From the NCBI RefSeq assembly GCF_018866325.1, contig NZ_CP076457.1:806001-870000 (forward strand): a stretch of DNA of 64,000 nt. Reading direction: 5' to 3'. Position numbers and translations under genes: made by a program. Source of the stretch: Streptomyces sp. YPW6. Its GTDB lineage: Bacteria > Actinomycetota > Actinomycetes > Streptomycetales > Streptomycetaceae. This document shows, one piece after another, positions 1 through 64,000 of this stretch. Position 1 is the first letter of the stretch, and every line of letters starts with the position of its first letter. The notes beneath the pieces are model-generated. The model ran no database searches. It saw only the letters and a program-made list of their open reading frames with translations, and was not told where the DNA came from.

Positions 1-222
1 CGCGACGATCACGAAGGTGACGCCGAACGCGAGGATGGCGGTGACGGCCGCCTGGACGCCGATGTTCAACAGGTTCTGGGTGGTGAGGAAGTCGCCGGAG
101 AGCAGCGACATCGCCACCACCAGAACGACCAGGGCGCTCAGCGCCCCGTTGTCGAGCAGGACACGGCGTATCACGGAGGCGCCCCCAGCGCCCGTGTCCC
201 TCTTGAGTGTCTCAGTGGCCAC
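1..222 (-). CDS. sugar ABC transporter permease, N-terminal part
   Basis: Membrane permease of a ribose/xylose-type sugar importer, cut off by the window edge. The visible 74 residues start at a GTG (220-222) and give a short cytoplasmic leader followed by a hydrophobic segment (ALVVLVVAMSLLSGDFL) and the NLLNIGVQAAVTAILAFGVT stretch typical of RbsC-family permeases. The start lies inside the ATPase gene: the ATPase stop is at 212-214, so the two genes overlap by 11 bases and are probably translationally coupled. The binding protein is not visible and may lie further left. The substrate cannot be read from the sequence. Confidence 0.85.
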   Translation of the reverse strand, partial: MATETLKRDTGAGGASVIRRVLLDNGALSALVVLVVAMSLLSGDFLTTQNLLNIGVQAAVTAILAFGVTFVIVA

Positions 223-1780
223 GGGGGCCCTCCTCTGCGTTCTTCGGTGCGGGGTGTTCGTGGGGCGGCGGGGTGGAGACGGCGAGGGCCATCACCGCGT
301 CCTGGGTGGCTTCCGCGGCGGGGAGTTCCCCGGCGAGCCGGCCCTGGGCCATGACGAGGACGCGGTCGCTCATGCCGAGCACCTCGGGCAGATCGCTGGA
401 GATCATCAGAACGGCGTGGCCGGAGGCGGTCAGTTCGTTGATGAGCTGGTAGATCTCGACCTTGGCGCCGACGTCGATGCCCCGGGTCGGCTCGTCGAGG
501 ATGAGGACTCGGGTGTCGGCCAGCAGCCACTTGCCGATGACGACCTTCTGCTGGTTGCCGCCGGACAGCGTGCGCACGTGCTGGCCGATGCCGGACATGC
601 GGACGCCGAGCTGCTGGGCGATACGGGCCGCGGCGGTGCGCTGGCCCTTGAGGTCGACGATCCCGGAGCGCGTGGCGGAGCGCAGGGTGACCAGGCCCAG
701 GTTCTCCTGCACGGAGGCGTCGAGCACCAGCCCCTGGCCCTTGCGGTCCTCCGGTACGAGGCCTATCCCGGCGCTCATGGCGGCGGGGACGTCGTGCCGG
801 GCGAGGCGTTCGCCCCGTACGTCGACGGTGCCGGCGTCGTACGGGTCCGCGCCGAAGACCGCGCGCGCCACCTCCGTACGCCCGGCGCCGACGAGCCCGG
901 CGAGGCCGACGACCTCGCCCGCGCGCACGTCGAAGCTGACGTCGTGGAAGACGCCGTTACGGGTCAGCCCCCGCACGGACAGCAACGCGTCGCCCGTGTC
1001 CGGGCGTTCGCGCGGGTACTGCTGCTCGATGCTGCGGCCGACCATGAGCTGGACGAGTTCGTCCTCGGGGGTGGAGGCCGGAACCTGGTCGATGCTGCGG
1101 CCGTCGCGCAGAACGGTGACGCGGTCGCCCAGTGCGGCGATCTCGTCCAGGTGGTGGGTGATGAAGACGATCCCGACCCCGTCCGCGCGGAGCCGGCGGA
1201 CGATCGCGAAGAGCTTGTCGACCTCTTCGGAGGTGAGCACGGCGGTCGGCTCGTCCATGATCAGGACGCGGGCGTCCAGGCTGAGCGCCTTGGCGATCTC
1301 CACCATCTGGAGCCGGGCGATGCCCAGTTCGCGGACCTTGGCGTCGGGGCGCACGTCGACGCCGACGCGGCGCAGCAGCTCCGCCGCGTCCTGGCGCATC
1401 CGGCGGTGGTCGACGAGCCCGAAGCGGCGCGGCTGGCGGCCGAGGTAGATGTTCTCGGCGACCGTCAGGTCGGGGACGAGGTTGAACTCCTGGTAGATGG
1501 TGGCGATCCCGAGCCGCTCGGCGTCCTGTGCACCGTCGATGCGGACCTCGCGGCCGTCGGCCAGGATGCGGCCGTGGTCGGGGCGGTAGGCGCCGGAGAG
1601 CATCTTGATGAGCGTGCTCTTGCCCGCGCCGTTCTCACCGAGCAGGACGTGCACTTCGCCTCTGCGGAGGTCGAAGTCGACGTTGTCGAGCGCCACGACG
1701 CCGGGGAAGGTCTTGCGCAGACCCTCGATGCGCAGCAACTCGTCGGGGGCGGTGGTCGGTTGCTCCTCCGGTGCGGTCAC
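212..1780 (-). CDS. sugar ABC transporter ATP-binding protein (RbsA/MglA type)
   Basis: Cytoplasmic ATPase of a carbohydrate importer, about 522 residues, the usual length for tandem-domain RbsA proteins. The first nucleotide-binding domain has Walker A GENGAGKSTLIKML and Walker B LIMDEPTAVL. The second carries the signature LSGGNQQKVVIGKWLL and a second Walker B (LILDEPTRGID). I chose GTG at 1778-1780 because it overlaps the LacI stop (GTGA) and leaves only about 15 residues before the domain; the longer upstream reading is arginine- and proline-rich and not protein-like. The gene sits between its LacI repressor and the permease in one operon. A second, independent RbsA-type ATPase lies at 27867-29390. 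Confidence 0.93.
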   Translation of the reverse strand: MTAPEEQPTTAPDELLRIEGLRKTFPGVVALDNVDFDLRRGEVHVLLGENGAGKSTLIKMLSGAYRPDHGRILADGREVRIDGAQDAERLGIATIYQEFNLVPDLTVAENIYLGRQPRRFGLVDHRRMRQDAAELLRRVGVDVRPDAKVRELGIARLQMVEIAKALSLDARVLIMDEPTAVLTSEEVDKLFAIVRRLRADGVGIVFITHHLDEIAALGDRVTVLRDGRSIDQVPASTPEDELVQLMVGRSIEQQYPRERPDTGDALLSVRGLTRNGVFHDVSFDVRAGEVVGLAGLVGAGRTEVARAVFGADPYDAGTVDVRGERLARHDVPAAMSAGIGLVPEDRKGQGLVLDASVQENLGLVTLRSATRSGIVDLKGQRTAAARIAQQLGVRMSGIGQHVRTLSGGNQQKVVIGKWLLADTRVLILDEPTRGIDVGAKVEIYQLINELTASGHAVLMISSDLPEVLGMSDRVLVMAQGRLAGELPAAEATQDAVMALAVSTPPPHEHPAPKNAEEGPRGH

Positions 1781-2793
1781 CGGTCGCTCCTCTGGTTCGT
1801 TGCGGCCCCGCCGCACGAGCGGCGTACGACGAGGCGGGCGGGCAGGGTGACGGACTGCGGGGTCCGCCCTTCGATCAGGTCGGCCAGCGCGCGTACGGCG
1901 GCCCGTGCCAGGTCGGCGGTCGGCTGGGCGATGGCGGTGATCGGCGGATCGGTGTGGACGAACCACGGGATGTCGTCGAAGGCGGCGAGCGCGATGGCGT
2001 CGGGCACCCGCAGCCCCCGCGCCCGGATCGCGTCGAGGGCGCCGAGGGCCATGAGGTTGTCGGCGGCGAACACGACCTCGGGCGGCTCGGCCAGGGCCAG
2101 GAACCGCTCGGTGGCCCGGCGCCCGCTGGCGGCCTGGAAGTCACCCTGCCCGATGTAGGCGTCGGGCAGGGCGAGCCCCAGACCCCGCATGGCCTCCCGG
2201 AACGCCTCGACACGCTCGTTGCCGGTGGTGGTCGCGGCGGGCCCGGCGATGATGGCGAGCCTGCGGTGGCCGAGTCCGTGCAGATGGGCGACCAGGTCCT
2301 TGACCGCCCCCGTACCGTCGGCCCGGACGACGGGCACGTCGATACCGGGGATCCAGCGGTCGACGAAGACCATCGGCGTACCGCCCAGGGCGACGTCCCG
2401 CATCAGCGGGGAGCCGCCGTCGGCGGGCGAGACGAGGAGCCCGTCGATCCTGCGGTCGATGAGCGTGCGGATGTGGTGGTCCTGGAGCTCGGGCCGCTCG
2501 TCGGCGTTGCCGATGATGACGCTGTAGCCGAGCGCGCGGGCCTCCTCCTCGACGAAGCGGGCCAGCTCGGTGAAGTACGGGTTGAGCACATCGCTGATGA
2601 CCAGACCGAGGGTGCGGGTCTGGGCCGTGCGCAGCGAGCGGGCCACCGCGTTGGGCCGGTAGCCGAGCGCCTCGACGGCAGCGAGGACACGGGTGCGCGC
2701 CTCGTCGCTGACGGACGGATGGCTGTTCAGCACGCGCGAGACCGTGGCGACGGACACCCCCGCCTCGGCCGCGACGTCTTTGATGCTCGCCAT
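1777..2793 (-). CDS. LacI-family transcriptional repressor
   Basis: DNA-binding regulator of 338 residues, first gene of the sugar ABC operon. The N-terminus is a standard LacI helix-turn-helix and hinge (SIKDVAAEAGVSVATVSRVLN), followed by a periplasmic-binding-protein-like effector domain up to the C-terminus. A strong ribosome binding site, AGGAGGTGG, lies about 9 bases before the ATG. The stop overlaps the start of the ATPase by four bases, so the repressor is co-transcribed with the transporter. Two identical 14-base near-palindromes upstream (2872-2907) are the obvious operators, which would make the operon autoregulated. The inducer is probably the sugar transported or a derivative, but it cannot be identified here. 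Confidence 0.93.
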   Translation of the reverse strand: MASIKDVAAEAGVSVATVSRVLNSHPSVSDEARTRVLAAVEALGYRPNAVARSLRTAQTRTLGLVISDVLNPYFTELARFVEEEARALGYSVIIGNADERPELQDHHIRTLIDRRIDGLLVSPADGGSPLMRDVALGGTPMVFVDRWIPGIDVPVVRADGTGAVKDLVAHLHGLGHRRLAIIAGPAATTTGNERVEAFREAMRGLGLALPDAYIGQGDFQAASGRRATERFLALAEPPEVVFAADNLMALGALDAIRARGLRVPDAIALAAFDDIPWFVHTDPPITAIAQPTADLARAAVRALADLIEGRTPQSVTLPARLVVRRSCGGAATNQRSDR

Positions 2794-2871
2794 GCCCGGA
2801 CCACCTCCTTGTGGTTTCCGTACGCCTCGAAACCTGGAGGCGGAACGGTGGTGGACCGGTTCACGACGCCG

Positions 2872-2907
2872 TGGAATCGATTACACGCATGATTGGAATC
2901 GATTACA
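2872..2907 (-). promoter_or_regulatory. twin LacI-type operators
   Basis: The word TGGAATCGATTACA occurs twice, at 2872-2885 and 2894-2907, exactly 22 bp apart. Its core AATCGATT is a perfect CG-centred palindrome, the typical architecture of LacI/GalR operators. Both copies lie 80-115 bp upstream of the repressor start. A weaker CG-centred palindrome (ACCGGT) is centred at 2857/2858, one further 21-bp step away. Assignment to the adjacent LacI protein is inference from position. Confidence 0.75.
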
Positions 2908-3336
2908 TGGCCGAAAGCAAGACCCCCTTCCGTGGCCGAGACCGGATCGTGACGAGGGAAGGCGGTGAGCGGTGAGCTTCGCGAGAGGTGCGCGAACCAC
3001 GGACCTGCTCGACGGGATCGCGCCGCGAAGCCACGTCCGAAGCGTCCGGACCGGGCGCTGGGGGCACGCCGCACCTCGCCCCGGATCCGGCTCCCCCAAC
3101 GGGTGCGGCCGTTCGAGTAGACGTTTCGTCACTCTCTGCTACCGGCTGCGCCGCCTGCACCCCGCCGGACAGGCCGCTCCCGGCCGTAGCCGCGGTCCGC
3201 TCCGGGCTGTCGGCGTGCGCCGTTGCCGTGGCCGGTGCGCCAGGAACGACGGAAGGTCGGTTCTGTGGCGGCGGGCTCCTGCGCACACGGCGCTCCCTCG
3301 TGCCCGCCCAGCATCGAACTCCGAGGAGAGAGCTGT
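2908..3336. other. intergenic region between LacI operon and CHRD gene
   Basis: No supported gene is seen in these roughly 430 bases. Reading frames through it are arginine-, proline- and alanine-rich, without ribosome binding sites or recognisable domains. It must contain the promoter of the CHRD gene; the only clear signal is the GAGGAGAG ribosome binding site at about 3322-3329. Confidence 0.5.
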
Positions 3337-4137
3337 ATGTCGAAGTCCACTGTCCGTGTTCTCACGGCGCTGACGGTCCTCGCCCCCGCCGTGGCACTGG
3401 CCTCACCCGCGCTCGCGGACGACGCGCACCAGAAGCACGACCGCGACCACGCGATCACGCTGCACGCCCAGCTGGATCCGTTCAAGGTCAACAAGGTGAC
3501 CGGCCACGGAACCGCCCAGGTCCACCTCAAGGGCAACGAGGCGCACGTGAAGATGAAGGTCAGCGGCCTGCTGGCCGATGCTCCGCACGCACAGCACTTC
3601 CACATCGCGGCGAAGGGCGTCTGCCCTCCGGAGTCGGCGGCCAAGGTCCGCAACGGCAAGCGGTTCCTCAACACCACCGACGGGGTGCCCTTCTACGGCG
3701 GCATCGGCACGTCGCTGACCACGAAGGGTGACACCGGTCCGGGGTCGGGTCTGGCCGTGGACCGGTTCCCGGTCGGATCCGGCTACCACTACGAGCGGAC
3801 CATCAAGCTCAGCGACGAAGCCGCCAAGAGTCTGCGCGAGGGCACCGGTGTCGTCGTCGTCCACGGCATCGACTACAACAAGAACGGCAAGTACGACGAC
3901 AACCTCGGCCCCAGCGACCTCGACCCCAAGCTGCCCGCCGAGGCCACCAACCCGGCGCTGTGCGGGCAGCTGAAGAAGTCCGCCGACGGACCCGTCCACG
4001 GCGGCCAGGGCGGCACCCAGCTCGCCGCGTCGGACACACCGCTCACGGCGGCCACCGCCGCCGCAGGCGGAACCGCTCTCCTCGCTGTGGCGGGCGGAGC
4101 CTTCCTCCTGCGCCGTCGCGCGGGCCGCCAGAACTGA
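3337..4137 (+). CDS. exported CHRD-domain protein with C-terminal membrane anchor
   Basis: Predicted secreted, wall- or membrane-attached protein of 266 residues. The ATG at 3337 follows GAGGAGAG and opens a signal peptide (LTALTVLAPAVALASPALA, cut near residue 27). The middle (about residues 40-210) is a CHRD-like domain: repeated short beta strands, TGHGTAQVHLKG, and the histidine cluster APHAQHFHIA. The C-terminus is sortase-substrate-like: a linker, the hydrophobic segment GGTALLAVAGGAFLL and a basic tail RRRAGRQN. No LPXTG or LAXTG box is present; the closest sequence before the helix is QLAASDTPL. The sortase gene starts 11 bases downstream, so the pair is probably an enzyme and its substrate. 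CHRD domains have no firmly established function. Confidence 0.85.
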   Translation: MSKSTVRVLTALTVLAPAVALASPALADDAHQKHDRDHAITLHAQLDPFKVNKVTGHGTAQVHLKGNEAHVKMKVSGLLADAPHAQHFHIAAKGVCPPESAAKVRNGKRFLNTTDGVPFYGGIGTSLTTKGDTGPGSGLAVDRFPVGSGYHYERTIKLSDEAAKSLREGTGVVVVHGIDYNKNGKYDDNLGPSDLDPKLPAEATNPALCGQLKKSADGPVHGGQGGTQLAASDTPLTAATAAAGGTALLAVAGGAFLLRRRAGRQN

Positions 4138-4148
4138 GCGGCTCGGCC

Positions 4149-4811
4149 ATGGCATCCCGCCGACTCGGTGGCCGTCGCGGTCTGTGCACCGCGGCGGCCA
4201 CCGCCTGCGCCGCCGCCGGGATCACCCTCCTGGCCGTAGCAGCCTTCACGCACCCCCCGGAGCCCCGCCGGCCCCCGCCGGAGCCGCCCGCGGCGGCCCG
4301 AACCCACGACACCCCCGCCCGGCCTGACGCGGACCAGGACCTGCCGGTGCTCGGCCCGTCCCCGCCCGTGCGGATCACCGCGCGAGCAGTCGGGCTCGAC
4401 GCAGCCGTGGACACGGTCGGCACCGCCGAGGACGGCAGCATCGCGCTTCCCGGCGAGGGCGATCACGCCGGCTGGTACTCCGCGTCCGTCACTCCGGGCC
4501 AGCGAGGCAACGCCCTGCTCGTCGGGCACGTGGACACGACCAGCGGACCGGCGGCCTTCTATGCCCTGGGGGCCCTCCGTCAGGGCGACCGCATCACCGT
4601 CCACCGCCGTGACAAGTCCGTCGCCCGCTTCACCGTCACCGCACTCGACGTCTACGAACGGGACGGCTTCCCCTCGGCTTCCGTCTACTCGCCTGCCGCT
4701 CTCCCCGTCCTGACGCTGATCACATGCGCCGACTGGGACCCCGGCAACCGCACTTACACGGCGAACCTGGTCGTCACCGCCCGTCCCGAGCCACGGCTGA
4801 CCCACACCTGA
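4149..4811 (+). CDS. class F-like sortase
   Basis: Membrane-anchored cysteine transpeptidase of about 220 residues that would attach or process surface proteins. It has an N-terminal signal anchor (residues about 11-35), a proline-rich stalk, and the sortase beta-barrel. Catalytic residues are visible: His in NALLVGHVDT, Cys in LTLITCADW and Arg in NRTYTANL. The start ATG at 4149 lies just after the CHRD gene stop, so the genes are co-transcribed. The sequence fits the short class F sortases of actinobacteria better than housekeeping class E enzymes, but class assignment without alignment is tentative. The C-terminus ends soon after the active-site loop, as is usual. Confidence 0.88.
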   Translation: MASRRLGGRRGLCTAAATACAAAGITLLAVAAFTHPPEPRRPPPEPPAAARTHDTPARPDADQDLPVLGPSPPVRITARAVGLDAAVDTVGTAEDGSIALPGEGDHAGWYSASVTPGQRGNALLVGHVDTTSGPAAFYALGALRQGDRITVHRRDKSVARFTVTALDVYERDGFPSASVYSPAALPVLTLITCADWDPGNRTYTANLVVTARPEPRLTHT

Positions 4812-5133
4812 CGACCTCCGGGCAGCTGGCGACCGAGCGTTCACCCGGTTCCCCGTACGGCTCTGCGCGCCTTGCCCCGACGGCGGGAACCGCCTGGCCA
4901 CTCCCGGCGCCGGCCCCGGTCCCAGCCACGAGCGCATCGAGTGGCTCACGCCCGGACATCGGCCAACCTGCGGGAGTGGACCGGCCGGAGGCCGAGGAGC
5001 CGGCCGACGCGGCTTGGCCGGCCGACGCGGACGGGGTGACCGGCCTCGGCAACGCTGACATCCCCGTTACTCGGGCTCCCCGTCACAGGTGCAAGGACCC
5101 TGCAGAGGTACAGATCGCGCCCCGCACGACAAC

Positions 5134-5174
5134 GAAGCCGGTCAGAGCGACGAAGATTCGCTCTGACCGGCTTC
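5134..5174 (-). terminator. perfect 17-bp hairpin, likely displaced tRNA terminator
   Basis: Bases 5134-5150 and 5158-5174 are perfectly complementary (arm begins GAAGCCGGTCAGAG) with a 7-base loop. It lies 18 bases beyond the 24-base tRNA-Leu 3'-end copy at 5192-5215, in the direction in which that tRNA would be transcribed. The likely reading is that this was the original terminator of the tRNA gene before an element inserted between them. There is no clear T tract on either side. The roughly 300 bases before it (4812-5133) show no gene. Confidence 0.65.
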
Positions 5175-5191
5175 ATTCGGTCGGCTGACCG

Positions 5192-5215
5192 TGGTGTCCG
5201 AGGGGGGACTTGAAC
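5192..5215. repeat. att-like copy of the tRNA-Leu 3' end
   Basis: These 24 bases are identical to 8483-8506, the 3' end (with CCA) of the intact tRNA-Leu gene. The match breaks down right after, and no anticodon arm or 5' half is present, so this is not a tRNA gene. It is the partial duplication left when an integrative element recombines into a tRNA 3' end, the distal attachment site of the element at 5192-8506. Confidence 0.85.
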
Positions 5216-5244
5216 TCTCCACTCGGGCACCGCCATTCTTCACT

Positions 5245-5358
5245 TCTGACCTGGGGAAACGTACGCCAGAGGCCCACTTCTCGACCACCAGGGTTGGTCA
5301 TGCTTACCTGCTGTTTCGGGCTGTTTCAGGCCGCTGTTGATCATGCGTTGGTCACGTG
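5245..5358. repeat. left-end arm repeats shared with the right end
   Basis: Three words recur in the same orientation near the other end of the element: TCTGACCTGGGG (5245-5256 and 8390-8401), ACGCCAGAG (5263-5271 and 8433-8441) and GTTGGTCACGTG (5347-5358 and 8414-8425). The last is part of a perfect palindrome GGTCACGTGACC on the left (5350-5361). Tyrosine integrases bind such arm sites in addition to the crossover core; that role is inferred here. Confidence 0.6.
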
Positions 5359-5371
5359 ACCGACCTTCCGC

Positions 5372-6145
5372 TCACTCTGGGTAAGCCGAGTATCTTTCGA
5401 CGCTGGCCCGTCCCGTGGAACGGTCGAGTAGGCAAAGCTCCCAGGGTCCAGTGTTCACGTCGAAGTCCTTCCCGAACCCGACCCACTTGCCTGCCATACG
5501 TCGGCCTGTCGGCTCGATCAGAAGCTGGACGGCACCGTGGTAACGGGCGCCGCGGTAGTAGCCGTCCACCGCCGTCTGTTCCGTCCACGTGCCTGTGATG
5601 ATGTTCCGGTCCACGGACAGGTCCAGGGACAGAGGACTGTCCGGGTTGGTCGACGCTCCGGGCAGACTCTGGGCTGTGAGCCTGTTGCCGTGCTGCACGA
5701 TCACGACATGGTGCTTGCAGTCGAAAGTCTCGTCGCGACTGGACGAGTAGAACTCGTACCGAGACAGCCAGATCCCCGCGTACTCGCCTTGCGTCTCCGG
5801 CTCCGGGCTTGTGACGGCACTGGCCGTGCCGACTTCTCCAGCTTCCATGTCGTGGCCTCCTGCGCCGTCTGAGCGGACGCGTGTCATAGGGATCGCAAAC
5901 CCCAGCGACTCGGGGGCGCGGCCAGTGAACTGTTTCAACGCTCGCGCGTACAGCGGGCGGCACGTCCTGGTCTTCCCGGACTCCCAGCGTTGCACGAGTC
6001 GCTTGGAAGCGTCGTTCGGTTCGCCCAGTTCTTCCCCCGCGCCACGTAACCCCCGGGCGAACTCGTCTTGGCTCAGGTTCATCGACTTGCGTACGGAGGT
6101 GAGTACATCGTTCGGAACTCGGTCACGCTCGGCCGTAGTCGTCAT
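5372..6145 (-). CDS. XRE-family helix-turn-helix protein with C-terminal sensor domain
   Basis: A 257-residue protein encoded next to the left end of the element. Residues about 12-75 form an XRE-type helix-turn-helix (RKSMNLSQDEFARGLRGAG ... KRLVQRWESGKTRTCRP). The C-terminal 150 residues (from about EYAGIWLSRYEFYSSSRDE onward) read as an all-beta domain with repeated G-x-W and I-x-G-T-W strands, possibly a ligand-binding or lipocalin-like sensor; I do not recognise a named family. It is transcribed away from the cargo genes. Two 16-base direct repeats in the divergent promoter region (6176-6216) are candidate operators. It may control the cargo or past excision and replication functions. 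The HTH call is secure, the role is inference. Confidence 0.85.
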   Translation of the reverse strand: MTTTAERDRVPNDVLTSVRKSMNLSQDEFARGLRGAGEELGEPNDASKRLVQRWESGKTRTCRPLYARALKQFTGRAPESLGFAIPMTRVRSDGAGGHDMEAGEVGTASAVTSPEPETQGEYAGIWLSRYEFYSSSRDETFDCKHHVVIVQHGNRLTAQSLPGASTNPDSPLSLDLSVDRNIITGTWTEQTAVDGYYRGARYHGAVQLLIEPTGRRMAGKWVGFGKDFDVNTGPWELCLLDRSTGRASVERYSAYPE

Positions 6146-6175
6146 CGTCCGAGGCTAGTCACGCAGCACCGCGAA

Positions 6176-6216
6176 TGACACCGGTTTGACGCCCTCTGAG
6201 TGACACCGCCATGACG
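6176..6216. promoter_or_regulatory. direct repeats in divergent promoter of the element
   Basis: The pattern TGACACCG-N3-TGACG appears at 6176-6191 and 6201-6216, 25 bp apart, identical in 13 of 16 positions. It starts 31 bases upstream of the XRE gene start and precedes the oppositely oriented cargo genes. Repeats of this kind are typical of regulator binding sites. Binding by the XRE protein is inferred from position only. The 320-base divergent gap 6146-6465 holds no other clear feature. Confidence 0.5.
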
Positions 6217-6465
6217 TCCGAGGGTCGCCTCGAACGTCGCCGCGATGGTCGAGGTCAATCCGGAGCATGGTCGGCATGTCCCTCCGCATCAGCGCCTACT
6301 GGGTGACAGCCGACGGTAAGCAGACCGAGCCGCGAACCCTGTACGAGGGTGAGGGCGGGGAGCCCTTCGCGACTGGCGTGATGCCCCGTGCCTGTGTCCC
6401 CGGCGCAGAGGCGGACGGCATGAACGAAAGACGTCGGACATCCAACTACATGGAGGCAAGCCAAC

Positions 6466-6966
6466 ATGAGTACGGCAGTAGTGATCCGCGATCCGAAGAA
6501 CTACGTCACGCCGGACGTGTGGGAGCGGGAGGTAACCCTTCTCCTCCGGAACCCGGAGAACACCCGCGAACTGGCGGAAGCCAAGTTCGGGCAGGCCATT
6601 GCCTACCTGGTCACGTGCGGTGAGAACCCGGACCTTCTCATGGGCCCCTCGGAGCAGGTGGACGAGGCATGGCACTCGTTCATGCTCGACTCGATCCCGT
6701 ACCACCACTTCACCAACCGGCACTTCGGCCGGTACATCCACCACGTCCCCGAGCTTCCGGGAACGGCTGCCGGGGTCCAATGCCTCAGCGACGACGAGGC
6801 GACGCGGGACGGGCACGACTCCAGGACCGGCGGCCCGCTGGTCCTGGAGCGGACGATCAAGGCCATCAAGGCTGTCGGGTTCGAGATCGACCCCGACCTG
6901 TGGGGCATGGAGAGTGCAGCCAACTGCAACCAGTGCCACGCCGGGTGCCACGACTCACCCAAGTAG
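6466..6966 (+). CDS. glycine-rich-domain-like protein with C-terminal cysteine/histidine motif
   Basis: Cytoplasmic protein of 166 residues, start ATG preceded by TGGAGG. It begins STAVVIRDPKNYVTPDVWER and contains the pattern VDEAWHSFMLDSIPYHHF followed by FGRYIHHVPE. That spacing of W-H, Y and H-H-x-P resembles the glycine-rich domain-containing (GRDP/DUF1399-like) family found in many Streptomyces genomes. The C-terminus CNQCHAGCHDSPK has three cysteines and two histidines that could bind metal or be modified. A hairpin and then a SAM methyltransferase follow, so the methyltransferase may act on this protein or its product. The biochemical function of the family is not known to me. Confidence 0.8.
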   Translation: MSTAVVIRDPKNYVTPDVWEREVTLLLRNPENTRELAEAKFGQAIAYLVTCGENPDLLMGPSEQVDEAWHSFMLDSIPYHHFTNRHFGRYIHHVPELPGTAAGVQCLSDDEATRDGHDSRTGGPLVLERTIKAIKAVGFEIDPDLWGMESAANCNQCHAGCHDSPK

Positions 6967-6986
6967 AGCCGCATTGGGGCTGAGTT

Positions 6987-7018
6987 GGGGCCTACCCCCT
7001 ACGTTGGGAGTAGGCCCC
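6987..7018 (+). terminator. hairpin between the two cargo genes
   Basis: GGGGCCTAC (6987-6995) pairs perfectly with GTAGGCCCC (7010-7018) around a 14-base loop, followed by TTCTGCTG. It starts 21 bases after the 6466 gene stop and ends 22 bases before the methyltransferase start. It may be a terminator or an attenuator that lowers expression of the downstream gene. Confidence 0.6.
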
Positions 7019-7040
7019 TTCTGCTGAAAAGGATCACCGC

Positions 7041-7670
7041 ATGTCATTGGCTGAGTCCTGGGACACATACGCGGCCGGAAGCAAGCCGCGCAGGGCAGTG
7101 AACGCCACGGGCGAGAGGACGTGGCTGAACTGGACTCAGTACGCCGATCACGGGCCGAACGAGAGCGTTCTGGGCCCCGTCGCCGGACGTCGGGTGCTGG
7201 AACTCGGTTCAGGCAGCGGGAGCAACCTGGCACACCTGGTCACACTCGGTGCGACCGGTCTGGGAGTGGACATTGCACCTGCCCGCGAATCGGTCGCAAA
7301 GGAACGCTGGGCCGGTCTGACAGGTATTGAGTTCCGCACGGCAGAGGCAACGGACTTCCTCAGCCAGACGGACGAGACCTTTGACGTCGTGCTCTCGATC
7401 TTTGGTGCCGTGTGGTTCGTCGAGCCGCACACCCTGCTACCGCTGATTCGATCCCGTATGGCTTCGGGCGGCACTCTCGCGTTCTCCCACCTCCCCGCCG
7501 GAAGTCAAGACCTGAAACCAGGCGGGGCGGGGTTGCGTCACAACCACAGCCTCGACGCATGGGAACACCTACTCACAGGCCACGGATTCGCGGCGGTGAC
7601 AGCATCACTGATCGATCCGCCACAGGGCAGGACTGTGGGCACGATGCTCGTCCGCGCGCTGGCACGCTGA
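7041..7670 (+). CDS. class I SAM-dependent methyltransferase
   Basis: A 209-residue methyltransferase. The SAM-binding motif I is VLELGSGSGSNLAHLV (about residues 52-67), followed by the acidic residue at the end of strand 2 (LGVDIAPA) and the motif IV region FDVVLSIFGAVWFVEP. The C-terminal part contains AGSQDLKPGGAGLRHNHSLDAWEHLL, as in small-molecule methyltransferases of the UbiE/Methyltransf_11 type. The start ATG follows AAAAGGATCACCGC. It is downstream of the cysteine-bearing protein at 6466, and both are cargo of the tRNA-Leu element. Substrate unknown. Confidence 0.88.
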   Translation: MSLAESWDTYAAGSKPRRAVNATGERTWLNWTQYADHGPNESVLGPVAGRRVLELGSGSGSNLAHLVTLGATGLGVDIAPARESVAKERWAGLTGIEFRTAEATDFLSQTDETFDVVLSIFGAVWFVEPHTLLPLIRSRMASGGTLAFSHLPAGSQDLKPGGAGLRHNHSLDAWEHLLTGHGFAAVTASLIDPPQGRTVGTMLVRALAR

Positions 7671-7753
7671 CCGCGCACGCCGGCGGTCACTGACCAACGG
7701 GGAACGCCCCTGCCATGTGCGGCGGCGGCGTTCATTTTGTTTGTTCAGGCGAT

Positions 7754-8155
7754 CAGAGGAGTGCGCGGAAGGGGTTGGCGTCAGGAACAGGCTCCGGCTG
7801 CTTGACCGGTGCCGGGGCCAGTGTGGGGGTCTGCCTCGGGCTGACGGTTCGTCTTCGGGGACGTGGCCCCCTTGGTGGTCCGCACGGTGTCCTGGACGGA
7901 GCGTCGGACCAGACGGAAAGCGACCGCCAGGATCTCTTCCGTGATGGACTCGGAGCACTCGGAAGTGGCCAGACAGGCAGCGACCCTGAGTGCCTGCTCT
8001 GCGGGCCGCTCGATGAACACCGCCTGCTCCTCCGGCAGCGTCTCGCCCAGGATGCGGGCGTAGCTGCGGACGATGCGCCACAGGGGGCGGGCGTCCTCGG
8101 TGAGGGCAATGACGCGGGGGCGTGCGGTGGCCCAGGTGCAGGCGTCGGCTCCGCG
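7754..8155 (-). pseudogene. remnant of a replication/transfer-type gene
   Basis: The minus strand from about 8155 encodes a protein-like stretch (PRVIALTEDARPLWRIVR, ERPAEQALRVAACLA, SITEEILAVAFRLVRRSV) that resembles the C-terminal helical part of DUF3987/primase-helicase-like proteins of actinobacterial elements. There is no start codon for it: the frame runs upstream into the tRNA. Near 7840 the sensible reading moves to another frame, giving a proline-rich tail (APAPVKQPEPVPDANPFRAL) that stops at 7754-7756. It therefore appears truncated at the N-terminus and frameshifted. The family assignment is weak; the loss of function is clear. Confidence 0.5.
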
Positions 8156-8394
8156 CGGTGGCGCACCCTGCGTACCCGGTTGAAGCTGCCGGAGGACTTC
8201 CGGATTCACGACTGGAGGCGCAGGAAGGTCACGAACGATCTGGAGGCCTGGGAGAACCCCGTGGAGTCTCCGCGAACGTCCGGCACCACGCGCCTGGCTA
8301 CACCATGGCCCGGAACGGGCACTCACGTAAGGACGGAGCGCGGAAGCTCGCCGCCTCCGCTGCGGGCCGAATCGGCCTGTCATCCCTGGTCTGA
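8154..8394 (+). pseudogene. tyrosine recombinase (integrase) C-terminal remnant
   Basis: The plus strand next to the tRNA encodes, in one frame, LRTRLKLPEDFRIHDWRRRK (8169 onward), matching the H-x-x-R box of tyrosine recombinases. In the next frame it continues APGYTMARNGHSRKDGARKL and stops at 8392-8394, as expected for the region with the catalytic tyrosine. A frameshift near 8260-8275 separates the two, and nothing of the N-terminal or catalytic core is left: the fragment abuts the oppositely oriented 7754-8155 remnant. Position about 90 bp from the tRNA attachment site supports the call. It cannot be active. Confidence 0.65.
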
Positions 8395-8448
8395 CCTGGG
8401 GGATCTCTCGGCTGTTGGTCACGTGGTTGGTCACGCCAGAGCCTGGAA

Positions 8449-8476
8449 AAGCAAAAAACCCCTGATCAACAGGGGT
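8449..8476 (-). terminator. rho-independent terminator of tRNA-Leu
   Basis: On the minus strand ACCCCTG/CAGGGGT pairs (8470-8476 with 8458-8464) around a 5-base loop and is followed by a run of six T residues (bases 8453-8458 read as A on the plus strand). It lies 7 bases beyond the tRNA CCA end. Because it is inside the integrated element, it was probably supplied by the element. Confidence 0.85.
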
Positions 8477-8482
8477 CTTAGC

Positions 8483-8570
8483 TGGTGTCCGAGGGGGGAC
8501 TTGAACCCCCACGCCCGATAAAGGGCACTAGCACCTCAAGCTAGCGCGTCTGCCATTCCGCCACCCGGAC
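8483..8570 (-). tRNA. tRNA-Leu (anticodon GAG)
   Basis: An 88-base class II tRNA with encoded CCA. The acceptor stem GTCCGGG (5', from 8570) pairs with CTCGGAC, the anticodon stem CTAGC/GCTAG holds the loop TTGAGGT (anticodon GAG, reading CUC and CUU), a long variable arm is present, and the T arm contains GGTTCAAGTCC. CCA is at 8483-8485. Its 3' end served as the attachment site of the element to the left. Confidence 0.97.
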
Positions 8571-8734
8571 AAGGTGTCTGCCGTTCGCGGTGTGTTCCCC
8601 GCGGCGACATGGAAAACCATACCAGGGGTTCGGCGTGCCCTTCACCCGCATATCCGGTGGTCAGTGCGGTGCGGCGGGCCGGCGGGCGGTCGGCCTCCCC
8701 GGTCGGCGGCGGTCGCGGGGCTACCTTCGCGTGC

Positions 8735-10039
8735 ATGAGTGATCGCGGCTACCGCCGGCCCCGCCCGCTGTCCCCCCTGCGCGAGCATCTGCGCGACACG
8801 TTCTGGTTCGCCCCGACCATGGGGTTCGTCTGTGTGATCGTCCTGTGGCTGATCGCCGCCGAGGCGGACGAGGAGATCGTCTCCCTGTTCCAGCGGGAGG
8901 AGGCGTACGACGAGCTGGCCGAGCTGATCTCGTTCTCGCAGGACGCGAAGACCATCGTCACCACGGTCAGCTCGGCGATGATGACCTTCATCGGTGTCGT
9001 CTTCAGCATCTCGATGGTCGCGGTGCAGATGGCCAGCGGCCAGCTGACGCCCCGGGTCGTACGGATCTTCGTCAGAAGCCGGATCAGCAAGCTCACGCTG
9101 ACGGTGTTCCTGGGGACCTTCCTGGGGTCGCTCCTGGTGCTCTCCTCGTACGAGAGCGAGACCGACCCGCGCCGGGTGGTGTCGGTCCCGCTGGTGCAGA
9201 GCCTGCTCATCCTGGTGCTCGTCGGGACCAGTCTGCTGCTGTTCGTCGTCTACGTCAGCTCCACGCTGCGGCTGATGCAGGTGGGGCCGGTCGTCGACCG
9301 GATCGCGCGGGACTCGTTCCGGGTCCTCGGCCGCATGCCGCGGGGGCCGCGGGCGGACGGCGAGGTCGGGGCCGAAACGGCGCGAGTCGCGTACGAGGGG
9401 CGGGCCGGGGTGCTGCGGGACGTGAACACGGCACGGCTGGTCCGGGCCGCGCGGCGGCAGGGGGTCGTGTTGCGGGTGATCCCGCGGATCGGGGACTTCG
9501 TCGTGCCGGGGACGCCGATGCTCGCCGTTCACGGCGGGACCGTACCTCCCCGGCACCGGCTGCGGTACGCCGTCTCCGTCTCGGTGGAACGCACACTGCA
9601 CCAGGACCTGGCGTTCGGGCTCCGGCAGCTCGCGGACATCGCGCTGCGCGCGCTTTCGCCGTCCGTGAACGATCCGACCACCGCTGTGCAGTGCCTCGAC
9701 CGGATGGTGCAGTTCCTCGCGGCCGTGGCGGATCTGCCGCTCGGCACCGTCCATCACCGGGACGGGGCCGGGTGGGTGCGGTTGGTGCAGGACGGTCCGG
9801 GCTGGGAGGACCTGGTGGACCTCGCCTTCGAGGAGATCCGCTGGTGTGTCACCGGCAGCCCTCAGGTCAGCCGGCGGCTCATGGCGGGACTCGATGATCT
9901 GCTGCTGATCGTCCCCGAGGAGCGGAGGACGTCCCTGGCCAGACACCGTGAACTGCTCGTCCAGACCATGGAGCGCTCGGTTCCGGTGTCCGCCGACCGC
10001 GCGTTCGCCCTGCTTCCGGACCGGCAGGGCATCGGGTAG
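8735..10039 (+). CDS. DUF2254 family membrane protein
   Basis: Integral membrane protein of 434 residues. Four hydrophobic segments lie in the first 190 residues (starting TMGFVCVIVLWLIAA, AMMTFIGVVFSISMVAV, LTVFLGTFLGSLLVL and LLILVLVGTSLLLFVVYV). The second contains the characteristic GVVFSISMVAVQMASGQLTP. The soluble C-terminal half contains ALSPSVNDPTTAVQCLDRM, the hallmark of DUF2254 proteins. The start is ATG 8735; the frame extends further upstream but that part overlaps the tRNA promoter region. It is monocistronic and ends at a strong bidirectional hairpin. Family function is unknown; an ion-related role has been suggested only from topology. Confidence 0.92.
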   Translation: MSDRGYRRPRPLSPLREHLRDTFWFAPTMGFVCVIVLWLIAAEADEEIVSLFQREEAYDELAELISFSQDAKTIVTTVSSAMMTFIGVVFSISMVAVQMASGQLTPRVVRIFVRSRISKLTLTVFLGTFLGSLLVLSSYESETDPRRVVSVPLVQSLLILVLVGTSLLLFVVYVSSTLRLMQVGPVVDRIARDSFRVLGRMPRGPRADGEVGAETARVAYEGRAGVLRDVNTARLVRAARRQGVVLRVIPRIGDFVVPGTPMLAVHGGTVPPRHRLRYAVSVSVERTLHQDLAFGLRQLADIALRALSPSVNDPTTAVQCLDRMVQFLAAVADLPLGTVHHRDGAGWVRLVQDGPGWEDLVDLAFEEIRWCVTGSPQVSRRLMAGLDDLLLIVPEERRTSLARHRELLVQTMERSVPVSADRAFALLPDRQGIG

Positions 10040-10083
10040 GGCGGAGGCGGGACCCGGCACGGACGGGCCCGGTGCGCGGTACT

Positions 10084-10118
10084 GCCCGGCCCGCCGGAAC
10101 CCCTTCGGCGGGCCGGGC
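10084..10118. terminator. bidirectional terminator hairpin
   Basis: A perfect 13-bp inverted repeat (arm GCCCGGCCCGCCG, 10084-10096 and 10106-10118) with a 9-base loop lies between the convergent DUF2254 gene and the ebo-type operon. It should end transcription from both sides. Confidence 0.85.
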
Positions 10119-10126
10119 CGCGTGCG

Positions 10127-11215
10127 TCAGTCGCCGCAGCGGCCCTCGCGCAGCGAGTGCAGGTGCTCGCTGGACTTCCGGGCGAAGGCGAGGGAATCCA
10201 CCGGGTTGTCGTGCTCGGCCTGCCAGTGGTGGTAGGTCCGGCCGTGATGCGTCCGCCGCGTGACCTCGGACAGGAACGTCCTGTAGTCGATGTCCCCGTC
10301 GCCCACGTCCGACATGCGGTAGCCGTCGCGGGTCGTCTCGTCGCGCACCCCGTCCTTGACGTGGAAGAGGGGGTAGCGGTTCGGGTGCTTGAGGACGTAC
10401 CTCAGCGGGTCGAGCGGGGCCGGGGTGCCGTCCACCCGCTTGCCGAAGCGGAACTGGGCGCAGTACGCCCAGTAGATGTCCATCTCCAGGTAGACGAGAT
10501 CCGGGTCGGTCTCGGCGAGCAGGACGTCGTAGAGGCGGACGTTCGGCTTGTCGGTCGCGAAGGAGAACTCCTCCGCGTGGTTGTGCTGGTAGAACTTCAT
10601 GCCCCGTTTGCGGGCGGCGGCGCCGTACTCGTTGAAGTCGTCGGCCGCGCGCTTCCAGCCGTCCACGGTGGAGCCGTACCGGAACGGTCCTGAGGCCGTG
10701 CCGATGTGCTTGAGGCCGAGCGCCTGGGCGTCGTCGAGGACCTTCTCCAGGTTCTGGGCGAAGGTGTACGCGCCGGGGTTGTTGTCGTCGTAGTAGCCGA
10801 CGTGGCTGCCGATCGGGTTGAGGCCGTGGTCCCGGGCCAGCCGCTTGAGCCGGTCCAGGGTGATGGGGCCGGCCGAGCCCTGGGTGTAGCCCGCGAGTTC
10901 GATCTCGTCGTAGCCGTACTTCTCCAGTTCGGCGAAGACCGGCGCGAAGCCCAGCGTGGAGATCTGGTCGCGGAGGCTGTAGAGCTGGATGCCGAGACGG
11001 CCGGGGGGCAGGACGGGCTTGCCCTTTCCGTGGCCATGGCCGTGTCCGTGATCGTGGTCCTGCCCGTGGCCGTTGCCGTGGCCGCGGCCCCGGTCGGCGG
11101 CCTGGGCGCTCGCGGTGCCGATGATCGTGGCGGCGGTGGCTCCGGCGGCGACACCGAGGATGTTGCGGCGGCTCAGTCTGCGGGCGAGTTCGGTGTCCTT
11201 GGCGGTGCGGCTCAT
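10127..11215 (-). CDS. Tat-exported sugar phosphate isomerase/epimerase-like TIM-barrel protein
   Basis: Exported AP endonuclease family 2/xylose isomerase-like TIM-barrel protein, 362 residues. The start ATG 11213-11215 follows AAGGGAG. The leader has a twin-arginine motif (SRRNILGVAAGATAATIIG) ending AQAA, then a His/Gly-rich linker (GHGNGHGQDHDHGHGHGHG) that could bind metal. The barrel starts at LGIQLYSLRDQI. Likely metal ligands include Glu in VYLEMDIYWA and His in LFHVKDG and NHAEEF. It is the last gene on the strand of the ebo-type operon, 76 bases after eboF. Such secreted members are often found with Gfo/Idh/MocA and DUF1080 proteins in sugar oxidation loci, both of which occur 9-15 kb away. 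Exact substrate unknown. Confidence 0.88.
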   Translation of the reverse strand: MSRTAKDTELARRLSRRNILGVAAGATAATIIGTASAQAADRGRGHGNGHGQDHDHGHGHGHGKGKPVLPPGRLGIQLYSLRDQISTLGFAPVFAELEKYGYDEIELAGYTQGSAGPITLDRLKRLARDHGLNPIGSHVGYYDDNNPGAYTFAQNLEKVLDDAQALGLKHIGTASGPFRYGSTVDGWKRAADDFNEYGAAARKRGMKFYQHNHAEEFSFATDKPNVRLYDVLLAETDPDLVYLEMDIYWAYCAQFRFGKRVDGTPAPLDPLRYVLKHPNRYPLFHVKDGVRDETTRDGYRMSDVGDGDIDYRTFLSEVTRRTHHGRTYHHWQAEHDNPVDSLAFARKSSEHLHSLREGRCGD

Positions 11216-11291
11216 GTTCGGGTGTCTCCCTTGGTTGCCTGGCGGGGTGAGTGGTGCGGTGCGTGCGGTGCCGGGCGCGTGACGGGGATGG

Positions 11292-12710
11292 TCAGTGCAG
11301 TCCGGCAAGCTGGAGGAGCAGGGACTTCACGTCGGTGGCCCTGACCCGGTCGGTGAACGCGTGGGGGGTGGAGCAGAGGATGAGCGGACCTTCGTCGTCG
11401 CTCTCGGGGAGGCGGCCGTGGCTGCCGCGGACGGGTGAGGGGTCCAGGGGGACGACCGCCATGCGGTAGCGCATGCCGAGCTTCTTGCGGGCGACCGCCG
11501 AGACGGCCTTGACCCGGACGTAGGGGTCCTGGGGGTCCATGAAGAGCTCGACGGGGTCGTAGCCGGGCTTGCGGTGGATCTCGACGAGCTGGGCGAAGTC
11601 GGGGGCACGTGCGTCGTCGAGCCAGTAGTAGTACGTGAACCACGCGTCCTTCTCCGCGACGGCGACGAGCTCGCCGGAGCGCGGGTGGTCCAGGTGGTGC
11701 GCCTTCTTGCCCTCGTCGTCGAGGAGCTGATCGATGCCGGGCAGGTCCGCGAGGGCGGCCCGGGCCGCCTCCAGGTCCTCGGGGCGGCGTACGTAGATGT
11801 GGGCGAGCTGGTGGTCGGCGACGGCGAAGGCCCGGGAGGCCATCGGGTCCAGGTATTCCATGCCGTCCTGGGTGTGGACCTCCAGCAGGCCCGCCCGGCG
11901 CAGCGCCCGGTTGATGTCGACGGGCCTGCTCACCCGGGTGATGCCGTACTCGGAGAGCGCCACGACCGTGCGGCCTTCGGCCCGCGCGTCCGCCAGCAGC
12001 GGGGCGATCGCCCGGTCCAGGTCGGCGGCGGACCGGTGGGAGCGGGGGTCGTCGGGGCCGAAGCGCTGGAGGTCGTAGTCCAGGTGCGGCAGATAGCAGA
12101 GGGCGAGGTCGGGGGTGCGGGTGGCGATGATGTGGCGGGTGGCGTCGATGATCCACTGGGAGGAGACGAGGTCGGCGCCGGGGCCCCAGAAGTGGAAGAG
12201 GGGGAAGGTACCGAGTCTGTCGGTCAGTTCGTCGTGCAGGGCGGGCGGCCGGGTGTAGCAGTCGGGTTCCTTGCGGCCGTCGGCGTAGTAGACGGGGCGC
12301 GGGGTGACGGTCCAGTCGGTGTCGGCGCCCATCGCGTACCACCAGCAGATGTTGGCGACCGTGTAGCCGGGGTGGGCGCGGCGGGCGGCGTCCCACAGTT
12401 TGTCGCCCTCGACGAGGCCGTTGTGCTGCCGCCACAGCAGGACGTCGCCGAGCTCGCGGAAGTACCAGCCGTTGGCGACGATGCCGTGCTCGGCGGGCAT
12501 CGCGCCGGTGAGGAAGGTCGACTGGGCCGCGCAGGTGACGGCGGGCAGGACGGTGGAGAGGGGGGCCTGCGCGCCCTGCTTCCCGAGGGACCGGAGGTTC
12601 GGCATGTGGGCCAGCAGGCGCGGGGTGAGGCCGACGACGTCGAGGACGAGGAGGGGGGTGGGACCGCCGGTTGCGCGTGCGGTGGCCGTGCCGGGGTCGG
12701 GCGCGCTCAT
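11292..12710 (-). CDS. eboF: EboF-like alkaline phosphatase superfamily/nucleotide pyrophosphatase-type protein
   Basis: Cytoplasmic phosphodiesterase/phosphatase-like protein of 472 residues. The early region LLVLDVVGLTPRLLAHMPNL and AVTCAAQSTFLTGAMPAEHG shows the metal-binding Asp and the Thr/Ser nucleophile region of type I phosphodiesterases; later metal ligands are seen in YLPHLDYDLQRFGPD and AVADHQLAHIYV. Its start overlaps the stop of the EboE gene by four bases (ATGA). In cyanobacterial ebo clusters an enzyme of this superfamily (EboF) is encoded with EboA, B, C and E, and the same set is present here. Substrate not established; a phosphorylated or lipid-linked intermediate of the pathway is likely. 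Confidence 0.85.
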   Translation of the reverse strand: MSAPDPGTATARATGGPTPLLVLDVVGLTPRLLAHMPNLRSLGKQGAQAPLSTVLPAVTCAAQSTFLTGAMPAEHGIVANGWYFRELGDVLLWRQHNGLVEGDKLWDAARRAHPGYTVANICWWYAMGADTDWTVTPRPVYYADGRKEPDCYTRPPALHDELTDRLGTFPLFHFWGPGADLVSSQWIIDATRHIIATRTPDLALCYLPHLDYDLQRFGPDDPRSHRSAADLDRAIAPLLADARAEGRTVVALSEYGITRVSRPVDINRALRRAGLLEVHTQDGMEYLDPMASRAFAVADHQLAHIYVRRPEDLEAARAALADLPGIDQLLDDEGKKAHHLDHPRSGELVAVAEKDAWFTYYYWLDDARAPDFAQLVEIHRKPGYDPVELFMDPQDPYVRVKAVSAVARKKLGMRYRMAVVPLDPSPVRGSHGRLPESDDEGPLILCSTPHAFTDRVRATDVKSLLLQLAGLH

Positions 12711-13882
12711 GGCAGCTCCTTGAGGCCGAGGTCGACCAGGAGGTCGCGGGCGAGGGTGAGTTCGGCGGCGATGCCGTCGGCGAGCTGGGTACGGGTGCGG
12801 GGCCGCAGCTCCGCGGGCAGCGCCTGCCAGGTGTACGTCTCGACCTCCAGGTGCCGGGTCAGCGGCGCGGGTCCGCCGACCAGCCGGGCGAGCGTGTCCC
12901 GGAGCACGGGGAGCGTCGAGGTCAGCGGGGGCGCCGGGGGTGCGTGCAGCGGTACGTGGAAGTGGGCGCGCCAGGGGGTGGAGTCCGGGAGCGCCCGGCC
13001 GGCGACGGCCTCGTCCAGGTCGTCGGTGCCGCGCAGGCCAGCCGCGGTGCTGGTGCGGGTCTGGTGCAGGAAGCGGGGCTCGGCGAACGCGCCGAGCGCG
13101 GCGCGGACCTCGGGCAGGTGCGGGTGCTCGGCGTGCAGGGCGGCGGAGAGCTGGGACTTGACGATGCGGACACCCGCGCCGGACAGGGCGTCGAGCGCGG
13201 TCGCGGGGTCCTCGAAGGAGGTGGCGAGGTGGCAGGTGTCGACGCAGATGCCGATGCGCTCGTGGCCGACCTCGGTGAGCGGGGCGATCGCGTCGGCGGT
13301 GGTCTCGACGGTGCAGCCCGGTTCCGGTTCGAGGCCGACGCGGATGGATGAGCCGGTCGTCTCGGCCAGGGCGTCGAGGCGCTGGGCGAGGGTGGTGAGG
13401 GCGGAGCGCGCCGCGCGGGCCGCCTCGGGGTCGCTGTCGTAGGGGGTGCGCCAGGCGAGGGGCAGGGTGGAGATCGTGCCCTCGGTGGCGTCGTCCGGGA
13501 GCAGGGCGGCCAGCAGGCGGGCGAGGTCGGTGGTGTGGGCGAGGCGGTCGGGTTCGGTCCAGTCCGGCCGGTAGACCCGGTATTTGACCTCGTCCGCGCC
13601 GAACCCTTCGTACGGGAAGCCGTTGAGCGTGACCACTTCGAGGCCGCGGCTGTCGAGTTCGGAGCGGAGGGCGCGCAGTTCGGCGGGGTCGTTGATCAGG
13701 GTGCGGGCGGCGTCCCGGGCGAGCCAGAGGCCGATGCCGAGCCGGTCCCGGCCGAGGCGGCGGCGGACGGGTTCGCAGTGGTCGCGGAGCTGGGCGCGGA
13801 CGCCGTCGAGGGTTTCGGCGGGGTGGACGTTGGTGCAGTAGGCGAGATGGACGGTGGAGCCGTCCGAGTGGCGGAAGCGCAT
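12707..13882 (-). CDS. eboE: metabolite traffic protein EboE, TIM barrel
   Basis: A 391-residue xylose-isomerase-like TIM-barrel protein. It starts MRFRHSDGSTVHLAYCTNVH, the conserved opening of EboE proteins, and keeps VVTLNGFPYEGF, VGLEPEPGCTVE (metal Glu) and ICVDTCHLATSF (metal Asp and His), then HFHVPLHAPP near the C-terminus. It follows eboB with an 8-base gap and overlaps eboF by four bases. In Nostoc the ebo genes are needed to move the scytonemin monomer from cytoplasm to periplasm; the biochemical activity of EboE is unknown. Conserved metal ligands suggest it is an enzyme. Confidence 0.9.
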   Translation of the reverse strand: MRFRHSDGSTVHLAYCTNVHPAETLDGVRAQLRDHCEPVRRRLGRDRLGIGLWLARDAARTLINDPAELRALRSELDSRGLEVVTLNGFPYEGFGADEVKYRVYRPDWTEPDRLAHTTDLARLLAALLPDDATEGTISTLPLAWRTPYDSDPEAARAARSALTTLAQRLDALAETTGSSIRVGLEPEPGCTVETTADAIAPLTEVGHERIGICVDTCHLATSFEDPATALDALSGAGVRIVKSQLSAALHAEHPHLPEVRAALGAFAEPRFLHQTRTSTAAGLRGTDDLDEAVAGRALPDSTPWRAHFHVPLHAPPAPPLTSTLPVLRDTLARLVGGPAPLTRHLEVETYTWQALPAELRPRTRTQLADGIAAELTLARDLLVDLGLKELP

Positions 13883-13889
13883 GGCCGCC

Positions 13890-14738
13890 TCACTCCCCGC
13901 CGCGCAGGACGGAGTTGCCCTCGTGGAGCGGGTCGGGGGTGAGCACGTCCAGCCGGAGGCGGCCGCTCTGGCCGTAGAAGGCGACGGGGTTGCGCCACAG
14001 GACCTGGTCGACGTCGTCCTCGGTGAAGCCGGCCTTCAGCATCGCGTCGGCGACCTTGCGGGTCTTGAGGGGGTCGCTGTTCCCCCAGTCGGCGGCCGAG
14101 TTGACGAGCATCTTCTCGGTGCCGTGGTTCTGGAGGATGGTGACCATGCGGTCCTCGTCCATCTTGGTGTCCGGGTAGATGGAGAACCCGGACCAGCAGC
14201 CGCTGTCAGTGGCGGCCTTTACGGTGGTCTCGTTGAGGTGGTCGAGCAGGACGAGCTCCGGGGGGAGGTCCGATTCGCGGATGACGTCGATGGTGCGGTG
14301 GAGACCGGCGAGCTTGTCGCGGTGCGGGGTGTGGACGAGGGCGGGCAGCCCGTGGTCGACGGCGAGCTGGAGCTGGGCGGCCAGCGCGTGGTCCTCGGCC
14401 GGGGTCATCGAGTCGTAGCCGATCTCGCCGACGGCGACGACGGAGTCCTTCACGAGGTAGCGGGGCAGCGCGTCCAGGACGGGGATGCAGCGGGGGTCGT
14501 TGGCCTCCTTGGGGTTGAGGGCGAGCGTGCAGTGGTGGGCTATGCCGTACTGGGAGGCGCGGAAGGGCTCCCAGCCGAGCAGCGCGTCGAAGTAGTCGAA
14601 GAAGCTGGCGGGCGAGGTGCGGGGCTGGCCGAGCCAGAAGGAGGGCTCGACGAGTGCGCGGACGCCCGCGTCGTACATCGCCCGGTAGTCGTCGGTGGTG
14701 CGCGAGGTCATGTGGATGTGGGGGTCGAAGATGCGCAT
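13890..14738 (-). CDS. eboB: EboB-like TatD-family metal hydrolase
   Basis: A 282-residue TIM-barrel amidohydrolase. The two-metal site can be followed: FDPHIHM (H-x-H), VGEIGYDS (Glu), LVHTPHRDK (His), LLDHLNETT (His) and VNSAADWG (Asp). Start ATG overlaps the eboA stop by one base. Compared with DNase TatD proteins it has a longer insert around WLGQPRTSPASFFDYFDALL and belongs to the EboB type found in ebo operons. Hydrolysis of a phosphoester, lactone or amide in the pathway is possible; DNase activity is not implied. Confidence 0.88.
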   Translation of the reverse strand: MRIFDPHIHMTSRTTDDYRAMYDAGVRALVEPSFWLGQPRTSPASFFDYFDALLGWEPFRASQYGIAHHCTLALNPKEANDPRCIPVLDALPRYLVKDSVVAVGEIGYDSMTPAEDHALAAQLQLAVDHGLPALVHTPHRDKLAGLHRTIDVIRESDLPPELVLLDHLNETTVKAATDSGCWSGFSIYPDTKMDEDRMVTILQNHGTEKMLVNSAADWGNSDPLKTRKVADAMLKAGFTEDDVDQVLWRNPVAFYGQSGRLRLDVLTPDPLHEGNSVLRGGE

Positions 14739-15466
14739 CAGGACTCCTCCGTGGGGGCGGGGGCTGCGGTCGGGTCGGCCGGGTGGCCGCCCTCGCCGGC
14801 CGGGGCGCTGCTGTCCAGGGCATGCCCCAGGACCGTGCGCAGGTCTTCGGGGACGGGGCGGCCCGCCGCGGTGCGTTCGGCGGCGAAGTCGCGGAGCATG
14901 CGGCCGAGTTCGGCGTCACCCCGGGCCCGGCTTCCCAGCCGGGCGACGGCCGTGACGGGTACCTCGGTGAACAGGCACTTCAGCACGGCGTGCCGCCAGG
15001 CGTGCGGGTCGAGGTGGTCGGCGGCGTAGGGGCCGACGGCTGCGGCGACCAGCCGGGTGTCGTTGGCGCGCAGGGCGTCCTCGACGAGTGGGAGGGCGGT
15101 GTCGCCGAGGTCGAGGAGGTGCAGGGTGAGCAGGACGGCGCGGCGTTCGGCGGCGGTGCCCTGTTCGTAGAGCCGGGTGACGGAGGTCAGCGGGGCGCGG
15201 GCCTCGACGAGCAGGAGGGAGCGTACGGAGTCGGCGTGCTCGGGTCCGCAGTGCCGGCCCGCAGTGGCGTAGCGCAGCTCCCAGGACGGGAAGGCGTAGG
15301 GGCTCGCCTCGCGGCGGGGGGCATCGTGCACGGCCCCCACATCGTGCGCGGCCTCGGCATCGTGCGCGGCCTCGGCATCGTGCGCGGCCTCGGCCAGGGC
15401 CTCGTCCAGCCAGGCGCGGGCGGCCCCGCCGAGTTCGGCCTCCAGTTCCTTGCGGGACTTCAGCAC
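14738..15466 (-). CDS. eboA: EboA domain-containing protein
   Basis: A 242-residue protein of the EboA type, mainly helical, starting LKSRKELEAELGGAARAWLD. Characteristic segments are ASPYAFPSWELRYATAGRHC, ARAPLTSVTRLYEQGTAAER and the double run DHLDPHAWRHAVLKCLF. No catalytic motif is visible. Near residues 25-50 an 18-bp tandem repeat encodes four copies of an AAHDAE-like hexapeptide, an insertion not needed for the fold. Its start overlaps the stop of the upstream TIM-barrel gene by seven bases. EboA is essential in ebo loci but of unknown function. Confidence 0.88.
   Translation of the reverse strand: MLKSRKELEAELGGAARAWLDEALAEAAHDAEAAHDAEAAHDVGAVHDAPRREASPYAFPSWELRYATAGRHCGPEHADSVRSLLLVEARAPLTSVTRLYEQGTAAERRAVLLTLHLLDLGDTALPLVEDALRANDTRLVAAAVGPYAADHLDPHAWRHAVLKCLFTEVPVTAVARLGSRARGDAELGRMLRDFAAERTAAGRPVPEDLRTVLGHALDSSAPAGEGGHPADPTAAPAPTEES
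15322..15393 (-). repeat. 18-bp tandem repeat inside eboA
   Basis: Four head-to-tail 18-bp units begin at 15322, 15340, 15358 and 15376 (consensus CATCGTGCGCGGCCTCGG). The last three are identical, the first diverged. Being a multiple of three, copy changes would alter only the number of hexapeptides in EboA. Confidence 0.9.
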
Positions 15467-16332
15467 GGGGCGGCTCCCTTCGTCGCGGTACCGCGCGTCA
15501 TCGCGTCGCGCAGGAAGTCGATCGATCTGCTGGCCAGCTCGGGGCCGGCGTGGGAGTGGCGGGGCAGTTCGACGACGGCGAGGCCCCGGTAGTCCGAGGC
15601 GGCCAGGGCGGCCAGCACGGGTGGGAAGTCGATCTCCCCGTCACCGAACGGCAGGTGCTCGTGGACTCCGCGCCTCATGTCCTCGATCTGGACGTGCCGG
15701 AGCCAGGGGGCGGAGTCCTTGACGCACTCCACGGGCGAGGCGTCCTCCAGGCACTGGCAGTGGCCGATGTCGAGGGTGAGGCCGAGCGGTCCCGGGTCGC
15801 CCAGGAGACCGCGCAGGTGGTGGAAGTCGGCGAGGGTGGCGAGGAGGTGGCCGGGTTCGGGCTCGATCGCGAGGGGGATGCCGGAGCGGTCGGCGGCTTC
15901 GAGGACGGGGGTGAGCGCTTCGGTGAGCCGTTTCCACGCGGTGTCCGGCGAGGTGCCGGGCGGGGTGACGCCGCTGAAGCAGTGGACGGCGTGCGCGCCG
16001 AGTTCGGCGGCCACGTCGACGGCGCGGACCAGCAGCGCGGTGCGGGCGGCCCGGGCAGTGGGGTCCGGGTCGAGGAGGGAGGGGCCGTGCTTGCGGCGCG
16101 GGTCGAGGACATAGCGGGCGCCGGTCTCCACGGTCACCCGGAGCCCGAGGGAGGTCAGCCGGCGGCGGACCTGGCGGGTGCGCTCGGTGAGGTCCGGGGC
16201 CATCGGGTCCAGGTGCATGTGGTCGAGGGTCAGGCCGACGCCCTCGTAGCCGAGGTCGGCGAGCAGACCGAGGGCGTCGTCGAGGCGGAGGTCGGTGAGC
16301 CCGTTGGTGCCGTAGCCGAGGTGGAGGGTCAT
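15460..16332 (-). CDS. sugar phosphate isomerase/epimerase-like TIM-barrel protein
   Basis: A 290-residue AP2-endonuclease/xylose-isomerase-like protein without a signal peptide. It begins LGYGTNGLTDLRLDDALGLL, and metal ligands expected for the family are visible: Glu in LAIEPEPGHLLATL, Asp and His in LGLTLDIGHCQC, and the pair HVQIEDMRRGVHEHLPFGDG, with a final Glu in LAVVELPRHSH. The ATG at 16330-16332 overlaps the eboC stop by four bases. It is the second cytoplasmic TIM-barrel protein of this operon besides EboE; possibly it acts on an inositol- or ketose-type intermediate. The substrate is inference only. Confidence 0.87.
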   Translation of the reverse strand: MTLHLGYGTNGLTDLRLDDALGLLADLGYEGVGLTLDHMHLDPMAPDLTERTRQVRRRLTSLGLRVTVETGARYVLDPRRKHGPSLLDPDPTARAARTALLVRAVDVAAELGAHAVHCFSGVTPPGTSPDTAWKRLTEALTPVLEAADRSGIPLAIEPEPGHLLATLADFHHLRGLLGDPGPLGLTLDIGHCQCLEDASPVECVKDSAPWLRHVQIEDMRRGVHEHLPFGDGEIDFPPVLAALAASDYRGLAVVELPRHSHAGPELASRSIDFLRDAMTRGTATKGAAPC

Positions 16333-18076
16333 GTGAGGCTCACCTTCCGGGCGAGGCTGCGGGCGAGGGGGACGAGCGCCATGACGGCGAGACCGGTGAC
16401 GGGTGATCCGGCGCGGGCGGCGAGGACGGCCTGGAGCGGGATCATGGCCCGGATGCCCCCGCCGACCGCCCGCTGGGTCAGGGGCGGCGACGGGTTCAGT
16501 ACGGCGTGCAGGAGGGGCGGTCCGGCCGTACGGAGGTAGGCCCCGGTGAAGGCGAGGGTCAGCAGCCGGGTGGAGTCGGCGAGGGTCCTGCCGGGCAGCC
16601 TGTCGGGGAGTGCGGCGGGACGCGGGCTCGCGGCGGGGCCGACGGCCCGGACGAGACGTGCCGCCACGCGCGGGGCGGTGCCGGAGGCGGCGGGGCTGAT
16701 CGTCGTGGCGTGCCGCGCGCGAGCGGAGTCCGCCGTCGCCGCGGCAGGGTCTCCCGGGCTCTCTCGCCGCCACTCCCCCAGCACCGCTGCCGCGAGTGCC
16801 GTCGTCGTGGCGAGGACCGCGAGCGGCGTACGTGTGGAGCCGCCCGTGGTCTCGTGGCGCGACACGGCGGTGACGCCGTAGGTGTGCGCCCCGAGCACCA
16901 GAGCAGCCGGCAGCGCGGCCAGGCCGGGCGGGGCGGACGTGACGGCCGAGCCGGGCGGGGCGGACGTGACGGGCAGGACCGGCAGGACGGGAGCGGACGC
17001 GGTCGGCGCGCCCGGAGGCGGCAGCGCGTTCCCGCTCGCGGGCGCCGGCGCCCCGGCCGCCCGGTCCTCTGTACGGCGTCCGCCCGGAGCGCGCCCGGCC
17101 GTGACCGTGGCGCCCGCCGAGGGCGGGGCGTCGCCGTCGCCGCGGCCCCCAGCAGGAGGTCCAGCGAGCGAGCCGCCGCCATCGCCGCGGGGCCCGCCTT
17201 CGTGTGCTTCAGCCCCAGGTCGTAGGCCCAGACCGTGGTCGCCAGGCCCGTGGCCACCGTCAGCGCGGGGCGGCCGGCACGGGCCGCGAGGGCGAGGCCC
17301 GCGGCGGTCAGCAGCCCGGCCGTGCCCAGGGCCGCCGCCGGGCTGATGCGGCCCGAGGGGATCGGGCGGTGCGGACGGTCGACGGCGTCCTCGTCGCGGT
17401 CGGCCCAGTCGTTGAGGGCCATTCCCGCCTCGTACAGGCAGAGCGACGCCCCGATCGCCAGGACGGTACCCCGGCCGGGCCGGCGGCCGACCGCCGCGGC
17501 GCCCGCAAGGGCGTCTCCCGGCACGGAGAACAGGGCGGAGACACGCAGCAGTTCCGCCCAGGCCCGCAGGCGCTGCCGGGACGCCCCCGGGCCGGCGCCC
17601 GCACCGCCGTCCGAGCCGAAGGCTGTCGCCGTGCCCGGGGGGTTGCCCGCCCCGTCGGCCGGTCCGCGACCCGAGGCACTGCCCGGGACATGTACCCCAC
17701 CCGAGGTCCCCGGGACGTCGGCCGGCCCCGGGCCCGAATCGACGGCCGAGCGGCGGCCCGGGGCCGTACCCGATCCGACGCCTGCGGCCGTGCCCGAGGC
17801 AGTGCCCGCTCCGGTGCCGGATCCCACGCCCGGCCCTGAGGCCGCGTTCGGCCGGCCCGGGCCCGTGTCCGCGCCGTGTTCCCCGTGCCGGCCCGTGGGC
17901 GGTGGTACGGGCCTGTCCGGTGCGGGCGCAGTCCCACCCGCACCGGACAGGCTGTCCTGGGTCACGGCGTCCGTCCGCACACCGCGGGCCGCACCGTTGC
18001 GCCGAGCGGGCCCGTCCGGGAGCACCGACAGGGCCGCGAGGAGCGCGGCCGGAAGGACCTGCCCCCGCCGCCTCAC
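16329..18076 (-). CDS. eboC: EboC-like (SCO3242 family) UbiA prenyltransferase, apparent frameshift
   Basis: Membrane prenyltransferase of the UbiA superfamily that would attach an isoprenoid to a pathway intermediate. The first aspartate motif is clear, ALNDWADRDEDAVDRPHRP, and the second region is AYDLGLKHTKAGPAAMAAAR. These are in the frame that starts at 18076 and overlaps the inositol phosphate synthase stop by ATGA. After LDLLLGAAATATP (about 17125) the homologous reading continues in another frame (LGAHTYGVTAVSRHETTGGS ... ALVPLARSLARKVSLT) to the stop at 16329. Adding one base within the GC-rich stretch around 17110-17150 would restore one protein. About 180 low-complexity Gly/Pro/Ala residues precede the domain, so the true start may be internal. 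A sequencing error or a real inactivation are both possible. Confidence 0.75.
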
Positions 18077-19275
18077 GCCTCATCCCGCAGTCGTCCGGCG
18101 AAGGTCAGCAGGGTGGCGTACTGCTCGGCGAGTGCCGCCGATGTACCGCCGTCCGGGTCCTTGAAGTAGAAGCCGAGCTCCGGCAGGGGTCCGCTGATCC
18201 CGGCCTCGTGGGCGCGGGCCAGCAGCCGGGCCAGGTCCAGGACGAGCGGGGCGGCGAGGGCGGAGTCGCAGCCCTGCCAGATGGTCTGGAGGATCATCCG
18301 GGAGCCGAGAAATCCGTCGAAGGCGATGTGGTCCCAGGCGGTCTTCCAGTCGCCCATGGCGGGCACGTCGTCGATGTGCACCTCGCCCTCGGGGGCGGTC
18401 CCGAAGGTGTCGGCGAGGACGCGTTCCTTGCCGGCGTTCTTGGCGGCGGCGGCCGCCGGATCGGCCAGCGCCGCCCCGTCCCCGCCGCCCAGGAGGTTCG
18501 TCCCCGACCACGCCCGTACGGGGAGGGCGCGCTGGAGGAACATCGGGGCGAGCACGGAGCGGAGCAGCGTCTGGCCGGTCTTGCCGTCGCGTCCGGCGTG
18601 GGGAAGTGCGCTGGAGGCGACGGTGTCGGTGAGCGCGGAGGTGCGCAGCCCGGTGGACGGCGTGAAGTTGGCGTAGGAGCAGCCGGCGCGCAGGGCGGCG
18701 GCCGCGTAGAGGGAGCTGGGGGGCAGCCGGGGGTCGCCGGGCCGGGAGGCGGGTTCGGTGGAGGCGACGTTGATCACGACGGTGCGGGCCAGGTCGTGGC
18801 GGTGGGCGAAGTCGGTCAGGTCGGCGGCGAACGCGGCGATGAGTTCCTGGTCGGTCCGGGTGTCGCCGGGGAGCGGACCGCCGGGGCGTATCTCCGTGTC
18901 GGCGGCGTCGAGTTCGGCGCGTACGGCCGGGGGAAGCCCGTGCGGGAGGACGCCGCCGTCGGCCAGGGCCTCGGCCCGCTTGGACAGCGGGCAGTCGAGG
19001 GTGTCGTGGCCGCCGAAGACCAGGTCGGTCAGGGCGGGCAGTCCGCTGCCGGCGAAGGGGGCCGTCTCGGTGACCATGCCGGTCGGCGGGTGGAGGCCCG
19101 CGGCGATGGCGGCGCAGCCCGCGGTGGCGGTGGTCGCCACGGAGCCGCGTGCTCCGATGAACCAGACCCCGGTGCGGCCCGATGTCCCCGCGGGGCCGGG
19201 GGCCTCGGAGGTGAGCGGCGCGTCGGTTCGGCCTGGGACGTCGGTTCTGCCGTCACGATCGGCGTGTGCGGTCAC
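18073..19275 (-). CDS. inositol-3-phosphate synthase (myo-inositol-1-phosphate synthase type)
   Basis: NAD-dependent cyclase converting glucose 6-phosphate to inositol 3-phosphate, 400 residues. Start GTG after AGGAGG. The Rossmann motif is GVWFIGARGSVATTAT (about residue 36). Further family motifs are SYANFTPSTG, the GRDGKTGQTLLRSVLAPMF loop, SGTNLLGGGDG and DHIAFDGFLGSRMILQTIWQ in the C-terminal half. The first 35 residues are Asp/Thr-rich and variable. It is the first gene of the ebo-type operon and resembles the S. coelicolor SCO3243-type enzyme next to SCO3242, not the short housekeeping actinobacterial enzyme. It may supply a cyclitol for the pathway. Confidence 0.88.
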   Translation of the reverse strand: MTAHADRDGRTDVPGRTDAPLTSEAPGPAGTSGRTGVWFIGARGSVATTATAGCAAIAAGLHPPTGMVTETAPFAGSGLPALTDLVFGGHDTLDCPLSKRAEALADGGVLPHGLPPAVRAELDAADTEIRPGGPLPGDTRTDQELIAAFAADLTDFAHRHDLARTVVINVASTEPASRPGDPRLPPSSLYAAAALRAGCSYANFTPSTGLRTSALTDTVASSALPHAGRDGKTGQTLLRSVLAPMFLQRALPVRAWSGTNLLGGGDGAALADPAAAAAKNAGKERVLADTFGTAPEGEVHIDDVPAMGDWKTAWDHIAFDGFLGSRMILQTIWQGCDSALAAPLVLDLARLLARAHEAGISGPLPELGFYFKDPDGGTSAALAEQYATLLTFAGRLRDEA

Positions 19276-19308
19276 GGGCTGCCTCCTGGTGGATGGGTCG
19301 GGGTGGAG

Positions 19309-19350
19309 GACGACGGGCGGAGGGCGTGCGTGCTTCCTCCGCCCGTCGTC
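19309..19350 (-). terminator. terminator after the giant secreted sugar-oxidation protein
   Basis: A perfect 15-bp inverted repeat (arm GACGACGGGCGGAGG at 19309-19323, complement at 19336-19350) with a 12-base loop lies 17 bases beyond the stop of the 19367-23086 gene. It separates this gene from the ebo-type operon, whose promoter must lie in or next to this 91-base gap. Confidence 0.85.
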
Positions 19351-19366
19351 GGCAGGCGCGGCCGCC

Positions 19367-22300
19367 CTACTTCGAGGGCAGCTCCTTCAGTTGGATGTTG
19401 CGGAAGGACACCTGGTCGTCGGCTCCGTGGTTCTGGAGGCCGATGTAGCCGTCCTTCAGGCTGCGGGCCGGGTCCGTGTTGGTGAAGTCGTTGATCTTCA
19501 CTCCGTTGAGGAAGACGCGCAGACGTTCGCCCTGGACCTTGATCTCGTAGCTGTTCCACTGGCCCGGCGGCCGCAGGACGCGGTCACGGGCCTTGATGTT
19601 GGCCGACTTGAAGGTGTAGACGGCCCCGGTGGTCCGGTCGGCGGTGTCGGTGGCGTCGATCTGGATCTCGTACCCGTTGTCGACCGCCGACCAGGGGTCG
19701 TCGGACTCGGGGTAGCCAACGAAGACCCCGGAGTTGTCGTCACCGGCCACCTTCCAGTCGAGCTTCAGCGAGTACGACGTCAGTTCCTTGGCCTGATACG
19801 TGAGCAGGCCCATGCCGCCCTCGGAGTGCAGGGCGCCGTCGCTGACGGAGAACCTCCCCGGGCCCGCCTGCTTCCACCCCTGAAGCGTCTTGCCGTTGAA
19901 AATCGGCCGATAGTCGGTGTCCGGCTTGCAGTCGGCCTTCACCTGGCCGGTGGCATAGCGCAGGCCACCCAGCACGTGGCTGCGGAAGGCGGGTTCGGCG
20001 TAGGACTCCTTGGTGTGGCCGAGACCGGTGTAGAAGGAGCGGCCGCCCTGGTAGGTCTGGCACCAGGAGATCGGGTGGTCGCCCTTCATGTTCCCGCCGG
20101 TGTAGGTGGTCTCGTCGAGCGTGGCGAGAACCTTGGCCTTGTCCCGGGGATTGGTGCGGTAGTTGTACCACTCGTCGGTGCGCTCCCACTCCTCGTCCAG
20201 ATGGTCGGTGGCGGGGTGGTCGTGGTCCTCGACGCGGACGGTGGCGGGCTGGATCTGCGGGTGGGAGTCGAAGTAGGCGCCGACGAGGCCGCCGTAGAAC
20301 TCCCAGTCGTACTCGGTGTCGGCGGCGGCGTGGATGCCCACGTAGCCGCCTCCGTTGGCGACGTAGTTCTCGAACGCCTTCTGCTGATCGGCGTTGAGGA
20401 CGTCACCGGTGGTGGAGAGGAACGCGACGGCGTCGTAGCGGGCCAGGTTGCTGGTGGTGAACTGGGCGGCGGACTCGGTGGAGTCGACCGTGATGTCGGT
20501 GTCCTCGCCGATCTCCTTCAGGGCCTCGATGCCCGCGGGGATCGAGTCGTGGCGGAAGCCGGCGGTCTTGGAGAAGACCAGGACGCGCTTGGCGGTCCTG
20601 TCGACCGGGGTGCTGGAGAGTTCGAAGTCGTCGATGTCGTAGAGCGCTCCGTCGCCGCCCTTGAAGACGAGGAAGAGTTCGGTCTGCTTCCGGGGCGCGC
20701 CGCGCAGCGGGATGTCGATGTCCTGGAAGGTGTCCCAGCTTCCGGTCACCGGGACGGGCCCGGAGCCGAGGATCTTGCCGGTGGGCGATCCGGTGCGGAC
20801 TTCGAGGAAGCCGCCGGAGCCGGCCGAGGAGATCCGGGCGGTGAGCCTGGCGGTGTCGCCGAGGACGTAGGTCCGGAAGGAGATCCAGTCGTCGTCGTGG
20901 ATGTCGCCGACGGTCTTTCCGCCGTGCGCGCTGGACTTGCTCGGCGTGGTGACGCCGGAGGAGTCGTCGAAGTGCTCGGCCTGGCGGTGCCTGGGCTGGA
21001 GCCGCGAGGCGTCCTTGCCGGTCAGCGCGGCCTGGCCACCACCGCCGTTGTCGGTGTACGAGGCCGAAATGCCGCCGTAGATGTTGGCGTTGGGGTCGTG
21101 TCCGCCTTCCATGGCGGTCTTGATGGTTCCCTCGCAGCCGTGCTCGGTGGTGATGTCGTGGCCGTGGCTGTCGTGTCCCAGGGTGAACTTGACCTCGACC
21201 TCGGTGCAGTCGATGGTCCCGTCCTCCGGGTCGCTGACGTTGACCTTGAAGGGCACGGAGTCGCCGAACTCGAAGAGCTGCCCGTCCTCGGGGAGCACCA
21301 GGTCCACGGTGGGGGCGGTGTTGCCGACGGTGACGTGGACGCTGGCGGAACCGGTGCGGCCGGTCGGGTCCTCGGCGGTGAGGGTGGCGGTGTAGGTGCC
21401 GTTCTTCCTGTACGTGTGCGTGGGGTCGGCGGCGGTGGAGGTCTTGCCGTCACCGAAGTCCCAGGAGTAGGTGAGCGGGTCGCCGTCGCCGTCCGCCGTG
21501 CCGGCCGAGGAGAACCTCACCTTCAGGGGCGCGGTGCCCGACGTCTTGTTCGCCGAGGCCTCGGCGATGGGCGAGCGGCCTCCGGTGGCGTTCTCGATGC
21601 GGTAGAGTGCGGAGTTCTCGTCGCCGCCGAACCAGGCGAGGCCGTAGTCGAGGACGTAGAGCGCCCCGTCGGGGCCGAAGGCCATGTCCATGATCTGGGT
21701 GCCGGACCAGGGAACGTCGTTGATGGACTGGACGGCACCGTCGGCGTCCTGCTCGATGCGCTTGATCCACCTGCGCCCGAACTCGCCGGCGAAGAAGTCG
21801 CCGTCGTAGGCCTCGGGGAACTTGACCGGGGAGTCGAGGCCCGCGTCGTAGCGGTAGACGGGGCCGCCCATGGGGGACTCGGAGCCGGAGCCGAACTCGG
21901 GCACCGAGCCGCCGTCGTAGGGGATCCACGCGGCCTCGGCCGGCGGCAGGTCGACCAGTCCGGTGTTGTGCGGCGACTCGTTCTTCGGGGCGGCGCAGTC
22001 GAAGGCGGCGCCGGAGGTCCTGGTGGCGAAGTCGTAGTCGATGTACGGCTCGTTGTCGCCGACGCAGAAGGGCCAGCCGAAGTTGGCGGCCTTCGTCACC
22101 CGGGCGAACTCGACCTTCCCGGCGGGTCCGCGCCCCGGGTCGGCCGCGCCCGCGTCGGGGCCGTAGTCACCGACGTACACGGTGCCGGTGGCCCGGTCCA
22201 CGGAGAAGCGGAAGGGGTTGCGGAAGCCCATCGCGTAGATCTCGGGGCGGGTCCTGTCCGTGCCCGGTTCGAAGAGGTTGCCTTCGGGGATGGTGTACGA

Positions 22301-23086
22301 GCCGTCGTCGGCCACCTTGATGCGCAGGATCTTGCCCCGCAGGTCGTTGGTGTTGCCCGAGGTGCGGCGGGCGTCGAACGCCGGGTTGCGGTCGGGGCGT
22401 TCGTCGATCGGGGTGAAGCCGTCGGAGGCGAAGGGATTGGTGTCGTCGCCGGTCGAGAGGTAGAGGTTGCCGTCCTGGTCGAAGTCGATGTCACCGCCGA
22501 CGTGGCAGCAGATGCCGCGCGAGGTGGGGACGTCCAGGACCTTCTTCTCGCTGGCGGTGTCGAGGGTGCCGTCCTCGTTGAGGACGAAGCGGGAGAGGCG
22601 GTTGACGCCGTCGAACTTCGCGAAGTCCTCGGCGGTTCCGGTCTCCGGAGCGTCGCCCGCCGGGGTGTCCATCGGGGGCGCGTAGAAGAGGTAGATCGCC
22701 CGGTTCTCGGCGAAGTCCGGGTCGACGCCGACGCCTTGGAGTCCTTCCTCGTCGTGCGTGTACACGGGGAGGGTGCCGGAGATCCGGGTGTTGCCGGCGC
22801 TGTCGGTGATCCGCAGCTCGCCGCCCCGCGAGGTGTGCAGCACGCTGCGGTCGGGGAGGACGGCGAGCGACATGGGCTCGCCGGTCTCCTCGACCCCCTT
22901 GGCGAGGGTGACTTGCTGGAAGTCCTCCGCCACGGGCTCGTCGTGCCCGGGGTGGCCCGGGTGGGCGGCGGCACCGGGAGCGGAGCCGAGGGTCAGGGTG
23001 GCGGCGGCGAGCAGGCCGCCGGTGAGCAGGGCGAGGGTCTTCCGGACGCGGGTCCGGGCCAGGAGCCGCTTTCTGGTTCTGTGCAC
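19367..23086 (-). CDS. secreted multidomain sugar dehydrogenase-PKD-CBM-ThuA-DUF1080 protein
   Basis: Exported protein of about 1239 residues. GTG at 23084-23086 follows GGAGG and opens a signal peptide (KTLALLTGGLLAAATLTLG, AAAHPG). Domains in order: PQQ-type glucose/sorbosone dehydrogenase beta-propeller (about 50-500; GICCHVGGDIDFDQDGNLYL, AMGFRNPFRFSVDRATG), PKD domain (about 515-590; LTYSWDFGDGKTSTAADPTH), a short linker, CBM6-like carbohydrate-binding domain (about 700-830), ThuA-like domain (about 830-1050; GGGYVGIHAAADTEYDWEFY) and a C-terminal DUF1080/3-keto-disaccharide hydrolase domain (about 1055-1239; FNGKTLQGWKQ, DNSGVFVGYPESD). Together it could bind a glycoside, oxidise it and cleave the keto form outside the cell. 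A terminator follows. Domain order is clear, the combined activity is inference. Confidence 0.9.
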   Translation of the reverse strand: MHRTRKRLLARTRVRKTLALLTGGLLAAATLTLGSAPGAAAHPGHPGHDEPVAEDFQQVTLAKGVEETGEPMSLAVLPDRSVLHTSRGGELRITDSAGNTRISGTLPVYTHDEEGLQGVGVDPDFAENRAIYLFYAPPMDTPAGDAPETGTAEDFAKFDGVNRLSRFVLNEDGTLDTASEKKVLDVPTSRGICCHVGGDIDFDQDGNLYLSTGDDTNPFASDGFTPIDERPDRNPAFDARRTSGNTNDLRGKILRIKVADDGSYTIPEGNLFEPGTDRTRPEIYAMGFRNPFRFSVDRATGTVYVGDYGPDAGAADPGRGPAGKVEFARVTKAANFGWPFCVGDNEPYIDYDFATRTSGAAFDCAAPKNESPHNTGLVDLPPAEAAWIPYDGGSVPEFGSGSESPMGGPVYRYDAGLDSPVKFPEAYDGDFFAGEFGRRWIKRIEQDADGAVQSINDVPWSGTQIMDMAFGPDGALYVLDYGLAWFGGDENSALYRIENATGGRSPIAEASANKTSGTAPLKVRFSSAGTADGDGDPLTYSWDFGDGKTSTAADPTHTYRKNGTYTATLTAEDPTGRTGSASVHVTVGNTAPTVDLVLPEDGQLFEFGDSVPFKVNVSDPEDGTIDCTEVEVKFTLGHDSHGHDITTEHGCEGTIKTAMEGGHDPNANIYGGISASYTDNGGGGQAALTGKDASRLQPRHRQAEHFDDSSGVTTPSKSSAHGGKTVGDIHDDDWISFRTYVLGDTARLTARISSAGSGGFLEVRTGSPTGKILGSGPVPVTGSWDTFQDIDIPLRGAPRKQTELFLVFKGGDGALYDIDDFELSSTPVDRTAKRVLVFSKTAGFRHDSIPAGIEALKEIGEDTDITVDSTESAAQFTTSNLARYDAVAFLSTTGDVLNADQQKAFENYVANGGGYVGIHAAADTEYDWEFYGGLVGAYFDSHPQIQPATVRVEDHDHPATDHLDEEWERTDEWYNYRTNPRDKAKVLATLDETTYTGGNMKGDHPISWCQTYQGGRSFYTGLGHTKESYAEPAFRSHVLGGLRYATGQVKADCKPDTDYRPIFNGKTLQGWKQAGPGRFSVSDGALHSEGGMGLLTYQAKELTSYSLKLDWKVAGDDNSGVFVGYPESDDPWSAVDNGYEIQIDATDTADRTTGAVYTFKSANIKARDRVLRPPGQWNSYEIKVQGERLRVFLNGVKINDFTNTDPARSLKDGYIGLQNHGADDQVSFRNIQLKELPSK

Positions 23087-23318
23087 GTGGGTCCTCCGGA
23101 GAGTGCCGGTTGTACGGGCGGGTGCAGCCGTGCCGTGCCGCGCGGGGACTGCCGCGCGTGCGTCACCGGAGTCGGGAGCGACCCCGGTGACGCGAGTCAT
23201 GTCGTGTACACGAAGGGGACGGTAGACCTGTTCGTCCTCGGCGGAAAGCCCTTGTGCAACGGGCGGGCCGAACTTCTTCTTCCTTCAGGACAAAGAGGTT
23301 TTCGGGCAGGGCGAGGCA

Positions 23319-23361
23319 GCCCCGGGGGCGGGGGCGGTGCAGTTCAACATGCCCCCGGGGC
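23319..23361 (-). terminator. GC-rich hairpin after the 23375 isomerase gene
   Basis: GCCCCGGGGGC (23319-23329) pairs perfectly with GCCCCCGGGGC (23351-23361). It begins 13 bases beyond the isomerase stop on the minus strand. The rest of the 288-base gap 23087-23374 shows no gene; it should carry the promoter of the giant secreted protein. Confidence 0.7.
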
Positions 23362-23374
23362 ACCATCGTTCTGG

Positions 23375-24376
23375 CTAATCGCCGCCGAAGGCCGCGTCGA
23401 ACGAGGCGGACGGCGGGTCGAAGTCGAAGCGCCTGAGGACAGCAAGCGCTTCCGGAGCGCCGACCAGCCGGTCCATCCCGGCGTCCTCCCACTCGACCGA
23501 GACCGGGCCTTCGTAGCCGATGGACCTGAGCATGCGGAAGACGTCCTCCCAGGGGACGTCGCCGTGGCCGGCCGAGACGAAGTCCCAGCCCCGCCGGGGG
23601 TCGCCCCACGGCAGATGCGAACCCAGGCGCCCGTTGCGGCCGTCGAGACGCTTGCGGGCCTCCTTGCAGTCCACGTGGTAGATCCGGTCCCGGAAGTCGT
23701 AGAGGAACCCGACCGGGTCGAGGTCCTGCCAGACGAAATGGCTCGGGTCGAAGTTCAGTCCGAACGCGGGCCGGTGGTCCACCGCTTCGAGCGCGCGCCG
23801 GGTGGTCCAGTAGTCGTACGCGATCTCGCTCGGGTGCACCTCGTGGGCGAAGCGCACCCCCTCGGCGTCGAAGACGTCCAGGACCGGGTTCCAGCGCTCG
23901 GCGAAGTCCTCGTAGCCCCGCTCGATCATGTGCGGCGGGGCGGGCGGGAACATCGCGACGAGGTGCCAGATGGAGGAGCCGGTGAACCCGACGACCGTGT
24001 CCACCCCGAAGGCGGCGGCGGCCCGTGCGGTGTCGGCGATCTCGGCCGCGGCCCGCTGCCGTACGCCCTCGGGCTCGCCGTCGTCCCAGATGCGGGCGGG
24101 CAGGATGCCCTGGTGGCGTTCGTCGATCGGGTGGTCGCAGACGGCCTGGCCGACGAGGTGGTTGGAGATCGCGAAGCACTTCAGCCCGTACTTGTCGAGC
24201 AGTTGGTGCCGGGTGTCCAGGTAGCCGGGGTCGGCCAGCGCTTTGTCGACCTCGAAGTGGTCTCCCCAGCAGGCGAGTTCGAGCCCGTCATAGCCGAAGT
24301 CCCGGGCGTGCTTGCAGACCTCCTCCAGCGGGAGGTCGGCCCACTGGCCGGTGAAGAGGGTGAAGGGGCGGGGCAT
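23375..24376 (-). CDS. sugar phosphate isomerase/epimerase
   Basis: Cytoplasmic TIM-barrel enzyme of 333 residues. It begins [20 protein letters not shown]; likely metal ligands are Glu in [13 protein letters not shown], Asp/His in [13 protein letters not shown], His in IYHVDCKEA and Glu in [12 protein letters not shown]. It lies 13 bases after the Gfo/Idh/MocA oxidoreductase gene and is surely co-transcribed. Pairs of this kind act on 3-keto sugars or on inositol derivatives (IolE/IolI-like). The neighbouring DUF1080-containing protein favours the 3-keto sugar reading. Confidence 0.9.
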
Positions 24377-24389
24377 GGGCGGCAGCCTC

Positions 24390-25625
24390 CTAGGACGAGG
24401 GCGGGACCGGGGTGTGGACGGAGTTCTTGGCGGCGCTCTCCTCGACGGCGGCGAGCACCCGCTGCACCTGGAGGCCGTCCGCGAACGACGGTACGGGCAG
24501 GGCCCCTTCGGCGATCGTGCGGACCACGTCGCGGGCCTGGTGGACGAAGGTGTGCTCGTATCCGAGGCCGTGCCCCGGCGGCCACCAGGCTTCCAGGTAG
24601 GGGTGCTCGGGTTCGGTGACGAGGATGCGGCGGAAGCCCGCGGTGGCGGCGGGTTCGGTGTGGTCGTGGAAGGACAGCTCGTTGAGCCGCTCCAGGTCGA
24701 AGGCGAGCGAGCCCAGTTCCCCGTTGATCTCCAGGCGCAGGGCGTTCTTGCGCCCGGCGGCCATCCGGGTCGCCTCGAAGGAGGCGAGGGCGCCGGAGGC
24801 GAGGCGGCCGGTGAAGACCGCCGCGTCGTCGACGGTCACCTCGCCCCGCTCCACCGTGTCGGCGCTGCCGGAGAGCCCGGCCGACGCCCCGGAGAGCAGG
24901 GGCCTCTCGCGTACGAAGGTCTCGCTGACGGCGGAGACTCCGGTCAGCGGCTCGCCCGCGAGGTACTGGGCGAGGTCGACGATGTGCGCCCCGAGGTCGC
25001 CGAGCGCGCCGGAGCCGGCGTGCTCGCGCTTGAGCCGCCAGGTGAGCGGGGAGGCCGGGTCGACCAGCCAGTCCTGGAGGTAGGTGGCCCGAACGTGGCG
25101 CAGAGGACCGAGCCGGCCCTCGGCGATGAGCTGCCGGGCGTAGGAGATCGCGGGAACCTTGCGGTAGTTGAAGCCCACCATCGCCACCTGGCCGTGGGCG
25201 GCGGCCGCTTCGGCGGCGCGGACCATGGCCTCGGCCTCGGCGACGTTGTTGGCGAGCGGCTTCTCGCACAGCACGTGCTTGCCCGCCTCCAGGGCGGCGA
25301 TGGCGATCTCGGCGTGGCTGTCGCCGGGGGTGCAGATGTCGATCAGCTGGACGTCGTCCCGGGCGATCAGGGCCCGCCAGTCGGTTTCCGCCGCCGCCCA
25401 GCCGTGCCGGGCGGCGGCGGCGTCGACCGCCGCACGGTCGCGTCCGCAGATCGCGGCGAGAGCGGGCCGCAGCGGCAGGTCGAAGACGTGTCCGGCGGTA
25501 CGCCACCCCTGGGAGTGGGCGGCGCCCATGAACGCGTATCCGACCATGCCGACCCCGAGCGTTCCCGGCGCCTGCCGCGTCGGCGGTACGGGGGCGTGCG
25601 TTTCCGTCTCTTGACTACGGGCCAT
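24390..25625 (-). CDS. Gfo/Idh/MocA family oxidoreductase
   Basis: NAD(P)-dependent sugar or cyclitol dehydrogenase, 411 residues. Start ATG 25623-25625 follows GGAGGAAG. The N-terminal Rossmann motif is [16 protein letters not shown], then the family signature [20 protein letters not shown] and the catalytic-region helix [18 protein letters not shown] (D-x-G-x-H-x-x-D). It sits between the binding-protein gene and the isomerase in the ABC operon, so it probably oxidises the imported compound. Close relatives include IolG-type inositol dehydrogenases and glucoside 3-dehydrogenases; sequence alone does not decide. Confidence 0.92.
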
Positions 25626-25696
25626 GCGGACTTCCTCCTCATCGGTGTGCGGTAACGGGCCGGGGGACGCGCTCGCGCCCTCCCCCGGAGTCCCGG

Positions 25697-26731
25697 TCAG
25701 TTGAAGCCCGTCGGCAGGTACTGGTCGATGTTGTCCTTGGTCACGACCGCGGAGTACAGGGTCAGGGAGGTCGGGATCTCCATCTCGGAGAGACCGCTGA
25801 TGCCCTTGGACTGGCCGAGGGCCCGGGCCAGGTCGATGGCGGATGCGGCCATCGTCGGCGGGTAGAGGACCGTCGCCTTGATGACCGAGTCGTCGGCCTT
25901 GATGGCGTCCATCGCGGACTTGGCTCCGGCGCCGCCGACCATGATGAACTCGTCGCGGCCCGCCTGCTCGATGGCTCGGAGCGCGCCGACGCCCTGGTCG
26001 TCGTCGTGGTTCCACAGTGCGTCGAACTGCTTCTGGGCTTGCAGGAGTTGCGCCATCTTCGCCTGGCCGGACTCGACGGTGAACTCGGCTGCCTGCCGGG
26101 CCACCAGCTTGATGTTGGAGTAGTTCTCGAGGGCGTCGGCGAATCCCTGGCTGCGCTGTTTGGTCAACTCCAGGTTGTCGATCCCGGCGAGCTCGACGAC
26201 CTTGGCGTCCGCCTTGTCCTTGAGCTGCTCCCCGATGTAGTGCCCGGCGTTGAGGCCCATGCCGTAGTTGTCGCCGCCGACCCAGCAGCGGTAGGCCTGG
26301 GGGGAGGCGAAGATGCGGTCCAGGTTCACGACGGGGATGCCCGCCCTCATCGCCTCCAGGCCGACCTGGGTGAGCGCCTTGCCGTCGGCGGGGAGGACGA
26401 CGAGGACATCGACCTTCTTGTTGATGAGGGTCTTGACCTGGCCGATCTGGGCGGCGGTGTCGTTGGAGCCCTCGGTGATCTCCAGGGTGACGTCGGAGTA
26501 CGTCCCGGCCCGGGACTTGGCTTGGACGTTGATCGCGTTCAGCCAGCCGTGGTCGGCCTGCGGCCCGGCGAAGCCGATGGTGACGGCCTTGCCCGGCTTG
26601 TCGTCGGCGGGGGCGCTGTTGCCGGCGGGCTCGGTCTTCTTGGGCTCGTTGCTCGTACAGGCGGTGAGGAACGCTCCCGCGGAGACGGCGGCGGTTCCGA
26701 ACAGCAGCCCTCTGCGGCTGGTTTCTGGCAT
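25697..26731 (-). CDS. sugar ABC transporter substrate-binding lipoprotein (Tat type)
   Basis: Extracellular binding protein of about 344 residues for the second sugar importer. The leader has a twin-arginine SRRGLLFGTAAVSAGAF followed by the lipobox LTAC, so it is a Tat-exported lipoprotein. The mature part is of the RbsB/periplasmic-binding-protein I type (VTIGFAGPQADHGWLNAINV, VLVVLPADGKALTQVGLEAM, GIPVVNLDRIF). I chose ATG 26729-26731, six codons inside another in-frame ATG, because GAAGGG lies at suitable distance. Permease and ATPase genes are immediately upstream. Confidence 0.9.
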   Translation of the reverse strand: MPETSRRGLLFGTAAVSAGAFLTACTSNEPKKTEPAGNSAPADDKPGKAVTIGFAGPQADHGWLNAINVQAKSRAGTYSDVTLEITEGSNDTAAQIGQVKTLINKKVDVLVVLPADGKALTQVGLEAMRAGIPVVNLDRIFASPQAYRCWVGGDNYGMGLNAGHYIGEQLKDKADAKVVELAGIDNLELTKQRSQGFADALENYSNIKLVARQAAEFTVESGQAKMAQLLQAQKQFDALWNHDDDQGVGALRAIEQAGRDEFIMVGGAGAKSAMDAIKADDSVIKATVLYPPTMAASAIDLARALGQSKGISGLSEMEIPTSLTLYSAVVTKDNIDQYLPTGFN

Positions 26732-26817
26732 GACGGTCTGACCCTTCATCCGGTGGGTGCGTACGCGGTGCGGGGATGGCGGTTCGTTCAGGCGCCGGGG
26801 CCGGCGGCCGGGGCGGC

Positions 26818-27870
26818 TCAGGTCTCCCGGCCGCGCATGGTGCGGCTCTGGACGAGGACGGCGGCGACGATGATGGCGCCCTTGGCGATCTGCTGGACGT
26901 CGCTCTGGAGGTTGTTGAGCGCGAAGATGTTGGTGATCGTGGTGAAGATCAGGACGCCGAGTACGGAGCCCACGATGGTGCCCCGGCCCCCGCTGAGCAG
27001 GGTTCCGCCGATGATCGCGGCGGCGATGGCGTCGAGCTCGTACAGGTTGCCGTTGGTGTTCTGGCCGGAGCCGGCCAGCACGATCAGCATGAAGGCGGCG
27101 ATGCCGCAGCAGAGCCCGGACAGCAGGTAGAGGTACAGGCGCTGGCGGCGGACGTCGATCCCGGCGAGCCGGGCGGCCTCGGCGTTGCCGCCGACGGCGA
27201 CGGTGCGGCGGCCGAAGGTGGTCCGGTTGAGGATCAGCCAGCCGGCGACCGTGACCACGGCGAACATGATGACCAGCGGCGGGATCCCGAGGATGTAGGA
27301 GTCGGGCAGGCCGAGGTCCAGGACCGGGTCGACGGTGACGATCTGGGTCTTGCCGTCGGTGATCTGGAGGGCGAGTCCGCGGGCGGACGCGAGCATGGCC
27401 AGCGTCGCGATGAACGGGACCATGTTGCCGTACGCGATGAGGACGCCGTTGACGAGTCCCGCGACGAGGCCGACGGTCACCGCGGTGAACGCGATGCCCG
27501 CGAAGCCGTACTCCTGGGTGGCCAGCGTCGTCGCCCACACCGAGGCGAGGGCGACCATCGCCCCGACGGAGAGGTCGATGCCCCCGCTGATGATCACGAA
27601 GGTCATGCCGACGGTGACGACGCCGATGACGGACGCCTGGGTGAGGATCAGCTGGAGGTTGCCGGTGTCCAGGAAGGCGTCCGGTTCGGTGATGCCGCCG
27701 ACCAGGACCAGCACGGCGAGGACGCCGAGCAGGGACAGGATCCGGACGTCGAGCCGCAGACCGAGGGCCGGCATGCCCCCGCCCGACTTCGGGGGCGGCG
27801 CGTCGGAGGGAGCCGCGACGGTCCCCTTGTCCGGCCCGTTGTGCTGCGCCGACGGGGCGGGCTGTGTCAT
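26818..27870 (-). CDS. sugar ABC transporter permease (RbsC type)
   Basis: Integral membrane permease, 350 residues. An N-terminal cytoplasmic stretch of about 40 residues is followed by 8-10 hydrophobic segments, among them VRILSLLGVLAVLVLVGGI and the family signature VTVGMTFVIISGGIDLSVGA. The C-terminal half contains GLCCGIAAFMLIVLAGSGQ and LGVLIFTTITNIFALNNL. The ATG overlaps the ATPase stop by four bases. Together with the ATPase and lipoprotein it forms a complete importer. Confidence 0.93.
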   Translation of the reverse strand: MTQPAPSAQHNGPDKGTVAAPSDAPPPKSGGGMPALGLRLDVRILSLLGVLAVLVLVGGITEPDAFLDTGNLQLILTQASVIGVVTVGMTFVIISGGIDLSVGAMVALASVWATTLATQEYGFAGIAFTAVTVGLVAGLVNGVLIAYGNMVPFIATLAMLASARGLALQITDGKTQIVTVDPVLDLGLPDSYILGIPPLVIMFAVVTVAGWLILNRTTFGRRTVAVGGNAEAARLAGIDVRRQRLYLYLLSGLCCGIAAFMLIVLAGSGQNTNGNLYELDAIAAAIIGGTLLSGGRGTIVGSVLGVLIFTTITNIFALNNLQSDVQQIAKGAIIVAAVLVQSRTMRGRET

Positions 27871-29390
27871 GGCGTCGGGCTCCCTTCCATCACGAGGTCG
27901 AGTACGCGGTGCTCGTCGAGCTCCCGGGCGGCGGCCGTGTGGACCACTTCGCCCTCGCGGAGGACCAGCACCCGGTCGGCGAGGCCCAGGACTTCGGGCA
28001 CTTCGCTGGAGACGAGCAGGACGGCGAGGCCTTCGTCGGCCAGTCGGCGGATCACGGCGTAGAGCTCGGCGCGGGCACCGACGTCGACGCCACGGGTGGG
28101 TTCGTCCAGCAGCAGGACCCGGCAGCCGCGCAGCAGCCAGCGGGCGAGGACGGCCTTCTGCTGGTTGCCGCCGGAGAGGGTGCGGACGGCGGCGTCCGGG
28201 TTGTCGGGGCGCATCTGCAGTTCCCGGGTGGCGCTCCGGGCGGCCTTCCGCTCCCCGCCCCGGTCGATCCAGCCGATCCGGGCGAAGCGGGAGAGGGAGG
28301 AGACGGAGACGTTACGGGTGACCGACTCGGTCATCAGCAGGGCCTGCGCCTTGCGCTCCTCGGGGGCGAGACCGATCCCGGCAGCGACGGCGGCGCGGAC
28401 GCTGCCGGGGCGGAGCCGCTTGCCCGCGACGGTGACGGTTCCGGTGGTCGCCCTGCGGGCCCCGTAGATCGTCTCCAGGATCTCCGAGCGGCCCGAGCCG
28501 ACGAGTCCGGCGAGTCCGACGATCTCGCCGGGCCGCAGGTCGAGGTCGACGGGGGCGAACTCGCCCGTGCGGGAGAGGCCCTGGACCCGGAGCACGGGCT
28601 CCGCGCCGGTGGCGGGCGGTTCCTCGGGGCGGGGTGGGAAGACATAGGCGACGTCGCGGCCGGTCATCATGGCAACGATGTCGCGGGTGGGGGTGTCCGC
28701 CGCGGGCAGCCCGACGGCCACGGTCCGGCCGTCCTTGATGACGGTGACCCGGTCGCCGATGCGGCGGATCTCCTCGAGGCGGTGCGAGATGTAGACGACG
28801 GCCACCCCGTCGGCGGTGAGGCTCTCGACGATGCGGAAGAGGTTGTCGACCTCGTCGGGGTCGAGGGCGGCGGAGGGCTCGTCCATCACGATGAGGCGGA
28901 CCTCGTGGGAGAGGGCCCGCGCCATGGAGACGATCTGCTGCTGGGCGGCGGAGAGGTCGCCGACGTGCCGGGCGGGGTCGATCTCCGGGTGTCCGAGGCG
29001 GGCCAGCAGCGCCTTGGCGGCGGCGCGCCCCTCGCCCGTACGGACGATGAAGCCGGCGCTGGTCGGCTCGTGGCCGAGGAAGACGTTCTCGGCGACCGAC
29101 AGGTCCTCCACCAGATCGAGTTCCTGGTAGATGGTGGCGATGCCCCGGCGCATGGCGGCGATCGGAGACTTGAGCTGGACCTTCTCGCCGTGCCAGGTGA
29201 TCTCGCCGCCGTCGGGCTGGTGGGCTCCGGCGAGCACCTTGATGAGGGTGGACTTGCCCGCACCGTTCTGGCCGAGGAGGCAGTGGACCTCGCCGGCCTG
29301 GACCTCCAGGTCGACGCCGTCCAGGGCGCGGACGCCCGGGAAGAGCTTGGTGATGCCGGACATGGTGAGCAGGGGTGGTTCCGGTGCCAT
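27867..29390 (-). CDS. sugar ABC transporter ATP-binding protein (RbsA type)
   Basis: Tandem-domain ATPase of 507 residues. First domain: Walker A LLGQNGAGKSTLIKVLAG and Walker B LIVMDEPSAALDPDEV. Second domain: signature LSGGNQQKAVLARWLL and Walker B VLLLDEPTRGVDVGA. A GAGGGG ribosome binding site precedes the ATG. It is the first transporter gene; the ROK gene lies upstream beyond a 340-base repeat-rich gap, so the operon may have its own promoter there. It is not a duplicate of the ATPase at 212-1780: the two diverge in most positions outside motifs. Confidence 0.93.
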   Translation of the reverse strand: MAPEPPLLTMSGITKLFPGVRALDGVDLEVQAGEVHCLLGQNGAGKSTLIKVLAGAHQPDGGEITWHGEKVQLKSPIAAMRRGIATIYQELDLVEDLSVAENVFLGHEPTSAGFIVRTGEGRAAAKALLARLGHPEIDPARHVGDLSAAQQQIVSMARALSHEVRLIVMDEPSAALDPDEVDNLFRIVESLTADGVAVVYISHRLEEIRRIGDRVTVIKDGRTVAVGLPAADTPTRDIVAMMTGRDVAYVFPPRPEEPPATGAEPVLRVQGLSRTGEFAPVDLDLRPGEIVGLAGLVGSGRSEILETIYGARRATTGTVTVAGKRLRPGSVRAAVAAGIGLAPEERKAQALLMTESVTRNVSVSSLSRFARIGWIDRGGERKAARSATRELQMRPDNPDAAVRTLSGGNQQKAVLARWLLRGCRVLLLDEPTRGVDVGARAELYAVIRRLADEGLAVLLVSSEVPEVLGLADRVLVLREGEVVHTAAARELDEHRVLDLVMEGSPTP

Positions 29391-29528
29391 GACGAATCCC
29401 CTCGGCGAATGGGGTCTCCCCTGCTCGGGCGGGTGCCGAGGACCGGGGAGGGCCGGTGAGCGGACAGGGCGCAGGGCTGGAGGTGCCGTGGAGCCGGCGG
29501 CACCGCGAACGGCTGCTGACGGGGTTAT

Positions 29529-29564
29529 GCGGGGTGCGGGGTGCGGGGTGCGGGGTGCGGGGTG
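29529..29564. repeat. heptamer tandem repeat GCGGGGT
   Basis: GCGGGGT is repeated five times head to tail over 36 bases in the gap between the ROK gene and the ABC ATPase gene. The strand composition is strongly G-rich, so quadruplex formation is possible. Confidence 0.9.
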
Positions 29565-29568
29565 ATTC

Positions 29569-29730
29569 TGACGGGAGATGGATTCCGTGGTGCGCGGTGC
29601 GTACGGCTGCTGGCGGGAGATGGATCCGTGTGGTGCGCGGTACGTGTGGCTGCTGACGGGGGGGTTCCGTGGTGCGCGGTGTGCGTACGGCTACTGACGG
29701 GGGGGTTCCGTGGTGCGCGCCGGCCTGGGG
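29569..29730. repeat. about 42-bp imperfect tandem repeats
   Basis: Four units start with TGACGGG or TGGCGGG at 29569, 29611, 29654 and 29695 (spacing 42, 43, 41). Each contains GGTGCGCGGT followed by ACGGCT-like sequence; the last unit is partial and ends at the ROK stop codon. They fill the ROK-ATPase gap together with the heptamer array. No spacer-like unique parts exist, so this is not a CRISPR array. The remaining 29391-29528 shows nothing clear. Confidence 0.8.
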
Positions 29731-30912
29731 TCAGGCCGGGGAGAAGAGGTGGTCGCTGATGAGCCGGGCCGCGCCGATCACTCCGGCGGCGGGCCCCAAC
29801 TCGCCCAGCACGATGGGGAGATTGCCGGTGGCCAGGGGCAGGGACTGCTTGTAGACCTGGGTGCGGACACTGGCGAGGAGGTTGTGACCGAGGCCGGTGA
29901 CCCCGCCGCCGATCACCACCAGACCGGGATTGAAGAAGCTGACCAGGCTCGCGATCACCTGGCCGAGCCGGTTGCCGCCTTCGCGGATGAGGTCGAGGGC
30001 CGCGGCGTCCCCCGCAGCGGCGGCCGCCGCCACGTCGGCCGCGGTGATGCGGCCCGCCGCCTCCAGCCGCGCGGCGAGCTCGGGTGAGCGGCCCTCCCGG
30101 GCGGCGTCCTCCGCGTCGCGGGCGAGGGCCGCGCCGCTGAAGTGGGCTTCCAGGCAGCCCTTGTTCCCGCAGGCGCAGGGCCGGCCGTCGGGGTCGACCT
30201 GGATGTGCCCGATGTCCCCGGCGCTGCCGGTCGTCCCGCGGTAGACCTTGCCGCCGACGACGATGCCGCAGCCGATACCCGTACCGATCTTCACGCACAG
30301 GAAGTCGCCCACGGAGCGGGCCACGCCCGCGTGCTGCTCCCCCATCGCCATGAGGTTCACGTCGTTGTCGGCCATGACGGGGCAGCCCAGCTCCTGGCTC
30401 AGCGCCTCGCGGACCGGGAAGCCGTCCCAGCCGGGCATGATCGGCGGCGCGACCGGCACGCCCTCGGGGAACCGGACGGGGCCGGGAACTCCGATGCCCG
30501 CGCCGTCGAAACCTTCGGCGAGCCCGGAGGCCCGCAGTTTGGCGGCCAGCGACAGGACCTGCTCGAAGACGGCGACGGGCCCTTCGCGGACGTCCATCGG
30601 ATGGTTGAGGTGTCCCAGTACCTCCAGCTCCGCGTTGGTGACGGCCACGTCGACCGAGGTGGCGCCGATGTCGACGCCGAGGAAGCGCAGCTCGGGGGCG
30701 AGCCGGATGTTGTGCGAGCGGCGCCCGCCACGCGATGCGGCGAGTCCGTCGGCCACGACCAGGCCGGTCTCCAGGAGCCGGTCCACCTCGACGGCCAGCT
30801 TCGAGCGCGACAGGTCGACCTGATCACCCAGCTGAGCCCGGGAGTTGGGCCCCCCGTCACGCAACAGCCGGAGCAGCCGTGCCTGATGCGTGTTCGCGGG
30901 TCGTGCCGTCAT
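29731..30912 (-). CDS. ROK-family transcriptional repressor
   Basis: Sugar-responsive regulator of 393 residues. An N-terminal winged helix-turn-helix (about residues 10-70; GGPNSRAQLGDQVDLSRSKL) is followed by the ROK fold with LGVDIGATSVDVAVTNAEL, VKIGTGIGCGIVVGGKVYRG and the zinc motif GRPCACGNKGCLEAHFSG. Start ATG 30910-30912; an in-frame GTG nine bases upstream is equally compatible with the GGGAGGG ribosome binding site. It lies upstream of the ABC operon in the same direction and probably represses it. Overlapping inverted repeats upstream (30981-31030) are candidate operators. Presence of the catalytic-type Asp (MADNDVNLMAMGE) means residual sugar kinase activity cannot be excluded. 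Confidence 0.92.
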   Translation of the reverse strand: MTARPANTHQARLLRLLRDGGPNSRAQLGDQVDLSRSKLAVEVDRLLETGLVVADGLAASRGGRRSHNIRLAPELRFLGVDIGATSVDVAVTNAELEVLGHLNHPMDVREGPVAVFEQVLSLAAKLRASGLAEGFDGAGIGVPGPVRFPEGVPVAPPIMPGWDGFPVREALSQELGCPVMADNDVNLMAMGEQHAGVARSVGDFLCVKIGTGIGCGIVVGGKVYRGTTGSAGDIGHIQVDPDGRPCACGNKGCLEAHFSGAALARDAEDAAREGRSPELAARLEAAGRITAADVAAAAAAGDAAALDLIREGGNRLGQVIASLVSFFNPGLVVIGGGVTGLGHNLLASVRTQVYKQSLPLATGNLPIVLGELGPAAGVIGAARLISDHLFSPA

Positions 30913-30980
30913 GCGTCTCACGCGTCCCTCCCCGCCACCTCGGCCAGTCCGTCGGGCTTTCGAGGGGAACGTAGCAGCGC

Positions 30981-31030
30981 TTTCCCGGAGTGGGAAGAAG
31001 TTGCGCGGGAATCCGCCCCAACTTTTCCCA
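30981..31030. promoter_or_regulatory. overlapping inverted repeats upstream of ROK gene
   Basis: TGGGAAGAAGTTG (30991-31003) and CAACTTTTCCCA (31019-31030) form a near-perfect inverted repeat around a 15-base spacer. Its left arm also pairs with TTTCCC at 30981-30986 to form a smaller palindrome (TTTCCC-N5-GGGAA). The AT-rich arms stand out in this GC-rich region, 70-120 bases upstream of the ROK start. Binding by the ROK protein is inferred. Confidence 0.6.
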
Positions 31031-31082
31031 CACTCAGGACAAAGGTCGGCGGGAAGGCGCCCTGGAGGGCCGCGGAGGGTGG

Positions 31083-32042
31083 TCAGGGGCAGCGGATGAC
31101 CTGGCCCGCATAGGAGAGGTTCCCGCCGAATCCGAAGAGCAGGACGGGCGCACCGGAGTCGACCTCGCCGCGCTCGACCAGCTTGGACAGGGCCATCGGG
31201 ATGGAGGCGGCGGAGGTGTTGCCGGAGTCCACGACGTCCCGCGCGATGACGGCGTTGACCGCGCCGATCCTGCGGGCGACCGGCTCGATGATCCGCAGGT
31301 TCGCCTGGTGCAGGACGACCGCGCCCAGGTCCTCCGGCGCGATGCCCGCCTTCTCGCAGACCCGGCGGGCGATCGGGGGGAGCTGGGTGGTGGCCCAGCG
31401 GTAGACGGACTGCCCCTCCTGCGCGAAACGCGGCGGCGTGCCCTCGATCCGCACGGCGTTGCCCATCTCCGGTACGGACCCCCACAGCACCGGTCCGATG
31501 CCGGGTCCGCCCGGGGCGTCGGGGGCGGCCGGGTCCGCGGTGACCACCGCGGCTCCCGCACCGTCGCCGAGCAGGACGCAGGTGGAGCGGTCGGTCCAGT
31601 CCGCGATGTCGGCCATCTTGTCGGCGCCGACGACCAGCGCCCGGGTCGCCGCGCCGGCCCGGATCGCGTGGTCGGCGGTGGCCAGCGCGTGGGTGAAGCC
31701 GGAGCACACGACGTTGATGTCCATGACGGCGGGCGAGCCCATGCCGAGGCGGGCCGCGACCCGGGCCGCCATGCTCGGGGACCGGTCGATCGCGGTGGAG
31801 GTGGCGACGAGGACGAGATCGATGTCCGAGGGCGCGAGACCGGCCGCGGCCAGCGCCTTGGCCCCCGCGTGCGCCGCCATCTCGTCCACCGGCTCGTCGG
31901 GTCCGCCCACGTGGCGGGTCTTGATGCCGACCCGGCTGGTGATCCACTCGTCGCTGGTGTCGACCATCGCCGCGAGATCGTCGTTGGTGAGCACCTTGGC
32001 GGGCTGGTAGTGGCCGAGCGCCACGACACGTGAGCCGGTCAT
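31083..32042 (-). CDS. beta-ketoacyl-ACP synthase III family protein (FabH-like)
   Basis: Condensing enzyme of 319 residues. The Cys-His-Asn triad is complete: VMDINVVCSGFTHALATA (Cys), GAVVLHQANLRIIEP (His) and VVDSGNTSAASIPMAL (Asn). FGFGGNLSYAGQVI closes the protein. It is similar in length to FabH but is not in a fab operon, so it may serve a secondary pathway or an unusual starter unit. Start ATG 32040-32042 follows GGGAAC; an in-frame ATG four codons upstream is the alternative. Confidence 0.9.
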   Translation of the reverse strand: MTGSRVVALGHYQPAKVLTNDDLAAMVDTSDEWITSRVGIKTRHVGGPDEPVDEMAAHAGAKALAAAGLAPSDIDLVLVATSTAIDRSPSMAARVAARLGMGSPAVMDINVVCSGFTHALATADHAIRAGAATRALVVGADKMADIADWTDRSTCVLLGDGAGAAVVTADPAAPDAPGGPGIGPVLWGSVPEMGNAVRIEGTPPRFAQEGQSVYRWATTQLPPIARRVCEKAGIAPEDLGAVVLHQANLRIIEPVARRIGAVNAVIARDVVDSGNTSAASIPMALSKLVERGEVDSGAPVLLFGFGGNLSYAGQVIRCP

Positions 32043-32374
32043 ACGGGTTCCCATCGTCGGGTGGGGCAGGAAACAACCAGTCTTGGTCGCTACCGCCGGG
32101 TACGAGGGCACGTGATCCCACAGGAATCGGGCCCACACGTTGGAGCATTGACAACAGGCTGGTCAGCGTGCTGAACGGGTCGCTGCGACACGCCGGTGCG
32201 TGTGCCGGACAATGACCCGGAGAACGCGGGGCCGGGTTCCGGCCGCCCGCACCGGAACGGACCGGCCGTACGGACAGGCGCGCGCATACTCGTACGAACA
32301 GCCCCGCACGGACGGGCGCAACCGGACAGCCGCACACGGACCAGCCGCACACGGAAAGAATCGGGTTCAGCTCT
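32043..32374. other. divergent promoter region of KAS III and fdhD genes
   Basis: No gene is supported in these roughly 330 bases. The part near fdhD is low-complexity, with a repeated word AGCCGCACACGGA (two copies between about 32330 and 32355) and several GTACGGAC/GCACGGAC variants. No operator or terminator is convincing. Confidence 0.4.
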
Positions 32375-33223
32375 ATGGGACGGGTCACCGAACGCCGCCG
32401 CACCCTCCGCATCCGGGACGGTGCCGTCTCCTCCCGTCCGGACACCCTGGTGGCGGAAGAGCCCCTGGAGATCCGGCTGAACGGCAAGCCGCTGGCGATC
32501 ACCATGCGGACGCCCGGCGACGACTTCGCGCTGGCCGCGGGCTTTCTGGTCAGCGAGGGGGTGATCGCCGAGGCGAACGAGGTCCAGTCGATCGTCTACT
32601 GCGCCGGGGCGACGGCGGACGGCGTGAACACCTACAACGTGGTCGACGTGAAGCTCGCGCCCGGGGTTCCGGTCCCCGACATCACGCTGGAGCGCAACGT
32701 CTACACGACCTCCTCGTGCGGTCTGTGCGGCAAGGCCAGCCTGGACGCGGTACGCACCACGGCCCGGCACCCGGTGGCCGACGCTCCCCCGGTACGGATC
32801 ACGCCGGGGCTGCTGTCCGCCCTCCCGGACCGGTTGCGGGCCTCGCAGCAGGTGTTCGACCGGACGGGTGGCCTGCACGCCGCCGCCCTGTTCTCCGAGG
32901 AGGGCGAGCTGCTGGACGTACGGGAGGACGTCGGCCGGCACAACGCCGTCGACAAGCTGGTGGGCCGGGCGCTCACGGACGGGCGGCTGCCTCTGTCGCG
33001 GGCGCTCCTGCTGGTGTCGGGGCGGGCCTCGTTCGAGCTGGCGCAGAAGGCCGTGATGGCGGGAATCCCGGTGCTCGCGGCGGTCTCGGCGCCGTCGTCG
33101 CTGGCCGTGGACCTGGCGGCGGAGAGCGGACTGACGCTCGTCGGCTTCCTGCGCGGGCCGTCGATGAACGTGTACGCCGGTGAGCACCGGATCGCGCTGG
33201 AGACGGCCGCCCCTCAGCGCTGA
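32375..33223 (+). CDS. fdhD: formate dehydrogenase accessory sulfurtransferase FdhD
   Basis: Sulfur carrier that transfers sulfur from cysteine desulfurase to the molybdenum cofactor of formate dehydrogenase, 282 residues. Hallmarks: [20 protein letters not shown] at the N-terminus, [19 protein letters not shown], the redox loop [15 protein letters not shown] with its two cysteines, [15 protein letters not shown] and [17 protein letters not shown]. Length and motifs are normal. No formate dehydrogenase gene is in the window, so it serves one elsewhere. Confidence 0.96.
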
Positions 33224-33266
33224 GCCCGGGGCCTCCGGCGCACAGGCAGTCGTACGGCGCCCCCGC

Positions 33267-33482
33267 TCACTCCCCCGCGAAGGCCAGACCCTCGGCGGCC
33301 AGCGCCTCACGGAGCACCCCGATCGCCTTCGGGCCGACCCCGTGGAGGGCCAGCACCTCGGCGGCGGTCACGGTGGTGAGCTGCGCGAGGCGGGTGTGGC
33401 CCGCCGCGCGCAGAGCCCTGCGGGCCGGGTTGCCCGCCCCGCGCGGAAAGTCGTCGGCCGTCGCCCCGTCCTGGTCGCTCAT
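33267..33482 (-). CDS. small helix-hairpin-helix protein
   Basis: A 71-residue protein. After about 12 variable residues it reads FPRGAGNPARRALRAAGHTR and then LTTVTAAEVLALHGVGPKAI followed by GVLREALAAEGL. The L-x-G-V-G-P-K-A turn is a helix-hairpin-helix of the kind seen in the RNA polymerase alpha C-terminal domain and in small DNA-binding proteins of actinobacteria. It is convergent with fdhD. DNA binding is likely, biological role unknown. Confidence 0.8.
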   Translation of the reverse strand: MSDQDGATADDFPRGAGNPARRALRAAGHTRLAQLTTVTAAEVLALHGVGPKAIGVLREALAAEGLAFAGE

Positions 33483-33519
33483 GGCCCGTCCTCGCTGTAG
33501 ATCAACACCCGGCTAGCGG

Positions 33520-34593
33520 CTACCGGCCCACCGTAACGGCTGGGTCGGACAGTGGGCCGGGGGCGGCGGCTGCTGCCGGGTCCTCTCGGAACGGCGGCTC
33601 CCCGGGATCGCGCGAGCGGCGCTTGGCGATCACCGCGCAGACCATCAGCTGCATCTGGTGGAACAGCATCAGCGGCAGCACGGCGAGGCTCGCGTGCGCG
33701 CCGAAGATCACGCTCGCCATCGGCAGCCCGGCCGCCAGGCTCTTCTTGGACCCGGCGAACTGGATGGCGATCCGGTCCGCCCGGCCGAACCCGAGCCTCC
33801 GCGCTCCGTACCAGCTCAGCGTGAGCATCAGCGCCAGCAGGACCGCCTCGGCGGCGAGCAGGGCGGCGAGCCGCACGGGGGTGACCTGGTGCCAGACACC
33901 GGCGACCGTCCCCTCGCTGAACGCGGTGTGGACGACGAGCAGGATCGCCGCCCGGTCGACCAGGCCGAGCACCTTCTGGTGCCGGGCCAGGAATCCGCCG
34001 ACCCAGCGGCGCAGGAGCTGTCCGGCGAGGAACGGGACGAGCAACTGGAACACGATCGTCAGCAGGGAACCCGCGGAGAACCCGCCCCCGGTGGACCCGA
34101 GGAGCAGGGCGGCGAGCAGCGGGGTCACCAGGATCCCGGCGAGGCTGGAGAAGGACCCGGCGCAGATCGCGGCGGGCACGTTGCCCCGGGCGATCGAGGT
34201 GAAGGCGATGGAGGACTGGATCGTGGAGGGAACCAGGCACAGGAAGAGGAAGCCCGCCTGGAGCTCGGGCGTCAGCACGTACGGCACCAGGGGGACGCTC
34301 GCCAGCCCCAGCAGCGGGAAGACGACGAAGGTGCACACCAGGACGGTGAGGTGGAGACGCCAGTGCGTCAGCCCGTCGAGCACCTCGGCCGTGGAGAGCC
34401 GCGCCCCGTAGAGGAGGAACAGCAGGGCGACGGCGCCGGTGGAGGCCCCGCCCGCCACGTCGGCGGCGGTGCCCCGGGTGGGCAGCAGCGCCGCGAGGGC
34501 CACGGTGGCGGCCAGCGCCAGCAGATAGGCGTCGAACGGCAGCCAGGACGGCAGACGCGGGATACGGCGGGACATGTGCGGGCGCTCCGGCAT
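33520..34593 (-). CDS. bile acid:sodium symporter family transporter
   Basis: Integral membrane secondary transporter of about 357 residues with nine or ten hydrophobic segments, of the SBF-like type. Family features are the crossover segments FLFLCLVPSTIQSSIAFTSI with the following AICAGSFSSLAGILVTPLLA, and IAIQFAGSKKSLAAGLPMAS. Start is ATG 34593; an in-frame ATG at 34575 (MSRRIPRLPSW) preceded by GGAG is an equally good choice. The divergent LysR gene is its likely regulator. Natural substrates of the bacterial family are organic anions; nothing narrows it here. Confidence 0.9.
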   Translation of the reverse strand: MPERPHMSRRIPRLPSWLPFDAYLLALAATVALAALLPTRGTAADVAGGASTGAVALLFLLYGARLSTAEVLDGLTHWRLHLTVLVCTFVVFPLLGLASVPLVPYVLTPELQAGFLFLCLVPSTIQSSIAFTSIARGNVPAAICAGSFSSLAGILVTPLLAALLLGSTGGGFSAGSLLTIVFQLLVPFLAGQLLRRWVGGFLARHQKVLGLVDRAAILLVVHTAFSEGTVAGVWHQVTPVRLAALLAAEAVLLALMLTLSWYGARRLGFGRADRIAIQFAGSKKSLAAGLPMASVIFGAHASLAVLPLMLFHQMQLMVCAVIAKRRSRDPGEPPFREDPAAAAAPGPLSDPAVTVGR

Positions 34594-34722
34594 TCGGGGA
34601 TTCCGTTTCGGCGTCCATCCTGCGCCCGCCGCACGTCATCGGGAATCCCGTACACCGCTCTCACTGTCATCACGTAACTCGATAACGTGCTCCTCATGAA
34701 CGCCGACCGGACGAAGGACGGA

Positions 34723-34827
34723 ACGCGTACGGACGAGACGCATACGGACGAGACGCGTACGGACAGGACACGTGCAGACGTGACACATGCAGACGTGACA
34801 CATACGAACGGAAGGCGTACGGACCGG
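34723..34827 (+). repeat. seven 15-bp tandem repeats before the LysR start
   Basis: Units begin every 15 bases from 34723 to 34813; the first three have the form ACGCGTACGGACGAG, later ones drift to ACACATGCAGACGTG. The array ends exactly at ATG 34828. It lies in the divergent promoter region between the symporter and LysR genes. In the LysR frame it would encode pentapeptides such as TRTDE and THADV, so it is either an N-terminal extension or an array of regulatory sites. Confidence 0.85.
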
Positions 34828-35736
34828 ATGACAGCGCAGCGGACGGACGCCACGTACGACCCCGCCCAGCTGCGCACCTTCCTCACCGTCGCCCAGACGC
34901 TGAGTTTCACGCAGGCCGCGCGCCGGCTCGGGGTCCGCCAGTCCACGGTCAGCCAGCACGTGCGGCGGCTGGAGGAGGCGGCCGGGCGGCAGCTGTTCGC
35001 CCGGGACACCCATCGCGTCGATCTCACGGAGGACGGCGAGGCGATGCTCGGATTCGCCCGGACCATCCTGTCGGCCCACGAACGGGCGGCGGCGTTCTTC
35101 GCGGGCACCCGGCTGCGCGGGCGGCTGCGGTTCGGGGCCTCCGAGGACTTCGTGCTGACCCGGCTTCCCGAGATCCTGGAGTCCTTCCGCCGCGACCATC
35201 CGGAGGTCGAGCTCCAGCTGACCGTGGAGCTGTCCGGGACGCTGCACCGGCAGCTCGCCGCGGGCCGGCTGGATCTGGTGCTGGCCAAGCGGCGGACCGG
35301 TGACACCCACGGCGAACTGATGTGGCGGGACTCCCTGGACTGGATCGGCGCGCCGCAGCTGCGCCTCGATCCGGAGGGCCCGGTGCCGCTGGTCGTCTTT
35401 CCGCCACCGGCCATCACCCGGGCCCGCGCCCTGGAGGTGCTGGAGGAGCACGGGCGGGCCTGGCGGACCGCCTGTACGAGTACGAGTCTGAGCGGCCTGG
35501 TCGCGGCGGCCCGGGCGGGCCTGGGGGTGATGGCGCACTCCCGGGGCATGATCCCGCCGGGTCTGGTGCCGGTTGCGGCCAGGGCGGGGCTGCCGGAGCT
35601 CGGCGGGGTCGACTTCGTCCTGCTGCACGGGAACCGGCGGAATGCGGCCCAGGCGGCGGCGGACGCCCTGGCCTCGGCGATCCTGGCGGGCGGCGACCGG
35701 CTGCACCGCGGAACGGGCGGCGCGGAGGGGCCGTAG
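34828..35736 (+). CDS. LysR-family transcriptional regulator
   Basis: DNA-binding regulator of 302 residues. The winged helix-turn-helix starts at YDPAQLRTFLTVAQTLSFTQ and includes AARRLGVRQSTVSQHVRRLE; the effector domain follows from about residue 100. I placed the start at ATG 34828 because it leaves a normal 15-residue lead and has GGAAGG upstream. Alternative starts at 34687 or 34696 would add up to 47 residues consisting mostly of a 15-bp repeat. It is divergent from the symporter gene at 33520-34593, the usual arrangement for a LysR regulator and its target. Confidence 0.9.
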   Translation: MTAQRTDATYDPAQLRTFLTVAQTLSFTQAARRLGVRQSTVSQHVRRLEEAAGRQLFARDTHRVDLTEDGEAMLGFARTILSAHERAAAFFAGTRLRGRLRFGASEDFVLTRLPEILESFRRDHPEVELQLTVELSGTLHRQLAAGRLDLVLAKRRTGDTHGELMWRDSLDWIGAPQLRLDPEGPVPLVVFPPPAITRARALEVLEEHGRAWRTACTSTSLSGLVAAARAGLGVMAHSRGMIPPGLVPVAARAGLPELGGVDFVLLHGNRRNAAQAAADALASAILAGGDRLHRGTGGAEGP

Positions 35737-36058
35737 CCGCACCCCGGACCGCGGATGTCCGCGCCGGGCCGGGCGGACACGGACCGGGGATGGTGAAGCC
35801 GGGCGCCGCCAGGAGCGCGGCCGCTCCCCGACCGGCACCGGCCGCGGTGGTCGCAGCGGTCGGATTCGGTGGAGATTCCGGTGCGAGCCGCTCACCCCTC
35901 CGGCAGAACCGGGCTCCCCCACGCCCGAGCCTTGCCCATCTGGCCGGATTTCGACGGTTGACCTGGGGGCCGTCCTGGTGTGCGAAGGTTCCGGACCTCT
36001 CCCGCCGGGCCCCTGCTTGGGGTAGCGTCGCGACGCTGTGCGGAGCGCCCCGAGGAGC
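35737..36058. other. gap between LysR and acyl-CoA ligase genes
   Basis: No gene is supported in these 322 bases. A small imperfect hairpin GCGGATGTCCGC just after the LysR stop may act as terminator. The promoter of the ligase gene should lie in the second half; nothing else stands out. Confidence 0.4.
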
Positions 36059-37888
36059 ATGTCATTGCGCGAATTCACTGTCCCGCCCATGGCGGCGCCG
36101 CCTCAGGTCGGCGGTCTGGCCGATGCGGTCTTCGACCACGCGGAGGATGATCCGCACCGCGTCGCGCTCGGTCGCAAGGACGCCGGGGGCCAGTGGCGCG
36201 ATGTGACCTCCGGGGACTTCCGCGATCAGGTGATGGCCCTGGCCAAAGGGCTGATCGCGCACGGGGTGCGGTTCGGCGACCGGGTCGCGCTGATGTCCCG
36301 TACGCGGTACGAGTGGACGCTCTTCGACTTCGCGCTCTGGACCGTCGGCGCCCAGTCGGTGCCCATCTACCCGACCTCCTCCGCCGAGCAGGTCCTGTGG
36401 ATGCTGCACGACGCCGAGGTGGTGGCGGTGATGGTCGAGCACGAGGACCACGCGATGACGGTCGGCTCGGTGATCGACCGGCTGCCGCATCTGAAGCGGC
36501 TGTGGCAACTGGACGCCGGAGCGCTCGACGAACTACTCGGGGCGGGCGTGGGCATCGACGACGACGTGGTGCAGCGGCACCGCCGCGCGGTGACCCCCGA
36601 CTCCGTGGCGACCGTCATCTACACCTCGGGCACGACGGGCCGCCCCAAGGGGTGTGTGATCACCCACGCGAGCTTCATGTTCGAGAGCGACACGATGGCC
36701 GGCCGCTGGGAGCCGGTGTTCCGCTCCAGGCCGGACGACGAGGCGGCCACCCTCCTCTTCCTGCCGCTGGCGCATGTCTTCGGGCGGATGGTGGAGATCG
36801 CCGCGATCCGTGGCCGGGTCAAGCTCGGCCATCAGCCGGAGCTGTCCGCGAGCGCGCTGATGCCGGACCTGATGACCTTCCGGCCGACGTTCATCCTGGC
36901 GGTGCCGTACATCTTCGAGAAGGTGTTCAACGGGGCCCGGCGCAGGGCCGAGACGGAGGGCAGGGCCGGGCCGTTCGACAAGGCCGTCGACATCGCGGTG
37001 AAGTACGCCGAGGCCGTGGAGCTCAAGTCGTTCGGGGCCGGTCCCGGTCCGTCGGCGGCGCTGCGGATGCAGCACCAGTTCTTCGACAAGGTGGTGTACA
37101 AGAAGGTCCGCGACGCGATGGGCGGCCGGGTGCGGCACGCGATGTCGGGCGGCTCCGGCATGGACCGCCGGCTCGGGCTGTTCTTCGCGGGCGCCGGGGT
37201 GACGGTTTTCGAGGGGTACGGGCTGACCGAGTCGACGGCCGCGGCGACGGCGAATCCGCCCGAGCGCACCCGGTACGGCACGGTCGGGCAGCCGATCCCG
37301 GGAACGTCGGTGCACATCGCGGACGACGGCGAGGTGTGGGTGTGCGGGCCGAACCTCTTCTCCGGCTATCTGGGCAACCCCGAGGCCACCCGGGCGGTGC
37401 TGCGGGACGGCTGGCTGGCGACCGGGGACCTCGGTTCGCTGGACGAGGACGGCTATCTGACGATCACCGGGCGGAAGAAGGAGATCCTGGTGACGTCCGG
37501 CGGCAAGAGCGTCTCCCCGGCCGGCCTGGAGGAGCGCGTACGGGCGCATCCGCTGGTGGCCCAGTGCATCGTCGTCGGCAACGACCGCCCGTACATCGCG
37601 GCGCTCGTCACCGTGGACCAGGAGTCCGTGGACCACTGGCTGTCGATGCAGGGCCGCGCCCCGCTCGGCCCGGCCGAGCTGGTGCGGGACCCGGACCTGG
37701 AGATGGAGGTCCGCCGGGCGGTGGTGGCCGCCAACACGGCCGTGTCCCAGGCCGAGTCCATCCGCACGTTCCGGATCCTGGCCCATCCCTTCACCGAGGA
37801 CGTGGGGCTGCTGACTCCCTCGCTGAAGCTGAAGCGGAAGGCGATCGAGACGGCGTACGCGGTCGAGGTCGACGCGCTCTACCACTGA
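36059..37888 (+). CDS. long-chain fatty acid-CoA ligase (AMP-binding)
   Basis: Adenylate-forming enzyme of 609 residues that activates fatty acids to acyl-CoA. The phosphate loop is ATVIYTSGTTGRPKGCVITH, motif A5 is VFEGYGLTESTAA, then DGWLATGDLGSLDEDGYLTI and TGRKKEILVTSGGKSVSP with the hinge, and the C-terminal catalytic Lys in LKLKRKAIETAY. The sequence fits the FACL/FadD15-type branch with a long insertion between residues 270 and 340. Start ATG 36059 gives SLREFTVPP, the usual opening of this type. Confidence 0.94.
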   Translation: MSLREFTVPPMAAPPQVGGLADAVFDHAEDDPHRVALGRKDAGGQWRDVTSGDFRDQVMALAKGLIAHGVRFGDRVALMSRTRYEWTLFDFALWTVGAQSVPIYPTSSAEQVLWMLHDAEVVAVMVEHEDHAMTVGSVIDRLPHLKRLWQLDAGALDELLGAGVGIDDDVVQRHRRAVTPDSVATVIYTSGTTGRPKGCVITHASFMFESDTMAGRWEPVFRSRPDDEAATLLFLPLAHVFGRMVEIAAIRGRVKLGHQPELSASALMPDLMTFRPTFILAVPYIFEKVFNGARRRAETEGRAGPFDKAVDIAVKYAEAVELKSFGAGPGPSAALRMQHQFFDKVVYKKVRDAMGGRVRHAMSGGSGMDRRLGLFFAGAGVTVFEGYGLTESTAAATANPPERTRYGTVGQPIPGTSVHIADDGEVWVCGPNLFSGYLGNPEATRAVLRDGWLATGDLGSLDEDGYLTITGRKKEILVTSGGKSVSPAGLEERVRAHPLVAQCIVVGNDRPYIAALVTVDQESVDHWLSMQGRAPLGPAELVRDPDLEMEVRRAVVAANTAVSQAESIRTFRILAHPFTEDVGLLTPSLKLKRKAIETAYAVEVDALYH

Positions 37889-37969
37889 CCGGCGGGAACG
37901 GGAATGCCTGGACCCGCCCGGACGTTGTGCTCAGGAGTCAGCAACCCACGACGTTAGGATCGACCGCTC

Positions 37970-38806
37970 GTGAGCCAGGTCCCCTCCATCACCCTCAACA
38001 ACGGCCTCGACATGCCGCAGCTCGGTTTCGGTGTCTGGCAGGTGCCGGACGACGAGGCGGAGAAGGCGGTCGCCACGGCCATCGAGACCGGGTACCGGAG
38101 CATCGACACCGCCGCGATCTACGAGAACGAGACGGGCACCGGCAAGGCCATCGCCGCCTCCGGCGTCGCGCGCGACGAGCTCTTCGTCACCACGAAGCTG
38201 TGGAACAGCGAGCAGGGCCACGACAGCACGCTGCGCGCCTTCGACGCCTCGCTCGACAAGCTCGGCCTGGACTACGTCGACCTGTACCTGATCCACTGGC
38301 CGGTTCCGGCGAAGGACGCGTACACCGACACGTACAAGGCCTTCGAGAAGATCCTCGCCGACGGCCGCGCGAAGGCCATCGGTGTGTCGAACTTCCACCC
38401 CGAGCACCTGAAGCGGCTGCTCGCCGAGACCTCCGTGGTCCCCGCCGTCAACCAGATCGAGCTGCACCCGCAGCTCCAGCAGGCCGAGGCCCGAGCCTTC
38501 CACGCCGAACACGGCATCGCCACGGAGGCCTGGTCGCCGCTGGGCCAGGGCAAGGGCCTCCTGGAGGTGCCCACGGTCGTCGCGGTCTCCCAGAAGCACG
38601 GCCGCACCCCCGCCCAGGTGGTGCTGCGCTGGCACCTGCAGACAGGAAACATCGTGATCCCGAAGTCCGTGACCCCGTCGCGGATCAAGGAGAACCTCGA
38701 CGTGTTCGACTTCGAGCTGGACGCCGACGACCTCGCCGCCTTCACGGCCCTGGACGAGGGCAAGCGCCTCGGTCCGGACCCGGCGGAGTTCAACCTCGGC
38801 GCCTGA
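37970..38806 (+). CDS. aldo/keto reductase
   Basis: NADPH-dependent reductase of 278 residues. Start GTG 37970. Catalytic tetrad: Asp and Tyr in YRSIDTAAIYENE, Lys in LFVTTKLWNSEQG and His in DLYLIHWPVP. The cofactor loop is IVIPKSVTPSRIKENLDVFD. It resembles 2,5-diketo-D-gluconate reductase-like family members. It is followed by a long perfect terminator hairpin. Substrate unknown. Confidence 0.94.
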   Translation: MSQVPSITLNNGLDMPQLGFGVWQVPDDEAEKAVATAIETGYRSIDTAAIYENETGTGKAIAASGVARDELFVTTKLWNSEQGHDSTLRAFDASLDKLGLDYVDLYLIHWPVPAKDAYTDTYKAFEKILADGRAKAIGVSNFHPEHLKRLLAETSVVPAVNQIELHPQLQQAEARAFHAEHGIATEAWSPLGQGKGLLEVPTVVAVSQKHGRTPAQVVLRWHLQTGNIVIPKSVTPSRIKENLDVFDFELDADDLAAFTALDEGKRLGPDPAEFNLGA

Positions 38807-38815
38807 GCGCGCCCG

Positions 38816-38866
38816 GCCGACGACGGCGCCCCCACCGTGGATCGCGGTGGGGGCGCCGTCGTCGGC
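38816..38866 (+). terminator. 22-bp perfect terminator hairpin
   Basis: Bases 38816-38837 pair without mismatch with 38845-38866 around a 7-base loop (arm starts GCCGACGACGGCGCCCC). It begins 9 bases after the aldo/keto reductase stop. It is the strongest hairpin in the window. Confidence 0.9.
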
Positions 38867-38940
38867 GAGCCGGACCGGCGGTCGTCGGCCGTCCGGCCCG
38901 GACACCCATCCATCGGGACGACATCGGGAAGACGGGGAAC

Positions 38941-39441
38941 ATGAGCGGCGAACTCGCTCCGGTCGTCGAGGCGGGGCCGTACCGCCTGCGCAACGTCGGC
39001 AGCAAGCTGGTGCTGGAGGTGTACGGCGCGGCGAAGGGCAGCGGGGCCCGGGTCCAGCAGGGCGAGGACGACGGGACGGCGGCCCAGGTGTGGCAGCTCT
39101 CCCCGGTGCACGAGGGCGCGGCCCTCTTCCACCTGGTCAACGAGCACAGCGGGAAGCGGTTGGACGTGGCGAACGCCGACACGTCCAACGGCACTCGGAT
39201 CCAGCAGTGGAAGGCCAACAACTTCGGCGCCCAGGAGTGGCTGATCGAGCAGCACCCGCAGACACCCGGGACAGTGACGCTGGTGAGCTTCATCAGCGGG
39301 CTGGTCATGGAGGTCGCGGACGGTTCCACCGAGGCAGGGGGCACGGTTCAGCAGTGGGAGGACACCGACTCCCCCTTCCAGTGGTGGCAGTTGGAGCCCG
39401 TGCCACGGGCTTCCGGGAGCCGGCCCCCCGGAAGCGGATGA
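38941..39441 (+). CDS. ricin-type beta-trefoil lectin domain protein
   Basis: A 166-residue protein that is almost entirely one beta-trefoil domain. The three Q-x-W repeats are visible as AQVWQLSP, AQEWLIEQ and FQWWQLEP, with intervening GKRLDVANADTSNGTRIQQW and GLVMEVADGSTEAGGTVQQW. No signal peptide or catalytic domain is attached, unusual because most Streptomyces copies are appended to secreted glycosidases. ATG follows GACGGGGA. It may bind an intracellular or released carbohydrate; role unknown. Confidence 0.88.
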   Translation: MSGELAPVVEAGPYRLRNVGSKLVLEVYGAAKGSGARVQQGEDDGTAAQVWQLSPVHEGAALFHLVNEHSGKRLDVANADTSNGTRIQQWKANNFGAQEWLIEQHPQTPGTVTLVSFISGLVMEVADGSTEAGGTVQQWEDTDSPFQWWQLEPVPRASGSRPPGSG

Positions 39442-39483
39442 GGCAGGCCCCGGGAGCCCGTGCGGCAGGACCTCCGAGGCCGG

Positions 39484-39527
39484 CCCCCGGGGTCGGTCCC
39501 CCGGGGAGCCGGTCCCCCGGGGGCCGG
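39484..39527. repeat. CCCCCGGGG repeat/hairpin cluster
   Basis: CCCCCGGGG occurs three times within 44 bases after the lectin gene, the last as a perfect palindrome (39509-39527). It lies between the convergent lectin and methyltransferase genes and may act as terminator for both. Confidence 0.6.
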
Positions 39528-39590
39528 TGAGGTATTCCCCCCGCCGCCGGTGGCCAGGCGCGGGAAGGGCTCCGGGCCGATGTCGTCCGC

Positions 39591-40475
39591 TCAGCCGCGG
39601 CGGCCCAGATGCACCGTGCGGGCGGCGAGCAGGTGGACGTCGGGGCGGTGGTGCAGGCCCTCGGGGTCGTCGGGGTCCAGCAGCCGGTCCAGGACGGCGC
39701 TGTCCTCGGCGGTCAGCAGATCGCCGAGCACCTCTCGCTCGCGGGTGATGCTCGCGACGACGTGCTCGCGGACCGGGCGGGACACGGGGGCGGGCAGGTC
39801 GAGGAGGAAGCTGCGGGTGCCCTGCGGGACGAGGCCGACCGCGGTGAAGAGCGCGGCCCAGTCCTCGGTCTCCCGCTTCGCGCCGGGGAGTTCGGACCGC
39901 ATGTGCTCGAAGCGGGTGGCGGCGGCCGCGCCCATCCGGGCCTCCAGACCGGGCCGGCCGAGACCGATGTCACGGGGCAGACGCCGGGTGGGCAGACCTC
40001 CCTCGACGAGCGCGACCGTGCCGCCGGGCCGCAGCAGCCCGGCGAAGCCCGCCAGCGCGGCGCGCTGGTCGCCCAGGTGGTGCAGGGAGTTGCCCGCCCA
40101 GATCAGGTCGGCCTCGCCCAGCCGGTCCACATCCGCGGGGAGTTCGGCCTCCAGCGTCCGGAAGCGGTCGGTCACCCCGAGGCGTCGCGCTCGGTTCCTC
40201 GCGCGTTCCAGGAGCGCGGGCGTGCCGTCCACGGCCACCACCTCGGCCTGCGGGAAGACCTCGGCCAGCAGGCAGGAGACGACGCCGGGGCCGCTGCCGA
40301 CGTCGAGGACCCGACGGACCTCGGGCGCGGTGGGCAGGGCGGCGATCCAGCGGGCGGCCTCCTCGTACTGCGTGGCGTTGAGTTCGGCTTCCTGCTCCAG
40401 CAGGGGACCCATGACGTCCCAGTCGATGTCGGCGGCGTGCGTGTCGTGGTGGCCGTGACCGGCGTGGCTGCTCAT
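39591..40475 (-). CDS. class I SAM-dependent methyltransferase
   Basis: A 294-residue methyltransferase. SAM motif I is VRRVLDVGSGPGVVSCLLAE, then VVAVDGTPALLERA, IWAGNSLHHLGDQRAALAGF and LLRPGGTVALVEGG. The N-terminus is His-rich (SSHAGHGHHDTHAADI), which could bind metal. Its ATG overlaps the stop of the AraC regulator by four bases, so it is made together with that regulator. Substrate unknown. Confidence 0.9.
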   Translation of the reverse strand: MSSHAGHGHHDTHAADIDWDVMGPLLEQEAELNATQYEEAARWIAALPTAPEVRRVLDVGSGPGVVSCLLAEVFPQAEVVAVDGTPALLERARNRARRLGVTDRFRTLEAELPADVDRLGEADLIWAGNSLHHLGDQRAALAGFAGLLRPGGTVALVEGGLPTRRLPRDIGLGRPGLEARMGAAAATRFEHMRSELPGAKRETEDWAALFTAVGLVPQGTRSFLLDLPAPVSRPVREHVVASITREREVLGDLLTAEDSAVLDRLLDPDDPEGLHHRPDVHLLAARTVHLGRRG

Positions 40476-41482
40476 GAGGTCAGCTTCCTCACGGGCCGGC
40501 CGCTCGGCAAGGTTCCTTGCCGGTCCGGCAAATCGGGAGAGTCTTCCGGCGGACGGACGCGGTACTCCTGCGGGCTGAGACCCCTGACGCGCTTGAACGC
40601 GGCGCTGAAGGCGAAGGGGGTGCCGTAGCCGACCCTCCGGGCCACGGTCTCCACCGTGGCATCGCTCTCGCGCAGCAGGTCGGCCGCGACGGCGAGCCGC
40701 CGGCCGGTGAGGTACGCCATCGGCGGCTCCCCGACCAGTTCGGTGAACCGGCGGGCCAGACCGGCACGGGACACCCCGGCGCGGGCGGCGAGGGACGCCA
40801 CGGTCCAGGGGTGGGCCGGGTCGTCCTGGAGCAGTCGCAGCGCCGTACCCACGACCGGGTCGCCCAGTGCGCGGTACCAGGCGGGAGCGTCGGCCCCGGG
40901 CCGGGCGAACCAGGCGCGGAGCACCGCGATGAGCAGCAGGTCCAGCAGCCGGTCCAGGACGACCCGCTGGCCCGGCTCGTCCTGGGCGATCTCCGTGTCG
41001 AGGAGGTCCAGCAGCGGCAGGGTACGCGCGTCGACGGGCACGGTGAGGAGCGGGGGCAGGGCGTCCAGCAGGCGGCGGCTGATCTCGCCGTCCAGCAGGT
41101 AGGTGCCGACGAGGACGGCCGTGGAGCCGTCGGCCGCGTTCCCCCAGGTCCGTACGTTCAGCACCATGTCCTGCGCGAGCGGACGGCCGTGCAGCGTGGT
41201 GCAGACGCCGCCGGGTCCGACGCGTGCGTGAGGTGTCGTCCCGGGTGTGTCGGCGACGGTGTACGGATCGGGGCCGCGGACCACCGCGACGTCCCCGGGC
41301 CCGAGCCGGACGGGTTCGCCTCCGTCGGACGGGACGACGCAGGCCTCCCCGCGCCGGACCGCCATGAGGCAGACCGGCGCCCGGTCCTCGATCCGTACCG
41401 CCCAGGGCGGCTCCATCACCATACGGAGCAGGAACGCGCCCCGGGCCCGGGGTCCGTCCAGAAGTCCGGCGAGAGGGTCCAT
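40472..41482 (-). CDS. AraC-family transcriptional regulator (cupin N-terminus)
   Basis: Regulator of 336 residues. The N-terminal cupin-like domain (about 1-130) starts DPLAGLLDGPRARGAFLLRM and has VRLGPGDVAVVRGPDPY. The C-terminal AraC domain shows both helix-turn-helix units: WTVASLAARAGVSRAGLARR and ATVETVARRVGYGTPFAFSA, then RVRGLSPQEYR. This is the cupin_6/AraC type that often controls a divergent oxidoreductase. It is divergent from the NmrA-type gene at 41641 and co-transcribed with the methyltransferase. Start ATG 41480-41482 chosen because the longer frame is low-complexity. Confidence 0.92.
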   Translation of the reverse strand: MDPLAGLLDGPRARGAFLLRMVMEPPWAVRIEDRAPVCLMAVRRGEACVVPSDGGEPVRLGPGDVAVVRGPDPYTVADTPGTTPHARVGPGGVCTTLHGRPLAQDMVLNVRTWGNAADGSTAVLVGTYLLDGEISRRLLDALPPLLTVPVDARTLPLLDLLDTEIAQDEPGQRVVLDRLLDLLLIAVLRAWFARPGADAPAWYRALGDPVVGTALRLLQDDPAHPWTVASLAARAGVSRAGLARRFTELVGEPPMAYLTGRRLAVAADLLRESDATVETVARRVGYGTPFAFSAAFKRVRGLSPQEYRVRPPEDSPDLPDRQGTLPSGRPVRKLTS

Positions 41483-41640
41483 GGCCCGACAGCGTAGACG
41501 GGCGCGGGGGTGCACGGGCGGTGGCGTGGACGGGCAGCGGCACGGGCGGTCGGTCGATCGTGTGGACGGGTGGACGCAGACGTAGGTGCGTGAGTCTTTC
41601 GAGCATGTCGCGGCGGGCGCGGGCCCGGGAGGCTGGAGCC

Positions 41641-42606
<966 letters not shown>

Positions 42607-42722
42607 ACCGGAACGCCGCCCCCGGCCGGTCCCGCCCGGGGCGTACGGCCCGTGTACACCGACCGAACGGTAGGCGGAGCGCACATATTGCCGGGGGGCT
42701 CCTGGGGCCATAACTTGCCCTT

Positions 42723-43685
42723 ATGGAGCTGGAGTTGCGCCATCTGCGAACGGTCCGTGCGATAGCCGACACAGGGAGCCTCACCAAGGCCGCCGCCGCA
42801 CTGGGGCTTGCCCAGCCCGCTCTCAGCGCTCAACTGCGGCGGATCGAGAAGGCCCTCGGCGGCGCCCTCTTCGATCGTGACCACACCGGAGCCCGGGCCA
42901 CGCCGCTCGGCGAACTGGTGCTGGAGCGGGCCCGGGTGGTGCTGCCCGCCGTCAGTGAACTGCAGGCCGAGGCGGTGCGGTTCGCCAATGCCCGGGGGGC
43001 GCCGGACCGGTTCCGGCTGGGCGGCACGCACGGTCCGCTGCTCGGCGGTCTGGTGGACCGGATGGCCGCCGCGCACCCGGCGTCCGCGGTGTCGACGTAC
43101 ACCTCGTGGTCGGTGGACGAGATCGCCTCGCTGGTGATCGACGGGCGGCTCGACTTCGCGCTGATCGGGACGTGCGGTGAGAGCGCCCCGCCGATGGCGG
43201 ACCGGCTGGTCTGGGAGGTCGTCGGGGTGGACCCGGTCTTCGTGATGCTTCCGGAGGACCACCCCCTGGCCGCCGAAGCGGAACTGGACCTGGCGGCGCT
43301 CGCGGACGAGTGCTGGGCGGACGTGCCCGGCGACGGCTGTTTCGCGGACTGCTTCACGGCGGCCTGCGCGCGGTCGGGCTTCACCCCGGTGTCGGTGTAC
43401 GAGACGGACACCTCGTCCGTCGTCCACCTGGTGCAGGTGGGACGGGCGATCGGGCTGTGCCGGGCGACGTTCCCGCCGACGCCGGGCCTGGTGACCAGAC
43501 CGCTGGCCGGGGCCCCGCTCAGCTGGCGTCACCTGGTGGGCTGGCACCCGCACTCCCCCGCCGCCGACGCGGCGGCGGGGACGGTGGCGGGGGCGACCCG
43601 CGAGGCGTACACGGAGGCGGTGTCTCGCAGCCCGAGCTACGCCCGGTGGCTCGGCGCGCACCCGCGGTTCGGCACGGTGGCCTGA
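42723..43685 (+). CDS. LysR-family transcriptional regulator
   Basis: Regulator of 320 residues. Helix-turn-helix at the N-terminus: LRHLRTVRAIADTGSLTKAA and LGLAQPALSAQLRRIEKAL. The effector domain follows from about residue 88. There is no clear ribosome binding site before the ATG; CATAACTTGCCCTT directly precedes it, so a leaderless transcript is possible. It stands alone between the NmrA-type gene and a repeat array, and its target is not obvious. Confidence 0.92.
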   Translation: MELELRHLRTVRAIADTGSLTKAAAALGLAQPALSAQLRRIEKALGGALFDRDHTGARATPLGELVLERARVVLPAVSELQAEAVRFANARGAPDRFRLGGTHGPLLGGLVDRMAAAHPASAVSTYTSWSVDEIASLVIDGRLDFALIGTCGESAPPMADRLVWEVVGVDPVFVMLPEDHPLAAEAELDLAALADECWADVPGDGCFADCFTAACARSGFTPVSVYETDTSSVVHLVQVGRAIGLCRATFPPTPGLVTRPLAGAPLSWRHLVGWHPHSPAADAAAGTVAGATREAYTEAVSRSPSYARWLGAHPRFGTVA

Positions 43686-43734
43686 GCGGGACGGGTGGAT
43701 CACCCCGGGCCGACGGACGCAGGGCCCACCGCTC

Positions 43735-43871
43735 TGTCCGGCTGGGACGACCGGCGCAGGGGCCCACCCTCCTGTCCGGCTGGGACGGCAGGCGCAGGCC
43801 CCACCCCCCTGTCCGGCTCGGACGGCAGGCGCAGGCCCCCTGTCCGACTCGGACGGCAGGCGCAGGGGGCA
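43735..43871. repeat. 31-38-bp tandem repeats between convergent genes
   Basis: Four units begin with TGTCCG at 43735, 43773, 43810 and 43841. Each reads TGTCCGGCTGGGACGGCAGG or a close variant, then GCGCAGG and C-rich sequence. The array lies between the stops of the LysR and pterin dehydratase genes. No cas genes or unique spacers are present. Possible roles are transcription termination or chromosome structure. Confidence 0.8.
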
Positions 43872-43878
43872 CACCGGC

Positions 43879-44184
43879 CTATTCGGCTCCGTGCGCCGGT
43901 GCGACGGCCGCCACCCGGGCGGCGAGCGTCAGGTCCTTCTCGGTGATCGCGCCGCCCGCGGAGTGCGTGTGGACGGCGAGGGCCACCGTGTTGTAGCCGA
44001 GCGTCAGATCGGAATGGTGGTTCAGCTCGTCCTGGATCCGCGCGATGTGAACCGTCAGAGCGGCGGCGGCGAAGTGGGAGGGCAGCCGGAAGGTCCGGGT
44101 GATCCGGTCGCCTTCCCGTGTCCAGCCGGGCAGGCTCTCCAGCCGGCTTTCGGTCTCGGACGGCGACAGCGGTTCGGCGCTCAT
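43879..44184 (-). CDS. 4a-hydroxytetrahydrobiopterin dehydratase
   Basis: Pterin-4a-carbinolamine dehydratase of 101 residues, full length for the family. The active-site region is HIARIQDELNHHSDLTLGYN followed by VALAVHTHSAGGAITEKDLT; the paired histidines and the T/H-x-H are conserved. It recycles the cofactor of aromatic amino acid hydroxylases or acts as a small dimerisation factor. No hydroxylase gene is adjacent. Confidence 0.94.
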   Translation of the reverse strand: MSAEPLSPSETESRLESLPGWTREGDRITRTFRLPSHFAAAALTVHIARIQDELNHHSDLTLGYNTVALAVHTHSAGGAITEKDLTLAARVAAVAPAHGAE

Positions 44185-44289
44185 GCAACGGCTCCTGTGG
44201 GTCTCGGTGGATCGGCGTACGCGTCACGTCGGGCCGGGCTGTCCGTACCGGCGCCGCGACCGGCCCGCCGGTGACGTTACGGTCTGGGC

Positions 44290-45123
44290 ATGACGACTGT
44301 CTTGCCCGACACGGGAGTAGGGCCGCTGCTGCGGGACTGGCGGGAGCAGCGGCGCATCAGCCAGTTGGAGCTGGCCCTGCGCGCGGACTCCTCGGCCCGC
44401 CACATCTCGTTCATCGAGACGGGCCGCTCCCGCCCCAGCGAGGACATGGTGCTGCGGCTGGCCGAACACCTGGACATCCCGGTCCGGGAACGCAACGCCC
44501 TCCTCGTGATCGCCGGTTACGCGCCGCGCTTCCCGCAGACGTCCCTCGACGACCCCGCGCTGGCCTCGCTGCGCGAGAGCCTGGAGAGGCTGCTCGCGGC
44601 GTACGAGCCCTACCCGGCCCTCGTGGTGGACGGCACCTACGGGGTGGTGGCGGCCAACCGCGGGGTCGCACTGCTGCTGGAAGGCGTACCGGAGAGGCTG
44701 CTGACCCCGCCGCTGAACGCCATACGGCTCACCCTCCACCCGGAGGGGCTCGCCCCGCGCATCGTGAACCTCCCCGAGTGGCGGGCGGACCTGCTGGCCC
44801 AGATGAACCGTCAGATCGCCCTCGTACGCTCACCGGCCCTGCGCGAGCTGTACGACGAGGTCGCCGCGTACCCGGCCCCCGCCCGGACCGACGGCCCGTC
44901 CCGCGCCGCCCGGGGGACGGGAGGCGCGGGACGGCAGGAGGCCGGTGCCGCGTTCGCGCTGCCGATGCTGCTCGAACACGGGGGCCGGGTCCTGTCGTTC
45001 GTGTCGTCGATCGCGACGTTCAACACGCCGATGGACGTGACGGTGGCCGAGCTGGCCATCGAGACGTTCCTCCCGGCGGACCGGGAGACCGCCGCCTATC
45101 TGCACGCCCACGTCCCGTCCTGA
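44290..45123 (+). CDS. XRE-family regulator with MmyB-like ligand-binding domain
   Basis: Regulator of 277 residues. The helix-turn-helix covers LLRDWREQRRISQLELALRA and RHISFIETGRSRPSEDMVLR. The rest is the PAS-like MmyB domain (LAAYEPYPALVVDGTYGVVA, AANRGVALLLEGV, NLPEWRADLLAQMNRQI) known to bind fatty acids in some members. An Ala/Gly-rich insertion lies around residues 195-215. No ribosome binding site is evident, so translation may be leaderless. Divergent from the pterin dehydratase gene. Confidence 0.92.
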   Translation: MTTVLPDTGVGPLLRDWREQRRISQLELALRADSSARHISFIETGRSRPSEDMVLRLAEHLDIPVRERNALLVIAGYAPRFPQTSLDDPALASLRESLERLLAAYEPYPALVVDGTYGVVAANRGVALLLEGVPERLLTPPLNAIRLTLHPEGLAPRIVNLPEWRADLLAQMNRQIALVRSPALRELYDEVAAYPAPARTDGPSRAARGTGGAGRQEAGAAFALPMLLEHGGRVLSFVSSIATFNTPMDVTVAELAIETFLPADRETAAYLHAHVPS

Positions 45124-45143
45124 CCCGGCCCCTCCCGCTCCCG

Positions 45144-47606
45144 TCAGACGCGGGCTCCGTTGTCGAGCGGGTCACGGCGTGTCGCGTGGGCTTTCCCGCG
45201 CGACGTGCCCTTCCCCTTCCCCGGAGCGGGCGGCGGGGCCTTCGCTCCGCGCTCCAGGGCGAGGGCCCCGGGCAGGGCGGTGAACATCGAGGACCAGGTG
45301 CCGACGACGATGCCGATGAGCAGGGCGAGCGCGAAGTCGGCCAGCGAAGCCCCGCCCAGCACCGCGAGGGCCGCCAGGATGAACAGGGCTCCCATGCCGG
45401 TGTTCACCGTGCGGGGAACGGTCTGGAGGACGGCGCGGCGGGCGATGGTGTCGAGCGGGGTACGCCGGTTGGCCCCCCACAGTTCCCGTACCCGGTCGAA
45501 GACCACCACCGAGTCGTTGACCGAGTAGCCGATCACGGTGAGCAGGGCCGCCAGGAAGATGCCGTCGACCGGCCGCCCCAGCCAGGCGAAGGCGCCCACC
45601 ACCAGGACCACGTCGTGGGCCATCGCCGCGACGGACGCCACCGCGAACGTCCAGCGGAACCGGACCGCCAGGTAGGCCAGTTGCACGGCCACCGCGACCC
45701 CCAGGGCGATCAGCGCGTTGCGGCGCAGTTCGTCGCCGAGGCTCGGGCCGATCAGTTCGTCGCGCAGCTTCGTCGTCTCGCCGCCCTCCTCGGCGAGCGC
45801 GGAGCGCAGGGCGTACTCGCCGTCGTTGTCGAGCTTTCCCGTGCGGACGGACAGGTCGCCGTCGCCCGCCGTGGTGACCTCGGCGTCCCCGAACCCGGCG
45901 GCGGCGAGGCTGTCCCGGGCCGTCTCGACGTCGACCGGGCGGCTGGTGGAGTACTCGACCAGCCGTCCCCCGGTGAACTCGACGCCCAGGTCGACGCCGC
46001 GCACCACGATCCCGGCCACCGCGACGACGACCAGCGTCGCCGACACGACGAGCCACCGCACCGGCTTGCGGAAGAGCTGCGGGTCCTTGCGGACCAGCCA
46101 CGTGCGTACGGCACCGGGCCGCGCGATGCCGTTGACGCCCCGGTGGTCGCCGACGAAGCGGGAGTTCGCCGCGATCTCGGTGAGCACACGGGCGATGACC
46201 AGGGCGGAGAACATCGAGGCGACGACCCCGATGGCGAGCGTGACGCCGAAGCCCTTGACCGGGCCCGAGCCCAGGAAGAAGAGCAGCCCCGCCGCGATCA
46301 GCGTGGTCGCGTTGGAGTCGGCGACCGCGCTCCACGCCTTCTTGAACCCGGTGGTCAGCGCGGAGCGCAGGGAGCGGTCCGGCCGGTCGGCGCACTCCTC
46401 CCTGGCCCGTTCGAAGACCAGGACGTTCGCGTCGACCGCCATCCCGATCGCGAGGACGAACCCGGCGAGCCCGGGAAGGGTCAGGGTGACGCCGAGAGCG
46501 ACGAGCGCGGCGTACGAGATCACTCCGTACGCGCCCAGTGCCAGGGTGGCCAGTGCGCCGAAGAGGCGGTAGACGACGATGATGAAGAGCGCGGTGGCGG
46601 CGGCTCCGATGAGGGCGGCCTGCGCGCTCGCGTCGATGGCCGCCGCACCGAGCGTCGGGCCGACGGTCCGCTGCTCGACGATCTCGACGGGCACAGGCAG
46701 TGCTCCGCCCTTGATGAGCAACGCCAGGTCACGCGCCTCGTCCGCGCTGAACGACCCGGTGATCTGGGTGGCCCCGGACGGCAGTCCGGCCCGGCAGCCG
46801 ACCGAGGGGTCGACCTGCGGCGAGGAGATGACCTTCTCGTCGAGGACGATGGCGACCCTCCGCCGGTCGTCCCCGGCGGGGTGGCAGGCGGCCTCGCCGG
46901 TCAGCTTCCTCCAGTCCTGCCCGGCGCCCTTGCGGAACTCCAGCGACACGGTCCAGCCCGCTCCCCCCTGAGCGTCGAACGCGGCGCTCGCGTCCTCGAC
47001 GCCCGCGCCGGACAGGCGGGGTTCGCCGAGATCGAGGAGACGGCCCTGCTCGTCGGGGAGCGTCAGAGGGTCGGAGTCGGGGGCGGGTTCGGTGCTGGAG
47101 CCGGGGGCCGGGGCGGGTTCGCCGGTGGAGTCGGTGGTGGAGCCGGGGGCCGGGCTCTTCCCGTCCGAGGTCGCTCCCTGCGGGGTCTTCCCGCCCGGGG
47201 TCTTCTCCTCCGGCGTCTCGCCGTCCGGGGCCTTCTCCTCCGGTCCGCCGGTCCCCGGCCCCTCGACCGCGTGGAAGGTGAGTTGGGCCGTCCGGCCGAT
47301 CACCTCGGCGGCCTGGCGCGGATCTTGTACGTCGGGCAGCTCGACGATGATCCGGTCCTCGCCGGACCGGGTCAGGGTCGGTTCGGAGACGCCCAGCGAG
47401 TCGATCCGCTGCCGCAGCACCTCAAGGGTGCGGTCGGTGGTCTCCCGGTCCGCCTCGACGGTGGCGGTGTCCCGGGCCTGGAGCACGATGCGGGTGCCGC
47501 CCTGGAGATCGAGGCCGAGTCTGGGCGACTGGGTCAGGGTGATGAACACGGAGACGAGCAGCACGGCGACAGCCAGAACCGCTCGCACCGCGGTGGTGCG
47601 AGTCAT
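45144..47606 (-). CDS. secDF: fused protein translocase subunit SecDF
   Basis: Membrane protein of 820 residues joining SecD and SecF, which use proton flow to aid protein export after SecA. The SecD half starts with a signal-anchor (VRAVLAVAVLLVSVFITLTQ) and LGLDLQGGTRIVLQARD, a first periplasmic domain with a Pro/Glu/Lys-rich insertion (about 115-175), and the membrane block with VLAIGMAVDANVLVFERARE. The SecF half has GVDLGVEFTGGRLVEYS and VIGYSVNDSVVVFDRVRE. Streptomyces also have separate secD and secF genes; this is the extra fused copy. GGAGGATTTCC precedes the ATG. It is the last gene behind the MreB-like and small exported proteins. Confidence 0.95.
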   Translation of the reverse strand: MTRTTAVRAVLAVAVLLVSVFITLTQSPRLGLDLQGGTRIVLQARDTATVEADRETTDRTLEVLRQRIDSLGVSEPTLTRSGEDRIIVELPDVQDPRQAAEVIGRTAQLTFHAVEGPGTGGPEEKAPDGETPEEKTPGGKTPQGATSDGKSPAPGSTTDSTGEPAPAPGSSTEPAPDSDPLTLPDEQGRLLDLGEPRLSGAGVEDASAAFDAQGGAGWTVSLEFRKGAGQDWRKLTGEAACHPAGDDRRRVAIVLDEKVISSPQVDPSVGCRAGLPSGATQITGSFSADEARDLALLIKGGALPVPVEIVEQRTVGPTLGAAAIDASAQAALIGAAATALFIIVVYRLFGALATLALGAYGVISYAALVALGVTLTLPGLAGFVLAIGMAVDANVLVFERAREECADRPDRSLRSALTTGFKKAWSAVADSNATTLIAAGLLFFLGSGPVKGFGVTLAIGVVASMFSALVIARVLTEIAANSRFVGDHRGVNGIARPGAVRTWLVRKDPQLFRKPVRWLVVSATLVVVAVAGIVVRGVDLGVEFTGGRLVEYSTSRPVDVETARDSLAAAGFGDAEVTTAGDGDLSVRTGKLDNDGEYALRSALAEEGGETTKLRDELIGPSLGDELRRNALIALGVAVAVQLAYLAVRFRWTFAVASVAAMAHDVVLVVGAFAWLGRPVDGIFLAALLTVIGYSVNDSVVVFDRVRELWGANRRTPLDTIARRAVLQTVPRTVNTGMGALFILAALAVLGGASLADFALALLIGIVVGTWSSMFTALPGALALERGAKAPPPAPGKGKGTSRGKAHATRRDPLDNGARV

Positions 47607-47641
47607 GGAAATCCTCCGGTGGGGCGCCGGGCGCCCTCACC

Positions 47642-48264
47642 TCAGCGAGGACGCGACGCCAGAACGGCAGAACGGGACGGCGGATGACCGGTCGTGGGAC
47701 CGGTGGCCCCGTCCGGAGGCCCCCGGACACCGGGCAGCCCGCCCCGGCGGCTGCCCGGCGCGTCGAAGGAGTCCGCGGCGACCTGCCGGCCGCCGCCGCG
47801 CTGCTCGGCCGGCTCCGGCGGCGCAGGGGCCAGCGCGTCGTGCGGCGGCGGTGGCGCGTGGAGAAGCAGGTACGCCCGGCCGGTGCCCGCCCGGGAGCCT
47901 GCGCCGGATCGGCCGCCGCCCTGGGCTGCTCGTGCCCGTCCGGCGCACCGAGATGCCGGGCGACGTCGTCCGCGGTGCCGTGCCCGGCGCGGTGGTGCCG
48001 GCAGTCGCGTGCCCCGTCGTGGCAGGTGCGGGGCCGGGGCGCCGACGCGCCGACGTGGCCGGCACGCTGTCCGGTCCGGTGGATCTGCGGTGCGGCGGCG
48101 GCCGTGGCGGTGGACGCGAGGCTCCGGGGAGCCAGGGCGGCGGGCGCCGTCCCGTTCGCCGTCGCGGCGCCGCCGGCCAGGGTGAGGACGGCGAGCAGCA
48201 GCGTGGTCAGCACCCAGCGCACCCGGTGCGGGTGCGCCCGGGGCCGTCGCCGGTGCGGCGTCAC
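47642..48264 (-). CDS. small exported His/Pro-rich protein, probable frameshift
   Basis: The GTG at 48262-48264 overlaps the stop of the MreB-like gene (GTGA) and opens a signal peptide-like sequence (RVRWVLTTLLLAVLTLAGG, ATANG). A Cys/His-rich part follows (RTCHDGARDCRHHRAGHGTA). This frame runs on into secDF, but from about 47885 a more protein-like reading lies in the next frame (AYLLLHAPPPPHDALAPAPP ... SAVLASRPR), with a stop at 47642 just before secDF. One base change near 47880-47890 would join them. I do not recognise a family. Co-transcription with mreB-like and secDF genes is nearly certain. Confidence 0.55.
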
Positions 48265-49364
48265 CTCGGGCGGCCGGATCGTCCGGGCGGCGTCGGCCGG
48301 TCGCGGAGCACGGCGCTGAGGATCTGACCGGCGCCGCGGACCACTGCGGTCGCCGGGTCGTCGGCCAGGCGCACCCGGGTGCCGAGGCGGTCGGCGAGGT
48401 GGTCGGTGACGTCGGGGCGCAGCGCACCGCCGCCCGCCAGCACGGGGCCCTTGCGCAGGGCGCCCCGGATCGCACCGTGCCGGTCGTGCCGCCACATGGA
48501 CGTGATCATGTCGAGCACCGTGCGGCCGAGAACGGAGGGCAGCGCCGCCGGATCGAAACCGTCGAGGTCGTCGATCCCGCTCTCGGCCTGCCGTGCGTCG
48601 GAGACCAGGCCGCCCACGAGGAGCGTGACCTCGGTCAGTTCGGCTCCCAGGTCGACGACGAGAAGGGGGCCGCCCGTCTCGCTCGGCCCCGCGTCCGCGG
48701 CGGCGGCCCGGGCACTGCTCAGGACCAGGACGCGCGTCGTGCCCAGCCCGGTGAGCAGGGTGCGGGCGGCGGCGCGGTGTTCGGCGCCGGCGAGCACGGG
48801 GTGGCTGAGCACGATCACGCTGTCGCTGCGGTCGGGGCCCAGGGCCGCGTCGGCGATCCGGCCGAGCAGCCGACCGCAGGAGTCGGGGTCGACGATGCGC
48901 CCGCGCCGGACCGGTCGTTCGGTGCCCCCGTGCGGGCCGGAGCCGGGAAGCGGGTCCGGGAGCAGCCCTCGGCCGGGCACCCAGGCCCAGGTACGGGAGC
49001 TGCCGAGGTCCAGGGCCAGTCCCCGCGCGGCCGGGGCGGCCTTCGCTGCGATCCGGTGCCGGGACCGGCTCCGGTGCTCCGTCCGAGGACTCTCCCGGGC
49101 TCGGGAACTCCGGGCGCCTTCCGCCCCGAACGCCCCGGCACCGCTTCCGTCACGAAGCGGCCCGGGGCTCTTCCCCCATGGGCCCGCCCCCGGGTGGAAC
49201 GGCCCTCGCCGCTCGCCGGTTGCGGAAGTGATCGGGACGGTCGGAGCAGGGGCACGGCCGGGCGGGGCGAGGACGGTGGCGCTCGGGTCCGGAGCGCTGC
49301 GGGCGGGTCCGGACCACGGGGGGACGGCGCGACCGGGTCGCTGTCCGTCGTGCACAGAACGCAT
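48261..49364 (-). CDS. MreB-like short actin homologue (SCO6166 type)
   Basis: Actin/Hsp70-fold ATPase related to MreB. Core motifs: phosphate 1 LALDLGSSRTWAWVPG, phosphate 2 LLVVDLGAELTEVTLLVGGL and adenosine motif KGPVLAGGGALRPDVTDHLA. The core is only about 250 residues, shorter than MreB, because parts of subdomains IB and IIB are missing. This resembles the third MreB-type protein of S. coelicolor (SCO6166), also near a fused secDF. About 115 low-complexity residues precede the core, so the real start may be internal. A palindrome 56-84 bases upstream may control it. Spore wall morphogenesis is the expected area, by homology only. Confidence 0.8.
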   Translation of the reverse strand: MRSVHDGQRPGRAVPPWSGPARSAPDPSATVLAPPGRAPAPTVPITSATGERRGPFHPGAGPWGKSPGPLRDGSGAGAFGAEGARSSRARESPRTEHRSRSRHRIAAKAAPAARGLALDLGSSRTWAWVPGRGLLPDPLPGSGPHGGTERPVRRGRIVDPDSCGRLLGRIADAALGPDRSDSVIVLSHPVLAGAEHRAAARTLLTGLGTTRVLVLSSARAAAADAGPSETGGPLLVVDLGAELTEVTLLVGGLVSDARQAESGIDDLDGFDPAALPSVLGRTVLDMITSMWRHDRHGAIRGALRKGPVLAGGGALRPDVTDHLADRLGTRVRLADDPATAVVRGAGQILSAVLRDRPTPPGRSGRPR

Positions 49365-49419
49365 CGTCCCTCACCCCTGGCCGGTCGTCTCCGCCGCCCA
49401 CGCACCCGTCGGCCCACTG

Positions 49420-49448
49420 ATAGTGAGGCCCGGCCGAGCACTCACTAT
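49420..49448 (-). promoter_or_regulatory. ATAGTGAG/CTCACTAT inverted repeat upstream of MreB-like gene
   Basis: ATAGTGAG (49420-49427) and CTCACTAT (49441-49448) are perfect inverted copies separated by 13 bases, in an AT-richer patch of the 160-base gap upstream of the MreB-like gene. On the minus strand TATTGCATAGTGAG could contain a -10 element, so a bound protein would block the promoter. The regulator is unknown; PadR-type proteins bind similar arms. Confidence 0.6.
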
Positions 49449-49524
49449 GCAATACGGGGTGGTGGAACGCCACTTCCTCGCTGATTCACAGGCGCACAAC
49501 ACGCCGTGCGCCGCGGCCGGCCGC

Positions 49525-51639
49525 TCAGGCGTCCTCCGCCACCGCCAGGAACGCGCCGACCATCCCCGCGAACTCCTCCGGCATCGCGATCCGGATGCCC
49601 AGGTCCTCCGCCTTGGTGCGCTTGGAGCCGGCCTTGTCCCCGGCGACCAGCAGGCTCGTGCGACGGGAGACGCTGGAGGACGACTTGCCGCCCGCCCGCT
49701 CGATCAGCTCGTTCATCTGGTTGCGCGACAGCTTCTCCAGCGCCCCGGACATCGCGCCCGTCACCACCACGGTCATCCCCGCCAGCGGCAGTACGGAGCC
49801 GGCGCCGGCGGCCTCCTCGTCCGCGCCGACCGCCGCTTCCTCCCCGTCCCCGGGCTCCGGGGGCGGGGTGGCGCCCGGCTCGGTCATCGTCACTCCGGCC
49901 GCGACGAGCTTGCCGATCAGCGGTGCCAGCTCCACCAGCTCGGCGACCACCGCCGCGGCCTTCTCCTTGCCGATGCCGTCCACTTTCTGGAGCGTGTCCA
50001 CGTCGGCGGCGACGATCCGGTCCATCGTGGCGAAACGGCGGGCGATGCGGCGTGACATGGAGCGCCCCGTGCCCCGTACGCCCAAGGCGCAGAAGACCCG
50101 GGAGAGCGGGCGGGTGCGGGCGGTCTCGATGGCCGCCAGGAGATTGTCCGTGGAGGTCTCGCCCATCCGGTCGAGGGCGAGCAACTGCTCGCGCTCCAGG
50201 GTGAACAGGTCGGCGAAGTCCGCGACGAGACCCGCGTCGACGAGTTGGACGACCCGGGTGGAGCCCAGCCCCTCGATGTCGAGCTGGTCACGGCCCGCCG
50301 CGTACGAGACGGAGGCGACGAGGCGGCAATGGCGACCCCGGGTGCAGCGCCAGCGCTGTTCGCTCGTGTCGATGCCGGAGCCGCACTGCGGGCAGCTCTC
50401 GGGGAAGTCGATGGGCGTCTCGTCGCCGGTGCGCAGGTGGACGACGGGAGCCTCGATGCGCGGGATGATGTCGCCGGCCTTGTAGACCATGACCTGGTCG
50501 CCCAGGCGCAGGTCGCGCCGGGTGATGTCGGCCGGATTGTGCAGGGTGGCGTAACCGACGGTGGAGCCGTCGATCTCGACCGGCTCCAGGACGGCACGCG
50601 GGGCGATGATGCCCGTGCGCCCGACGTTCCACTCGACGGCCAGCAGGCGGGTGATCTTCTCCACGGCGGGCAGCTTGTAGGCGATGGCCCAGCGGGGGGC
50701 GCGAGTGCCGGAGCCCGCCTCGCGCTGATCGACGGCCAGGTCGGCCTTGATCACGATCCCGTCGATGCCGAACGGCAGCTCGGCGCGCAGGGAACCGATG
50801 GCGTCCACCCGCGCCTGGACGTCCTCGACCGTGGCGGCCAGGACCGGCGCCGCGTCGGTGGCCGCGGCCGTGTGCACTCCGAGGTCGGCGACGTACGACA
50901 GGAGCTCGCTGTGGGGCAGTTCGGCGAGGGTCTCGCCCAGCTCCCCGGAATCGGGCAGCGGCAGCGCCCCGTAGGCGAAGAAGGTCGTCTCCACCCGGTA
51001 GGCGCGGTCCTTGGCGCGCAGCGTTCCGGCCGCCCCGTTGCGCGGGTTGGCGAAGGGGGCGCCGCCGTGTTCCGTGCGGATCGCGTTGCCCTGGTCGAAC
51101 TGGTCGTGCGTCATGAGGATCTCGCCGCGCACCTCGATGGTGACCGGTTCGGCCAGTCGCTCCGGCAGGCCGACGACGGCACCCGCGGCGTGCGAGACGT
51201 CCTCGCCCGCCGTGCCGTCGCCCCGGGTGATGAGCCGCTCGAACCGGCCGTCGCGATAGCGCGCGGCGACCGCCAGGCCGTCGAGCTTCGGCTCGACGCT
51301 CCACGCGGTCACCGGTCTGCCGATGCGCCGCTCCAGCGAGGCGGTCCACGTCGCGAACTGCTCGGCCGAGAACACGTTGTCCAGCGAGAGCATGGGAACC
51401 GTGTGCGGCACGTCGCCCACGGCGGCCCCGCCCGCGACCTTGCCGGTCGGCGAGGCGGCGAGCACCTCCTCCGGGTGGTCGGCCTCGTACGCGGCTATCC
51501 CCCGCGCCAGTCGGTCGTAGGCGTCGTCGTCCAACGCGCTCTCGCCCGAGGCGTAGTACGCGGCGGCGGCTACGGATGCCTCCTCCACCGCTGCGGCGTA
51601 GGCGGCGGAATCGGCGAGGACAGCGGCTGAGTTCGTCAT
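49525..51639 (-). CDS. ligA: NAD-dependent DNA ligase (LigA), second-copy type
   Basis: DNA ligase of 704 residues. The adenylation motif with the catalytic Lys is [15 protein letters not shown]; further motifs are [20 protein letters not shown]-like [15 protein letters not shown], and [17 protein letters not shown]. The zinc finger is CPQCG plus C-x5-C in [12 protein letters not shown]; helix-hairpin-helix units and a C-terminal BRCT domain ([20 protein letters not shown]) follow. The Glu/Ala-rich linker before BRCT (about 590-625) and overall divergence suggest a LigA2 paralogue and not the housekeeping ligase. Start ATG 51639. Confidence 0.93.
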
Positions 51640-51703
51640 GGCCACCATTCTTCCGCCCACCACTGACAACGGCCGGGCGCGGAGCGGGCCCTCGGCCGAA
51701 CAA

Positions 51704-51715
51704 GGCGGGCCCGCC
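51704..51715 (+). promoter_or_regulatory. palindrome before LacI gene
   Basis: GGCGGGCCCGCC is a perfect 12-base palindrome lying 20-31 bases before the LacI-type gene start, between it and the divergent ligase gene. GTATAAAG follows at 51721-51728. An autoregulatory operator is possible, but in sequence this GC-rich a chance palindrome cannot be excluded. Confidence 0.35.
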
Positions 51716-51734
51716 TGCGGGTATAAAGGGCTGC

Positions 51735-52787
51735 ATGACAGCCGAAGTGCCGCAGCCCGTACGCCCCGCGACCTTGGAGGACGTGGCGGCCGTGGCCGGT
51801 GTGTCACGGGCGACGGTCTCCCGGGTCATCAACGGGGCGACCACGGTGGACCCGGCCCTGCGGACCGTCGTCGAGCAGGCGGTGGCGACCACCGGCTACG
51901 TGCCCAACCGGGCCGCGCGCTCGCTGGTGACCCGGCGGACCGACTCGGTGGCGCTGGTGGTGTCCGAGCGGGAACGGCGGCCGATGTCCGAGCCGTTCGT
52001 CGGCCGCATGTTCTCCGACCCGTACTTCGGCCGGGTCGTCAGCGGGCTGCTGGAGGTGCTGCGCCCGGCGGGAATCCAGATGGTCGTGATGCTGGCCGAC
52101 GACGAGGCCTCCCGCGGGCAGTTGCTCTCCTATCTGCGGCACGGCCATGTCGACGGGGTCGTGCTCATCACCACGCACGCCGACGACCCGCTGCCGGGAC
52201 TGCTCCAGGAGACCCGGATGCCCGCCGTCCTCGCCGGTCGTCCGCACAGGCCGTCGCCGCTGGCCTATGTGGAGGTGGACCAGCATGCCGGGGCGCGGCT
52301 GGCGGCCGATCACCTGGCCGCGCAGGGGCGGCGGCGCATCGGCACGATCACCGGTCCCCAGGACATGCCCGCCGGACAGGTCCGGCTGACCGGCTTCCTG
52401 GAGGCCTGCGCCGCCCACGGAATCGAGGACGTGGCCTGCGCCGAGGGGGACTTCACCCATCTGGGCGGGGCGGCGGCGATGCGCCGGCTGCTGGCGGACC
52501 GCCCGGATCTGGACGGGGTGTTCATCGCCTCCGACCTGATGGCCCTGGGCGCCCTTCCGGTGCTGCTCCGGGCCGGTCGCGACGTGCCGTCCGACGTCGC
52601 GGTGGTCGGCTTCGACGACAGCAGCGCGGCCGCGGCCTGCGACCCGCCGCTGACCACGGTCCGCCAGCCGGTGGAGGAGATGGCCGCGGAGATGGCCCGG
52701 TTGCTGCTGAAGCAGATCGGCGAGCCCGGCGGCCCCTCGCCCTCCGTGCTCTTCCCGCCGACGCTGGTACGGCGGCAGTCGGCCTGA
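51735..52787 (+). CDS. LacI-family transcriptional regulator
   Basis: Regulator of 350 residues. The DNA-binding part is [20 protein letters not shown] followed by a hinge, then a periplasmic-binding-protein-like effector domain ([60 protein letters not shown]). It stands alone, divergent from ligA and convergent with the phosphatase-like gene, so its sugar target operon lies elsewhere. Confidence 0.93.
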
Positions 52788-52836
52788 GCCGCGGGGCGCC
52801 TCGGCGAGGGGCGGGCGGGGAGGCGCGAGCGCTCGG

Positions 52837-55248
52837 TCAGGGCAGGTCCGGCCCGCCCGGAACAGGAGCCCGGGTCGGTCCGGGAGCCTCTGTCGCAGCC
52901 GGGGCCTGCGGCGACGCGGAAGTCTCCGTCGGCACCGCGCCCTGTGCCGGCCCGTCGCTCTCCCTCGGCGCCACGGTCTGTGGCGACCCGTCGGTCTTCC
53001 GCGACATCGCGGCCTGTGCCGGTCCGGGCACCTCCGTCGGCACCGCGCCCTGTGCCGGCCCGTCGGTCTCCCCCGGCGCCTCGGCACTCTCCCCCAGGGC
53101 CGGAGTGTCCGCCGGGAACGGTTCGTCCGCCAGGTCGGCCCCGGCGAAGCCCTCCGCACGCACCGGGACCTGGGGCCCCGAGGATTCCTGGAGCCAGCGG
53201 GTGAGCACCCGGTGGACCGCCTCGGCGCCCACCAGACCGCCGCCCGGCGGCGCCGGCGCGCCCTCCGCCGTCTCGGCGGCCACGATGTCGAGGGGGTCCG
53301 TGAGGCCGCGCGGCCAGAGCAGGAACGGCCGGGACTGCTCGCCGCCGAGGCCGCCGTGCGAGCCGATCTGCTCCTCGAACGCGTGCACGGTGTCGGTGGC
53401 GGGGTCGTACATGGAGTTGACCATGACGTCGGCGACGTGCGGAAAGGTGTCCGTACGGCGTACGGCGTCGGCCGCCCCGATACCGAAGGCCGCGAGCGGG
53501 CCCTCGCCGTCCGTGAGTTCGGCGACCGGGACCCGGGCGCCGCCGGCCCCGAGCACCACGGAGCCGTCCTCCCCGCCGACGAGGAGGAAGCCGATTCCCG
53601 GGTGGTTGGCGAGCGTGGAGAGCAGCGCCGGGTGGCGGCGCTCGATCTGTTCGCGGGAGGCGCGGCCCTCGATGTCGGGGAAGGAGATCAGCCCGAGGTT
53701 GCCGGAGGCCAGCACGATCGGGTCGGAGAGCTTGGCCGGATGCTCGTCCTGCTGTCCCTCCAGGGGGCGGTGGAGAGCGATCCGCACCGCGTCGCGGGCC
53801 TCGGATGCGCTGCGGGTGCGCTGCGCACGACGGGGCACGGGCAGCCCGCAGCCCGCCCGGACCAGGTCCTTGAGGGTGAGCCCGTACTGTCCCGCGAAGG
53901 TCTCCCCGGGGCTCTGTCCGTGGTCGGACAGGAGCACGATCCGGTAGGCGCGCGGAGTGTGTTCGGCGATCTTGGCGATCAGGGCGAGGGAGCGGTCGAG
54001 GCGTACGAGGACCTTCTCCGCGTCGCGGCTGCGGGGCCCCGAGTGGTGGGCGACCTCGTCGTAGGCGACGAGGTCGGCGTAGACGGCGGTGCGCCCGGCG
54101 AACATGTCGCCCAGGACGGCGGCGACGACGACATCGCGCTCCACGACGGTGGCGAAGGCGCGGATGAAGGGGTAGAGACCGCCGCGCTTGATCCGCGGGG
54201 TGACCTTCCGGGCGCGGGCCCGGGTCGACTGCCCGATCTCGCGGAGCACCTCCGCGACGAAGGACAGGGCGGTGCGGGTGGCGTTGGCCGGGTCGGCGAA
54301 GTAGGCGAAGTATCCGGCGCGGGAACGGCGGCCCTTGCCGCGCCGGGCGGCCATGGAGAGCACCAGGGCGAGCTGTCCGGCGCCGCCGCTGAAGAGATTG
54401 CCCCGGCTCGCCCCGTCGACGGCGAGGAGCCCTCCGTCGTGGGTGCGCCGGATGGCCCGGCGTTGCATTTCGAGGGCGCTCGCAGGGCGGCTGGAGACCA
54501 TGACGGTGCCGGTCTCCTTCTCGTACCAGCGGAACGCGGGCACGTCGTGGTTGCTGCCGTGCAGGATGGCGAGCTGGCTGGCGCCGGTCTGGCTGGACCA
54601 GTCGGTACGCCAGGGGGTGAGGCGGTGTCCGGAGGAATCCGCGAGCCACCCGGCGACGGTCGGCATGAGCCCGTCGGCCGCCGCCTTGACCAGCACGTCG
54701 TGGCCCACACCGTCGAACTGGAGGAAGACCGTGCCGGGCGGGCCGTCGCGGCCGGGTTCGGCCGGTCCGGACGGTCCGCCGCGTCTGCGGCGCCGGTAGG
54801 CGAGCCGGGACAGCCGGCGGCGGTAGGCCTCGTCGTCCCGGACGGCGAGAGCGGTGGAGGTGGCGGAGGCGACGGCGGACATCACGGCGGCGACCACGAC
54901 CGCGGTCTCCGGCGCCGCGTCACCCCGTCCGTCCGGGATCAGGCGCAGCGCTATCAGCAGCAGCGTTCCGTTGAGGAAGAAGACCAGCGCGCCGAGGACC
55001 AGCGCGGGCACGACGAGCAGGGACCGGACGAGGACGGGCCACACCAGGGCGGAGAGCAGGCCGAAGGCGCCCGCGCCCCAGGCCGCGGTGAACGCTGTCC
55101 TGGTGATCGTGTCGCCGTCGTCGGACTGGAGCTGGAAGTCGGGCAGGGCGCCGGCCAGCGCGAGCATGGTGAGGGTGGACACCGCCCAGACCGCGATCAC
55201 GCGCATCAGGGCCCTGCCCGCCGTACGCCACTTCCCGTCATCCACGCC
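52837..55248 (-). CDS. membrane-anchored alkaline phosphatase family protein
   Basis: A protein of about 803 residues. Three or four hydrophobic segments in the first 135 residues (LMRVIAVWAVSTLTMLALAG, LLSALVWPVLVRSLLVVPAL) form a phage-holin-like membrane domain. The large phosphodiesterase-type domain (about 165-660) has metal-binding residues in VFLQFDGVGHDVLVKAAADG, VYADLVAYDEVAHHSGP, IVLLSDHGQSPGETFA and EEQIGSHGGLGGEQSRPFLL. The last 120 residues are Pro/Gly/Thr-rich with an imperfect repeat of about 108 bp spacing (AQGAVPTE twice). GTG 55246-55248 is chosen because GAGGTGG precedes it. Likely hydrolyses an envelope or lipid-linked phosphate; substrate unknown. Confidence 0.88.
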   Translation of the reverse strand, partial: GVDDGKWRTAGRALMRVIAVWAVSTLTMLALAGALPDFQLQSDDGDTITRTAFTAAWGAGAFGLLSALVWPVLVRSLLVVPALVLGALVFFLNGTLLLIALRLIPDGRGDAAPETAVVVAAVMSAVASATSTALAVRDDEAYRRRLSRLAYRRRRRGGPSGPAEPGRDGPPGTVFLQFDGVGHDVLVKAAADGLMPTVAGWLADSSGHRLTPWRTDWSSQTGASQLAILHGSNHDVPAFRWYEKETGTVMVSSRPASALEMQRRAIRRTHDGGLLAVDGASRGNLFSGGAGQLALVLSMAARRGKGRRSRAGYFAYFADPANATRTALSFVAEVLREIGQSTRARARKVTPRIKRGGLYPFIRAFATVVERDVVVAAVLGDMFAGRTAVYADLVAYDEVAHHSGPRSRDAEKVLVRLDRSLALIAKIAEHTPRAYRIVLLSDHGQSPGETFAGQYGLTLKDLVRAGCGLPVPRRAQRTRSASEARDAVRIALHRPLEGQQDEHPAKLSDPIVLASGNLGLISFPDIEGRASREQIERRHPALLSTLANHPGIGFLLVGGEDGSVVLGAGGARVPVAELTDGEGPLAAFGIGAADAVRRTDTFPHVADVMVNSMYDPATDTVHAFEEQIGSHGGLGGEQSRPFLLWPRGLTDPLDIVAAETAEGAPAPPGGGLVGAEAVHRVLTRWLQESSGPQVPVRAEGFAGADLADEPFPADTPALGESAEAPGETDGPAQGAVPTEVPGPAQAAMSRKTDGSPQTVAPRESDGPAQGAVPTETSASPQAPAATEAPGPTRAPVPGGPDLP

Positions 55249-55525
55249 GGTCCACCTCACGCCCTCTCCGCCCCCGGGCCCGGTGCGTCCGGGGCCCGTC
55301 TGTCAGCTTTTCACAGCGTCGCTCCCGGTCAGCGGCTTCGGCGACACCCCCGGGCCCGGCACGCGGGTCGTGGGGGCGCATAGGCTCGTACCGGCAGCGC
55401 GCCCGGTCACGGTCCGCGCGGGCCGTGCACCGGGTCGCGGGGATCGTACGGGGCCGGACGAGGGCAGGATGAGGACCGGGCCGGACCGGGCAGGAACCGG
55501 ACGGGGATCGAGCGAGGAGGCGGGC

Positions 55526-56308
55526 GTGCCGGTGGAGGTCACCTGGTGGGGTCATGCCACCTGCACGATCGAGGACTCGGGGGTACGGGTGCTGACCGAC
55601 CCCCTGTTCGTACGGCGCTTCGCGCATCTGCGCCGCCGCCGGGGCGACGTACCGCCGCCCCGGGCCGCGGTCGCCGAGGTGGTGCTGGTCTCCCATCTGC
55701 ACTCGGATCATCTGCATCTGCCCTCGCTGGCCCGGCTGGCTCCGGGCAGCCGGCTGATCGTGCCGAGCGGCGCGGTGGCGGCCGTGCCGGGTCTCCGGCT
55801 GCTGCGGCGGGCACGGCAGCTGCACGTCACCGAGGTGCGGCCGGGTGACACGGTGCGGGTCGGGGAGGTGCGGGTACGCGCGGTCCCCGCGCTGCACGAC
55901 GGGCGGCGGCTGCCGGTCGGGCCGCACCGGTCCCCCGCGCTCGGCTTCGTCGTCGAGGGAGAGGCCCGGACGTATTTCGCCGGGGACACCGGGCTCTTCG
56001 ACACGATGGCCGACGAGGTGGGGCCGGTGGACGTGGCGCTGCTGCCGGTGGGCGGATGGGGGCCCTATCTGGGGCACGGCCATCTGGACCCGGTCCGTGC
56101 CGCCGAGGCGCTGACCCGGCTCGCACCCCGGGCGGCGGTGCCGGTGCACTACGGGACGTACTGGCCGATCGGCCTGGACGCGGTGCGGCCGCACGAGTTC
56201 CACGCACCGGGGGACGAGTTCGTCCGGCACGCGGCGAGGCGGGCACCGGAGGTCACCGTGCATCTGCTGGGCCACGGCGAGCGGGTCAGACCGGAGGCCG
56301 GCCGGTGA
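55526..56308 (+). CDS. metallo-beta-lactamase-fold hydrolase (UlaG/NAPE-PLD-like)
   Basis: Metal-dependent hydrolase of 260 residues. Start GTG follows GAGGAGG. It has VTWWGHATCTIEDSGVRVLT, the metal motif SHLHSDHLHL (H-x-H-x-D-H), PALHDGRR, TYFAGDTGLFD and VPVHYGTYWPIG, the pattern of L-ascorbate-6-phosphate lactonase/NAPE-PLD-like proteins. The stop overlaps the DedA gene start by GTGA, suggesting a joint role at the membrane, possibly on phospholipids. Confidence 0.92.
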   Translation: MPVEVTWWGHATCTIEDSGVRVLTDPLFVRRFAHLRRRRGDVPPPRAAVAEVVLVSHLHSDHLHLPSLARLAPGSRLIVPSGAVAAVPGLRLLRRARQLHVTEVRPGDTVRVGEVRVRAVPALHDGRRLPVGPHRSPALGFVVEGEARTYFAGDTGLFDTMADEVGPVDVALLPVGGWGPYLGHGHLDPVRAAEALTRLAPRAAVPVHYGTYWPIGLDAVRPHEFHAPGDEFVRHAARRAPEVTVHLLGHGERVRPEAGR

Positions 56309-56943
56309 TCCAGGAGATCCAGCAGGTGGTGCGGGAGCTGCCCACCGAGTCGACCCAGCAGGCCGTCGGCTATCCGACGCTGTTCGCCCTGGTGGCGCTG
56401 GGTTCCCTGGTGCCCGTGGTGCCGACGGGCGCGCTGGTCAGTTCGGCGGCGGTGGTGGCCTTCCACCAGACGTCACCGCTCACCCTGCTCTTCGTCTTCC
56501 TGGTGGCGTCGGCCGCCGCGTTCCTCGGGGACATCTGTCTGTACGGGCTGGGGCAGCGCGGTGTGCGGTCGAAGAACGGGTCGAAGTGGCTGGCGGCCAT
56601 AACCCGCCGGGCGGCGCCGGAGCGACTGGCCCAGGCTCAGGAGAAGCTGGCCGAGCACGGCGGGACGGTGCTGGTGCTGTCCCGCCTGGTGCCGGCCGGC
56701 CGGATTCCGGTGATGCTGGCGTGCCTGCTGGGCCGGATGCCGCTCCGGCAGTTCGCCCGGGGCGACGTTCCGGCGTGTCTGGCCTGGGCGGCGACGTACC
56801 AGCTGATCGGGATCCTGGGCGGCTCGCTGTTCCCGGAACCGTGGCAGGGGGTGGTCGCGGCGGTCGCCCTGACGCTGCTGATCAGCGGGGCGCCGGCGGT
56901 GTGGCGGAGGCTGCGGGCGCGGTTCGGTCCCGCGGCTTCCTAG
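56305..56943 (+). CDS. DedA/SNARE-associated family membrane protein
   Basis: Integral membrane protein of 212 residues of the DedA (VTT-domain) family, with about five hydrophobic segments. Family features are the PVVPTGALVSSAAVVAF segment, FLGDICLYGLGQRG and the basic SRLVPAGRIPVMLACLLGRM, matching the F/S-R-F-x-P-x-x-R pattern. Some members flip undecaprenyl phosphate or phospholipids. The GTG start overlaps the upstream hydrolase stop by four bases. Confidence 0.9.
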   Translation: MIQEIQQVVRELPTESTQQAVGYPTLFALVALGSLVPVVPTGALVSSAAVVAFHQTSPLTLLFVFLVASAAAFLGDICLYGLGQRGVRSKNGSKWLAAITRRAAPERLAQAQEKLAEHGGTVLVLSRLVPAGRIPVMLACLLGRMPLRQFARGDVPACLAWAATYQLIGILGGSLFPEPWQGVVAAVALTLLISGAPAVWRRLRARFGPAAS

Positions 56944-57106
56944 CCGTCCCCGGCGGCCGTGCAGGTGGCCGGACCGAGCGTCGACGCGCCCCGGCCCGGC
57001 GCGGCCCGTACGCAGCAGGCGTACCCCGCGGCGCATCCGCGCCCCGGCCCGTACGCAGCGCAGCGCTGTCCCGGCGCAGCACAGCCCGTACGCAGCTCGG
57101 CCGTAC

Positions 57107-58452
57107 TCAACGCAGTTCGGCGAAGACCGCCGCGAATCCCTCCAGGGCCCGCGCCACGTGCGGGAGCTCCAAGGGCTTCGCGGCGGCGAGGGACTCCGTC
57201 TGCTGCTGCGGCGTGGCCCCCAGCAGCGGACCGGTGCCCAGGCGTACGCGCAGCGCGCCGAGCTCGTCCCCGAAGCGGTGTCCGCCCGGGGCCGGTGCGC
57301 CGAGCCGGTCGGTGAGGTACTCCTCCAGCTCCATGGAGTCCGTGACGCCCAGGTCCGCCAGCCGGGAGCGGAGCGGGCCGAGGTCGGCGTAGAGGTGGCG
57401 GCCGGCCTGCGGGGGGCGGGCCAGTGCGCCGGAGCCGAGGACCGCGCGGTGCGCGGCAGCGGCGACCCCGGTCTGGAGCGCGGCGGCCCGCCGGATCCGC
57501 TCGCGTACGGAGTCGGGCTCGCCCAGGGCGTGGGCGGCGGCGTGGGCGACCGGACCGGCGACGAGGGCGCCGAGCGCGGTGAGGATGTCCAGGGTGCGGG
57601 CGTGGCGGACGGCGGCGCGGGAGGTGTCGGGGAAGCGGGCGACGGCGACCGGCCAGGCCGCGGGAACGAGGGCCCCGGACAGGTCGGCGATCACCGTCAC
57701 GTCGTCCGGGCACATCTCGGCCGGACTGAGCAGGACGGTGTCGCGCGGGCGGTGCACGGTGTCGCGCCACGTCTCGTCGCTGACGATGTGCAGCCCTTCG
57801 CCGACGGCCGCCTCGCAGGCCTCGCGGACCAGCTCGGGCGGGGCGATGGTGGCGGTGGGATCGTCCACGACGGACAGGAGCAGCAGCTTCGGCCGACCGC
57901 CCTCCGCACGGACCCTGCGGACGGTCTCCAGCAGCGCGTAAGGGTCGGGTACGCCGCCGCATTCGGCCGGGGTGGGCACATGGTAGGCGGGGCGGCCCAG
58001 CAGCCGGGCCTGCGGCATCCAGGCGGCGGGGCAGGGGCGCGGCATGAGGACGTCGCCGCCGTGTGCGCCGACGAGGGCCAGGAGGAGCGGCTGGGCCCCG
58101 GGGGCCGCGGCGATACCGCCCGCCGTGCCGTGCAGCCCGCGCCGGTCCCAGTAGCCCCGGGCCGCCTCGCGGAGGACCGGCCCGCCGCCGGGGCTCCGGG
58201 CGGGTCCGGGCGGAGGCGGCGGCGAGGACGGCGGCCAGTTCGGGAAGGACCGGGAGCCCGGGGTCGGGGGCGGGCGGCCCGTAGCGGACGGGGCCGTGAT
58301 CTTCGTGCGCGCGGCCGGGGCGCGCCCGCCTGCGGGCCCCTCGTCCTGGGCGGGGCGGCCCGGTCCTCCGGCGGGCGGGTCCGGTCCCGCCCCGCGTGGC
58401 CGGGTCCGCCCGGCAGGCTCCCCGGCGGACCCGTGTCCTCGGTCCCCTGCAT
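57107..58452 (-). CDS. aminotransferase-fold protein, probable frameshifts, no visible PLP lysine
   Basis: The body (57107 to about 58190) is a class I/II aminotransferase fold: GGPVLREAARGYWDRRGLHG, a substrate-loop region DDPTATIAPPELVREACEAA, GLHIVSDETWRDTVH. Where the Schiff-base lysine is expected the sequence reads VIADLSGALVPAAWPVAVAR, without Lys. The upstream part is in other frames: GPVRYGPPAPDPGLPVLPEL (about 58300-58230) in a second frame and the start ATG 58450-58452 with an excellent GGAGGAGG site in a third. Two single-base shifts in very GC-rich sequence would unite them. Either the assembly has errors or the gene is decaying. Enzyme activity is doubtful in either case. Confidence 0.6.
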
Positions 58453-58698
58453 CCGGGCCTCCTCCGCCGCTCGTCGCTTCGCGTCCTCGCCCGGCCGTCC
58501 CGCCCCGTGCCGCCGTCCGGACCGGGCGGACGGCCCCTGGCTTCTTTATACGGAGCTTCCGGGCAGCCCGCCCGGTCAATCGCGCGCCCGCGTCGGTGGC
58601 GTCACCGGGTCGGCCGTCGGGCGGCCGGTGGCGGCGCGTGGCGCGCCTCCCAGCGCGCCTGCTGGTTCAGCACGCCCCGGAGGGGTATTCGCTGATCC

Positions 58699-60213
58699 AT
58701 GTCCACACCGACAACCTCACCCACCGCCTCCTCCGTACCGGCCGTCGCCCGGATGCGCGGCTGGCTGCAGGGGCGCGATCTCGCCGTCTTCCGGAGCGTC
58801 GCGGACCGTCACTGGCCGGGTGCCGATCCGCTGCTGCCCCGGCTGAGCCGGAGCGCCAACCACGGGCTGCTCTGGTTCGGGGCGGCGGCCGGGATCGCCG
58901 TCCTCGGCAGCAGCGCGCGGTCACGCCGGGCCGCGCTGCGCGGAGTGGCGTCCCTCGCCGTGGCCTCGGCGGCCATCAACACCGTCGGGAAGGGCGCGGT
59001 GCGCCGCGACCGGCCGATACTGGACGCCGTGCCGATAGTGCGCCGGCTCAAGCGGCAGCCCGTCACCACCTCCTTCCCCTCGGGACACGCCGCGTCGGCG
59101 GCCGCCTTCGCCACCGGGGTGGCTCTGGAGTCCACGGGCTGGGGTGCGGTCGTGGCCCCGGTCGCGGTGGCCGTGGCGGCCTCCCGCGTCTACACCGGGG
59201 TGCACTATCCGAGCGATGTCCTCGCCGGCGCGGCACTCGGCATAGGGGCCGCGTTCGCCCTGCGCGGCGTCGTGCCCACCCGGGGCCAGCTGCCCGCTCC
59301 CGGCCGGCCGCCCGGCGAGGCCCCGGCACTGCCCGCCGGGAAGGATCTCGTGGTGGTGGTGAACCAGGAGTCGGGCACGGCCACCGCGACCGCCTCGCTG
59401 GTCCGGGAGGCGCTGCCGATGGCGACCGTCATGGAGGTGGCTCCCGGCGATCTGCCGGCCGCCTTCGACGAGGCGGCGAGCCGCGGCCGGGCCCTGGGCG
59501 TCTGCGGGGGCGACGGCACGGTGAACCTGGCGGCCTCGGTGGCCGCGACGCACGGGATGCCCCTCGCGGTCTTCCCCGGCGGCACCCTCAACCACTTCGC
59601 CTACGACCTGGGCATCGAGACCGTCCACGACACCGCGGTCGCCCTCACGGCGGGCGATGCCATCCGGGTGGACCTCGGGCGCTTCCGGCCGGGCCCCAAG
59701 GGCGCGGACGGCGCCGACGGCTATTTCCTCAACGCCTTCTCGCTGGGCGTCTATCCGGACCTGGTCCGTACCCGGGAGCACTGGTCGCCGCGGATCGGCG
59801 GCTGGCCCGCGGGCGTGCTCGCGGCGTTGCACGTGCTGCGCGGCCAGCGGCCGCTGGAGGCCGAGTTCCAGGGCCGCAGGCGTCCGTTGTGGCTGGTCTT
59901 CGTCGGCAACGGGCTCTTCCGGCGCGTGGGCCCGAACCCGGGCCGCCGCCACAACCTGGCCGACGGGCTGCTCGACGTCCGGGTCGTCCACGGCGGGCGC
60001 GGGCCGGCGCTGCGGCTGCTGGCGGCGGCGGTGGCGGGACCGCTCACGCGCTCCCCCGCCCATGCCGCGGTGCGGCGGCGCCGGGTGCGGATCGGCGGAC
60101 TCGCGCCGGGGACGCCGTACGCGTACGACGGCGAGGTGGCCCGCTCCGGAACGGAGCTGATGATCGACAAACTGCCGGAGGCGCTGACGGTCTACTGCCC
60201 CATGCCGGTCTGA
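58699..60213 (+). CDS. bifunctional PAP2 phosphatase/diacylglycerol kinase-like protein
   Basis: A fusion of 504 residues. The N-terminal half is a PAP2 lipid phosphatase with all three motifs: KGAVRRDRPIL, TSFPSGHAAS and SRVYTGVHYPSDVLAG, in membrane helices. From about residue 215 a diacylglycerol/lipid kinase catalytic domain follows, with VVVVNQESGTATATASLVRE, the nucleotide loop GVCGGDGTVNLAAS and FPGGTLNHFAYDLG. It may recycle lipid phosphates at the membrane, dephosphorylating one and phosphorylating another. Two further phosphate- and lipid-related genes (52837, 55526) lie in the same region. Confidence 0.93.
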   Translation: MSTPTTSPTASSVPAVARMRGWLQGRDLAVFRSVADRHWPGADPLLPRLSRSANHGLLWFGAAAGIAVLGSSARSRRAALRGVASLAVASAAINTVGKGAVRRDRPILDAVPIVRRLKRQPVTTSFPSGHAASAAAFATGVALESTGWGAVVAPVAVAVAASRVYTGVHYPSDVLAGAALGIGAAFALRGVVPTRGQLPAPGRPPGEAPALPAGKDLVVVVNQESGTATATASLVREALPMATVMEVAPGDLPAAFDEAASRGRALGVCGGDGTVNLAASVAATHGMPLAVFPGGTLNHFAYDLGIETVHDTAVALTAGDAIRVDLGRFRPGPKGADGADGYFLNAFSLGVYPDLVRTREHWSPRIGGWPAGVLAALHVLRGQRPLEAEFQGRRRPLWLVFVGNGLFRRVGPNPGRRHNLADGLLDVRVVHGGRGPALRLLAAAVAGPLTRSPAHAAVRRRRVRIGGLAPGTPYAYDGEVARSGTELMIDKLPEALTVYCPMPV

Positions 60214-60350
60214 CCCACCGCGGCGCCCGCCACGAACCCACGTCCGCATAGCAAGACACCTATCTCACCATCCGACATCGCGGCGTACGGTGGCTCCGTC
60301 GCCGCGCCCGTCGGCGCGGGGCTTCCGGGAGAGGGAGAGGGCGTCACGCC

Positions 60351-61160
60351 ATGCCGAAGGACACCGCCGTGTACACGCACGGCCACCACGAGTCCGTCCT
60401 GCGCTCGCACCGGTGGCGGACCGCCGCCAACTCGGCGGCCTATCTCCTCGACGAACTGCGCCCCGGCCTGGCCGTGCTGGACGTCGGCTGCGGGCCCGGG
60501 ACCATCACCGCCGATCTGGCCGCACGGGTGGCGCCGGGCCGGGTCACCGCGGTGGACGCCGCCGCCGGCATCCTGGACCGGGCCGCCGCGGTGGCGGACG
60601 AACGGGGCCTGGAGAACGTCGAGTTCGCCGTGGCCGACGTCCACGCACTGGACTTTCCCGACGACTCCTTCGACGTGGTCCACGCGCACCAGGTGCTCCA
60701 GCACGTGGGCGACCCGGTGCGGGCGCTGCGCGAGATGCGGCGGGTCTGCCGGCCCGGTGGCGTGGTCGCGGCCCGGGACAGCGACTACGCGGCGATGACC
60801 TGGTATCCGCAGACTCCCGGTCTCGACGTGTGGCAGGACGTGTACGGTCGGGTGGCCCGCGCGAACGGCGGCGAGCCCGACGCCGGCCGCCGCCTCCTCG
60901 CGTGGGCGCGGCAGGCGGGGTTCACCGACATCACCCCGACCGCGGCCGCCTGGTGTTTCGCCACGCCGGAGAGCCGCGCCTGGTGGAGCGGCCTGTGGGC
61001 GGACCGTACGACGGATTCCGGCTATGCCGAGCTGGCGGTACGGGGCGGCCACGCGAGCCCCGAGGAGCTGGCGGCCATCGCGGACACCTGGCGCGGCTGG
61101 GGCGCCGACGAGGACGGCTGGTTCCTGGTGCCGCACGGTGAGGTGCTCTGCCGGGTCTGA
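60351..61160 (+). CDS. class I SAM-dependent methyltransferase (UbiE-like)
   Basis: A 269-residue methyltransferase. SAM motif I is LAVLDVGCGPGTITADLA, followed by VTAVDAAAGILDRAAAVADE, the acidic VEFAVADVHALDFPDDSFDV and VLQHVGDPVRALREMRRVCR with RPGGVVAARDSD. These are the classical UbiE/COQ5-type blocks acting on small molecules. The upstream sequence GGGAGAGGGAGAGG serves as ribosome binding site. It is monocistronic. Confidence 0.93.
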   Translation: MPKDTAVYTHGHHESVLRSHRWRTAANSAAYLLDELRPGLAVLDVGCGPGTITADLAARVAPGRVTAVDAAAGILDRAAAVADERGLENVEFAVADVHALDFPDDSFDVVHAHQVLQHVGDPVRALREMRRVCRPGGVVAARDSDYAAMTWYPQTPGLDVWQDVYGRVARANGGEPDAGRRLLAWARQAGFTDITPTAAAWCFATPESRAWWSGLWADRTTDSGYAELAVRGGHASPEELAAIADTWRGWGADEDGWFLVPHGEVLCRV

Positions 61161-61184
61161 CGCGGGCCGCCGGCGGCGGACGGC

Positions 61185-61682
61185 TCAGGGGCGGCGCCAC
61201 TCCATGACGTGCCCGGTCGCCGCGAACCGTTCGTTGCCGGCGAGCTTGCCGGTCTTCGTCTCGACGACCACGAACCCCTCGCTCTCGTAGAGGGCGCGGG
61301 CGCTGTCGTTCCCGGCCAGTACGGTGCACTCGATCCGGGCGGACGCGTCGGCGGTCAGCACGTGCCGGAGCAGGATCCGGCCGATTCCCTGGCGGTAGCG
61401 GGCGGGATCGACGTACAGCCAGGTCAGTTCGGCGTCCGCGAACGCGGCGAACCCGGCCACCCGCGGCCCGGCTCCCGTGCCGTCGTCCGCCTCCGCCACC
61501 CAGAGGCCGCCGTCGAAGAGCCCCTCCTCCTCATAGGTCTCGGCCAGCGTCAGAAAGGCCTCCACCCCTACAGAGCCGCGCAGTTCGTCCAGTCGCGCGA
61601 TGTCGTGGATGCGGGCGATGGCGTCCCAGTCCTCCGGCCGGTAGGGCCGGACGGTGACCTCCGGTGGCATACGTCGTTCCAT
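61185..61682 (-). CDS. GNAT-family N-acetyltransferase
   Basis: Acetyl-CoA-dependent transferase of 165 residues. Motif A with the CoA loop is LYVDPARYRQGIGRILLRHV (Q/R-x-x-G-x-G/A), and motif B is ECTVLAGNDSARALYESEGF. Start ATG 61680-61682 follows GAGGG; an internal ATG at 61670 is possible. Substrate unknown. Confidence 0.9.
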   Translation of the reverse strand: MERRMPPEVTVRPYRPEDWDAIARIHDIARLDELRGSVGVEAFLTLAETYEEEGLFDGGLWVAEADDGTGAGPRVAGFAAFADAELTWLYVDPARYRQGIGRILLRHVLTADASARIECTVLAGNDSARALYESEGFVVVETKTGKLAGNERFAATGHVMEWRRP

Positions 61683-61788
61683 GGGGCGACCCTCGCACCA
61701 CGCCCGCACCACGGCAACCGAGTTCCGGGCGGGCGGAGCGGACCCGAATCGATCACACCCGTGGCGCGGGCCAATTACCCTCGTCCCC

Positions 61789-62142
61789 ATGGAGATTCTC
61801 GGAACCACGCTGCGTATCTGCGTCGACGACCTGGAGGCCGCGGTGGCCTTCTACGAGGGGCTCATGGGCGCCCCGGCCCAGCGCTTCGAGCGCGGCGGGG
61901 TGTCGGTCGCCGCCATCGGCTGCTTCCTGCTGATGAGCGGCCCCGAGTCCGAGCTTGAGGTGCTGCGGAAGGTGGGGGCGACCATCGCCGTCAAGGATGT
62001 CGACGAGACGAACGCGGCGCTCACCCGGGCCGGGGCTCGGATCGTCGCGGGCCCGCTGTCGACCCCGGCGGGCCGCAATCTGATCGCCCTGCACCCGGAC
62101 GGCTCCATCTTCGAGTACGTGGACCGCAACGTCACCGCCTGA
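61789..62142 (+). CDS. VOC-family (glyoxalase-like) protein
   Basis: A 117-residue vicinal-oxygen-chelate protein. It reads EILGTTLRICVDDLEAAVAF with YEGLMGAPAQRFE, then IAVKDVDETNAALTRAGARI and ALHPDGSIFEYVDR, i.e. two beta-alpha-beta-beta-beta modules with the final Glu of the metal site. Members include resistance proteins and dioxygenase-like proteins; nothing is more specific here. Divergent from the GNAT gene. Confidence 0.9.
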   Translation: MEILGTTLRICVDDLEAAVAFYEGLMGAPAQRFERGGVSVAAIGCFLLMSGPESELEVLRKVGATIAVKDVDETNAALTRAGARIVAGPLSTPAGRNLIALHPDGSIFEYVDRNVTA

Positions 62143-62540
62143 ACCGGACGACCCGCTGATCGACGCCGAACGACCCTCCTCGTCCGTCTCACGGGCGGTC
62201 AGCGGGCGACGCGCCCGCAGCCGGTCCGCTTCCCGCGCACCGATCGAACAGAACGCCTGAGCGCCCCGGAGAGCGGCTTCGGGGTCGGACGAGCACCGGC
62301 AGACCGGCACCGGGACCGAGCAGTGCCGAGGCCGCCCTCACCGGGAGGACCCTGGCCGCGAGGGACCGCGGTGAACCGCGGTGACCTCATCACGGTGCTC
62401 CGTCGACAGTTGCAACCGGGCGAAGTACTCCTCTTCCGGGCGTGTCGTGCTGCGCGGCACCCGCGTCCGACTGTGTATGTCTTGCGTGGGTAAGCGGATG
62501 CGGATGCGGGCGTGGCCCGATGTCCGCCGGGAGGGGTGCC
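62143..62540. other. gap upstream of the carotenoid operon
   Basis: About 400 bases without a supported gene. It should hold the crt promoter. A repeated CCGCGGTGA is seen at about 62362-62383, and TGTGTATGTCTTGCGT at about 62472. In S. coelicolor carotenoid genes are driven by a light-induced sigma factor; I cannot identify its site here. Confidence 0.4.
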
Positions 62541-63779
62541 GTGCCAGCTGATGTGACCGCCGTCGATGCGGTCATCGTCGGGGCCGGGGCGGCCGGTCTG
62601 AGCCTGGCTCACCATCTGTGCGCGCCGGGCGGCCGCCCCCTGTCCGTGGTCCTCGTCGACGCGCCGCCCGGTCGCCTGAGTCCACCGCGGCGGACCTGGT
62701 GCTTCTGGGAGCCCGAGCCAGGGCCCTACGACGCGTCGCTGGCAGCCTCCTGGTCCCGGCTGCGGGTGCGCACCGCCGACGGGGGGTCCGTGGTGGCCCG
62801 GCTGCCGCGGCTGCGCTACAAGATGCTCCGTTCCGACGACTTCGAGGCCCTCGTGCTCCGGCGGCTCTCCCGCGCACCCGGGGTGCGCCGGATGACAGCC
62901 ACGGTGCACTCGGTCCGCGACCTGCCCGGCGGCGGGGCCGAGGTCCTCGTCCGGGACGGCTCCGGAGAACGCCCCCTGGTCCGTGGCCGGTACGTCTTCG
63001 ACTCCCGGCCGCCCCCGGTTCTGCCGCCCGCCCGCACCACCCTGCTCCAGCACTTCTCCGGCTGGTTCGTCAGGACCGAACGGCCGGTGTTCGACCCGGC
63101 CGTGCCGGATCTGATGGACTTCCGCACCTCGCAGCCCGAGCGGGGCCTGTCCTTCGGATACGTCCTCCCGCTCGATCCGCACACCGCGCTCGTCGAGTAC
63201 ACGGAGTTCTCCCCCGCGCCGCTGACCTCCGACGGCTACCGACAAGCCCTGGACCGGTACACCCAGGACGTCCTCGGCCTGGGAACGTTCGAGGTGACGG
63301 CGCGTGAGCACGGTGTCATCCCCATGACCGACGGCCGCTTCCCACGGCGCGTCGGGCGTTCGGTCCACCGGATCGGCACCGCGGGCGGCGCGACCCGCCC
63401 CTCGACGGGATACACCTTCGCCGCAATCCAGCGGCAGAGCCGTGCCGTCGCCGCCCGACTGCGCGCGGGCACGCCCCTGCGGATGCCGCCCGCCCACCGG
63501 CCGCGGGCGCGGGCGATGGACTCGGTGCTGCTGCGGGCACTCCACACCGGAAGGATCAACGGCCCGGACTTCTTCGGCCGCCTCTTCAGCGGCGTGCCCG
63601 CCGAACGGCTGCTCACCTTTCTGGACGGCGGCTCCCGGTGGTACGAGGACCTCCTCATCGGGGTACGCACACCCGTCGCTCCCATGCTGCGGACCGTCGT
63701 CGAACTCCCCTTCGTCCCTCGCCGTCCGCCCCGGCCCCTCCCCCCACCGCCCGCCCGTCCGGAAGAGAGCAGCTCATGA
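62541..63779 (+). CDS. crtY: lycopene beta-cyclase
   Basis: Flavoprotein of 412 residues that cyclises the ends of lycopene to beta-carotene. Start GTG after GGGAGGGG. The FAD/NAD-binding motif is AVIVGAGAAGLSLAHHL; PPRRTWCFWEPEPGPYD, FDSRPPP, LLQHFSGWFVRTERPVFDP and the DFRTSQPERGLSFGYVLPLD block are specific for CrtY-type cyclases, as is GGATRPSTGYTFAAIQRQS. The stop overlaps the next gene by ATGA. In Streptomyces crtY, crtT and crtU form the part of the pathway leading to isorenieratene. Confidence 0.94.
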   Translation: MPADVTAVDAVIVGAGAAGLSLAHHLCAPGGRPLSVVLVDAPPGRLSPPRRTWCFWEPEPGPYDASLAASWSRLRVRTADGGSVVARLPRLRYKMLRSDDFEALVLRRLSRAPGVRRMTATVHSVRDLPGGGAEVLVRDGSGERPLVRGRYVFDSRPPPVLPPARTTLLQHFSGWFVRTERPVFDPAVPDLMDFRTSQPERGLSFGYVLPLDPHTALVEYTEFSPAPLTSDGYRQALDRYTQDVLGLGTFEVTAREHGVIPMTDGRFPRRVGRSVHRIGTAGGATRPSTGYTFAAIQRQSRAVAARLRAGTPLRMPPAHRPRARAMDSVLLRALHTGRINGPDFFGRLFSGVPAERLLTFLDGGSRWYEDLLIGVRTPVAPMLRTVVELPFVPRRPPRPLPPPPARPEESSS

Positions 63780-64000
63780 CCCTGTTGCGCGGCGACGCAC
63801 TGTCCGAAGCCTTCGACCGGGGCTCCGCGGCCTACGACCGGCTCGTCGGGGCCAGTCCCGGATACCACGCCCACCTGCACCGCTCCGCGCGACGGCTCGG
63901 CCTGGCGGACGGCGGTGCGGGAATGCGCGTCCTGGACCTGGGGTGCGGTACCGGCGCCTCCACCGAGGCGCTGGCCGCCGCCGCTCCGCTCGCCCGTTTG
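63776..64000 (+). CDS. crtT: CrtT-like methyltransferase, N-terminal part
   Basis: SAM-dependent methyltransferase gene running off the right edge; 75 codons are visible. It reads SEAFDRGSAAYDRLVGASPG and then the SAM motif VLDLGCGTGASTEALA. The ATG overlaps the crtY stop by four bases, the order known from Streptomyces carotenoid clusters (crtY, crtT, crtU). Its role in the pathway is not well established; it is not required for the ring desaturation carried out by CrtU. Confidence 0.85.
   Translation, partial: MTLLRGDALSEAFDRGSAAYDRLVGASPGYHAHLHRSARRLGLADGGAGMRVLDLGCGTGASTEALAAAAPLARL

Follow-up and report, generated by a model that had tools for sequence, protein, structure and literature searches.

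An ebo-type operon in Streptomyces led by inositol-3-phosphate synthase in place of EboD

The six-gene eboABCDEF cluster has been described in cyanobacteria, Bacteroidetes, proteobacteria and eustigmatophyte plastids (passages of PMC5133447 and PMC6282210), and in Nostoc the ebo genes are reported to be needed for metabolite export to the periplasm (PMC6282210, in part). Despite this spread from cyanobacteria to plastids, we found no answer in the literature searched to what the ebo genes make. The window analyzed here, a stretch of 64,000 nt of Streptomyces DNA, contains an ebo-type operon led by an inositol-3-phosphate synthase (INO1), and raises the question of whether this enzyme can stand in for the cyclase EboD. 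A preliminary description of the locus was partly confirmed overall, and its interpretation partly supported: its central observation holds and is general, while its account of eboC needs correction.

Matches to NCBIfam and Pfam profiles placed the genes where they had been claimed to lie (Table 1). By rising coordinate, the minus strand between 11292 and 19275 carries EboF, EboE, EboB, EboA, TIM1, an EboC-type prenyltransferase and INO1; the neighbors of EboE, EboB and EboF, are present, and the order is the same in relatives. The overlaps reported earlier were reproduced, with 4 bases (ATGA) for eboC/TIM1, 7 for TIM1/EboA, 1 for EboA/EboB and 4 (ATGA) for EboE/EboF, whereas the gap between EboB and EboE measured 7 bases and not 8. 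The INO1/eboC junction is GTGA.

Table 1. Genes of the ebo-type operon and its flanks, with the profile matches that identify them.
Feature	Coordinates	Strand	Assignment
Tat-type TIM barrel	10127..11215	-	Twin-arginine signal SRRNILGVAA; PF01261 62.3 bits; flanking, not core ebo
EboF	11292..12710	-	Alkaline-phosphatase superfamily, altered metal site; PF01663 228.5 bits (cut-off 23)
EboE	12707..13882	-	TIM barrel; NF035939 (EboE equivalog) 429.5 bits (cut-off 250)
EboB	13890..14738	-	TatD-like metal-dependent hydrolase; PF01026 44.2 bits (cut-off 27)
EboA	14738..15466	-	NF035938 (EboA domain) 156.5 bits (cut-off 50)
TIM1	15460..16332	-	Xylose-isomerase-like TIM barrel; PF01261 154.9 bits
eboC	16329..18076	-	SCO3242-family UbiA-type prenyltransferase; reading frame switches around 17,116-17,150; N-terminal extension of low complexity
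INO1	18073..19275	-	Archaeal-type inositol-3-phosphate synthase in place of EboD; PF07994 115.6 bits (cut-off 25), PF01658 97.7 bits (cut-off 27)
Large secreted-type protein	19367..23200	-	GSDH + PKD + CBM6 + ThuA + 3-keto-disaccharide hydrolase

EboD had been described as missing, and this was borne out by a PF01761 search of the operon and the entire 7.70-Mb, one-contig genome, which returned AroB (145.1 bits) and a single sub-cut-off match (22.1 bits) in an ORF that by eye seems to be of the sn-glycerol-1-phosphate-dehydrogenase type. An EboD elsewhere in the same genome, named beforehand as evidence against a replacement, was found neither in this search nor with an EboD query against 394 Actinomycetes genomes. 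With up to four candidates scored per genome, that query peaked at 160.3 bits and 35% identity; the EboDs of eight opened loci gave 339-421 bits by tblastn. Across the same 394 genomes EboE was present in 90, INO1 (PF07994) in 89 and both in 85, an association exceeding chance (Fisher p = 1.2e-74, without correction for kinship), and PF07994 lay within 8 kb of EboE at 82 of 94 EboE loci. Five genomes with EboE lacked PF07994, and one of the 85 with both (G419) has an INO1 of non-ebo type.

We also fetched 100 loci in two draws, 94 of which were operons defined by EboE plus at least three of EboA, B, C and F. INO1 was found in 86 of these, EboD in one, neither in seven and both in none, so that EboD and INO1 alternate in the operons examined. 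Among the 86, L153 has only part of INO1, a complete copy being found on a different contig (L252), and TIM1 is absent from three, indicating that TIM1 is not essential. Second-copy operons without INO1 carry an inositol-monophosphatase-family gene (by PF00459 in L106, with a like ORF in L149), and both genomes have INO1 elsewhere. The other objection raised in advance, that INO1 is not generally linked to ebo genes, therefore fails, and this wide linkage, together with the lack of EboD in the genome, supports the view that INO1 stands in for EboD.

Actinomycetes normally contain inositol lipids, and INO1 belongs to the inositol phosphate synthase family. One might thus suppose that it serves ordinary inositol metabolism (phosphatidylinositol, mycothiol) and sits beside ebo genes incidentally. 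We consider this very unlikely, as the genome has a separate, full housekeeping Ino1 (729.7 bits) at 3.77 Mb, which makes the operon INO1 a second enzyme, and as the frequency of PF07994 in EboE genomes (85 of 90) and at EboE loci (82 of 94), the overlap of the INO1 and eboC start and stop codons, and the recurrence of the pairing in Gemmatimonadota all argue against it. The mycothiol-type Ino1 model TIGR03450 gave INO1 19.2 bits, below its cut-off of 638.

The best PDB relative of INO1 is Ino1 of A. fulgidus (1u1i, E 5.9e-55). Residues N255, K274, K278, K306 and K367 of that enzyme, which we take to be catalytic, align with N260, K279, K283, K311 and K372 of INO1, each of which is conserved in 95% or more of the 93 sequences compared; PDB entries 3qw2, 3qvw and 3qvx carry changes at N255, K278 and K367. 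Judged by this alignment, the INO1 active site is intact, with all five archaeal Ino1 catalytic residues kept. Alternatively, INO1 may form a cyclitol phosphate other than inositol, nearer in shape to the EboD product, given that superfamily relatives form other rings (6k96 is named a five-membered-cyclitol-phosphate synthase) and that the mycothiol model scores it so low. This appears doubtful, since the similarity of INO1 to A. fulgidus Ino1 far exceeds that to 6k96 (E 3.7e-7) and all five catalytic positions are retained. Sister-type INO1 with TIM1 occurs without ebo genes at four loci (L244-L247), as does ebo-type INO1 in the fetched stretches of L249 and L250, and hence INO1 is not confined to ebo operons, either by itself or paired with TIM1.

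Outside the actinobacteria, we opened ten operons, nine with EboD and one, from Gemmatirosa, with INO1 and TIM1; no PF01761 match was found on the 1.04-Mb Gemmatirosa plasmid, the only replicon searched. In Gemmatirosa, EboE, EboF and EboB fall with the EboD-type lineage, the nesting of EboE inside the EboD-type group having support of only 93/86, and its EboC falls between the two types and inside neither. Given the placing of these three proteins, cyclase and core seem to vary independently, which strengthens the earlier suggestion that alternative cyclases feed one pathway. Our inference is that ring formation for a single prenylation pathway is performed by either INO1 or EboD.

The prenyltransferase gene had been taken as one intact frame, and here the description has to be revised. 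The SCO3242-family model NF045897 (cut-off 260 for the whole protein) matched at positions 1-146 in the ORF at 16559-18076 (242.4 bits), where about 170 residues precede the family domain, and at positions 146-287 in a different frame, in the ORF at 16329-18083 (134.8 bits). The EboC model NF035940 was below its cut-off in both halves (79.9 bits against 250 for the larger). Among 80 Streptomyces loci searched, all 63 relatives with both halves have them in one open frame, and therefore the copy here is broken or misassembled. With eboC interrupted or misread, the pathway may be inactive in this genome. All 96 EboC sequences compared keep N57, D58, D61, D65 and R140, and 92 keep D143, which is V in L131 and L132, both EboD-type EboCs. 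Going by motif, R140 and D143 appear to be the counterparts of Arg142 and Asp145, to which an acceptor role is assigned in Nostoc EboC (PMC6282210, in part).

The nearest models of TIM1 are hydroxypyruvate isomerase, IolO and IolE, and its PDB match is a UlaE-type epimerase (3cqh, E 1.5e-7). UbiA enzymes mostly prenylate aromatic rings, and the ring might accordingly be aromatized before prenylation: IolE-like barrels would oxidize and dehydrate inositol phosphate to a polyphenol, from which EboC would make a new prenyl(hydro)quinone carrying electrons for oxidations outside the membrane. According to the abstract of PMC9235831, EboC homologs prenylate aromatic rings in vitro, and Ubi-297/EboC enzymes assayed in E. 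coli transferred farnesyl groups to 8-hydroxyquinoline-2-carboxylic acid and quinaldic acid, which are aromatic acceptors and not a cyclitol. TIM1 and the flanking barrel have weak matches to IolE (inosose dehydratase), and some loci neighbor genes for secreted or membrane oxidation (GSDH, ScyD/ScyE, multicopper oxidase, PQQ-dependent dehydrogenase). However, the IolE scores of 39.5 and 24.9 bits are far under the cut-off of 290 and the core has no conserved dehydrogenase to make inosose; we know of no prenyl(hydro)quinone of such a kind, and regard this route as improbable.

Regarding the remaining core proteins, EboA is predicted to be an all-helical solenoid (AlphaFold2, mean pLDDT 92.4), and the joining of a xylose-isomerase-like domain to actinobacterial EboA has been known since 2016. 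In EboB, H7, H9, E105, H136, H167 and D217 are each conserved across 95% or more of 104 sequences. Alignment with the PF01663 protein of the same genome (L239) placed V26, T59, D211, Q215, E254, Y255 and H431 of EboF at the ligand positions, and V, T, D, Q, E, Y and H occur in every EboF with a residue there (97-102 of 103 aligned). We take the ligand and nucleophile positions of two-zinc NPP/alkaline phosphatases to be D, T, D, H, D, H and H; on this reading EboF is without four of the seven canonical metal-site residues. The loss, as read from the alignment, is a new finding; earlier authors assumed that EboF acts on phosphate.

The Tat-type barrel had been counted as a member of the pathway. 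It instead resembles 3-keto-sugar enzymes (nearest PDB entries 8tcd, 8tcs and 8tct) and lies outside the shared core; its start is probably the ATG near 11215 and not the TTG at 11308, and it has a match at 78 of 80 Streptomyces loci, many at just ~35% identity. The earlier suggestion of a product that is exported and then processed outside found no support here either. On the other side, the gene for the large secreted-type protein shares the strand of INO1 and lies 91 bp upstream of it. The presence of secreted 3-keto-glycoside proteins beside many INO1-type ebo operons is a new observation, and may be taken to mean that ebo, the flanking secreted ThuA/GSDH/3-keto-disaccharide hydrolase and the Tat-type barrel form a glycoside-use system served by INO1. 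Consistent with this, of 56 ebo genomes outside Streptomyces, 19 had PF06439 no more than 12 kb from EboE, against 0.71 expected, a homolog of the large (ThuA) protein is present at 64 of the 66 Streptomyces loci with more than 6.5 kb upstream of EboE, and Gemmatirosa has similar neighbors. Nonetheless, we think such a system unlikely: for 37 of the 56 genomes the list has no PF06439 nearby, four INO1-led plasmid operons have none within their annotated stretches, and the ebo mutant phenotypes given in passages of PMC6282210 (scytonemin, nematode inedibility) have no glycoside link there.

We give roughly even credence to the reading that the locus is an actinomycete ebo operon in which INO1 replaces EboD, its likely product being a prenylated, inositol-derived membrane molecule. 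Weighing against this reading are the aromatic acceptors of the assayed EboC enzymes, the V at position 143 in L131 and L132, the altered EboF metal site, the INO1 genes outside ebo operons, the INO1 operons lacking TIM1, the five EboE genomes lacking PF07994, and the intermediate position of the Gemmatirosa EboC together with the 93/86 support for its EboE. In such a pathway INO1 would convert glucose 6-phosphate to inositol 3-phosphate, TIM1 and EboE, as isomerase/epimerase/dehydratase-type barrels, would reshape the ring, EboC would attach a prenyl chain to it at the membrane, the adduct would be trimmed or remodeled by EboB and EboF, and EboA may hold the enzymes together. Either EboD or INO1 could provide EboC with a polyhydroxylated ring, one being exchangeable for the other, and the finished lipid, by analogy with ebo and the scytonemin monomer in Nostoc, could move or oxidize metabolites at the outer side of the membrane. 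A broader and speculative view, to which we attach little probability, is that ebo is a modular factory of new membrane cofactors in which several cyclases (EboD, or INO1 with TIM1) serve EboC, and an inositol-derived prenyl lipid or prenylquinone drives outer-face oxidations (scytonemin monomer, 3-keto-glycosides, antibiotic tailoring).

The prenylated-cyclitol idea is not new; it was proposed for EboD in 2016 (PMC5133447, in part) and taken up in 2018 (PMC6282210, in part). In the literature searched we found no product, intermediate or phenotype reported for the INO1-type variant, nor, in its open part, the exchange of INO1 for EboD. If two unrelated cyclases do serve one pathway, its product has to contain a ring that either can supply, which sharply narrows the chemistry. 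Since the substrate and product of inositol phosphate synthase are well known, 13C-glucose or labeled inositol could be used to label the product in Streptomyces.

Several known systems resemble this operon. INO1 shares family, length and catalytic residues with the archaeal-type myo-inositol phosphate synthase of A. fulgidus (1u1i), but is embedded in an ebo operon and separate from the mycothiol-type Ino1 of its genome. SCO3242 and SCO3243 of Streptomyces coelicolor, counted in the CDA antibiotic cluster SCO3210-SCO3249 (PMC3610822, in part), are by their names alone, putative transferase and myo-inositol phosphate synthase, of the same two families. Unlike the CDA setting, the window gave no match to NRPS and type II ketosynthase queries, and of the 100 drawn loci just two had an NRPS match near ebo and none a ketosynthase. 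Relative to six-gene eboABCDEF, the operon is without EboD, has INO1 and a further TIM barrel (TIM1) instead, and has an EboC matched in two halves by the SCO3242 model NF045897. A parallel case is the eboG variant without eboA in Deinococcus and Herpetosiphon (PMC5133447), in which one gene of the six-gene form is likewise replaced; in that variant it is EboA that has been exchanged, with EboD retained (Deinococcus L235 and L236), whereas here EboA stays and EboD is the one exchanged.

The window (positions 806001-870000) belongs to a one-contig genome of 7.70 Mb that is rated 99.99% complete. Its ebo operon consists of seven minus-strand genes, running from 19275 down to 11292 with ends that overlap or almost touch, and all seven gave clear profile matches. 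The first encodes an archaeal-type inositol-3-phosphate synthase (INO1, PF07994), which takes the place of EboD, the 3-dehydroquinate-synthase-like cyclase of the six-gene form; a xylose-isomerase-like TIM barrel (TIM1) is encoded beside EboA. Upstream, 91 bp from INO1 and on the same strand, lies the gene for a large secreted-type protein.

Features of the ebo operon and its flanks in the window
Feature	Position	Strand	Remark
TIM barrel with twin-arginine signal	10127-11215		downstream of EboF
EboF	11292-12710	-	profile match
EboE	12707-13882	-	profile match
EboB	13890-14738	-	profile match
EboA	14738-15466	-	profile match
TIM1	15460-16332	-	profile match
eboC	16329-18076	-	profile match, two frames
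INO1	18073-19275	-	profile match
Secreted-type 1277-residue protein	19367-23200	-	GSDH, PKD, CBM6, ThuA and 3-keto-disaccharide hydrolase domains

The preliminary description held that EboD is missing, and this was borne out by a whole-genome search with PF01761, which yielded only AroB (145.1 bits) and a match of 22.1 bits, below the cut-off; an EboD elsewhere in the YPW6 genome is thereby ruled out. A housekeeping role for INO1 was likewise ruled out, as a separate mycothiol-type Ino1 (729.7 bits) is encoded at 3.77 Mb. Because that enzyme is separate and PF07994 matches the operon copy alone, INO1 is an additional, distinct enzyme. Among proteins of known structure, Archaeoglobus fulgidus Ino1 is closest to it (E 5.9e-55), and the catalytic Ino1 residues N255, K274, K278, K306 and K367 correspond to N260, K279, K283, K311 and K372, which are conserved in 95% or more of 93 actinobacterial INO1s. 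The reading of eboC as one continuous frame did not hold: the match to the SCO3242-family model NF045897 is divided between two frames (model positions 1-146 and 146-287), whereas both halves lie in a single open frame in all 63 Streptomyces relatives having both (80 searched). The YPW6 eboC is therefore either broken or a product of misassembly; elsewhere the gene is commonly intact.

The proposed general linkage of INO1 to ebo genes was assessed in 394 evenly drawn Actinomycetes genomes. EboE exceeded the cut-off in 90 and PF07994 in 89, with both in 85 (Fisher p 1.2e-74, kinship ignored), and PF07994 lay within 8 kb of EboE at 82 of 94 EboE loci, a count that omits second pieces of one gene and matches below the cut-off. 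We then considered 100 loci, comprising 81 EboE loci of this draw together with 19 from a 396-genome phylum draw, and defined as operons those in which EboE is joined by three or all four of EboA, B, C and F. Among the 94 operons, INO1 was present in 86, EboD in one, both in none and neither in seven, so that the proposed linkage is upheld. In 84 loci all five core genes (EboA, B, C, E and F) were present along with an INO1 match of at least 150 bits; the INO1 of L153 is a mere fragment. When the same 394 genomes were queried with a Ketogulonicigenium EboD, nothing stronger than 160.3 bits (35% identity) was found. INO1 was also present in 64 of 66 Streptomyces loci with enough upstream sequence, within a set of 80 picked by resemblance to the window EboE; the two others (L059 and L080) lack it despite upstream sequence being present, and 11 further operons are truncated by contig ends. 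Six of seven loci opened from actinobacterial plasmid records are operons, all six with INO1, and the seventh (L126) has EboE alone. The replacement of EboD by INO1 is the rule in actinomycetes, and the anatomy and linkage of this operon are firm. TIM1 accompanies INO1 in 83 of the 86 operons and is ruled out as an obligatory partner by its absence from L137, L139 and L158.

The seven operons without INO1 have particular contexts. Three (L157, L188 and L189) are interrupted by contig breaks, and in each genome PF07994 has a match on a different contig; two (L106 in G128 and L149 in G659) are second ebo copies in genomes with a full copy and INO1 elsewhere; L123 is degraded, with EboE below the cut-off; and in G419 (L183) the sole PF07994 match is an INO1 of non-ebo type on another contig (L244). 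In both second copies, the place of INO1 is taken by genes for an FAD oxidoreductase and a protein of the inositol-monophosphatase family, the latter identified by PF00459 in L106 and as a similar ORF in L149. The only EboD-type operon of the phylum draw (L109, G381) has no EboA or TIM1 match, and L059 carries two partly interleaved EboA-EboB-EboE-EboF sets without INO1 or EboC. By our rule, 6 of the 81 class-draw loci are not operons (L163, L170, L199, L202, L213 and L214); INO1 is present in L163, and the other five encode EboE-like proteins without neighboring ebo genes. A shorter EboE paralogue family (model positions 1-242, approximately 172-192 bits; L215-L217) recurs in one family of genomes, and these weak paralogues were excluded from every count.

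PF07994 matches away from EboE made up 14 of the 96 counted, and ten were fetched (those of G458, G575, G667 and G728 were left out). One (L248) belongs to an ebo operon that a contig end truncates, another (L252) is the INO1 from a Streptomyces locus divided between contigs, and a third (L251, G457) has a very long branch. Two loci, L249 (G504) and L250 (G635), encode an INO1 of the ebo type, and the 14 kb fetched for each contain no ebo gene; in L249, a ThuA-protein match lies nearby. Four more (L244-L247) have a sister-type INO1 with TIM1 some kilobases off and no ebo gene; L247 also encodes a YcaO protein, and L244 and L246 each a methyltransferase-like protein. INO1 and TIM1 thus look like a portable ring-making pair, with a second pathway use in L244-L247. 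Such portability fits a modular swap and weakens the claim that INO1 is dedicated to ebo.

At least 16 non-actinobacterial plasmid records contain EboE, and ten were opened (one for five Ketogulonicigenium and one for three Mycetohabitans). In nine of the ten loci, from Mycetohabitans, Ketogulonicigenium, Roseivivax, two Salipiger, Azospirillum, two Deinococcus and Aureibacter, a 3-dehydroquinate-synthase-type gene lies within the operon. The tenth, from Gemmatirosa kalamazoonensis (Gemmatimonadota), has INO1 and TIM1 (each 47% identity) adjoining EboC, EboF, EboB and EboE, and PF01761 had no match on its 1.04 Mb plasmid. In trees of chosen subsets of 42-44 sequences, the Gemmatirosa INO1 groups with ebo-type INO1s, apart from L243-L247 (99/92). 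A 100/100 split places its EboE with the EboD type (only 93/86 for nesting within that group), its EboF nests among EboD-type sequences (95/92) and its EboB groups with those of Deinococcus and L109 (100/100). Because of this combination, the cyclase seems to have been swapped independently of the ebo core. EboD-type EboCs form one side (96/89), with Gemmatirosa between both types. At the six type-distinguishing EboC positions, in a comparison of 22 sequences (13 INO1-type and 8 EboD-type), Gemmatirosa has three INO1-type residues (P15, A16 and D23), two EboD-type and one neither, and EboC may perhaps change in part along with the cyclase.

Relative to L239, a PF01663 protein of the same genome, the residues D, T, D, H, D, H and H, which we take to be the ligands and nucleophile of the metal site, are V26, T59, D211, Q215, E254, Y255 and H431 in EboF. 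Each position holds the same single letter across 103 aligned EboFs (gaps aside), EboD-type operons included, and four of the seven canonical NPP metal-site residues are absent from every EboF aligned there. This alignment makes it improbable that EboF, previously termed a phosphate-acting hydrolase (PMC5133447), works as a standard two-metal enzyme. The window EboA is predicted with high confidence to be all-helical, with HEAT-type repeats nearest and no clear known relative.

Extracytoplasmic oxidation is a repeated theme among ebo neighbors. PF06439 (3-keto-disaccharide hydrolase) lies within 12 kb of EboE in at least 19 of 56 non-Streptomyces ebo genomes, against 0.71 expected by random placement, in a test of three families that ignored kinship and into which the listed matches sharing a contig with EboE, the only ones able to count, and some others were entered. 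Nearest to the Tat-type barrel are 8tcd, 8tcs and 8tct, presumably 3-keto-glycoside enzymes. IolE-like barrels and secreted ThuA/GSDH/3-keto-disaccharide hydrolase proteins border many INO1-type operons, and in two Streptomyces plasmids (L128 and L129) a ScyD/ScyE family gene immediately precedes INO1, with a multicopper oxidase nearby. On two other plasmids (L125 and L127), an INO1-led ebo operon is found in a type II polyketide cluster and beside NRPS genes, and SCO3242 and SCO3243 have been counted among the CDA cluster genes (PMC3610822). Five Streptomyces plasmid loci suggested that ebo might generally be part of antibiotic clusters; this was ruled out, as within fetched stretches of up to 20 kb an NRPS match was present in just 2 of the 100 drawn loci and a type II ketosynthase match in none. 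Neither query had a match in the window.

The INO1 family converts glucose 6-phosphate to inositol 3-phosphate, the superfamily of TIM1 and EboE comprises isomerases, epimerases and dehydratases, and the EboC family is a membrane prenyltransferase. EboD and INO1 would each be able to supply EboC with a polyhydroxylated ring, one standing in for the other. In EboC, NDxxDxxxD and R140 are invariant across 96 sequences, and D143 is retained in 92. R140 and D143 seem to correspond to Arg142 and Asp145, which PMC6282210 names as acceptor residues of Nostoc EboC. The product is putative, and its role may be that suggested by Nostoc, where periplasmic delivery of the scytonemin monomer is reported to require ebo genes (PMC6282210). 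A prenylated cyclitol made through EboD and EboC was already suggested in PMC5133447, which also notes some genomes without eboD and a xylose-isomerase-like domain joined to actinobacterial EboA. PMC9235831 shows an ebo cluster in Saccharomonospora, and its section on this speaks only of EboD. No open paper that we found joins ebo genes to inositol phosphate synthase, and NCBI plasmid annotation labels each gene individually. Undescribed as far as our searches reach, the INO1-type ebo operon is a real, conserved variant of a known operon.
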